IMG/VR virus record: IMGVR_UViG_3300025785_001290 | Location: 1 to 23,110 of that record | Direction: 5' to 3' (one strand) | From: a virus | DNA length: 23,110 bases | Shown: positions 1 through 23,110 of the stretch, piece after piece | Layout of the letters: each line of letters begins with the position of its first letter | Numbering within the stretch: position 1 is the stretch's first letter | The notes under the pieces: model-generated | Told to the model about the DNA's origin: nothing | Databases searched by the model: none | The model's input: only the letters and a program-made list of their open reading frames with translations | Program-made: the position numbers and the translations under genes

Positions 1-1818
1 CTTTACTGGTTCTGTCTTTCCCTTGACGGCGAGTAAGTCGAGCTCAACGACTTGGTATGTATCTCGTACATACTCGGCGGTTTTTGGTCCGATGACAATT
101 TTGACCCCGTAAGGCTTTGATTGACCTTCCAAACGAGATGCCAAATTGACCCCATCACCCAAGCAAGTATAATCAAAACGCTGGGCACTGCCCATATTAC
201 CGACAACAACAGTATCAGTATTAATACCGAGACCCATTCCAAAAGCGGGGATTCCTTCTGCGGTAACTTCATTGTTAAATTCCTTTAATGCTTTCAACAT
301 CTGGAATGCAGTTCTAACAGCATCTTTAGCATGTTGTTCATTGTTAACAGGAGCATTCCAGAAAGCCATCTGCGCATCACCGATGTACTTGTCCAGTGTA
401 CCCTTGTTTTCAAGAATCGCTTTGGTCATTGCTGTCATATAACGATTCATAATCTTAGTTAGTCCCTGTACATCCTTGCCGTAGTGTTCTGAAATTGTAG
501 TAAACCCGCGAACGTCAGTGAACATGATAGACAACTCTTGTTCGGTACCGCCTAGCTGTAGCATATCTGGATTGCGCTGCAACTGCGCAACAAGATCCGG
601 TGACAAATATGTGCCAAACTGTTTCTTAATTTGTTGCTTCTGAAGGAACTCATTAATGAATTTAACTGAATAAACGTGTAAATAAATGACTAGTGCTGCT
701 AGGAAGTTAAAGGATATATCGAATAATATTTTATTGTGGTTAAACATATAAACAGGCGCATATACATAACCTGCTAGAAGTATACCAATCCAAACAATAG
801 AATATCTTACATTAGACAATCCGATAACTGCAAGAGAAAGAAAAGCAAATGCCGCAAGATCAACAAGACCAACCCAATTCGGAATCGAAACAGAATCTCC
901 ATTTAGAAGAGTCTGGAGAATACTGGCCTGAACCTGATGGGGCATTTCGGCACCAGCCGGAGTCGCTACGGGATTTGCAATTCCGCTCGCAGTCACACCA
1001 AGTAGAACGATCTTTCCATCGAGACGAGGAATATTCTCGCCTACTTCAAACGATGAGAATACGTAATTCGGGTTATTAAAAATACGCCCATATTCATCAG
1101 TGGAGATTTTACCAAACTGTGGAACACGAACCGCCTCAACTCCCGTCTCATTTATCTTCGCTTGATAGCTTGGATCGCCTGCGGCAGTACGTAGAAGCTC
1201 TAAAGCAAACGAGGGATAGTATTCTCCAGCTGATGTCGCTAACATTGGAACTCGACGAACAACACCGTCCGATTCGGGAAGAGTCGATGTTATTCCAACG
1301 CCTGCGGCAGATTCTTGAAGACTTGGAATATTATCGAGCACACATGGATAGTTTGGAAGAAAGTCTGTTGGCTTACCGTCTCCAACAACTGCGACGCCTG
1401 TTCGACGAGTAGCTGCGTTATTGCGTGTGCAATCTGAGGAAACTGTCTGACTTAATACTACTGGGTAATTTTTAAGTGATGCTGCGAAAGCATCGTCACC
1501 GTTAAATCTATCTTTTTCAGGGTATAACATAGTGCTACCGACGAGGCCAGCATGACCAGTACCGTACAGATCAGAAATAATTTTCGCATAAGTGTCCCTT
1601 GGAAATGGATATTGACCATATTTGGCCAAGGCTTTTTCACCAATATTTGCAATTACAATCTGTTCACTATGAACAGGTTTACCTAACATTAGATAGTCAT
1701 AGAATTTAAGTTTCATTGCATCAACTAGATACGGGTTTGACAGTTTAACCACCAACAGCAGCGCAAAGGTTAGTATCGCTAACCAAGGGCTTAACAAAAC
1801 TTTTCTTAAATTCTTCAT
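1..1818 (-). CDS. CHASE2-domain class III adenylate cyclase (3' end outside window)
   Basis: Membrane sensor enzyme predicted to make cAMP from ATP. It is read from ATG 1818 (AAGGA upstream) and is open at the window edge after 606 codons. An N-terminal hydrophobic segment (about 10-25) precedes an extracytoplasmic CHASE2 region (about 30-300; DGVVRR and YPSFALEL fit the family). Three hydrophobic segments follow (about 310-390), then a cytoplasmic cyclase domain (about 425-606). The metal-binding aspartates D435 (FTDVRGFT) and D481 (KYIGDA) are present. K477 and the DYT motif fit adenine recognition, and N558 and R562 (NLASRLE) are the transition-state residues, so the enzyme looks active. 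The last residues, GKTEPVK, are typical of the domain end, so little is missing. It is the last visible gene of the curli-like operon, 10 bp after the PA14/curlin gene. The specificity call (cAMP rather than cGMP) is family inference. Confidence 0.93.
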   Translation of the reverse strand, partial: MKNLRKVLLSPWLAILTFALLLVVKLSNPYLVDAMKLKFYDYLMLGKPVHSEQIVIANIGEKALAKYGQYPFPRDTYAKIISDLYGTGHAGLVGSTMLYPEKDRFNGDDAFAASLKNYPVVLSQTVSSDCTRNNAATRRTGVAVVGDGKPTDFLPNYPCVLDNIPSLQESAAGVGITSTLPESDGVVRRVPMLATSAGEYYPSFALELLRTAAGDPSYQAKINETGVEAVRVPQFGKISTDEYGRIFNNPNYVFSSFEVGENIPRLDGKIVLLGVTASGIANPVATPAGAEMPHQVQASILQTLLNGDSVSIPNWVGLVDLAAFAFLSLAVIGLSNVRYSIVWIGILLAGYVYAPVYMFNHNKILFDISFNFLAALVIYLHVYSVKFINEFLQKQQIKKQFGTYLSPDLVAQLQRNPDMLQLGGTEQELSIMFTDVRGFTTISEHYGKDVQGLTKIMNRYMTAMTKAILENKGTLDKYIGDAQMAFWNAPVNNEQHAKDAVRTAFQMLKALKEFNNEVTAEGIPAFGMGLGINTDTVVVGNMGSAQRFDYTCLGDGVNLASRLEGQSKPYGVKIVIGPKTAEYVRDTYQVVELDLLAVKGKTEPVK

Positions 1819-1828
1819 CACGCTATCC

Positions 1829-3025
1829 TTAATGCTTTACATAGGAGTATCCTGTGCAAGGTCCAGAGGTACACGTAATGCTCATTGACGCACTGTCAGC
1901 GGTGGTAGCATTATCTTGAACAACTGTTACTCCAACGTTAGCACTATTTATAGTTAAAGAGAATAACTTCTGTGCTGCGCCGGCCTGTGTAACGCTTACG
2001 GTATTTCCGCTGGTGGGGATGTTTAATTCAAGAAAATGATTAGCATTGCCCTGCTGTGTTGTAGTAATTGAGTTGTTGCTACCACTAACTTCAATAAATG
2101 CACTTTTGCCCGCAGTTCCGGATTGGGTGACATTGGCAGAATTAGTGCTACCATTAATATTTGCTTCTGTATAATTCGAAGACGTTTGTTGATTAATGGA
2201 CAATGTATTGTATGAACCTATTATAGAGGCTTCTAACAAATTATTATATCCAGGAACCGTAGTGCTTCCTTGTTGCACATTCATGGTATTATAGTTACCA
2301 TTGATCACAGCAGATTGTGCTCCATTAATACCTCGTATCACATTGTAATCACCTGTTTGTGTTATAGTCACATTGGTATTATTTCCATAGTTTTGAATAT
2401 ATACAGAATTATTTGTCAACGACACAGTCTGTGATATTTTAACAAGTTCTTGAGTAGATACTGAAGCACTAGGTAATGGCGCTCCCCCATCTCCGAATGC
2501 TTTTGGATTTGGCATCGTTGTTACATAATCACTATTTGGTATTAACGTGATAGAACCGGATTGATTCCAAAATAACTCTACTGCGGCGCCGCCGCCATTT
2601 TCATAATACCACACGTCAAACGCATAGGTTTGGCCGCCTTGCAGGGTTATAGAACCGCGCCCGTTCCAATTTGCTGGTCCTTGTTCTTGCCAATTACTAA
2701 TAACTCGCGAACCGTTGACATTTAAAATAAATCCGTCATCGGAATAATCATAAAATGTAATAGTCTGCGATCCAGAACCAGGAACAGTAATGTATCCGGT
2801 GAAGTGTATTTCAACTCCGTCTGCTAGTCCGGAATTCATAACAATTCCTGTTCCCCAGTTGTAATTGATGTTAGTAGTTGTTCCAGAATTTAATGCCTGA
2901 CCGCATCCGAAACAAGGAGTAGGTCCACCTGCGCGGTATACCTGATAGTTAACATCCGCAAAAGCTCGTGGAGTGAATAACATTAAACATAGAACAAAAA
3001 TCAAGAGCTTATTAAAGGGTTTCAC
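1829..3025 (-). CDS. Secreted PA14-domain / curlin-repeat fusion protein (putative adhesin)
   Basis: 398 aa, GTG start that overlaps the fecR-like stop as GTGA, with GAGGAG about 10 nt upstream. A signal peptide (about 1-23, ending AFA) is followed by a PA14-like beta-barrel at about 25-172. It carries the hallmark aspartate pair D96-D97 in YSDDGFILNVNG, which in yeast flocculins and related adhesins binds calcium and sugar. From about 195 to 375 the chain is made of Asn/Gln/Ser/Thr-rich curlin-like repeats (NTMNVQQG, NSITTTQQGNANH, NTVSVTQAG), which predict a beta-solenoid. Cysteines C38/C41 and C385/C390 could form disulfides. A natural reading is a sugar-binding head on an amyloid-like stalk exported through CsgG. 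The fusion order is seen in the sequence; the ligand and export route are inferred. Confidence 0.86.
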   Translation of the reverse strand: MKPFNKLLIFVLCLMLFTPRAFADVNYQVYRAGGPTPCFGCGQALNSGTTTNINYNWGTGIVMNSGLADGVEIHFTGYITVPGSGSQTITFYDYSDDGFILNVNGSRVISNWQEQGPANWNGRGSITLQGGQTYAFDVWYYENGGGAAVELFWNQSGSITLIPNSDYVTTMPNPKAFGDGGAPLPSASVSTQELVKISQTVSLTNNSVYIQNYGNNTNVTITQTGDYNVIRGINGAQSAVINGNYNTMNVQQGSTTVPGYNNLLEASIIGSYNTLSINQQTSSNYTEANINGSTNSANVTQSGTAGKSAFIEVSGSNNSITTTQQGNANHFLELNIPTSGNTVSVTQAGAAQKLFSLTINSANVGVTVVQDNATTADSASMSITCTSGPCTGYSYVKH

Positions 3026-4176
3026 TTTGGCGGTGCTCCTCGCTGAATAATAGTAATTGTTCCATCGGGTCGTCCCGTACCCGGAGTAGGCCAGTGATGA
3101 TCGGAGAAATTAAATCCGCCAACAATTCCGTCTTGTTCTGTTGTTATTTCTACTTTGGTATTTTTAGGTAAAATGATAATAGATTCTTGTAATTTACTGT
3201 CAGAAATTGTAGTATATGTCCAACCGATCTGGATTAATTTCTTACTAAGCAAGGGATCGACGTCTGTATACACTGTTTGTTTTAATTTTTGTCCCGGATT
3301 ATACTCTACGTATACGGCTTGGAGTTCTGGCTGTGTAGGTGGATTGGCTATAGCAGCAGCAACCATTTCTACATTATCTGTAGTATTTAAATCAGGCTCT
3401 GCGTTTTTATCAGCAGCATTACCCGCCGCATTGGTTTTTTTGAATTCTTTTTTTGCTGACTGTTCTAGGCTTGTACCATCCGAGGTAGGGGGCGTTGCAA
3501 TCTGCAATGAGTTGTTTAATTGCCGGGAGTTAAGGCTAACTGTTTTCGGTGGTGTCGGAGATATATTTGCGCTATCTACTACAGTGGCTTGGAACGGCTT
3601 GTTTAGAGTAACTTTTCCAGTAGCGGTAGCAACTTCGATTTCACCTGTTGGACAATCTGCGATTAGCTTATCCGGATCTTTTTCATCATAACAATTTGGC
3701 AGCAGAACAACCATAGTTCTACCAATCTCGTCAACACTCATGATAAAATCTGTACCACGTACACCAATTGTGGCAGTAGGTGAATGAATATTTACTGCTC
3801 CGGGATTGTTATGAGCAATTGCACCCGATGCATAGCGTACAGTGCCTAGTGCAACTTTAAGTCCTAGCTTACCTTTATTTGATTTTCCGCCATCGAACAC
3901 AAAATCATCTATTACTAATTTGCTATTTTCTGTAATACTAACTGTGGTTGCATCCACAAACGTGATTTTAAATTTTCCTTGACTATTAGTAGAAACAGTA
4001 TCATTCTTTTCAATGCCTGCACCTTTGGCAGCAGGCATGGCCCGGGCAGCACGTTTAATCTGCCCGGCGCCTTTAAACTCTGTTATTGATCCAATACCGG
4101 CATAAGCAGGCACTGACAATAACATCAGTAATAATGCTAATAGTTTACTTGCCTGTTTTAATGTTGATCGTACCAT
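3022..4176 (-). CDS. Periplasmic FecR-domain protein
   Basis: A FecR-domain protein of 384 aa from ATG 4176. A GTG at 4188 would add four residues, but neither start has a good ribosome-binding site. The gene overlaps the upstream curlin gene by about 30 nt. A signal peptide (ending PAYA, about residue 26) is followed by the FecR fold at about 30-160, with LGTVRYASG and the signature SPTATIGVRGTDF. The rest is Lys/Asn-rich with no transmembrane segment after the signal, so the product is probably periplasmic or secreted. It is not the classical FecR: there is no cytoplasmic anti-sigma N-terminus, no FecI-like sigma gene and no TonB receptor nearby. FecR-domain proteins of this exported type are known next to CHASE2 proteins in bacteria, which fits its position two genes before the cyclase. 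Its partner and ligand are unknown. Confidence 0.85.
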   Translation of the reverse strand: MVRSTLKQASKLLALLLMLLSVPAYAGIGSITEFKGAGQIKRAARAMPAAKGAGIEKNDTVSTNSQGKFKITFVDATTVSITENSKLVIDDFVFDGGKSNKGKLGLKVALGTVRYASGAIAHNNPGAVNIHSPTATIGVRGTDFIMSVDEIGRTMVVLLPNCYDEKDPDKLIADCPTGEIEVATATGKVTLNKPFQATVVDSANISPTPPKTVSLNSRQLNNSLQIATPPTSDGTSLEQSAKKEFKKTNAAGNAADKNAEPDLNTTDNVEMVAAAIANPPTQPELQAVYVEYNPGQKLKQTVYTDVDPLLSKKLIQIGWTYTTISDSKLQESIIILPKNTKVEITTEQDGIVGGFNFSDHHWPTPGTGRPDGTITIIQRGAPPK

Positions 4177-4921
4177 TTGATCCAACACTTGTTAAATTAA
4201 TAATGGTAGAATTTGGTCCATACTGTTGAGTTGTAACATTATTATTCGAACCGGTTATATTTTCATATAAACTGTGTCCATACATGCCACCAATGTCAGA
4301 CTGAGTAGCATTAACAGTGTTGTAACTGCCATTGTATACCACAGTCTGGGAAGCATTAGGAGAGGTAACATCCATATTTAAAGTATTGTTACTACCAGTT
4401 ACATTTACAGTATTGGTGATGTTCGCTGCTGCACCGTGAAATACATAAGAATTGCTATCCCCAGTGAATAATGCGTTCATATTAAGATTGTTACATGATG
4501 CTTCGTTTGTGCCGTTACCGCAACGAACAACAGCAGAGTTGCTATTACCAATCTGTCGTAGGGTTACTGTTGCTAATCCCAATGCTCCTGTATCAGAAAC
4601 AACAGATGCCAATACTGAGTTACTATTTCCTGTTTGAATTACAGTAACGGTTTGATTGTCACCTCTTAGATAAACAGGGTCACTTAATGTACCTACTGTG
4701 TTAGTTTGACCAGTTTGTTGGACGTTGATATTGACGTTAGAACCTGCTTGATTGATATAAACTCGGTTTGTTTGTGCAACTGCATCTGCTTCTGCCTGAT
4801 TAGGTGAAGTAGCAACAATTGCTGGTGGCGATGGCGGTGTAGGCACAGTTGCCACTGATTGTGCAAACGCAGGCGATGCAAATAATACTGTGGTAAGTAA
4901 TATTGATTTTAATAGTTTCAT
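4145..4921 (-). CDS. Secreted curlin-repeat (CsgA/CsgB-like) protein
   Basis: 258 aa, ATG overlapping the csgG stop (ATGA), with AGGAG 8 nt upstream. A signal peptide (1-20, cleavage after AFA) is followed by a Pro/Ala-rich linker (about 21-50). That linker replaces the Gly/Asn-rich export segment of E. coli CsgA. Residues about 52 to 258 hold repeats with the curlin pattern of Asn, alternating hydrophobics and Gln-x-Gly-x-x-Asn: VYINQAGSN, VNVQQTG-like, TVTVIQTGNSN and TVTLRQIGNSN are the clearest, degenerating toward the C-terminus. C134 and C143 may form a disulfide. Lying directly after csgF-csgG, it is the best candidate for the secreted fibre subunit. Whether it is the CsgA or CsgB equivalent cannot be told from the sequence. 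Confidence 0.87.
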   Translation of the reverse strand: MKLLKSILLTTVLFASPAFAQSVATVPTPPSPPAIVATSPNQAEADAVAQTNRVYINQAGSNVNINVQQTGQTNTVGTLSDPVYLRGDNQTVTVIQTGNSNSVLASVVSDTGALGLATVTLRQIGNSNSAVVRCGNGTNEASCNNLNMNALFTGDSNSYVFHGAAANITNTVNVTGSNNTLNMDVTSPNASQTVVYNGSYNTVNATQSDIGGMYGHSLYENITGSNNNVTTQQYGPNSTIINLTSVGSNGTINIKTGK

Positions 4922-5739
4922 CTTGATTGCTCCTGTGGCTTAGCCTTAAAACGCCAAAGCCCTTTCCTTTCTCCCTGCTTTATTAGCTCTACAACTCCTG
5001 TCTCTATAGCAGACCGTATTGCATAGCTGGCTGGCTCATTTCTAGTTTGTTGACCGTCAACTTCAAATGCCTTTGTGCCTAGATCAAAAAACTCAAATGC
5101 AGTAATACCTTCAGAAGTAGATAGCACAGTTTTTTCAACGGTTACTGTCTCTAGAATTTCTCCAGTTTGTACAGACACTAATCGTAAACTAATTACTACC
5201 TCGTCCTGAATGTACTGTGTATTTGGACCAATTCCTAGAAATCTAACACCATTGCCTCCGGTCTTAACATCGGAGTTATAGTCAATAATGCCACCTTCTA
5301 GGAGTACACCCGCTACCATCAGGGGAGGTAGCGGTGCTGCTTTGTCGCCGCTCTCTAATTCACGCATTTGACGAATCAATTGGCGTTCTTTAATTAGAGA
5401 ATCAAGCGATACTCTTTCTACAGGGCGAAACCACTTTCCGCCACCGGAATCTTGTAGGGTTTTTACCACGTAGGCATCTGCACCTTGTGTAACAGCAGTC
5501 GAAAACGACGACACTGTTTGTGAAGGTTTACGTTGTCCTGTCTTATCTGTAAAACTGTAAACTGCGATAGGAATCGGAACACCATCTAATTCTGGAAGAT
5601 TTGCCCAAAGTTTTGGATTAGTGTAAGTGCTAACAGTAGCAGGAACAGGATTCAAATAGGAATGATTTAGCCTAGGACCAATTCCGCCCACGCATCCGGA
5701 TAATGCAAATAATAGTGGTAATACTATTAACTTTTTCAT
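4918..5739 (-). CDS. csgG: CsgG-like curli secretion channel (outer-membrane lipoprotein)
   Basis: 273 aa, close to the 277 aa of E. coli CsgG. A lipobox LSGC gives lipidated C16. The CsgG family forms a nonameric outer-membrane beta-barrel that exports curli subunits. Conserved blocks are visible: FSTAV at 79-83, SLIKERQLIR near 114-123, the membrane-hairpin region SDVKTGGNGVRFLGIG (156-171), TGEILETVTVEKT (192-204) and SAIETGV with GLWRF near the end. The constriction loop (about 71-79) keeps the Phe of E. coli F56, but the Tyr51 and Asn55 positions hold Ser/Gln and Ser, and the loop seems one residue longer. AAGGAG precedes the ATG, which lies 9 bp after csgF. Confidence 0.96.
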   Translation of the reverse strand: MKKLIVLPLLFALSGCVGGIGPRLNHSYLNPVPATVSTYTNPKLWANLPELDGVPIPIAVYSFTDKTGQRKPSQTVSSFSTAVTQGADAYVVKTLQDSGGGKWFRPVERVSLDSLIKERQLIRQMRELESGDKAAPLPPLMVAGVLLEGGIIDYNSDVKTGGNGVRFLGIGPNTQYIQDEVVISLRLVSVQTGEILETVTVEKTVLSTSEGITAFEFFDLGTKAFEVDGQQTRNEPASYAIRSAIETGVVELIKQGERKGLWRFKAKPQEQSR

Positions 5740-5748
5740 CTTAACTCC

Positions 5749-6198
5749 TTAAAACGCGAATGTTGCAATTGGAACGGTCACTACCGTTTGGTTCCCAGAC
5801 GAATCGACAACAGTTAATGTTACATCGCTGTTTGATTTGACATAGCTAATTGTGTTACCATCTAACTTGAATGTACCTGCAGTCGACGACCCAGGAGCAC
5901 CGCCGAAAAGGTTGTTGCTCAACTGCGTTGCTAACTGTGAATATACCTGACTAGTAAATAGGTTAATAAACTTAGCCATTGGAGTGTTTGCGGCAGCGGT
6001 CGCAGCAGCTTGTGCGGCCGCATTTTGAGCATCGATTAATGCTTGTTTTCTCGATTGTTCTTCCTGTTGGATTGTTACAACGTAACTACCCCAACCTGCT
6101 CCACTAAACGCAGGGTCTTTAAATTGTTGTGTTAAATCACCAGCGAAGGCAGGACTACTTAGTGTTAATAGAATCAGTGCTGCTAGAATCTTTTTCAT
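5749..6198 (-). CDS. csgF: CsgF-like curli assembly factor
   Basis: 149 aa with a signal peptide (1-19, ending AFA). The mature N-terminus reads GDLTQQFKDPAFSG, matching the E. coli CsgF segment TFQFRNPNFGG that inserts into the CsgG pore and caps it at the cell surface. An Ala-rich linker (about 60-73) and the helix FINLFTSQVYSQLATQL with NNLFGG follow, then a C-terminal beta region (TLTVVDSSGNQTVVTV) like the CsgF tail. In curli systems CsgF couples the pore to nucleation of the fibre outside the cell. The start has a near-perfect AGGAGGT ribosome-binding site 8 nt upstream, so strong translation is expected. Confidence 0.93.
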   Translation of the reverse strand: MKKILAALILLTLSSPAFAGDLTQQFKDPAFSGAGWGSYVVTIQQEEQSRKQALIDAQNAAAQAAATAAANTPMAKFINLFTSQVYSQLATQLSNNLFGGAPGSSTAGTFKLDGNTISYVKSNSDVTLTVVDSSGNQTVVTVPIATFAF

Positions 6199-6239
6199 CT
6201 TTACCTACCTCCTTTTTACCTTCAGAAGAGAACACAAAT

Positions 6240-6527
6240 TCAATCTTCAGTATCTTTAACATTTCTATTTTTAGATTTATGTACACTGTGATCCTCCTCT
6301 ATCTGTAGCACTACGCTCACTTTTTGCTGTAATCTTATTAAATCATTGTCTAACATACGAATTCGATCAATTAGCGCAACTAGAACTACGTTTGTCTCAC
6401 CAATTAATGGCATCAATCGTTCAGTAACGAACTTATAAATGAAGTACACGAAATACCCCATTCCCACAGACGAAACTATCGGAAAGCCATATTGCTTAAT
6501 CAATAATGCTAATTGATTTGGATCCAT
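6240..6527 (-). CDS. Small membrane protein, second of a tandem pair (YvrJ/holin-like)
   Basis: 95 aa. One hydrophobic segment at about 14-33, beginning GFPIVSSVGMGYFVYFIY, is followed by an amphipathic, coiled-coil-like stretch (about 45-75) and a charged tail. It is a diverged copy of the gene just upstream, sharing GFPIV, G-x-FVYF and the D-R-x-R-x-(L/M)-(D/N)-x-D pattern, and starts at TAATG on that gene's stop. The GFPIV start of the membrane segment resembles YvrJ-family proteins and some small phage membrane proteins. Candidate roles are holin, antiholin or an inner-membrane component of the curli-like machinery that follows 41 bp downstream. The sequence does not decide. Confidence 0.8.
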   Translation of the reverse strand: MDPNQLALLIKQYGFPIVSSVGMGYFVYFIYKFVTERLMPLIGETNVVLVALIDRIRMLDNDLIRLQQKVSVVLQIEEDHSVHKSKNRNVKDTED

Positions 6528-6814
6528 TAGTCTCTTCTCGCATCATTCTTGCCGTCGGCTCGTGCGATACGATCGAGATCCGGTCTTAGTCCCAATGCCG
6601 AACTTACGGTGGCATCGATACGAATCATATCATGATTCATAGTTCTAACTCGGTTGTCTAGCGCAGTGATAATTCCCTGCATGCCTTTAATGGCTTTGAC
6701 AACGCTTTCGAGAATGTAATTGATTACGAAATAGACAAAGACGCCGCCTCCTATAGCCGCAACTATAGGAAATCCGACGTCTCCGATTAACTTAAAGATT
6801 ACATCACTATTCAT
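6527..6814 (-). CDS. Small membrane protein, first of a tandem pair (YvrJ/holin-like)
   Basis: 95 aa, the same length as its neighbour. A transmembrane segment at about 14-33 (GFPIVAAIGGGVFVYFVI) is followed by a helical region with DNRVRTMNHDMIRI and an Asp/Arg-rich tail. It is the first gene after the 146-bp gap at 6815-6960, and so the probable first gene of the curli-like operon. It also lies directly downstream of a peptidoglycan-hydrolase gene, a place where phages often keep a holin. I see no clear ribosome-binding site; GCGTGC precedes the ATG. Confidence 0.8.
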   Translation of the reverse strand: MNSDVIFKLIGDVGFPIVAAIGGGVFVYFVINYILESVVKAIKGMQGIITALDNRVRTMNHDMIRIDATVSSALGLRPDLDRIARADGKNDARRD

Positions 6815-6960
6815 GCACGCTTATTTAAAGTGTACGATAATGAAATTAAATGTATAGTTAAGTGGTGAACTACGTAGAGCGTATGCAGCCTTCACCTAGC
6901 CTCAGGAGCCTCTCACACCAGCAATCAACTACGTTGATTTACCTCTATCATATAGAGTAT
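6815..6960 (-). promoter_or_regulatory. 146-bp intergenic region with three hairpins
   Basis: The largest gene-free stretch, lying between the hydrolase gene and the curli-like operon. Three inverted repeats are seen: 6943-6957 (CTCTAT, 3-nt loop, 6-bp stem), 6923-6939 (AATCAAC, 3-nt loop, perfect 7-bp stem) and 6864-6896 (GGTGAA/TTCACC closing an inner TACG/CGTA stem). No T-run follows any of them, so they are not classic terminators. No TATAAATA late box is present. A weak sigma70-like pair on the minus strand (TTAACT, 16 nt, TATCGT, about 6838-6865) is possible but poor. It probably holds the operon promoter and a structured leader or processing site; I do not recognise a known RNA family. 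Confidence 0.5.
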
Positions 6961-7803
6961 TTAAGCACCTTTGTGTGGACGAAATATTCCGGAAATTTGG
7001 CCTTTGCCGGATGCACTTAGTCCGCTCGGCCACGACACTGTTACTGCACTGTGACCAGGATTGTTGTTTCCAACTGACCCGCCTTGATTGCCTCCGATAA
7101 ATGTATAATTTCCCGGACCTTTTACTTGATAAATGAAATTTACGTGATGGAAATTCCAATACACAATATCCCCTGGCTGACCTTGATTAATAGGAACAGG
7201 AGTTGCACTCCATCTTCCGGGATTTGATGAAATTGCCTGAGAACTTGCTTCCGGGCACCATTTATAACCGCAAGATTTAAGAGCAAAATTAACAAATCCC
7301 ATGCACCATGCCGGTTGATCGGTTTTAAACAGTGCATTTCCTGATAGCCCCAGAGATTTCCAAATGTTTGCAATATTTGGATTACCAGGAGTTGAAACAA
7401 TTGTTCCGTGTGCGGGGTTAACTCGAGACCAAGCCCCCGAAGCCGCTTCCTTTACTCTAGCTTCTAACCAGGGAATTAAATCCCCACCAGTTGCTGAAAG
7501 ATCTACGGCTCCGGGAGTATTAGTTAACGGTGATGCAGAATCACTTGATCCGACAGGTCCACCGTTCGCAGCTTCTTCAGCAGGGGAAGCAATTGAACTT
7601 GCTGCAAATTCGTCGGCGGCGGCTTGATCTACTGTTGATTGTGCGGCAGGAACACTGGCAGAAGCGGCACTTCCTGATCCTGCCCCATACAATACAATAG
7701 GAACATTATTTGAAAATACAGTAGGTGATTGATAAAGATCAGTAACGTCAGGACTTGTACTCGACTGCTGCGGTTTACCATCTGTAATCCACGGTGTACT
7801 CAT
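6961..7803 (-). CDS. PAAR-like tip domain fused to CHAP/NlpC-type peptidoglycan hydrolase
   Basis: 280 aa, ATG with AGGGA upstream. The N-terminus (about 1-40) has the pattern TPWITDGKP...SPTVFSNNVPIVLY, resembling PAAR-like tail-tip proteins of T4-like phages. An Ala/Ser-rich linker (about 41-100) leads to a C-terminal cysteine-peptidase/amidase domain (about 108-278). That domain has candidate catalytic C167 (PAWCMGFVNFAL), H219 or H220 (FHHVNFIY, after GDIVYW) and N239 (FIGGNQGG), as in CHAP-type endopeptidases. The likely role is cutting murein either from the baseplate tip during entry or at lysis. The PAAR-like front favours a virion part; the neighbouring holin-like genes favour a lysis role. 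Confidence 0.78.
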   Translation of the reverse strand: MSTPWITDGKPQQSSTSPDVTDLYQSPTVFSNNVPIVLYGAGSGSAASASVPAAQSTVDQAAADEFAASSIASPAEEAANGGPVGSSDSASPLTNTPGAVDLSATGGDLIPWLEARVKEAASGAWSRVNPAHGTIVSTPGNPNIANIWKSLGLSGNALFKTDQPAWCMGFVNFALKSCGYKWCPEASSQAISSNPGRWSATPVPINQGQPGDIVYWNFHHVNFIYQVKGPGNYTFIGGNQGGSVGNNNPGHSAVTVSWPSGLSASGKGQISGIFRPHKGA

Positions 7804-7826
7804 AATATTCCCTTATAAAACTATAT

Positions 7827-8117
7827 TTACACTAATGTAAGACCAGTAGTCCCTTGAAGGTATTGAGTCTGCATTTCCTTGACAGTTTCGGCGATCATAA
7901 TCACCTTGTCCTTGTTGATCTTGAATGCCTTATCAACACTGGCAGTAAAAGTCCACTGTTGAAGGCCCAACCCCTGCTGACTCATAACAAGTACAAGAGG
8001 GCGATGGATTGAATAATAATCGTCACCGATTTCAATGAGCTTACCGATAAGCTCTTCGCCAGTTACAATCTTTAGTGTGACGACTTCGCCTACGGCGATC
8101 CCTTTAGTAATAATCAT
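7827..8117 (-). CDS. Small conserved phage protein with LSm/Hfq-like beta fold
   Basis: 96 aa. Residues about 10-50 read VVTLKIVTGEELIGKLIEIGDDYYSIHRPLVL with a short break, the strand-turn pattern of Sm/LSm domains in which a strongly bent beta-sheet begins with V-x-L-x-x-G-x-x-h-x-G. The second half has aromatic and charged residues ending in a helix-like tail. Small proteins of this form occur in T4-like cyanophages, function unknown. It overlaps the thyX stop by ATGA and so is co-translated with it. An RNA-binding role is only suggested by the fold guess. Confidence 0.7.
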   Translation of the reverse strand: MIITKGIAVGEVVTLKIVTGEELIGKLIEIGDDYYSIHRPLVLVMSQQGLGLQQWTFTASVDKAFKINKDKVIMIAETVKEMQTQYLQGTTGLTLV

Positions 8118-8815
8118 GGTAGTTTCCTTACAAACTCTTCAAATTCTTTGATATCTTGCAGTGCTTGGTCAACATCTGGGAAATGTTCTTTAATAACTGC
8201 CCAGCACTGTTCGGCAACAATTCGATGTTCTTTCTGTGTTGCCTTATCCATACGAAGCTGACAATAATGCACCCACGAACGCAATGTACCTGCGACAATT
8301 ACCACAGATTCGGTCATACCTTCGGGTAGTACTGCACGAGCCTGTTCTTTAGCAATTCCATTTTCAATTGCCCACTTATATGCTTCTAGAGCAGCTTTTG
8401 TGATATCTTCTTGATGCGAAAGCCATTCGTTTTCCAAAGATTCGTCATCAGTTTCTACAGAGTTTTGTCGATTTTTGGCATCCTGTAAACGAGCCTCACG
8501 GATCTTAAAACTCAAATCCTTGGTAGGATCTGCATAACGCTGACTATATTCTTGAAAACTGAAACTGCGGTGACGCAACAACTGACGAGCAATATCACGG
8601 GTTGTCTTAATTTCCATCTGTACTGATACCATTTCGAGTGGTGACCAATGCTGATTCTTAATCAAATATTGTACTAGCTTAGGAGCGGTTGCAGTGTTAT
8701 TTTGATTGCTAGGATTGCTAACTCTAGCAGCCCAAGCAACCAATTCATTTGCTGTCTTGCATCCGGTATATTCTTCGTTGGGCTGTGTAATACCAACTAA
8801 ATTAACTTCACTCAC
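8114..8815 (-). CDS. thyX: Flavin-dependent thymidylate synthase ThyX
   Basis: Converts dUMP to dTMP using methylene-tetrahydrofolate, FAD and NADPH. The ThyX signature RHRSFSFQEYSQRY lies at about residues 81-94. Other family blocks are AARVSNP near the N-terminus and PEGMTESV and LRSWVHYCQLR in the C-terminal half. I chose GTG 8815 (233 aa) because the encoded SEVNLVGITQP fits a normal ThyX N-terminus and because it overlaps the end of the preceding small gene. A longer reading from TTG 8863 is possible. It forms the thymidylate branch of the phage dNTP supply with NrdA/NrdB and glutaredoxin upstream. Confidence 0.95.
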   Translation of the reverse strand: MSEVNLVGITQPNEEYTGCKTANELVAWAARVSNPSNQNNTATAPKLVQYLIKNQHWSPLEMVSVQMEIKTTRDIARQLLRHRSFSFQEYSQRYADPTKDLSFKIREARLQDAKNRQNSVETDDESLENEWLSHQEDITKAALEAYKWAIENGIAKEQARAVLPEGMTESVVIVAGTLRSWVHYCQLRMDKATQKEHRIVAEQCWAVIKEHFPDVDQALQDIKEFEEFVRKLP

Positions 8816-8960
8816 TCGTATCACTTTCTGTTTCGCAGGTTGCTTCTTGCTTGAGGCGAGCAACTTCCTCTTCTAGCTTAACTAGTCTATCAAAGATATA
8901 CTCATCAGTATATCCAAAACCGCTGTCTTTAATTGCTTCTTTTAGTGTCTGACTACTCAC
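8808..8960 (-). CDS. Tiny coiled-coil protein (50 aa)
   Basis: GTG start with AAGGA 6 nt upstream, overlapping the preceding stop as GTGA. The product begins MSSQTLKEAI and has a heptad-like stretch DRLVKLEEEVARLKQE, predicting a short coiled coil. Its stop overlaps the thyX GTG start. The tight overlaps on both sides and good ribosome-binding site support a real gene. Function unknown. Confidence 0.6.
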   Translation of the reverse strand: MSSQTLKEAIKDSGFGYTDEYIFDRLVKLEEEVARLKQEATCETESDTSE

Positions 8961-9142
8961 AGTGAATCCTTTCCTATTTTCTTGATTCTTTCGATTTTTT
9001 CTTCTAATTCTACAATATCACGCTTGACCAACATTTTGATATCTTCTGATACACATCCATTGTGTTTTCTTTTGAGATTAGCTAAAACTTTTAAATGGAA
9101 ATTGATTAAACTATTTGGATCTCGTACTTCTTTGCTTTTCAC
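8957..9142 (-). CDS. Small charged helical protein (61 aa)
   Basis: GTG start with AGAGG 6 nt upstream. The product is Lys/Glu-rich and helical (FHLKVLANLKRKHNG, then DIVELEEKIERIKKIG), likely a coiled coil. It is the middle of three tiny coiled-coil genes lying between the 148-aa gene and thyX, with one of its junctions a GTGA overlap. No family recognised. Confidence 0.62.
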   Translation of the reverse strand: MKSKEVRDPNSLINFHLKVLANLKRKHNGCVSEDIKMLVKRDIVELEEKIERIKKIGKDSL

Positions 9143-9144
9143 TT

Positions 9145-9282
9145 TTAACCTCTTCTGACTACAGAAGCTACTTGTTGAACTTCTGACTTGCGACGATTAT
9201 TTTCACGTCTGAGAAACTCTACTTCTCGTTCTAGCCTAGCGACAACTGTTCTAAGATGGGCTAATTCCTTATCTTGATCCAT
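9145..9282 (-). CDS. Tiny coiled-coil protein (45 aa)
   Basis: ATG 9282 with GAGGA 8 nt upstream; an in-frame ATG at 9288 would leave too little spacing. The product begins MDQDKELAHL and continues with VARLEREVEFLRRENN, a clear leucine-heptad coiled coil. It overlaps the end of the 148-aa gene by 14 bp and ends 2 bp before the next small gene. Function unknown. Confidence 0.58.
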   Translation of the reverse strand: MDQDKELAHLRTVVARLEREVEFLRRENNRRKSEVQQVASVVRRG

Positions 9283-9715
9283 TTTCATCGTCCTCGGAAT
9301 CGTAACACATTGCTTCTAAGGTCTTATAATATTCATAGGCCTTTTGTAATGCTTCGTACTTAGCCAGCTTCTTAGGATCAGGTGTTAGAATAGATAGACG
9401 CTTTTCAATAGTTTCTAGCATATCGCCCAAGCTTCGACCCTTCCATTTAATATCACCGTTGAATTCGGCATCAGTTTCACACTTAAATTTATTAGAAATG
9501 GTAGAATAATTAGATGTTACATAGGTACTGTAACCGCCAGCCCCACCTAATCCTGTTGAATAACCACCATTTGCACCAGTCGGATATGTAAGACTTCCGG
9601 CAGCGCCGGTGTAGGCTGGGTTATTCAACGCTCCGAGCATACTGTTATATGCATTGAGATTAATAGTAGTATAGTTTTTTGGTGCTGCTACTGTTTCTTC
9701 ATTTTCGTCATCCAC
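9269..9715 (-). CDS. Conserved T4-like phage protein, Gly/Tyr-rich N-terminus and helical C-terminus
   Basis: 148 aa. The first half is rich in Gly, Ser, Tyr and Thr (GGYSTGLGGAGGYSTY) and probably flexible. The second half (about 77-140) is more ordered: FKCETDAEFNGDIKWKGRSL, then a helix DMLETIEKRLSILTPDPKKL and KYEALQKAYEYYKTLEAMC. The C-terminal block resembles small proteins of marine T4-like phages whose role is unknown to me. It lies 3 bp after the glutaredoxin gene. Confidence 0.75.
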   Translation of the reverse strand: MDDENEETVAAPKNYTTINLNAYNSMLGALNNPAYTGAAGSLTYPTGANGGYSTGLGGAGGYSTYVTSNYSTISNKFKCETDAEFNGDIKWKGRSLGDMLETIEKRLSILTPDPKKLAKYEALQKAYEYYKTLEAMCYDSEDDENGSR

Positions 9716-9718
9716 GGC

Positions 9719-9946
9719 TTAACCCTTTAGATGAGCAACTAATTCAGTATATCCGCCGATCAATTCATCGTCGAGGAATACCTGTGGGACTGTTCGAGCA
9801 TTTGGAACTGCTTCTAGTAGTTGTTCCTTAGTCCATGTACCTGCAGTAACGTCACGTACTTCATATTCAATACCTTTACTATCTAGTAATTTCTTGGCAT
9901 TTTCGCAGTATGGGCACGGGGTCTTCGACCAAACAATTGCTTTCAT
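9719..9946 (-). CDS. grx: Glutaredoxin
   Basis: 75 aa with the dithiol active site CPYC at residues 11-14, the cis-proline loop TVPQVF (about 53-58) and the glutathione-side GGY motif (about 64-66). This is a minimal glutaredoxin, the expected electron donor that reduces the C-terminal cysteines of the phage ribonucleotide reductase encoded upstream. It starts at TAATG on the stop of the preceding gene. Confidence 0.95.
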   Translation of the reverse strand: MKAIVWSKTPCPYCENAKKLLDSKGIEYEVRDVTAGTWTKEQLLEAVPNARTVPQVFLDDELIGGYTELVAHLKG

Positions 9947-10317
9947 TATTTCTTGTCCTTTGTCTTGAGGACGATTGAGGAGAAACCCCAGCTCAATGGT
10001 CTATTCATTTTTTCTTCCTTCGGTGGCAATTTAATGACACAAGGCTGACTGATCTTCATCGCATAACCACGAATAGCTGCAACAAGACTGGCCGACTTGC
10101 GTTCAATCCAATTAGCAAGGCCATCTAATAAACGTACTCGCAAGCAATTGTTCTTTTCTGCAATTTCATCTAACTTCTTTAGAAATTTGTTTGTTTCTGC
10201 TCTATTTTGTTCTACAGCTTGTTCATATGCAGTTTTTGATTCTGGAGTAAATGCAAAATCAACCTTATGACCGCTCAGTGTTGTCATTGTTTTTATTTTT
10301 GTTTCTTCATCTGACAT
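9946..10317 (-). CDS. Unknown phage protein between nrdB and glutaredoxin
   Basis: 123 aa, ATG with AAGGA 7 nt upstream, 10 bp after nrdB. It is charged and mainly helical in the middle (TAYEQAVEQNRAETNKFLKK), with a more hydrophobic stretch LANWIERKSASLVAAIRGYAM and a Lys-rich end. No signal peptide or membrane segment is clear. I do not recognise a family; its place suggests it is co-expressed with the dNTP-synthesis genes. Confidence 0.75.
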   Translation of the reverse strand: MSDEETKIKTMTTLSGHKVDFAFTPESKTAYEQAVEQNRAETNKFLKKLDEIAEKNNCLRVRLLDGLANWIERKSASLVAAIRGYAMKISQPCVIKLPPKEEKMNRPLSWGFSSIVLKTKDKK

Positions 10318-10327
10318 AAATTATTCC

Positions 10328-11428
10328 TTATAAATCTGGCAATTCACTATATTCAACAGTATCCGACATTACTCCAATTACATAGTTGGTTGATTCATTT
10401 TCCTGCAATGCCGTCTGCTTTTTATTAATGTTTACATGCTTATTAAACCAAGGAATGGGACTTGACTTAGGGTATTCTCCTTGATACTTAATACCAATGT
10501 CCTTGAGACGATTAAATGCTGTAAAGTCTACAAAATCCTTAAGGATATTAGCATTTAACCCAATAACAGGTCCTAGCTTAAACAAATAAGTAGCCCATTC
10601 TTTTTCTTCGCGAATAACATCCATATACATTTGATATACTTCAGCTTCGCACTCTTTAGCGATATCTACAAACTCTGGATCATCCTTAGGAACCTGATTG
10701 ATCAACCACGCTGTCCACTCGGTGTGCAGAAGTTCATCCTGTAGAATCAAACTGATAATATTTCCATTACCGATGTAAATTTTATTTTCGACCATTGCAA
10801 GACTTGTAGCAAAAGACACCATAAAGCGTAATGCTTCAAGTGCATAGCTTGCGTGAAGTGCTAGCCAAATGGCTTTTTTGTGGTCACGAACTGGAATGTC
10901 TTCACCGACTTCCTTGCGACAATTCAACAAATGTAGATCTTCGTAATATCGACCAACATTTGCAGCCATTTCTACAATTTCAGAAGTGTCATGAATTTTG
11001 TTAAATTCATCTTTGGGCACACCATAGACGTTGCGAATGATATGACTGTAGCTCTTGCTATGAATATTCGTTTCGAAAAAACTCCAATTACTTACAAGAG
11101 CCTCTAGTTCTGGAATTGAAATTACAGGACTAAAGATCTGGTTAGGTGCTCGGCCTTGAATACTATCCAATGCAGTTTGTCGTAGAAGATTAGACGTAAA
11201 GATATGCTTGACAGCAATAGTAGCTTCCTTGTGATCCATTTTGTCTTTGGTCAACGAGATTTCTTCTGGAACCCAAAAGAATCCACGTGCCAGTTCTTCA
11301 AACTTGGCAATCCTAGGATACTTGACTTCCTCAAACCGCTGCACCGTAACAGGCCCAGCAGGATCCAGAAACATAGTACGCTTAAGATAATTTGTTTGTT
11401 TTGAAATGTCGTATTGTGCTTTTGACAT
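10328..11428 (-). CDS. nrdB: Ribonucleotide reductase class Ia beta subunit NrdB
   Basis: 366 aa. Makes the tyrosyl radical used by NrdA to reduce ribonucleotides. Matches to E. coli NrdB include FWVPEEI (W52), ALDSIQGR (ligand D88), HSKSYSHIIRN (ligand H123, radical Y127), ALEALRFMVSFA (ligand E198), LQDELLH (ligands E232 and H235), the transfer tyrosine in TNYVIG (Y349) and an acidic C-terminal tail ending SELPDL for binding NrdA. One oddity is that the first Glu ligand and H123 are separated by three residues (E119-T-N-I-H) instead of the usual two. AAGGA lies about 11 nt before the ATG. Confidence 0.96.
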   Translation of the reverse strand: MSKAQYDISKQTNYLKRTMFLDPAGPVTVQRFEEVKYPRIAKFEELARGFFWVPEEISLTKDKMDHKEATIAVKHIFTSNLLRQTALDSIQGRAPNQIFSPVISIPELEALVSNWSFFETNIHSKSYSHIIRNVYGVPKDEFNKIHDTSEIVEMAANVGRYYEDLHLLNCRKEVGEDIPVRDHKKAIWLALHASYALEALRFMVSFATSLAMVENKIYIGNGNIISLILQDELLHTEWTAWLINQVPKDDPEFVDIAKECEAEVYQMYMDVIREEKEWATYLFKLGPVIGLNANILKDFVDFTAFNRLKDIGIKYQGEYPKSSPIPWFNKHVNINKKQTALQENESTNYVIGVMSDTVEYSELPDL

Positions 11429-11434
11429 GACAGT

Positions 11435-12061
11435 TTATTCCTTTATATTGAATGTTAGCTTATATGCTCTTAATAGATTGAATTCCGAAATAATAGTTTC
11501 TTGCACTGTTTGATTTTTTGATAATACATATCTATATTTTTCATAATTTTCAGTGTTACCTAAGAACTTTTGTAAATCATCGACGGTATTTAATTTTTGA
11601 AAATTTTTAGTATTATCGGGATCATACACCATTATTACATTGCCTGAATTTAATAATCGCTTCCATACTGATAATCCCTCTTTACTTAATAATGAACCAC
11701 TGAATAATAACGATCCCGGGATTGTTAATAAAATACTTTGATAAAATTCACTAGCAAACTGTTCGTATCCTGGTTCTTTGCCAACAATTTCAACAGACAA
11801 CCCATTTTTAAATCTACTCATTCGAGCTGCAATTTTAATCTGCGAGTTGATTGAAACCCAATAATAAATTTCAAATTGGTCAATAATAAGATTGAACAAA
11901 TTATTTCCAAGATTATTTGGTTGATGCCCGTTTTCAATATTTGCTTCTATCACTGTTTTCAAATCAGAAAAAGGATTATGTCCTGATGGCCCAGTGTACC
12001 TGGGCATTTCAAAAATCCAAGATTCATTAAATCTTTGAATAAATGATTTTTCATCAGACAT
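11435..12061 (-). CDS. Unknown 208-aa phage protein between nrdA and nrdB
   Basis: Looks cytoplasmic and mixed alpha/beta, with no signal peptide or membrane segment. Visible blocks are FNESWIFEMPRYTGPSGHNPF near the start (split here by no known motif), NLIIDQFEIYYWVSI, then MSRFKNGLSVEIVGKEPGYEQFASE and a C-terminal helix. The gene looks more AT-rich than the flanking nrd genes, which may mark it as a later insertion. It overlaps the small gene upstream by 8 bp and ends 7 bp before nrdB. Family unknown to me. Confidence 0.75.
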   Translation of the reverse strand: MSDEKSFIQRFNESWIFEMPRYTGPSGHNPFSDLKTVIEANIENGHQPNNLGNNLFNLIIDQFEIYYWVSINSQIKIAARMSRFKNGLSVEIVGKEPGYEQFASEFYQSILLTIPGSLLFSGSLLSKEGLSVWKRLLNSGNVIMVYDPDNTKNFQKLNTVDDLQKFLGNTENYEKYRYVLSKNQTVQETIISEFNLLRAYKLTFNIKE

Positions 12062-12227
12062 TAATTATTTCTTTCTTCATTAATGTTTCTAAATCTTTGA
12101 TAGTTTCATCTTCTAGTTCACAGTACCAAACGGTTCGCCCATCAAGCTCAACACGCTGTTTGAACATTAGGTTTATTTCTTTTTCAACTCCCTCTTTGAG
12201 GGACATTACTGTTAATATTTTAGACAT
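12054..12227 (-). CDS. Small unknown protein (57 aa) after nrdA
   Basis: ATG 12227 with AAGGGA a few bases upstream, starting 11 bp after the nrdA stop. The product begins MSKILTVMSL and contains RVELDGRTVWYCELEDETI, suggesting a small beta-hairpin followed by a helix. Its stop overlaps the start of the 208-aa gene. No family recognised. Confidence 0.65.
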   Translation of the reverse strand: MSKILTVMSLKEGVEKEINLMFKQRVELDGRTVWYCELEDETIKDLETLMKKEIINV

Positions 12228-12237
12228 AATTTTCCCT

Positions 12238-14589
12238 TTAGAGCTTACAGGCTAGACAGTCGTCTTCGTCTTCATATATTGTAATAGGTTCACCCGGAAC
12301 AATGTTATTTTGTGTACTTCCGTTAATCTGGGTAGTGCCAGTTACTGCTTCCTTAGACCCAACCTTGTTGATCAAGCTATAATATATAGTCTTAATGCCC
12401 CACTTATAAGCAAGCATGAGATTCTTGACAATTAATGTGCCGGGAATCTTGCCACCTGGAAAATGTGCGGGATTATAAAAAGTATTAGTCGAAAGTGATT
12501 GATCGATGTAAGCAGCAAGAACCGCAGCAGTCTTTAGATATGCTTCACAGTTAGTCTGATCCCACATTAATTGATAACGGTTCTTGTAACGACGATATTC
12601 CGGAACAACCTGTACAAACGATCCTGCTTTGGATTCCTTGACCGAGATCAGTTCCATGGGCATTTCGATACCATTAGTTGAATTAAGAACAACACTTGAA
12701 CTTTCCACAGGAGCAACGGCCATTAGCGTAGCATTACGAATTCCATATTGCAACAGTCGAACGCGAAGACCTTCCCAGTCTAGGTTAGAACTAGGTGTAA
12801 AGTCTGTTAGTTCATTAACTCCTTCAGCTCTACGTTCCCAAGGAAAAATACCTCGGCCGTAGTAAGTTGCAGAGCTACGTTCGCAAGGACCACGTTCTTG
12901 TGCGAGTTCGACACTCATCTCAGTGAGGAAGTAAGCCTGATGCTCCATCCAACGTTTTACTTCGGCTAACGTCTCAGCTTCACCGTACTTAAAATTTCGA
13001 CGAGCATGCCAGTAAGCTAGATTAGTAATTCCGATGCCAAGAGGTTCAAATTCTTTATTTGCAAGCTGACTCTGAATGCTTAGGAAATCCTGATAGCTGA
13101 GCAAATTGCTAAGGCTGCGTACAAGAACACGGCAGGCCTTACGCATTTCTTGCGGATTACGAAATGCTCCCCAATTGATGCTTCCTAATGTGCAGAGTGC
13201 AATACGTCCAGCTTCATCTTCGATGCGTTGAAATGGGCGAGTAGGAAGTAGAATCTCTTGACACAAGTTGCTCTGATAGATAGGATCTGTTGTAGTATCA
13301 AACGGACCTTGATTAATAACATTGTCGATATTTACAAGATAGATACGACCAGTATCAGTACGTTCTTTTAGAATACCATTTTTAATAACTTCTTCAGCAG
13401 CAATGGTTTTCTTTTTAATTACATTGTTCTTTTCATATTTTACATACAGCTTTTCAAATTCTTCACTGTTACGATAATATGCTTCGTAAAGATCCGGAAC
13501 ATCATGCGGATCGAATAAGGTGATATTCTCTTTGTTCTTTAAACGTCGCCAGAACATTGCATTCATTACAACGCTGTAATCCATTTGACGAACACGAGTT
13601 TCTTCTGTGCCCTGGTTGTTTTTTAGTACAATTAGGTCTTCAAACTGATAATGCCAAATTGGGAAAGTGACTGTGCAGCTGGCATTTCTGATGCCACCTT
13701 GTGAGCAGCTACGCAGGTCTGCAAACCACTTTTTAAGAAAAGGAATTAATCCAGTATGTTTGATCTCACCCTTACGAATTGGGGCTCCGATCGGTCGAAT
13801 TCTGCCAATTTCGAGGCCGATTCCGGCTCGTTTTGAAGCATATTTGGCCATCATTTCGCCTGCTGCAAAGATACTGTCCAATGTATCGTCTGCAGAAATT
13901 AAAACGCAGCTAGAAAACTGTTTTGTCGGAGTTCCGAGTCCTGCAAGCACAGGTGTGGCCAAGGTGAAGTGCCCGTCGCTGGCGCATTCATAATATTCTT
14001 TGACTAACTTTAGTCGCTTATCTGCGGGCTCATTGTGGAATGCAGTTGCAGCAGCAATAGCATATCGTACCTGCGGAGTTTCGTAGATCTTTCCGGTTGC
14101 TCGATTCTGCACCAGATACTTTTCTGCAAGCTGAGCAATCGCAGCGTAGGTGTAATTTTCATCTTTGTCATGATCGATGAATAGATTAATTATATTCCAC
14201 TCATCCTCAGTGTACCACTCAAGTAGTTCCGAGCTGTACATACCGAGTTCTACATTCTTTTTAACAATGTCATAAAGCGGCGGCGGAGTGTATGTGCCAT
14301 ATACACTTTTGCGTAACATACTAACTTTCTGGCGACCAGCAACGTACTGATAGTTTACGTTGTTGATTTCCGGATTTTCGCTTTCGTCGATAAGATCGAC
14401 CATAGCCTTGAGCAACAGTTCGTCAATGGTTTCTGTACTAATGCCGTCATGTAGTTCTAGGTGAGCTTTAATTTCGATCATAGACGGACTAACTCCATCT
14501 ATACCTTTGCAGTCAAATGCTACCTGTCTTTGTATTTTATTAATATCTAACGGCACTTTTTGACCGCTGCGTTTGACGACTGTTATCAT
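12238..14589 (-). CDS. nrdA: Ribonucleotide reductase class Ia alpha subunit NrdA
   Basis: 783 aa (E. coli 761). Reduces NDPs to dNDPs. An N-terminal ATP-cone (about 1-90; VVKRSGQKVPLDINKI) indicates dATP/ATP control. Catalytic residues are all visible: C228 (SSCVLI) and C466 (ALCTLGS) as the redox pair, N441-x-C443-x-E445 (NLCQE) as the radical site, and the tyrosine pair Y736-Y737 (IYYSL) for radical transfer. The C-terminal shuttle cysteines are C778/C781 in DCLACKL, a CxxC rather than the Cx4C of E. coli. GAGG precedes the ATG. It works with the NrdB and glutaredoxin encoded downstream. Confidence 0.97.
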   Translation of the reverse strand: MITVVKRSGQKVPLDINKIQRQVAFDCKGIDGVSPSMIEIKAHLELHDGISTETIDELLLKAMVDLIDESENPEINNVNYQYVAGRQKVSMLRKSVYGTYTPPPLYDIVKKNVELGMYSSELLEWYTEDEWNIINLFIDHDKDENYTYAAIAQLAEKYLVQNRATGKIYETPQVRYAIAAATAFHNEPADKRLKLVKEYYECASDGHFTLATPVLAGLGTPTKQFSSCVLISADDTLDSIFAAGEMMAKYASKRAGIGLEIGRIRPIGAPIRKGEIKHTGLIPFLKKWFADLRSCSQGGIRNASCTVTFPIWHYQFEDLIVLKNNQGTEETRVRQMDYSVVMNAMFWRRLKNKENITLFDPHDVPDLYEAYYRNSEEFEKLYVKYEKNNVIKKKTIAAEEVIKNGILKERTDTGRIYLVNIDNVINQGPFDTTTDPIYQSNLCQEILLPTRPFQRIEDEAGRIALCTLGSINWGAFRNPQEMRKACRVLVRSLSNLLSYQDFLSIQSQLANKEFEPLGIGITNLAYWHARRNFKYGEAETLAEVKRWMEHQAYFLTEMSVELAQERGPCERSSATYYGRGIFPWERRAEGVNELTDFTPSSNLDWEGLRVRLLQYGIRNATLMAVAPVESSSVVLNSTNGIEMPMELISVKESKAGSFVQVVPEYRRYKNRYQLMWDQTNCEAYLKTAAVLAAYIDQSLSTNTFYNPAHFPGGKIPGTLIVKNLMLAYKWGIKTIYYSLINKVGSKEAVTGTTQINGSTQNNIVPGEPITIYEDEDDCLACKL

Positions 14590-14621
14590 TAACTTACCTC
14601 TATTCTCATGTAGGATGATAT

Positions 14622-15056
14622 TTACCTGGGTCTCTCGAGCTCGATTATATTTTCGAGGAGAAATTCTTCAGGTATTTGACTGGTTAAAAACGCTTCAGTA
14701 TCTGAAAAATTTAAAACCTGCTCATCGTCTACATAGATTACATTGTACAATCTTTTACGAACTTTGTCTACCAATGTTCTTAATTGTATTGTAGAATTTT
14801 TATAACGGTCAGTTAGCAATAAGGTATAACCCATCATTATTGCTTTGGTAAAATCATCATAACGATTTTGTTCAATAATTTCCCACGGAGTTGGCCAACT
14901 AGCCGGGTAAAAGGGATCAATCAACACGTTATTAGGAATGATTGGGGTTTGTTGCCAAAAGTCTATTAAGTCTTGTAACGGATCGTCACTGACTTCTAGT
15001 GCTTTTCGCAAACTTGACCATGCCGCTAGCCGGTGGTCGAGATCTAATTTAAACAT
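14622..15056 (-). CDS. Conserved T4-like marine phage protein
   Basis: 144 aa, starting at TAATG on the stop of the tail-fibre gene. The most conserved-looking block is LIDFWQQTPIIPN with NVLIDPFYPASWPTPWEII and DDFTKAIMMGYTLLLT (about 30-80). This Pro/Trp-rich block is of a kind I associate with small proteins of T4-like cyanophages. The C-terminal half is alpha/beta. No membrane segment. Translational coupling to the fibre suggests a fibre-assembly or baseplate-associated role, but this is only context. Confidence 0.72.
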   Translation of the reverse strand: MFKLDLDHRLAAWSSLRKALEVSDDPLQDLIDFWQQTPIIPNNVLIDPFYPASWPTPWEIIEQNRYDDFTKAIMMGYTLLLTDRYKNSTIQLRTLVDKVRKRLYNVIYVDDEQVLNFSDTEAFLTSQIPEEFLLENIIELERPR

Positions 15057-16630
15057 TATTGCCTTACGTAAACAGAGTAATTTAATGATCCAGCAAACGA
15101 CGGACTAACTGTCGTTGCCATAATTTCGATTGCTTGTGGATTTGAAAGATTTACAGAAAATGTAGTTCCGCCATCATTGGCACCACTGAAGGTAAAATTA
15201 TCAGTAATTGTGCTTGTGCCATTATTAACTAGAACTGTAATTAATCCACGACGAATAGTTGTACCAATAGACAGAGTGTAGTCAATTTCAATTTCTTGTC
15301 CAACACTAGAAATACCGTGAATACCGTAGCTGCTAATTGTCGGCCACACAAACAATGGATATGTGGTAGTACCTATTGCAATAGCCAAAGGAGTACCTGC
15401 AAAGGACGAATAAGTGCATGGTCCGTTGACTACCGGAGCAATCGAAGTAAATTGAGCAACGCTGCCAGTATTAAGTGCTACCAATCTAGAAAAATCATCA
15501 TTGCTTGATGAATTTTGATATGAATTAAACGTGATGACATCAGTGACTGGTGAAAAATCACCGTTGGTGCTGCCGTAACCGATACCTACTTTAGAATAAG
15601 AATTGTTAAAGCTCTTGATGTAGTTTACGCCCGAGAAGTTATTTCCGACATATAATCCTTGATTGTTGACTAGATAGAAACTATTGTCATGAATGTTAAC
15701 GTGCTGTGGTCCATTTAGGCTTCCGACACCGCCCGTTAAATTCTTAGAGAATGCAATACCTGCATCAACGCTCTTGAATTTGTTATCATGAATATCAATA
15801 TTAACGATATCATAGTCGCTCTTGATTCCAGTTCCTAGATTTGAGAAAACGCATTCTCTGATATTGACATTATCGCAGGTAAGTGCGCCGAGTCCGATCA
15901 TTTCTACGCCAGCAGCTAATGTGCTAGTCGATGCAATACTAGTATTACCGATAAAAGCACAATTCGAAATGATACTGTCCACTGCACAATTAAGCTTCAC
16001 CATCGATCCTGCATTAGTCAATGACGACACAAAAGTAACGCCATCAATTTTAATATTCTTCGGAGTTTTAGCAGCACTATTAACATCAGTTAATACACTG
16101 GATAAATTCGATCCCACTGTTTGGAATATACTTGCAGTAGTGGTAGCAACTAGGATGGTTTTATTTTGTCCTGCTCCATGAATTTCAGCATATGGAGGAA
16201 CTAAGATAGTTGCTGTAACATAGTAGGTACCTTCAGGAATAGTCAATACCTTGGTGTTAGTAGCACCGAATGTAATTGCTCGACGTAGAGCATCTTGATC
16301 ATTGCCAAAACTGTTGACGTTAAGGGAATCATCTAATCTACTCTGCAAGGTTCTAACGATATAAGGGTTGCTAGGAGGACCTGTAATGACTGCAGGATTA
16401 GTACTTTGGTATGTATAGTCAGCAGTTACAGTGAACAACCCGGTGTCGTTCACTGTAAGCAATCGAGTGTTACCTACAGCAGGAGCACCTTCACTGACTG
16501 AACCGTTACCGATATATAGCTCTTGTTGGTCAATGCTCCAACCAAATTCTCCACTTGCTAGTTGTGGAAATCCTGTTTGAGCAGTTTGTCCTCTTCGAAT
16601 CTGAACCCTTGAAATTTGGATTACGGCCAA
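15056..16630 (-). CDS. Tail fibre/spike with pectate-lyase-type beta-helix
   Basis: 524 aa, TTG start with AGGAG 7 nt upstream and a late-promoter box 22 bp upstream. The N-terminus (about 1-60; ISRVQIRRGQTAQTGFPQLASG broken by a turn, then LYIGNGS) is the short attachment domain common at the head of phage tail fibres. Residues about 95-400 form repeated right-handed beta-helix coils (VNIRECVFSNLG, VNIDIHDNKFKS, VNIHDNSFYLV), as in pectate-lyase-like spikes. The C-terminal 120 residues look like a beta-sandwich. The likely role is receptor binding or polysaccharide trimming at the tail; enzymatic activity cannot be judged from the sequence. Confidence 0.86.
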   Translation of the reverse strand: MAVIQISRVQIRRGQTAQTGFPQLASGEFGWSIDQQELYIGNGSVSEGAPAVGNTRLLTVNDTGLFTVTADYTYQSTNPAVITGPPSNPYIVRTLQSRLDDSLNVNSFGNDQDALRRAITFGATNTKVLTIPEGTYYVTATILVPPYAEIHGAGQNKTILVATTTASIFQTVGSNLSSVLTDVNSAAKTPKNIKIDGVTFVSSLTNAGSMVKLNCAVDSIISNCAFIGNTSIASTSTLAAGVEMIGLGALTCDNVNIRECVFSNLGTGIKSDYDIVNIDIHDNKFKSVDAGIAFSKNLTGGVGSLNGPQHVNIHDNSFYLVNNQGLYVGNNFSGVNYIKSFNNSYSKVGIGYGSTNGDFSPVTDVITFNSYQNSSSNDDFSRLVALNTGSVAQFTSIAPVVNGPCTYSSFAGTPLAIAIGTTTYPLFVWPTISSYGIHGISSVGQEIEIDYTLSIGTTIRRGLITVLVNNGTSTITDNFTFSGANDGGTTFSVNLSNPQAIEIMATTVSPSFAGSLNYSVYVRQ

Positions 16631-16651
16631 TGTAATTCTCCTATTATAGGA

Positions 16652-16659
16652 TATTTATC
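16652..16659 (-). promoter_or_regulatory. Late promoter box GATAAATA upstream of the tail fibre
   Basis: Seven of eight bases match T4 late TATAAATA; the first base is often variable in marine relatives. It lies 22 bp before the TTG start of the fibre gene and overlaps the stop of the nuclease gene. Confidence 0.65.
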
Positions 16660-17410
16660 CAGCAAGTAGTTGTTTCAAACCCATCATTCCAGTAGTATAA
16701 TATTCTTCTACTTTGGCAAGCCACAAATCTTGATATTTGTTAAAATCGTCTGGCATCAAATCAAATTGTTGATAAACTTCGCCCCCAGGCTTAACTGTAT
16801 CAGTGCCTCGGCTGCACATGAAAATGACTCCACGTTTAATGTCGGTTCCATAGACCTCATTATGCGCCATTGCATAAGCAACTAATTGAATATAGTAGTC
16901 CTCAACCCATTCGGCTTTTTTAGGTTTATTAGTCTGTTTGTGATCGCAAATAGCAGGCTGGCCATCGTAGACTCCAACTAGGTCAGTTGTGCCACTGTAC
17001 AAGCCCGGAAAATATAAACTTTGTTCCATTGCCCATACTTCGTTGACTTTACTCAATCCATTGGAAATGATTACATCAGCCATTGCATTGGCTTTAACAT
17101 GCACAGGATTATTCCCAGGCTGGCGTTGTTCTCCGATTAAGAAACGCTCTAAATTGGCATGCATCGCGGTGCCTACTCCCGCAGCTTCGCGGGTGATTGC
17201 ATTGGCCTTTTCTGTACCGATTCGCCTTCGCCACTCATTGAGGTGGGTCATGTCTTTAGTAGCAGAAAGAATAGTAGTTACTGAGGGAAGTTTTTCACCG
17301 TCAGGTGTTAGATATACTCGTTTACGAGTAACCGGATCGTTAATTTGCTTACATGCTTTGTATTGAAATCGTTCAACGAATGGTGGCGGAGTTATTGTTA
17401 TAGTTGTCAT
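16655..17410 (-). CDS. PD-(D/E)XK nuclease, RecB/MGME1-like
   Basis: 251 aa. The N-terminal block LPSVTTILSATKD with LNEWRRRIG and later GTAMHANLE fits the Cas4/RecB/MGME1 exonuclease group. Catalytic residues are E129 (MEQSLYF), D143 (SGTTDLVG), D156-x-K158 (AICDHKQ) and the Q-x3-Y motif Q175/Y179 (IQLVAYA). The likely role is DNA end processing in replication, recombination or host DNA breakdown. There is no ribosome-binding site before the ATG, and a TATAAT box ends 8 bp before it, so the mRNA may be leaderless. Confidence 0.9.
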   Translation of the reverse strand: MTTITITPPPFVERFQYKACKQINDPVTRKRVYLTPDGEKLPSVTTILSATKDMTHLNEWRRRIGTEKANAITREAAGVGTAMHANLERFLIGEQRQPGNNPVHVKANAMADVIISNGLSKVNEVWAMEQSLYFPGLYSGTTDLVGVYDGQPAICDHKQTNKPKKAEWVEDYYIQLVAYAMAHNEVYGTDIKRGVIFMCSRGTDTVKPGGEVYQQFDLMPDDFNKYQDLWLAKVEEYYTTGMMGLKQLLAG

Positions 17411-17417
17411 ATAACTA

Positions 17418-17446
17418 ATTATAAAACATTTTTATAGTTAATGCAA
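17418..17446 (-). promoter_or_regulatory. Sigma70-like promoter of the nuclease gene
   Basis: On the minus strand TTGCAT (17441-17446), 17 nt, then a perfect TATAAT (17418-17423). The spacer contains half of a perfect TATAAAA/TTTTATA inverted repeat (17420-17436). The -10 box is so close to the ATG at 17410 that transcription would begin at or next to the start codon. Confidence 0.5.
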
Positions 17447-17453
17447 GAATAGA

Positions 17454-17804
17454 TTAACCAAACTCTCGTTTAACAACATTGTGTGCCATTTGGTCTACAC
17501 TCTTTGCTGAAGGACCGCCTGCTTCAGGCGCCGGTTCTTCTTCTTCCGATCCTGCAGTATTAAGAACAATGCCTTGATTGGTAATATCCTGTATCAGACT
17601 ATCACTGGGATCGATTTGATCTCGAATTTTTGTTAACATATCTTGATCAATATCGCCATAACCTTGCTGACGCATGAGATTATTAATTGCAGGCCATGTA
17701 ATAACTGATTGTGTTCGCATGGTATTAGAACGACCTTGCATCACCTTTAAAAGATTAGCAAGGTCGTCGATAAATCCCAAACCTGCGACTTCGTAGAGTC
17801 TCAT
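17454..17804 (-). CDS. Small conserved phage protein (116 aa)
   Basis: Begins at TAATG on the stop of the 485-aa gene, so the two are translationally coupled. The N-terminus MRLYEVAGLGFIDDLANLL is helical; the middle WPAINNLMRQQGYGDIDQDML and an acidic Glu/Pro linker lead to a basic C-terminal helix. The short MR-aliphatic-aromatic start is shared with the 73-aa and 204-aa genes upstream. Probably a virion or assembly protein; function unknown. Confidence 0.72.
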   Translation of the reverse strand: MRLYEVAGLGFIDDLANLLKVMQGRSNTMRTQSVITWPAINNLMRQQGYGDIDQDMLTKIRDQIDPSDSLIQDITNQGIVLNTAGSEEEEPAPEAGGPSAKSVDQMAHNVVKREFG

Positions 17805-19261
17805 TATGCGCCTAGAATCTTCATTAAACGGTTACCGCGTTCAATGCTTTCTCTCTTCAAGCGTCCGGCAGTTTCCATTCCGCCTGAAGCTGCATCGCTG
17901 GCTGCAAATTCGTCTTCAGCTGGTACAGGAGCATTAAAATCTCCACCCATACCGTCATCTAACTCACCACCCATATCCGGTGCTTGACCCATTGGTTCCT
18001 GTGCAGGGGCTTCGCCTGCTAGTACTGCAACAGCTTGGTTGATCTGTTCACGCGACGTAGTTAGAGCAGCAAGAGTTGATTCAAGTGCAGGAGTTACTGA
18101 AGCTTTGAAAGTTTCTGCTTCTTGAGCACCAAAGTTTGCACGAATGCTGTCTGAGGTTTCGATCATTGTCTTAGTCTGATAGTTACCTACTCTCTGCATC
18201 CACGATGTAAAGTCGCTGACCATATCCATTGCAGAAGTAATAGCTTTAGCTTTACCTTCTTCGTCTTCAAGCAGCAAACGAGCAATGCTTTCAGCAATCA
18301 TCGAATTGCTGCGCTTGAAAGATTTAACACTTTCTTGAGCCATTGTGCCAATAGGACCAGCAGCAGGTGCAGCAGTGGCGCCCATAACTTCATCGATAGG
18401 ATATGGAAGACCTTTGTTTCTTCCGGCGTGCATGTGCCACTTCTTACCGTCTGGTCCATGTTGAATCATACCACCGCATTCTTCGCAAGCATCACGGTGA
18501 TGAAGGGCCATTTCTAAGTTACCTTCTTTGTGATGACGCGAATATTCAAGAGCGTGATGGTGGGCGCGATCACCTGCGCTCATCTTGGCTTCCTTGACAG
18601 CCTTTTTCTTTTTGTCAGCAGCAGCCTTCTTCATTGTTTCTTTCTTGTTGCCGTCCTTGTCAAGATCGATGTAATCTGGCTTTGCAGCTTCTTTGATCTT
18701 GGCATCTTTAGCAGCCTTCTTCATTGGTTCTTTTTTGTTGCCATCTTTGTCAAGATCTAAGAAGTCTGGCTTCTTGGCTGATTTACGACCTTCGTTCATT
18801 TCTAATTCCTCATCCGTTTTTTTGTGTTTTGGGAGACCTTTATGTTTGGTGCTGGCAAACTTTTCTAATTCTTTAGTCGGCATCTTTGCCATTGAAGCAC
18901 TGGCAGTACCCGCCTTTGGCTTCTTACCTGCTCGTTTAGCAGCTAAGGCAATTCCAGCTGCCTGTTGCTGACTCTTACTAAAAGCAGGTTCGGCTAGCTT
19001 TGCTTCACCTAACATTTCTTTGATCTTAGTATTGAGCACACCTAATACAAACTTATCACGCTGATAAGTTTCATTAGTTAATAGATCGTTAAAGTTAGCC
19101 TGACTTTCAATCTGGTGAACTTTTGTTCTTAGAAGATTGCGATAATCCTCTAGTTGATCACGTGAATACTTTTCAAAGTTAATTTTAACGTTGAATTGCT
19201 TTTGGAGACTTTCATTAAGGTCCTTAGCAGTCATTGGCTTATCAAAATTAAATGTTTTCAT
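17804..19261 (-). CDS. Putative virion/assembly protein with paired Asp-rich repeats (485 aa)
   Basis: Preceded by a late box 24 bp before the ATG. After a helical N-terminus (about 11-90) and a Lys/Ala-rich region, two near-identical segments occur at about 164-185 and 194-215: KPDFLDLDKDGNKKEPMKKA and KPDYIDLDKDGNKKETMKKA. Their DxDxDG core resembles a calcium loop (EF-hand or dockerin). A Cys/His cluster (about 234-279: HHHALEY, HRDACEECGG, WHMHAG) looks metal-binding. The C-terminal 160 residues are helical and acidic, ending in a basic GRLKRESIERGNRLMKILG motif. Proteins with the DLDKDGNKKE repeat occur in T4-like marine phages. I infer a structural or head-associated role from the promoter and neighbours. 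Confidence 0.72.
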   Translation of the reverse strand: MKTFNFDKPMTAKDLNESLQKQFNVKINFEKYSRDQLEDYRNLLRTKVHQIESQANFNDLLTNETYQRDKFVLGVLNTKIKEMLGEAKLAEPAFSKSQQQAAGIALAAKRAGKKPKAGTASASMAKMPTKELEKFASTKHKGLPKHKKTDEELEMNEGRKSAKKPDFLDLDKDGNKKEPMKKAAKDAKIKEAAKPDYIDLDKDGNKKETMKKAAADKKKKAVKEAKMSAGDRAHHHALEYSRHHKEGNLEMALHHRDACEECGGMIQHGPDGKKWHMHAGRNKGLPYPIDEVMGATAAPAAGPIGTMAQESVKSFKRSNSMIAESIARLLLEDEEGKAKAITSAMDMVSDFTSWMQRVGNYQTKTMIETSDSIRANFGAQEAETFKASVTPALESTLAALTTSREQINQAVAVLAGEAPAQEPMGQAPDMGGELDDGMGGDFNAPVPAEDEFAASDAASGGMETAGRLKRESIERGNRLMKILGA

Positions 19262-19284
19262 ATTAGTCCCAAGTTAGTTAATAT

Positions 19285-19292
19285 TATTTATT
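19285..19292 (-). promoter_or_regulatory. Late promoter box AATAAATA upstream of the 485-aa gene
   Basis: Seven of eight bases match TATAAATA, placed 24 bp before the ATG at 19261 and overlapping the stop of the 73-aa gene. Confidence 0.6.
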
Positions 19293-19512
19293 ACAATATT
19301 GTCTTAGAGTCAAAAGCGTCTTTCTTTAGAACAATATTGTGGTTATCATTACTTATTTCATATACACCTTTTCTTACTAGGTTACGAGCAACAACTTCGT
19401 CGCGATCGAATAACCCGCTGATGCTGATTTCTTCGTTATGCTTACGAATAAAATCCTTTTCTTCATTGGTAAGAATAATTGAAGGTGCACCTAGAATTTG
19501 ATGTATTCTCAT
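19291..19512 (-). CDS. Small conserved phage protein (73 aa)
   Basis: ATG overlaps the preceding stop (ATGA). MRIHQILGAPSIILTNEEKDFI begins with a short hydrophobic segment, followed by a helix and a compact block SGLFDRDEVVARNLVRKGVYEI that looks like a small winged-helix or helix-turn-helix fold, then a beta tail. Could be DNA-binding or a head-associated protein; I cannot tell which. Confidence 0.7.
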   Translation of the reverse strand: MRIHQILGAPSIILTNEEKDFIRKHNEEISISGLFDRDEVVARNLVRKGVYEISNDNHNIVLKKDAFDSKTIL

Positions 19513-20123
19513 TGTTGTAAATCTCTCGGATCAATTAACACAGGGTATCCCAGTTTATTAGTAGTATCTACTTTGACACCTTTTTCATCTCCGGGGGTAG
19601 GCAATACCTTTGCTTGTCCTAGACCTTTGACATTTAAATTTGTGCCCGGCTTAGGCATAGCTTTTTGCATGTCTGCTGGAGAAATTTGCTTAACATCTGC
19701 GCCGCCTGCCTGTGAACCTGTACCCATTAACTTTTGTGTAAACAATTGGGTCTGTTGATTATCCATTCCCATCTTTTGAGCAAGACCCTGCAAATTTTTA
19801 GTCATTTGATCTTGTTGCTGAGTAGCTTGTTGTTGGGTCTGCTGAGTAGCTTGTTGCTGTTGATTCGGTTGATCTTGATCTTGTTCAACACTAGGTGGAG
19901 TCGGTGCACCTAATGTAGGAGCTGACGGTGCAGTAGGAGAAGTAGATTTTGGATTATTAGGATCTTTTGCAGATGCCGTTACGTTTAAAGGTTTAGGTTG
20001 AGTCCCCGATGATGCAATAGGCTTAGGTGCAGCAGTTGCAGGGGTTGCAAGTTTAGGAGGATTACCATCGCTGGTTCCTGAATTCGTCGGGCCAGCTTCT
20101 CTGATAAATTCCCATGCTCTCAT
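19509..20123 (-). CDS. Gln/Pro-rich protein with T4-type capsid-targeting N-terminus
   Basis: 204 aa. The first residues MRAWEFIREAG resemble the capsid-targeting leader of T4 internal proteins (MKTYQEFIAEA in IPIII), which the prohead protease cuts after (I/L)-x-E; here I-R-E/A fits that site. The rest is low complexity: Pro/Ala/Ser/Thr-rich (about 12-80), then Gln-rich (about 82-108), then a short ordered C-terminus (MGMDNQQTQLFTQKLMGTG; PVLIDPRDL). I infer a packaged internal head protein. The leader similarity is seen; processing is inferred. Confidence 0.72.
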   Translation of the reverse strand: MRAWEFIREAGPTNSGTSDGNPPKLATPATAAPKPIASSGTQPKPLNVTASAKDPNNPKSTSPTAPSAPTLGAPTPPSVEQDQDQPNQQQQATQQTQQQATQQQDQMTKNLQGLAQKMGMDNQQTQLFTQKLMGTGSQAGGADVKQISPADMQKAMPKPGTNLNVKGLGQAKVLPTPGDEKGVKVDTTNKLGYPVLIDPRDLQQ

Positions 20124-20124
20124 A

Positions 20125-20370
20125 TCAATGAATCTTTGTTAAAATTACAGAAATTGTAGATAACACACCGGCAATTACAGTACCAGCTGTACCAATTAGT
20201 ACTTTGACCATACTAACATGACTCTTTTCAATAGTCTGTTGTAGTTTACTTACTTTAGATTCGATGGTTGATAGTCGACCATCAATTTGTTCATATCGTT
20301 GGGCACACAGCTCTACATGCGCCTCAAGATTTTCTTTTTCAATCTTTGTAGTCTTTGTCATTCTAGACAT
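20125..20370 (-). CDS. Coiled-coil protein with C-terminal membrane segment (XhlA/holin-like)
   Basis: 81 aa from ATG 20370 with GGAG 7 nt upstream. Residues about 10-50 form a coiled coil (YEQIDGRLSTIESKVSKLQQTIE). Residues about 57-79 are a hydrophobic membrane segment (MVKVLIGTAGTVIAGVLSTI). This layout matches XhlA-type phage membrane proteins linked to lysis, although here the gene sits among virion genes. The role is uncertain. Confidence 0.76.
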   Translation of the reverse strand: MSRMTKTTKIEKENLEAHVELCAQRYEQIDGRLSTIESKVSKLQQTIEKSHVSMVKVLIGTAGTVIAGVLSTISVILTKIH

Positions 20371-20420
20371 CAATTATCTCCAATATGTTAATCGTAGTAA
20401 CTAAAAAAGCCGTAATGTGC

Positions 20421-20834
20421 CTAGAGTGCCTTAACTACAGTGTTTTTAGATTTAGCATCAACCAACTCGAACACTGCTTGTTCGGTATTTATCGTTTCTG
20501 TTAGATTTAATATTATTGGAATCTTGTCTAAATCTATTTTGAGCAAAGCAACAGGATCATTCTTGTCCGCAAATGCTGTTGCGCGATCTGGTCTGAAGTC
20601 AAAGGTCCATACCTGATGAGTGCCCCGATAGTTAGTTCCGAACCCGAGTCCTTTTACATCTACAGTTTCAACTGTTGGATCTCGGTCAAAGTCAATTACG
20701 GCTCGTAATCCAATACTTTGTAACAAAGTAGTCCAATTACGAAACTGATCGAGTTGCTGCTGTGATCCTTGATTAATTCGCCTAATATTCGAATTGGTGA
20801 TGTCAATCAATGTTTGTATTCTAATAACTTCCAT
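20421..20834 (-). CDS. Conserved T4-like marine phage protein (137 aa)
   Basis: I chose ATG 20834 because AGGT precedes it and a perfect late-promoter box lies 18 bp upstream; an upstream in-frame start would cross that promoter. The product starts MEVIRIQTLIDITNSNIRR and has QLDQFRNWTTLLQSIGLRA and later alternating strands (HQVWTFDFRPDR, LLKIDLDKIPIILNL). It resembles a small conserved protein of marine T4-like phages of unknown role; the promoter class suggests virion structure or assembly. Confidence 0.77.
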   Translation of the reverse strand: MEVIRIQTLIDITNSNIRRINQGSQQQLDQFRNWTTLLQSIGLRAVIDFDRDPTVETVDVKGLGFGTNYRGTHQVWTFDFRPDRATAFADKNDPVALLKIDLDKIPIILNLTETINTEQAVFELVDAKSKNTVVKAL

Positions 20835-20851
20835 TATGTACCTATATTTGA

Positions 20852-20859
20852 TATTTATA
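20852..20859 (-). promoter_or_regulatory. Perfect T4-type late promoter TATAAATA
   Basis: Exact match to the T4 late consensus on the minus strand, 18 bp before the ATG at 20834 and directly after a terminator, so it restarts transcription for the next unit. Confidence 0.78.
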
Positions 20860-20860
20860 G

Positions 20861-20893
20861 TCAAAAAGAAAGGGGGTCGCAAAACCCCCTTTC
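20861..20893 (-). terminator. Rho-independent terminator after the 141-aa gene
   Basis: A perfect 10-bp stem (GAAAGGGGGT / ACCCCCTTTC) with a 6-nt loop is followed on the minus strand by a run of five T. It lies 22 bp after the stop at 20915. Confidence 0.88.
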
Positions 20894-20914
20894 AATATGA
20901 GTACTAATTGGTTA

Positions 20915-21340
20915 TTAGACGATGTTATCCCAGTTAGCAACAGTACCAGCGATTAGGCCGACGCCGCTTAGAACAACTTCAGTAACAGTAACAGTCGATG
21001 CACCACCGATTGCAGTGTAGATAGCAGCCTGTAGATCACCAGCTGACTGATCAGGTGTTGCATAACCAGTTGCGTCGTCACGACCATAGTAGCTGTCACC
21101 GTCGATACCTACAACAAAACCTGCGCTTGTTGGTGTACCTAGGAAAGTGATTGTAGCTAGCTGTTGAATACCGTTACGAACAGCCTTTTCGTATGGGCTG
21201 TTTGCTACGTAGTTTACATAACCAGTAGCTGCGTCAGTGTAGAAGCCTGAACCTGCAACTGTGAATAGGCGGATCTGATAACCACCGTGGAAGGTACCTG
21301 CTTTTGAATACCCATTAATACGTGTAATACCTGCGGACAT
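20915..21340 (-). CDS. Putative small virion protein (141 aa), isolated transcription unit
   Basis: Begins MSAGITRINGYSKAGTFHG and is rich in Gly, Thr, Ala and beta-branched residues (ATITFLGTPTSAGFVVGIDG; STVTVTEVVLSGVG), typical of phage capsid-decoration or tail proteins. It has its own late promoter, a leader hairpin, a strong AAGGAG site 7 nt before the ATG and its own terminator. This pattern fits an abundant late product. I do not recognise an exact family. Confidence 0.8.
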   Translation of the reverse strand: MSAGITRINGYSKAGTFHGGYQIRLFTVAGSGFYTDAATGYVNYVANSPYEKAVRNGIQQLATITFLGTPTSAGFVVGIDGDSYYGRDDATGYATPDQSAGDLQAAIYTAIGGASTVTVTEVVLSGVGLIAGTVANWDNIV

Positions 21341-21366
21341 AATAATTCTCCTTTATCTCTTATGTC

Positions 21367-21385
21367 ATACTCCGCTCCGGAGTAT
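21367..21385 (-). promoter_or_regulatory. Hairpin near the 5' end of the 141-aa gene mRNA
   Basis: Perfect 8-bp stem (ATACTCCG / CGGAGTAT) with a 3-nt loop. If transcription begins about six bases after the late box, the hairpin starts within a few bases of the mRNA 5' end, where such structures protect mRNA from decay. Confidence 0.65.
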
Positions 21386-21395
21386 TTGATAAAAT

Positions 21396-21403
21396 TATTT
21401 ATA
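21396..21403 (-). promoter_or_regulatory. Perfect T4-type late promoter TATAAATA
   Basis: Exact consensus on the minus strand, 56 bp before the ATG at 21340; the longer leader holds a hairpin and the ribosome-binding site. Confidence 0.78.
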
Positions 21404-21420
21404 CGATAATGGAAAATTAT

Positions 21421-21723
21421 TTAGATATCGTCGTCTTTTACATCACCTTCGATGATTTGCAATTTATTTCGGACTTGTTTGCTGTCGCGTAGCTTACGAA
21501 TACCGCGTGTGAATTTAGCTGGATCACTGCCTTTGATTGAATTTAATAAACGCCGTTCTAATTCGTAGGCTTGATCAGGTTCAAAATTTTCTCTGATCGA
21601 AGTAAGCAAATTAATTGCACTATTAATAACGTGTACGGCACGACTTTCAATAACCGTTTCGGTATCTTTCTTAACTGCAATGTCATTAAGTTCTTCGAGT
21701 AAGCTTCTTGTTCGTTTTTGCAA
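21421..21723 (-). CDS. Small conserved phage protein (100 aa)
   Basis: TTG start with AAGGA 6 nt upstream, behind a late-type box. Nearly all helical: TRSLLEELNDIAVKKDTE, VIESRAVHVINSAINLLTSI, then ELERRLLNSIKGSDPAKF and RGIRKLRDSKQVRNKLQI, with an acidic end. The SRAxHVINSAINLL and FxRGIRKL blocks resemble a small protein of marine T4-like phages. The role is unknown. Confidence 0.77.
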   Translation of the reverse strand: MQKRTRSLLEELNDIAVKKDTETVIESRAVHVINSAINLLTSIRENFEPDQAYELERRLLNSIKGSDPAKFTRGIRKLRDSKQVRNKLQIIEGDVKDDDI

Positions 21724-21740
21724 AGTAGTGTCCTTTTTTT

Positions 21741-21748
21741 TATTTATT
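21741..21748 (-). promoter_or_regulatory. Late promoter box AATAAATA upstream of the 100-aa gene
   Basis: Seven of eight consensus bases, 18 bp before the TTG start at 21723. Confidence 0.6.
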
Positions 21749-21790
21749 GTAGTTTAACATCTTGTTAGTCAAAAGTCTTTATCATTCTGA

Positions 21791-21822
21791 TTGACTATTA
21801 CTAAATAATTTGCTACTATAAT
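21791..21822 (+). promoter_or_regulatory. Sigma70-like promoter of the only plus-strand gene
   Basis: TTGACT (21791-21796) and a perfect TATAAT (21817-21822) on the plus strand. The 20-nt spacer is longer than the usual 17, so strength is uncertain, but it is the only candidate and faces the plus-strand gene. AAGGAG follows at 21843-21848. Confidence 0.6.
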
Positions 21823-21854
21823 AGCGGACATACACACAGAAGAAGGAGAATAAT

Positions 21855-22133
21855 ATGTCATTCGATACACCGAAATTCCCAGAAGTAAAGTTTAACAAGA
21901 ACGGCTACGAAATCCGTTCAGACATTTTGAAGATGGCCAAGGAGTTGGTCGCAGAAGATTTCCACGCAAAGTATCTAGGTTGGGAAGTTACCCAAGCACG
22001 CGATGAAAAGACCGGTGTTATTACCACTACCGTTGGCATGCCAGAATTTCCAGGACTAGAAAAGATTTTAGAGACTGCTGAAAAGATGTACGGATTTGTC
22101 CAAGGACAAAGTCATACTCACAAAACTAAATAA
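21855..22133 (+). CDS. Lone plus-strand small phage protein (92 aa)
   Basis: ATG with AAGGAG 6 nt upstream. The product starts MSFDTPKFPEVKFNKNGYEI and has helix SDILKMAKELVAEDFHAKY, then LGWEVTQARDEKTGVITTTV, MPEFPGLEKI and a helix with a His-rich tail. No signal or membrane segment. It resembles a small conserved protein of T4-like marine phages. The host-type promoter and opposite orientation suggest early or constitutive expression, apart from the late genes around it. Confidence 0.83.
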   Translation: MSFDTPKFPEVKFNKNGYEIRSDILKMAKELVAEDFHAKYLGWEVTQARDEKTGVITTTVGMPEFPGLEKILETAEKMYGFVQGQSHTHKTK

Positions 22134-22194
22134 TATTGTTATGATAATGTAGGTTGGGGCATAGCCCAAAATTTGTATATTATATTGTAAAACG

Positions 22195-22230
22195 GCACCC
22201 GCTATTAATTTAGCGGGTGCTTTTGTTTTA
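22195..22230 (+). terminator. Rho-independent terminator between convergent genes
   Basis: Perfect 10-bp stem (GCACCCGCTA / TAGCGGGTGC) with a 6-nt loop, followed by TTTTGTTTT on the plus strand. On the minus strand a shorter T-run (CGTTTTAC) follows the same stem, so it may also end the nuclease transcript. A weaker hairpin (TTGGGGC ATA GCCCAA) lies at about 22154-22169. Confidence 0.88.
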
Positions 22231-22875
22231 TCAGTGGAATTTAATTCCCGATGCTGCTTCTACAGTAGCGAGCGGAACTTCATTAACTGGAGCCTTAACA
22301 GTGTTGTTGGCAACGTAGGCTTTGATCGTGCCGTCCTTAAGATATACAATCTTGTAATAGCTTGTAGGAACTGGAACATTGTGCTTGCCGATTGTCTTGG
22401 TGCTGCCTGTGTAGATTGCACCAGTGACAATATAAGTTGCTGGCATTGTACGGACATTGGCTTCTAGCATACGCCAAGAAATACGATTAACAGTTGGCTC
22501 CTGTGGAGTCATATTTGTCATTAGAAAAGTATCAGACATTTGATTGTCGTTGCCGGCATCTGCCGCAGGTGTAAGATGTCCACGGTCAAGTCCAGTGTTG
22601 TCGTAATCACCCGGAGTTGGGGAGTTTTTGAGCCGGGGGTCGGCGTGAAAATTGTTTGATCGTTCCACTTTGTCTGCGTGTGGAAGGAACGCTTCTGTGG
22701 AAAAAATAGCTTCTTCCTTATTGGCATTGTAGACAGTGGCATAGAAAGTGTTGCAGAGAACCTGTGTACCTGGTACAACAATTTCCTTGCCGTTTGGAAA
22801 GAATTGATCACAGGCCGAAGCATGTGCTGCTGCCGGTGCAAGTAGAAATGAAAGTGCAAGAAATAGTTTCTTCAT
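22231..22875 (-). CDS. Secreted DNA/RNA non-specific endonuclease (NucA/NUC1 type)
   Basis: 214 aa. A signal peptide (about 1-19, ending AHA) sends it to the periplasm or outside. The family's DRGH motif is at 97-100 (catalytic H100) in LDRGHLTPAADAG. N121 (TNMTPQ), the metal-binding N130, and the W134/E138 block (RISWRMLEANVR) follow in the normal order. AAGGA precedes the ATG and a late-type box lies 25 bp upstream. It would cut DNA and RNA without sequence choice, plausibly degrading incoming competitor DNA or released host DNA, or helping lysate spread; these roles are inferred. Confidence 0.93.
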   Translation of the reverse strand: MKKLFLALSFLLAPAAAHASACDQFFPNGKEIVVPGTQVLCNTFYATVYNANKEEAIFSTEAFLPHADKVERSNNFHADPRLKNSPTPGDYDNTGLDRGHLTPAADAGNDNQMSDTFLMTNMTPQEPTVNRISWRMLEANVRTMPATYIVTGAIYTGSTKTIGKHNVPVPTSYYKIVYLKDGTIKAYVANNTVKAPVNEVPLATVEAASGIKFH

Positions 22876-22899
22876 TGTTAGTCCTTTAAGTTGGTGTAT

Positions 22900-22907
22900 T
22901 ATTTATT
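22900..22907 (-). promoter_or_regulatory. Late promoter box AATAAATA upstream of the nuclease gene
   Basis: Seven of eight consensus bases, 25 bp before the ATG at 22875, overlapping the stop of the preceding gene. Confidence 0.62.
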
Positions 22908-23110
22908 AAGTAGCAGATATGTAAGTTACAAATCCAGAGAAACTAGCAGTTCCTCCTAATATAGTAGTGGTTGCCGGACCATAAACAAAAGGATTCGGGC
23001 CGCCTCCTGCTGTATAAGTTTCTAATGCCACTGTTGAAGTATTACCAGTCATGCTACCAACTATTACAGCTTGTGTAGCTAAAGTGGGTGTAGCAGTGAC
23101 AGTTAATGAT
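22906..23110 (-). CDS. C-terminal end of an unidentified, probably structural protein (5' end outside window)
   Basis: Open from the window edge to TAA at 22906-22908; 67 residues are visible. They are rich in Thr, Gly, Ala and Val (TATPTLATQAVIVGSM; TTTILGGTASFSGFV), like the beta-rich C-termini of phage tail or capsid proteins. Too little is present to name it. It is followed directly by the late box of the nuclease gene. Confidence 0.68.
   Translation of the reverse strand, partial: SLTVTATPTLATQAVIVGSMTGNTSTVALETYTAGGGPNPFVYGPATTTILGGTASFSGFVTYISAT

Follow-up and report, generated by a model that had tools for sequence, protein, structure and literature searches.

Curli genes carried by phages raise the question of what such a module does for a virus, and published accounts conflict over whether phage curli modules make fibres at all. 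We analysed a window of 23,110 nucleotides (the whole of the stretch under study, positions 1 to 23,110 of IMG/VR virus record IMGVR_UViG_3300025785_001290) that comes from a virus of aquatic bacteria and carries one of these modules, and argue that fibre, FecR relay and active cyclase form one co-inherited device. For the prediction that the module secretes a fibre coupled to cAMP signalling, we put the chances at about even. The evidence weighs against a lysis role. A putative sugar-binding tip, a pair of miscalled small membrane proteins and a relay protein suggest a concrete and testable working mode for a known ocean-phage module, whose function had been called unclear and which is now open to tests in E. 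coli.

The operon runs on the minus strand from position 6814 to position 1 as eight co-directional genes (Table 1), and the coordinates and Pfam domains agree with the identities proposed in the first-pass annotation, which was made from the letters alone. Neighbouring genes overlap by 1–44 nt (1 nt between smB and smA) or are separated by gaps of 7–42 nt, and the assignment of the individual parts is close to certain. The operon is incomplete within the window because the cyclase gene is cut off at the contig end, so that the "complete device" of the first-pass annotation does not hold for this contig; two twin contigs, L007 and L008, carry the cyclase at its full length of 686 aa. The remainder of the window consists of phage genes, including NrdA, NrdB, ThyX, a PDDEXK exonuclease and a Mtd-N/pectate-lyase-like tail protein, and the window is a fragment of a T4-like phage with a GC content of ~40%. 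Matches to the late-promoter motif TATAAATA, scanned for expression timing, were no better than chance, as were those of a sigma-70 promoter scan, and an Rfam scan gave no match.

Table 1. Genes of the curli-type operon, in order of transcription.
Feature	Position	Strand	Characteristics
smA	6527..6814	-	95 aa; phrog_18771
smB	6240..6527	-	95 aa, smA paralogue; phrog_18771
CsgF	5749..6198	-	149 aa, signal peptide; PF10614 5.3e-17
CsgG outer-membrane pore lipoprotein	4918..5739	-	273 aa, lipobox LSGC; PF03783 2.3e-51
Curlin-repeat fibre protein 1 (CsgA/B-like)	4145..4921	-	258 aa, signal peptide; motif count vs shuffles
Secreted FecR-domain protein	3022..4188	-	388 aa; PF04773 8.1e-11
PA14+curlin repeats fusion	1829..3025	-	398 aa, signal peptide; PF07691 2.7e-14, PF07012 5e-05
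CHASE2 sensor + class III adenylate cyclase	1..1821	-	607 of 686 aa, cut by contig end

Curli genes are otherwise bacterial and IMG/VR contigs are metagenomic assemblies, and bacterial DNA might have been misjoined to a phage contig. However, a check for an assembly break at the junction between the csg and phage genes found none: the junction is reproduced in three other IMG/VR contigs, at 99.7–99.98% identity over 8–16 kb. These twin contigs carry different metagenome IDs, which may reflect independent waters or reassemblies. The module is also present in cultured phages, the CsgGs of module phages lie to the same side of a supported branch, and neither the small pair nor a FecR gene adjoins csgG at any of 76 bacterial CsgG loci (1.4 Mb spanned). 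A misjoin thus has a negligible probability. The linkage to phage genes proposed in the first-pass annotation is upheld, and its check of whether homologues occur only in bacterial chromosomes returned the opposite, the module being phage-restricted within the sampled loci. Four GTDB records contain phage-type genes. One (L136) is a T4-like phage contig inside a MAG, and the others (L086, L087 and L091) are MAG contigs of 3–7 kb whose CsgGs group with phage CsgGs. We also considered whether the cluster in its present form came as a whole from bacteria, and rejected this, as no bacterial locus carrying it was found. Ocean viromes contain such phage modules widely, and expression of their genes has been reported from Pacific metatranscriptomes (PMC9599517).

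The gene arrangement itself is not new. It occurs in the cultured Pelagibacter phage HTVC008M and in Melnitz, and Wittmers et al. 2022 described the pelagiphage module with its FecR and cyclase (PMC9599517); the suggestion in the first-pass annotation that the FecR/cyclase arm had been added to the phage curli clusters known before is therefore not supported. The window has csgF, csgG, curlins, fecR and cyclase contiguous and ordered on a phage genome, like the pelagiphage-type system, and its order is identical to that of HTVC008M gp11–gp19 (two short genes, csgF, csgG, curlin, fecR, second curlin, adenylate cyclase), where gp18 is likewise a PA14+curlin protein, whereas the two CsgGs are only about 46% identical. 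The PA14 domain, found in both phages, is unmentioned in that account. Methylophilales phage Melnitz, also T4-like, shares the gene order but lacks the PA14 head. The same order is common to most sufficiently long loci of our survey (80 IMG/VR CsgG loci and two further scans). Bacterial curli loci (csgBAC-csgDEFG; alphaproteobacterial csgFG with curlins) have CsgG, CsgF and curlin-repeat subunits in common with the phage module, but have no FecR, no cyclase of the module type and no small pair next to them. What we add to the published description is the phage restriction in the samples, the variable fecR-cyclase slot, a corrected kinase label, the FecR/CHASE2 pair recurring in bacteria, the FecR fold with a weakly curlin-like tail, and the conservation of cyclase residues.

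Like a type VIII secretion system, the operon combines the CsgG/CsgF pore pair with curlin-repeat subunits that carry signal peptides. CsgG matches the CsgG structure 3x2r over its full length (4.6e-47). The signal peptide of CsgF ends in AFA, and in an alignment to 6l7a the mature N-terminus, GDLTQQFKDPAFSG, resembles the N-terminal part of E. coli CsgF that binds CsgG. The Pfam match of curlin protein 1 is marginal (0.098) and below the cut-off, whereas that of the second curlin, the PA14 fusion, is above it; the curlin motif count of protein 1 nevertheless exceeds those of all 2000 shuffles, and the gene occupies the curlin position of syntenic phages. CsgC, CsgD and CsgE were not found among the scanned proteins of this window, which is a fragment.

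The model of the PA14-curlin fusion, of moderate confidence (pLDDT 66), matches the sugar-binding adhesins Flo1/Flo5 and MpAFP through their PA14 lectin domains, and the DDG motif is invariant in 10 homologues. The protein is thus a putative sugar-binding fibre tip. Its gene occupies a variable slot between fecR and the cyclase, which across phages is taken by a PA14-curlin gene, by a different curlin or by a secreted nuclease, or is left empty; the tip is dispensable, since nothing occupies the slot at several loci.

The FecR protein comprises a FecR/CSS fold (residues ~33–217), a low-confidence linker (~218–308) and a C-terminal beta domain (~309–382). Its AlphaFold model, built on an alignment from which the Melnitz row was left out, matches the periplasmic signalling domain of PupR (6ovk; Foldseek E 2e-5). 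The protein shares this periplasmic fold with FecI/FecR cell-surface signalling, but its signal peptide leads directly into the FecR domain with no further membrane helix, the cytoplasmic anti-sigma domain is absent, and no partner sigma factor was found among the neighbouring window proteins scanned. A profile of the C-terminal part scores 26.5 in its alignment to the final curlin repeat, against 6.6–15 for segments of other families. In the same test, two of the 100 shuffled controls also scored spuriously high, over 11 columns; the C-terminal end appears weakly curlin-like. FecR and the CHASE2 cyclase are a pair that recurs in bacteria: a FecR gene lies within ~5 kb of the cyclase at 9 of 20 alphaproteobacterial loci, as against none at the 76 bacterial CsgG loci. 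In these pairs, as in the Burkholderia operon of FecR and a CHASE2-kinase that regulates biofilm (BiofilmReg, PMC5192318), a secreted FecR-domain protein adjoins a CHASE2 sensor; the phage pair differs in being embedded in a curli operon and in having a beta domain, not LysM, at the FecR C-terminus.

The cyclase has the CHASE2 (1.4e-35) and Guanylate_cyc (6.9e-21) domains, one N-terminal and three central membrane segments, and all the catalytic residues (D436, K478, D482, T552, N559 and R563) of a CHASE2 class III adenylate cyclase. The metal-binding aspartate pair and the adenine-selecting lysine are kept in 178/178 phage cyclases and all six positions in 143 of them, which argues for selection for an active enzyme; a Melnitz-type sub-group, including Melnitz itself, is altered at two active-site positions. 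No phage-encoded cAMP receptor was found in the 14 records examined, and no cNMP-binding protein in the one Pelagibacter MAG searched, the latter a point against a cAMP response in SAR11-like hosts. A precedent for the signalling arm comes from S. meliloti, whose CHASE2 cyclases raise cAMP when an extracellular protein is sensed by a beta-barrel protein of the outer membrane (PMC13001267).

The first-pass reading of these parts, with a pore and CsgF, a fibre with an adhesive head, a relay in the periplasm and a cyclase, is supported, and we propose that they work as a type VIII secretion module coupled to a cAMP relay across the envelope. The infected host would make the CsgG/CsgF outer-membrane pore, through which the two curlin-type fibre proteins would be exported, and the PA14 head may stick to glycans of neighbouring cells or of the cell's own surface. 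The secreted FecR protein, on the periplasmic side, would signal the condition of pore or fibre to the inner-membrane CHASE2 sensor, whose cytoplasmic class III domain would produce cAMP; this would act on a receptor of the host, as the phages examined yielded no protein that binds cAMP. FecR has a signalling head that is folded, a linker that is predicted to be flexible and of sufficient length to span the pore, and a tail that is weakly curlin-like. It may therefore be tied through the pore to the fibre and so substitute for the periplasmic gate CsgE, which was not found among the window proteins scanned; we regard this detail as unlikely. Slightly more doubtful still is the full tethered plug, with the head in the periplasm, the linker through CsgG and the tail in the fibre, such that fibre assembly or a pull on PA14 would drive CHASE2 to make cAMP; if true, phages would carry a contact sensor that is coupled to amyloid, spans the envelope and has exchangeable tips. 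Of the possible roles put forward in the first-pass annotation, namely clumping of infected cells, superinfection exclusion or host reprogramming, clumping was looked for in the one culture study, with Melnitz, and none was seen (PMC9004378).

A benefit to the phage might also come from fibres that mainly coat or mask the cell for superinfection exclusion, with slot nucleases degrading incoming DNA and the cAMP arm adjusting host physiology independently. Superinfection defence has been raised before (PMC9599517), and the variable slot, together with secreted Endonuclease_NS genes inside or beside the module in several phages, is what cassettes for competition between phages would be expected to show; the PA14 head, however, points to binding rather than masking, and we hold this reading to be improbable. 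Less probable is that the CsgG/CsgF pore has been repurposed, to time lysis or as a gated pore, and that no fibres are made, with the small pair acting like a holin and antiholin (Buchholz et al. 2022). The Melnitz operon was proposed as such a lysis regulator (PMC9004378), smA matches a holin PHROG weakly (6.5e-4), and a CHAP/TIGR02594 protein lies directly upstream within the window. Yet the premise of that proposal is that fibre genes are missing, whereas curlin-repeat proteins adjoin csgG at almost all loci examined; no endolysin gene lies next to the small pair in any of HTVC008M, Melnitz and L170, for which reason we rejected it as a holin/lysis cassette; and FecR, PA14 and the active cyclase are left unexplained. 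An open CsgG pore through which the infected cell takes up nutrients or cofactors, their supply being sensed by FecR and CHASE2, has been suggested (PMC7029224 and PMC9599517) and would suit the family name FecR, but the make-up of this FecR, described above, speaks against it, and CsgF and one to two curlins are left unexplained by it; we consider it very unlikely. The fibre coupled to cAMP signalling is the reading that we prefer.

The two short upstream genes were called histidine kinases in the account of Wittmers et al. Their products are of 95 aa with at most one predicted membrane segment each, and have no match to HisKA/HATPase or any other kinase family. As HTVC008M, which was included in that account, has the same small proteins, the kinase label is doubtful but their membership of the module is not. 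In smA, a single hydrophobic segment (residues ~13–31) is followed by a tail, probably a coiled-coil, that ends in the conserved ...GK.DARRD. Both proteins are paralogues of one phage family, and the tandem pair is present at nearly all related loci. Across loci the pair and csgG are mostly linked: in a scan for the small pair, csgG was present at 52 of 77 new loci, several of the remaining loci stop at contig ends, and four contigs of 33–79 kb carry the pair without csgG, which makes the pair a possible rather than a certain obligate part of the device. Within the cultured-phage collection, the smA family is restricted to csgG-bearing phages.

The first-pass annotation had proposed that this DNA, an IMG/VR virus record of 23,110 bases, carries a curli-type operon joined to a FecR protein and a CHASE2 cyclase. 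Eight minus-strand genes, separated by short gaps or overlaps, run here from position 6814 to the contig end, and family searches bore out the proposed gene identities, confirming CsgF, CsgG, the FecR-domain protein, the PA14–curlin fusion and the CHASE2/class III cyclase; curlin protein 1 gives a marginal Pfam match, and its curlin motif count exceeds that of all 2000 shuffles. The two small membrane proteins are paralogues belonging to a single phage protein family. The cyclase is incomplete in the window (607 aa vs 686 aa in twin contigs). Genes upstream of the operon include those for ThyX, NrdA, NrdB, an exonuclease and a tail-type protein, and the junction between csg and phage genes is repeated in three contigs of other metagenome records (99.7–99.98% identity over 8–16 kb).

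Features of the window and of two related loci; the PHROG families listed are function-unknown families that could now be named
Feature	Positions	Strand	PHROG	Remark
CHASE2 cyclase			35576	
FecR			37870	
CsgG			20175	
CsgF			35372	
Small pair			18771	
TIGR02594/CHAP-type protein	6961-7803	-		Tail lysozyme or endolysin; immediately upstream of small pair
NrdA	12238-14589	-		Nearest: Xanthomonas/Stenotrophomonas phages (60% and 53% identity); unlike typical pelagiphage
Mtd N-terminal domain fused to pectate-lyase-like repeat	15056-16630	-		Likely tail spike or receptor-binding protein
Secreted DNA/RNA non-specific endonuclease	22231-22875	-		Endonuclease_NS, 2e-35
Melnitz-type cyclase, locus L003	12667-14718			Sub-group including related loci; T to D and N to S at two active-site positions
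Close relatives of small pair, contig L170	9714-10264			csgG nowhere in contig

The module is already known. Zaragoza-Solas et al. 2020 reported CsgF/CsgG with unknown genes (PMC7029224), and Wittmers et al. 2022 described the module in full (curlins, FecR and cyclase included) and reported metatranscriptomic expression of it (PMC9599517); the term PA14 is absent from the main text of the latter. Because of that description, and because the cultured Pelagibacter phage HTVC008M and Methylophilales phage Melnitz share its gene order, the window module belongs to a known class. CsgG matches occur in eight records of the cultured-phage collection (HTVC008M, two; Melnitz strains, four; a distant Brevundimonas phage protein, one; a 'Salmonella phage', one), within which the window-type FecR and small pair are confined to the HTVC008M and Melnitz records. 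The 1.5-kb 'Salmonella phage' record (L004, OR851715.1) is probably bacterial contamination, its CsgG grouping with those of Oxalobacteraceae/Alcaligenaceae.

For comparison, 80 CsgG loci from bacterial genomes were examined. Within the stretch covered, 76 of the 80 contained neither the phage-type FecR nor the small pair, and the module cyclase was in none of these 76, with one distant cyclase-like match (locus L162). The four exceptions, with phage-type curli genes, are GTDB bins assigned to Sphingobacteriales (L136), Pelagibacter (L086), Pirellulales (L087) and Flavobacteriales (L091). L136 is T4-like phage DNA in a MAG, as its genes for a clamp loader, a sliding clamp and a DNA polymerase show; the other three are short MAG contigs whose CsgGs cluster with phage CsgGs. 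In an unrooted CsgG tree, a branch supported at SH-aLRT 99 keeps all module phages together on the same side.

A putative single fibre-plus-signal device is better supported than a pore-only reading or the lysis role proposed by Buchholz et al. 2022, who did not see clumping (PMC9004378). In the predicted FecR structure, a region matching the PupR periplasmic signalling domain precedes a linker of low confidence and then a beta domain. The closing 48 residues of that domain show a weak alignment to the last curlin repeat, in a test where 2 of 100 shuffles scored spuriously high. The predicted PA14 structure matches flocculins and the PA14 lectin of an RTX adhesin, and its DDG motif is invariant (10/10 homologues). 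Metal-binding and adenine-selecting residues are retained in all 178 phage cyclases; the Melnitz-type active-site changes occur in about 33 of these copies. A search for cNMP-binding proteins in 14 phage records and one Pelagibacter MAG gave no match. In published precedents, a CHASE2 cyclase receives input from an outer-membrane barrel (PMC13001267) and FecR acts with CHASE2 in biofilm control (PMC5192318). A FecR gene lies within about 5 kb in 9 of 20 alphaproteobacterial CHASE2-cyclase loci, so that the sensor arm looks like a gene pair of bacteria that has been joined to the curli pore.

HMMs made from window, HTVC008M and Melnitz sequences were used to scan 80 IMG/VR CsgG loci as well as loci found by the small pair and by the cyclase. 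The order csgF-csgG-curlin-fecR-(slot)-cyclase is conserved in most loci of sufficient length, with the cyclase on the opposite strand in a few. The slot spans 0 to 3.3 kb; it can be empty, and otherwise is occupied by the PA14–curlin fusion, other curlins, an Endonuclease_NS protein or unknown proteins. The small pair lies upstream of csgF, or past the cyclase on the opposite strand; it also occurs without csgG in four contigs of 33–79 kb (L170, L181, L183 and L185), each covering part of a phage genome, and may therefore have a separate role. Endonuclease_NS homologues are present in 15 related phage loci, several within or beside the curli module (e.g., L021, L065, L061, L176 and L177).

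Follow-up and report, generated by a model that had tools for sequence, protein, structure and literature searches.

The analyzed stretch of DNA (the window; virus record IMGVR_UViG_3300025785_001290, which at 23,110 bp ends with the window) carries a gene for a CHASE2-class III adenylate cyclase, positioned as the last gene of a phage curli (T8SS) operon. An earlier note, made from the letters alone, had described such a gene, and the observation is confirmed. In kind, the finding is real but already known, because the cultured phages HTVC008M and Melnitz and the pelagiphages described by Wittmers et al. 2022 (PMC9599517) show the same module. Comparison of the phage sequences adds a new feature: the cyclase half of the protein appears to have moved between phage lineages separately from its sensor half.

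A CHASE2-cyclase gene in a phage curli operon

The cyclase reading frame (Table 1) is free of stop codons from either possible start through window base 1, and its C-terminus (~79 residues) falls past the contig edge. Two other contigs, L004 and L005, are 100% identical to the window protein across 606 residues and run on to a stop codon, giving a full-length cyclase of 686 codons from the GTG or 685 residues from the ATG. Because of these identical contigs, a frameshift or genuine truncation can be ruled out. The gap is due only to the contig edge, and the gene is intact, as the earlier note had supposed. Both Pfam domains scored far past the cut-offs. According to hydropathy and the AlphaFold model, the CHASE2 domain is flanked by an N-terminal transmembrane (TM) helix and three later ones. 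The enzyme is membrane-bound, as the earlier note had it, and its CHASE2 domain is predicted to face the periplasm. With CHASE2 placed N-terminally to a class III cyclase and with TM helices, the predicted protein falls into the CHASE2-cyclase class by architecture. The model of a complete relative (mean pLDDT 90, pTM 0.71) has the same order of N-terminal helix, CHASE2 domain, three long helices and cyclase domain. In the comparison with PDB, where the matches listed concern the cyclase part, this domain superposed at ~2 Å on the adenylate cyclases CyaB (3r5g, Z 22.6) and CyaC (1wc1, Z 22.0). The gene is under purifying selection: where computable, dN/dS is 0.03–0.19 overall and 0.03–0.16 for the window protein against close relatives, and it is well under 1 in CHASE2 as well as in the cyclase domain.

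Table 1. Cyclase gene and curli cassette of the window (all features on the minus strand)
Feature	Position	Strand	Details
CHASE2-class III adenylate cyclase	1..1821	-	606 of 685 aa; start GTG 1821 or ATG 1818
CHASE2 sensor domain	832..1761	-	aa 20-329; Pfam CHASE2 E 1.4e-35
Class III cyclase catalytic domain	10..540	-	aa 427-603; Pfam Guanylate_cyc E 6.8e-21
PA14 + curlin-repeat protein (second curlin type)	1829..3025	-	PA14 E 2.7e-14; Curlin_rpt 23.6 bits, cut-off 20.7
Exported FecR-domain protein	3022..4188	-	FecR E 8.1e-11; signal-peptide-like helix
Curlin-repeat protein, CsgA/B-like, weak repeats	4145..4921	-	Curlin_rpt E 0.098, under cut-off
CsgG outer-membrane curli secretion channel	4918..5739	-	Pfam CsgG E 2.3e-51
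CsgF	5749..6198	-	Pfam CsgF E 5.3e-17
h95a, small TM protein with conserved helical motif DRxRMLDNDxIRL, cassette-linked	6240..6527	-	
h95b, h95a paralogue	6527..6814	-	

The functions of the active-site positions in class III cyclases are well established. All six catalytic or adenine-selecting positions are occupied as expected for adenylate cyclases of this class (two Asp, Lys plus Thr, Asn and Arg): D435 and D481 for the metal, K477 and T551 for adenine selection, and N558 and R562 for the transition state. The earlier note had listed all of these except T551, the second adenine-selecting position, and its residue numbering was exact. The six columns are conserved in same-type phage relatives and likewise in 79 of 79 full-length bacterial CHASE2 cyclases, in which position 551 is either Thr or Ser; the metal Asp and the Lys residues are retained throughout the aligned phage family. 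The pocket (K477, T551) points to adenine, in contrast to the pyrimidine-selecting pocket of Pycsar PycC, and among the operon genes no PycTM or PycTIR effector is apparent. Judging from these residues, the window gene is predicted to encode an active adenylate cyclase.

The genes of the cassette are transcribed from the same strand in the order h95b, h95a, CsgF, CsgG, curlin, FecR, PA14/curlin and cyclase, and those from CsgF to the cyclase either overlap or lie at most 10 bp apart. The stretch from CsgF through CsgG, curlin, FecR and the second curlin to the cyclase reproduces the module of PMC9599517. The earlier note had pointed to FecR and fibre assembly, and the FecR and curli genes do share one operon with the cyclase. 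The first curlin-repeat protein has weak repeats, yet QxGxxN occurs in it three times compared with 0.2 in shuffled sequences (P 0.001), and its position is conserved among loci. The two h95 proteins are TM paralogues of ~95 residues with a highly conserved motif of the DRxRMLDNDxIRL type, found at the head of the cassette in most phages; among 50,697 phage records they had matches only in HTVC008M and Melnitz. In the pelagiphage module a histidine kinase precedes CsgF (PMC9599517), whereas the window has the two h95 proteins there. Neither these nor any other of the 22 h95 members had a kinase match, the published kinase being compared by description only.

The phage FecR protein differs from the FecR of FecIR cell-surface signalling. 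In all 38 phage members examined, the FecR domain is the sole match after the signal-peptide-like helix and the N-terminal, cytoplasmic anti-sigma part is absent; among the flanking proteins scanned, no partner sigma factor of the ECF type was recognized. The FecR model (mean pLDDT 73) matches the cell-surface-signalling domain of PupR (6ovk) as well as a putative anti-sigma factor (4m0h). It also superposes at 1.0 Å on 61 residues of an adhesin 'cell surface anchoring domain' (5ix9). The last 40 residues of the window FecR contain a strand motif, N.I.I.Q, that looks like one half of a curlin repeat, and N.[IVL].[IVL].Q is present in the final 30 residues of 73 of 129 phage FecR proteins, compared with 2 in shuffles. 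Profile comparison with the curlin repeat gave a probability of 22%, and no member matched Pfam Curlin_rpt, so the curlin-repeat reading of this C-terminus is only a hint.

Outside the cassette, the window codes for a CHAP protein, ThyX, glutaredoxin, NrdB, NrdA and a tail-fibre-like protein. Such neighbours fit a phage genome, as the earlier note had supposed. The tail-fibre-like protein (15056-16630) combines an Mtd N-terminal domain with a pectate-lyase-like match. Another gene (22231-22875) encodes a DNA/RNA non-specific endonuclease (PF01223, E 2e-35). Its start resembles a signal peptide, pointing to an exported nuclease in a phage.

Relatives of the cassette in phages and bacteria

HTVC008M (GenBank KC465899) and the Methylophilales phage Melnitz (Buchholz et al. 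2022, PMC9004378) have the same cassette, in HTVC008M with the same genes in the same order. Their cyclases are ~39% identical to that of the window over 97–98% of the length (39% over 98% for HTVC008M, 39.5% for Melnitz). They differ from the Thr551/Asn558 type of the window in being Ser551/Asn558 (HTVC008M) and Asp551/Ser558 (Melnitz). The curli, FecR and adenylate cyclase module was described in pelagiphages, with the viral clade nearest Alphaproteobacteria (PMC9599517), and curli genes in phages were reported earlier or in parallel (PMC7029224, PMC9004378). The term 'CHASE2' is absent from the main text of PMC9599517 and PMC9004378, and an infection-transcriptome paper (PMC12753301) does not mention HTVC008M, curli or cyclase. 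The earlier note knew of no well-described phage CHASE2 cyclase and suggested searching viral sequences for the domain. With HTVC008M, Melnitz and PMC9599517 at hand the former statement does not hold, and the search of IMG/VR returned at least 594 matches to the CHASE2 cyclase, so homologues are common.

Of the 133 viral loci that include 6 kb or more of sequence before the cyclase gene, 131–132 contain CsgF, CsgG, curlin and FecR, and the gene order is conserved in nearly all. As the viral loci were fetched by order of similarity and are redundant, such counts do not represent natural frequencies. Phylogenetic analysis placed 36 sampled phage cyclases in one group separate from the bacterial enzymes (SH-aLRT 100). 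The cassette also occurs on two large viral contigs, L034 (360,683 bp) and L088 (258,859 bp), possibly from jumbo phages. The Melnitz record (L003:9164-11958) annotates two curlin-associated-repeat proteins and FecR, while PMC9004378 states that csgA/csgB are lacking. A short unannotated Salmonella phage record with a CsgG-like gene (OR851715.1, 1499 bp) may represent host DNA.

For comparison with bacteria, we sampled 80 loci with CHASE2 cyclases, in which 79 enzymes are full-length. FecR and CHASE2-cyclase genes are paired in bacteria too: 19 of 27 bacterial FecR ORFs are no farther than 1.5 kb from a CHASE2 cyclase, compared with 7.0 expected from random placement inside the locus, a simple null (P 2e-6), and 12 of the 27 are directly upstream of it on the same strand. 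Viewed from the cyclase, FecR was immediately upstream in just 10 of 64 bacterial cases and can thus be regarded as a non-obligate partner; since the FecR HMM was built from phage sequences, bacterial FecR counts are lower bounds. The pairs resemble those of phages in combining a class III cyclase with FecR immediately upstream, as in Sinorhizobium meliloti CyaK, whose gene overlaps the upstream FecR gene by 1 bp, and its Bradyrhizobium relatives. Unlike in phages, curli genes were not found in the searched flanks of the bacterial pairs. The bacterial cyclases are 32–37% identical to that of the phage, and their FecR partners, among those scanned, are often large and adhesin-like, with adhesin-typical cadherin, bacterial Ig-like, laminin-G or RTX domains in four of eight cyclase-linked proteins. 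The S. meliloti CHASE2 cyclases are reported to raise cAMP when a plant protein signals through the outer-membrane barrel NsrA (PMC13001267). A related arrangement is the Burkholderia BiofilmReg operon, named as biofilm-regulating (PMC5192318), in which a FecR protein (with LysM) is likewise encoded beside a CHASE2 sensor; in contrast to the phage, its output is a histidine kinase rather than a cyclase and curli is missing. The gene pairs in bacteria make the FecR link proposed in the earlier note more likely.

The idea that the entire cassette derives from a bacterial curli operon was considered and rejected. In agreement with PMC9599517, neither FecR nor a CHASE2 cyclase was found within ~8 kb of CsgF-CsgG at any of five alphaproteobacterial loci. 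Since bacterial FecR/CHASE2 pairs exist and these five curli loci have neither gene, phages probably joined two bacterial modules, curli and the FecR/CHASE2-cyclase pair.

Sensor and cyclase halves across phage lineages

Three active-site types were revealed at positions 435, 477, 481, 551, 558 and 562 of 255 phage sequences: DKDTNR, the type of the window (100 sequences), DKDSNR, the type of HTVC008M (78), and DKDDSR, the type of Melnitz (77). The types require two changes, the minimum, on the cyclase-half tree, compared with six on the sensor-half tree. In the domain trees, DKDDSR cyclase halves form one clade (100/100), and their sensor halves fall into at least two well-supported clades. 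Across lineages, the cyclase half can be 94–95% identical, compared with 36–42% outside it. For instance, contigs L108 and L005 share 94% identity in the cyclase, 42% in CHASE2 and 36–48% in CsgF, CsgG and FecR. The opposite is also observed: in L161 and L128 the cyclase shows only 49% identity, with 75% in CHASE2 and 68–72% in operon genes. The identity switches around residues 360–400. In close pairs, synonymous divergence is sometimes higher in the cyclase half (e.g. pS 0.78 compared with 0.53 in the sensor half). From the trees and identities we infer that the cyclase half passed from one phage lineage to another without the sensor half or the compared operon genes, probably more than once and through recombination at the TM/linker junction. 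We did not find this exchange reported in PMC9599517, PMC9004378 or the other literature examined.

In one contig (L076) the two halves are split. A sensor half 99% identical to that of the window is followed by a 240-residue ORF and then by a separate TM and cyclase ORF with 77% identity. The inserted ORF (L076:2577-3299) matches GIY-YIG homing endonucleases (PHROG 5123, E 1.6e-5) and resembles annotated phage homing endonucleases. The insertion sits where the exchange is seen. It occurs in just one contig, 4.3 kb long, and may be an artefact of assembly. No RNA families were found at the gathering threshold in either the window or L076.

Possible role of the cyclase in infected cells

We give an even chance to the reading in which a functional cyclase uses cAMP to signal how the curli/FecR apparatus made by the phage is faring. 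The periplasmic CHASE2 domain would sense the state of this apparatus (the CsgG/CsgF pore and the curlin subunits), with the FecR-domain protein of the same operon as intermediary. The signal would then cross the inner membrane to the cyclase and change cAMP in the infected cell, the presumed target being a host cAMP receptor. The intact reading frame, the complete active site, the domain order, the conserved operon, purifying selection and the bacterial FecR pairs are observed and speak for this mechanism; catalysis, the contact between FecR and CHASE2, curli as the cue and the host target are predictions. Counting against it are the lack of a cyclic-nucleotide (cNMP) effector in 12 related phage records, the scarcity of CRP-type HTH domains in small genomes, Ser558 in a third of the sampled phage relatives (77 of 255), the modest share of bacterial CHASE2 cyclases with FecR immediately upstream (10 of 64) and the five curli loci that have neither FecR nor the cyclase.

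Some of these points concern the output. In the 12 records we found no phage-encoded cNMP-binding protein, and a phage-encoded cAMP receptor was accordingly dismissed. Genomes of ~1.3–1.4 Mb are expected in the host group of Melnitz. A CRP-type HTH above the cut-off was missing from most of the smallest genomes of this size sampled in the family of a Methylotenera locus. CRP control therefore cannot be assumed for every host, and in some hosts the cyclase output may have no classical receptor. The occurrence of the Ser558 type alongside CRP-poor small genomes is a suggestive parallel.

The cue could also be a different one. An active cAMP sensor might respond to another envelope signal, such as membrane stress, infection stage or lysis timing, with FecR and curli merely co-expressed. 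CHASE2 ligands are generally unknown (PMC5192318), most sampled bacterial CHASE2 cyclases had no adjacent FecR found, and for Melnitz a role of CsgGF in the timing of lysis has been proposed by its authors (PMC9004378). However, FecR and curlin genes are nearly always linked to the phage cyclase and FecR is enriched beside bacterial CHASE2 cyclases, which leaves this option a clear minority of the probability, though the largest share among the alternatives. It is considerably less probable that in the DKDDSR type (the Melnitz clade) the cyclase domain is inefficient for cAMP and has become a regulatory or altered-substrate domain. The joint replacement of Asn558 by Ser and Thr551 by Asp, which is fixed in those 77 phage sequences out of 255 but absent from all 79 bacterial enzymes, would fit such a change, as would purifying selection on the domain (dN/dS 0.05–0.07 in the two computable comparisons). 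Yet the variant retains the metal aspartates, Lys and Arg, and the window protein, with its Asn558, falls outside the idea.

We consider it very improbable that the cyclase counters a host defence based on nucleotide signals, for instance by acting as a decoy for Pycsar-type cyclases or by competing with them. The domain does match PADLOC PycC models (E 3.9e-24), and its swapping between lineages is often seen in arms-race genes. However, any class III cyclase is expected to match PycC, K477 and T551 select adenine, and both the CHASE2 fusion and the curli linkage would be left unexplained; a Pycsar identity is unlikely, the PycC matches being generic only. That the cyclase is a passenger, retained solely through travel with the curli cassette, is hardly credible given dN/dS far under 1 in both domains and the fact that every aligned member has kept the metal and Lys residues.

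Returning to cAMP reporting on the curli apparatus, a broader and more tentative extension is that phages run modular one-protein signalling on their own curli, in which the sensor half follows the phage lineage and the cyclase half is swapped, possibly with the aid of homing endonucleases inserting at the junction between sensor and output. The output types (Asn-type and Ser-type) would then be interchangeable and perhaps matched to whether the host has a cAMP receptor.

Widespread in aquatic phages, the cassette brings to curli-less hosts a fibre system together with a predicted second-messenger output. The FecR-CHASE2 pairing suggests that bacteria and phages monitor surface fibres or adhesins by a common route; if true, this would propose an input for CHASE2. 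The natural exchange of output halves may also offer ready-made chimeras that mark where sensor and cyclase can be joined.

Follow-up and report, generated by a model that had tools for sequence, protein, structure and literature searches.

CsgA and CsgB of Escherichia coli consist of curlin repeats and are encoded together with CsgG and CsgF, as are the curlins of the phage cluster described here; to our knowledge, neither of them carries a PA14 or any other head domain. PA14 domains are found in adhesins such as the RTX adhesin MpAFP, Flo5 and Epa1 and in RsgI-type proteins, which have the fold and the Asp-Asp motif in common with the second curlin of this cluster. The stalks of these PA14 proteins are RTX or Ig-like modules, fungal wall repeats or an anti-sigma factor, and a curlin solenoid is not among them. 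Curli clusters in phages have been known since 2020, and the uses proposed for them are an uptake pore, sibling capture, defence against superinfection and a lysis timer. In the accessible text of Zaragoza-Solas et al. 2020 (PMC7029224), csgF and csgG are described together with hypothetical genes in pelagimyophages and sibling capture is proposed; that of PMC9599517 (2022) identifies curlin repeats, FecR, a second curlin and a cyclase in a Wittmers-type cluster; and that of Buchholz et al. 2022 (PMC9004378) proposes a lysis role for the cluster of phage Melnitz because csgA and csgB seemed to be absent. The main texts of these three papers contain no mention of PA14, though supplements might carry one; the accessible text of PMC9599517 does not mention lectin, adhesin or carbohydrate, and neither it nor the accessible text of PMC7029224 describes heads, head exchange or a C-terminal cap. 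In the open-access literature, as far as its texts were accessible, a PA14-curlin fusion with an exchange pattern was not found, and PA14 domain and curlin were found together in one paper, on yeast adhesins. As far as these texts go, the phage secretion cluster, the PA14 domain and the curlin repeat are known, and the fusion and the exchange of heads are new.

The window, that is, the whole 23,110-nt stretch of viral DNA analysed, carries on its minus strand, in this order, two genes of 95 aa, csgF, csgG, a first curlin, a FecR-domain gene, the PA14-curlin gene and a CHASE2-cyclase (Table 1), and the same order recurs in other viral loci (numbered with L below). A bacterial origin of the stretch was considered and rejected: it belongs to a virus record and holds phage genes throughout. 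The nearest relatives of its NrdA are from Xanthomonas and Stenotrophomonas phages, which does not fix the host. Inspection of the open reading frames of the cluster revealed no CsgE, CsgD or CsgC. Most related loci likewise have the pair of 95-aa genes before csgF, and these match no Pfam family at cut-off. In L003, L004 and L011, the CHASE2-cyclase has 686 aa.

Table 1. Features of the phage type VIII secretion cluster and of the PA14-curlin gene (positions in the window)
Feature	Position	Strand	Basis
CHASE2 (E 1.4e-35) + class III nucleotide cyclase (E 6.8e-21), truncated at the end of the window	1..1818	-	Pfam
Second curlin gene (P0001): signal-peptide-like start, PA14 head, curlin solenoid, two-cysteine cap; 398 aa	1829..3025	-	ORF, Pfam, model
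Curlin-type beta-solenoid, residues 195-398	1832..2443	-	Pfam, solved relative, model
C-terminal cap C385-x4-C390	1856..1873	-	Comparison of second and first curlins
PA14 head, residues 24-170 (Pfam span 49-158)	2516..2956	-	Pfam, solved relatives, fold
D96-D97, calcium/sugar-type Asp-Asp motif (putative role)	2735..2740	-	Alignment
Signal-peptide-like segment, residues 1-23	2957..3025	-	Read by eye; helix 6-15 in model
FecR-domain protein (PF04773, E 8.1e-11), 4-nt overlap with second curlin gene	3022..4188	-	Pfam
First curlin-like gene, 258 aa (PF07012, E 0.098, below cut-off)	4145..4921	-	Pfam, neighbours
CsgG outer-membrane channel (PF03783, E 2.3e-51)	4918..5739	-	Pfam
CsgF (PF10614, E 5.3e-17)	5749..6198	-	Pfam
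Two small genes, 95 aa each, before csgF; the one at 6240-6527 is phrog_18771	6240..6814	-	Neighbours in loci
TTTAAATA, one mismatch from T4-type late promoter TATAAATA	6822..6829	-	Before first cluster gene, weak alone

According to the accessible published texts, the pelagiphage type VIII cluster has the same order of csgF, csgG, curlin, FecR, second curlin and cyclase, and the cluster of podoviruses has a histidine kinase before csgF, whereas this virus has the two 95-aa genes there; these may equal what the accessible text of PMC9599517 calls histidine kinase. The gene order is also that of Pelagibacter phage HTVC008M, in which the orthologous second curlin is annotated as hypothetical; this protein is 29% identical over 97% of the length, has a PA14 match of 27.7 bits (cut-off 24) and contains curlin repeats. 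Similarly, methylophage Melnitz (MZ577097) has the same cluster order; its second curlin, however, has repeats without a PA14 head, and the PA14 head is therefore not needed by such phages. Similar proteins of uncultured phages are entered in BFVD as "PA14 domain-containing protein" or "Curlin associated". In phage CsgG, the column of Y51 of the E. coli protein holds no Tyr in any of 88 sequences and Ser in 58, at a place where the alignment is ambiguous because the loop is one residue longer in the phage proteins, so that nothing is claimed here about pore width.

The PA14-curlin gene is a real minus-strand reading frame with a GTG start. It is under purifying selection: a relative that is 95.8% identical (L005) differs from it by 41 synonymous and 9 non-synonymous changes, of which 27 and 3, respectively, fall in the PA14 part. 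The sequence-only reading had described a PA14 barrel with D96-D97 joined to curlin-type beta-solenoid repeats, and both halves were recovered by profile searches and in the predicted structure, in which the PA14 fold and the solenoid are present. PA14 (PF07691) is matched at E 2.7e-14 with 53.7 bits, where the cut-off is 24, and the solved PA14 domains 6qe7 (E 3.1e-18) and 6qdi (E 9.9e-13), both from RsgI-type proteins, are matched by sequence. The AlphaFold2 model, built from a 14-row alignment of phage sequences (mean pLDDT 72.9, pTM 0.54), contains an N-terminal beta domain with block means mostly of 70-85, a linker at about residues 170-205 that is poorly predicted (block means 38-52) and, at about residues 206-397, short strands stacked as a ladder. 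The predicted beta domain superimposes on 6qe7 and 6qdi with Z 19.6 over 139-141 residues, on the sugar-bound PA14 domain of Marinomonas MpAFP with Z 15-16 and on Flo5 with Z 14.5, the matches to PA14 structures ranging from Z 13 to 19.6. D96-D97-G98 is invariant in all 14 aligned PA14-curlin proteins, and we take the Asp-Asp motif to be a calcium/sugar-type site as in Flo, Epa and MpAFP; the putative third calcium-ligand region varies, being YYENGG in this virus and YEWGG in HTVC008M. Based on the fold and on the motif shared with sugar-bound adhesin domains, the PA14 head is a putative glycan-binding domain.

The curlin part passes the Pfam cut-off for Curlin_rpt (PF07012; E 5.1e-5, 23.6 bits against 20.7) in three stretches and matches the solved curlin-repeat protein 8c50 by sequence (E 1e-5, residues 206-347), and residues 172-398 of the model resemble a SufB/SufD-type beta-solenoid with Z 17.5; its length, first put at about 180 residues, is corrected to about 200. 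The repeat pattern of the single sequence is modest (4 seen, shuffled mean 0.92, as many in 16 of 2000 shuffles), and the curlin assignment therefore rests on the profile, the homologues and the fold. All 55 complete second curlins, representing 49 unique sequences, end in a cap with two cysteines, a count that is partly due to selection because 11 capped sequences served to train the profile by which second curlins were defined; the corresponding count for first curlins, 0 of 75 (0 of 64 unique), is unaffected by this. In addition, all 160 cysteines located after residue 32 of second curlins lie in pairs no more than 12 residues apart (shuffled mean 27.4, maximum 44 in 500 shuffles), and all 62 are still paired when the cap is left out. 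Such pairing would fit oxidised extracytoplasmic proteins with short disulphide loops that could pass unfolded through a narrow channel.

In E. coli, the N22 segment targets curli subunits to CsgG. No N22-like segment was seen by eye after the signal peptide of first curlins or headless second curlins, the latter starting directly with a repeat, and targeting to CsgG must therefore differ from that of E. coli. The mature N-terminus of the PA14-curlin protein is the PA14 head and not, as in E. coli-type subunits, a targeting segment followed by repeats only; since no N22-like segment was seen by eye here either, the protein is filed as a curlin-repeat fusion and not as CsgA or CsgB. The sequence-only reading was right that the layout differs from CsgA and CsgB, a PA14 head being set on a curlin solenoid; the neighbouring genes encode CsgG, CsgF and another curlin, a placement that would be expected of an adhesive minor subunit. 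It also placed the protein at the tip of the fibre, which is a guess: in many relatives, the curlin encoded at this position has no head, and anchoring at the base, as by CsgB, would fit equally well.

The position between the FecR and cyclase genes behaves as a modular slot. Its content was tallied in the best 80 of 582 confirmed CsgG loci, a sample that leans to near relatives. FecR and cyclase are complete enough and on one strand in 52 of them (L010, on the same contig as L004, was dropped), and removal of 10 near-copies left 42 non-redundant viral loci. In these 42 loci from the best 80 of 582, the slot holds a headless curlin in 17, PA14 with curlin in 5, one of three other heads on curlin in 9 (a flavodoxin-like head in 4, the type of L016, L019 and L022 in 3 and the type of L015 and L020 in 2), a short protein having just the cap in 1 and other genes only in 4, two of these being non-specific endonucleases; in the remaining 6, the slot is empty while FecR and cyclase are kept. 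A further 36 loci, picked by PA14 and kept outside the slot tally, comprise 15 curlin fusions and 21 PA14 proteins in which no curlin repeats were called. The model of the flavodoxin-like head (mean pLDDT 61.2) has no match in the PDB at E 0.001 or better, and its best matches are flavodoxin-like at E of about 0.02-0.04; with such weak matches, the fold is named only loosely. No Pfam domain was found in the heads of L015, L016 and L020.

Heads and solenoids have different histories in these loci, and the head is therefore regarded as an exchangeable module. The solenoids of L015, L016 and L019 are 62-64% identical to that of this virus over 203-204 residues, and their CsgG and cyclase are 71-76% and 72-88% identical, respectively, but none of their heads reaches E 1e-3 against the PA14 head, the best value being 0.007 over short segments. 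L091 is the reverse case, its head being 50% and its solenoid 26% identical to those of this virus. The mosaic is also visible in DNA: compared with L016, the gene is 83% identical over nt 2-54, the signal-peptide part, shows nothing over nt 55-613, the head, and is 70% and 76% identical over nt 614-758 and nt 985-1197, respectively, while the flanking L016 cyclase is 88% identical in protein. In quick trees, the state of the slot changes at least 21 times on the FecR tree (49 rows; least possible 6), where 7 changes for PA14 are required by the starred branches on their own, and 22 times on the cyclase tree (48 rows). The slot labels are more clustered than shuffled ones, with none of 200 shuffles as low, and inheritance is therefore visible besides exchange. 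By comparison of these sequences, PA14 is one of at least four exchangeable heads, other relatives having no head or no slot gene. The sequence-only reading mentioned neither that the gene belongs to a phage nor that its head is one of several, the latter being more interesting than the fusion itself. A scan of bacterial genome contigs with one PA14 pattern gave 2 loci (L123 and L124), which have PA14 without curlin nearby, and plasmids gave 5 matches with PA14 only; a bacterial source of the head-curlin architecture is possible, the bacterial scan having used one PA14 pattern.

The time of expression was approached through the T4-type late-promoter sequence, given as TATAAAT in the accessible methods of PMC9004378. 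In this virus, TTTAAATA stands 15 bases before the first small gene of the cluster, and exact copies of TATAAATA number 3 across the 23,110 nt against 2.1 expected, which is no more than chance. When the region from -60 to +30 of csgF or of the small genes preceding it was scanned for the 8-base TATAAATA, 25 of 75 loci had the sequence there, with about 2 of 75 expected, as had 11 of 695 control reading frames. This excess across loci makes late expression of the cluster likely for the group, and for this phage late expression is no more than suggested.

The evidence leans, if gently, towards the PA14-curlin protein being a late-made, exported minor curli subunit that displays an exchangeable putative binding head on the infected cell. 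The cluster, with CsgF, CsgG, a headless first curlin, FecR and the CHASE2-cyclase, encodes a predicted PA14 fold, a flexible linker and a capped solenoid, and the slot in relatives, with other heads, no head or no gene, points to the head as the exchangeable part. The cluster would be made late in infection, a T4-type late-promoter sequence standing before it in a third of relatives; the protein would then be exported by Sec, threaded unfolded through the phage CsgG and folded outside, and since its cysteine pairs are local, they should not hinder threading. The solenoid would join the curli of the first curlin, either terminally or at the side of the fibre, while the PA14 head would bind glycans of neighbouring cells, of particles or of the producing cell itself. 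The phage would probably gain from this by holding new hosts near at release or by keeping competing phages off. What speaks against display on the infected cell is that no N22-like segment was seen, that the PA14 head would need to cross the pore unfolded and that, according to the accessible text of PMC9004378, Melnitz-infected cells were not seen to clump, although Melnitz has no PA14 head. The lack of this head in Melnitz, the variable third calcium-ligand region and the mismatch in the late-promoter sequence of this virus also count against the reading. A wider form of this reading, plausible though held more tentatively, is that in phages of many lineages PA14, a flavodoxin-like alpha/beta domain and two further, unassigned heads have been recombined onto a common capped, late-made solenoid, giving the amyloid fibres of the infected cell a binding specificity chosen by the phage.

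Several other readings of the same cluster were weighed. The second curlin may be a CsgB-like nucleator whose head fastens the base of the fibre to the envelope sugars of the infected cell, in which case the exchange of heads would track the host surface type. The presence of two curlins per cluster, as in csgB and csgA of E. coli, a cap that could end the stack and the binding of glycans by PA14 domains in solved structures agree with this; it is nevertheless regarded as unlikely, as many clusters with a headless or no second curlin still keep FecR and cyclase, and the sequence does not indicate the end by which the protein joins the fibre. CHASE2 and FecR belong to domain families of the sensing type, and the genes FecR, slot and CHASE2-cyclase follow each other with short overlaps or gaps, so a periplasmic head acting with FecR could feed the cyclase and let the infected cell sense curli export or the state of its wall. 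This is considered improbable: FecR and cyclase are kept without a slot protein in 6 of the 42 loci (from the best 80 of 582), and the heads change while the cyclase stays 72-88% identical, whereas the input to a sensor should change together with it.

Little credence is likewise given to a lysis device, in which phage CsgG would be a pinholin- or secretin-like pore timing lysis (Buchholz et al. 2022) with the curlins as accessories. The accessible text of PMC9004378 proposes this for Melnitz, and late-type promoter sequences and a gene with a CHAP domain next upstream (6961-7803; Pfam E 1.7e-4, below cut-off) are in keeping with it; yet the proposal assumes, in that text, that csgA and csgB are missing, and the GenBank record of Melnitz (L007, MZ577097) contradicts this premise, having two genes for a "curlin associated repeat protein" at 9857-10576 and 11635-12651, both over the Pfam cut-off. 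Moreover, a pore alone leaves the conserved curlins and the exchanged heads unexplained. That the protein is a tail-fibre-like component of the virion merely resembling curlin is very improbable, even though PA14 domains are present in other phage proteins, given the signal-peptide-like start, the fixed position in a secretion cluster and the cap and repeats common to headless curlins.

That the head is exchangeable while the capped solenoid is conserved speaks for a ligand-directed role outside the cell and argues against a role as a pore only. If the wider reading, with exchanged heads displayed by the infected cell, is true, the protein would be a virus-encoded, diversifying adhesin of that cell, akin to the exchange of tail-fibre tips but outside the virion. 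In addition, the natural swap points between signal peptide, head, linker and solenoid may be useful for designing the display of binding domains on curli.

Some further observations were made on the genes of the cluster. The FecR-domain proteins of this virus (3022-4188, minus strand) and of L002 (9560-10666) end in residues resembling a curlin strand, TITIIQ and AITINQ, respectively. CsgG-like genes were also seen in OR851715 (1499 bp, "Salmonella phage S.Kent 1-2-1"), which has no annotation and is perhaps host DNA, and in Brevundimonas phage Kabachok (ON529852, 83692-84582), where the gene has no curlin neighbours by annotation. At 22231-22875 (minus strand), this virus encodes a DNA/RNA non-specific endonuclease (PF01223) whose start resembles a signal peptide; an endonuclease of this family replaces the second curlin in the FecR-cyclase slot of L024 (6978-7736) and L068 (9388-10143) and directly follows FecR in L064 (9512-10225). 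Large slot reading frames of 490-788 aa occur in L033 (9370-11364), L053 (11017-12927), L059 (10112-12142), L099 (8410-10776) and L027 (5612-7084); they have no Pfam match, a signal-peptide-like start and a C-terminal Phe like that of outer-membrane barrels. Between the second curlin and the cyclase of L028, a NifU-like gene (PF01592, E 1.9e-37) is located at 6605-7033, and a similar reading frame is present in L030, L048 and L049.
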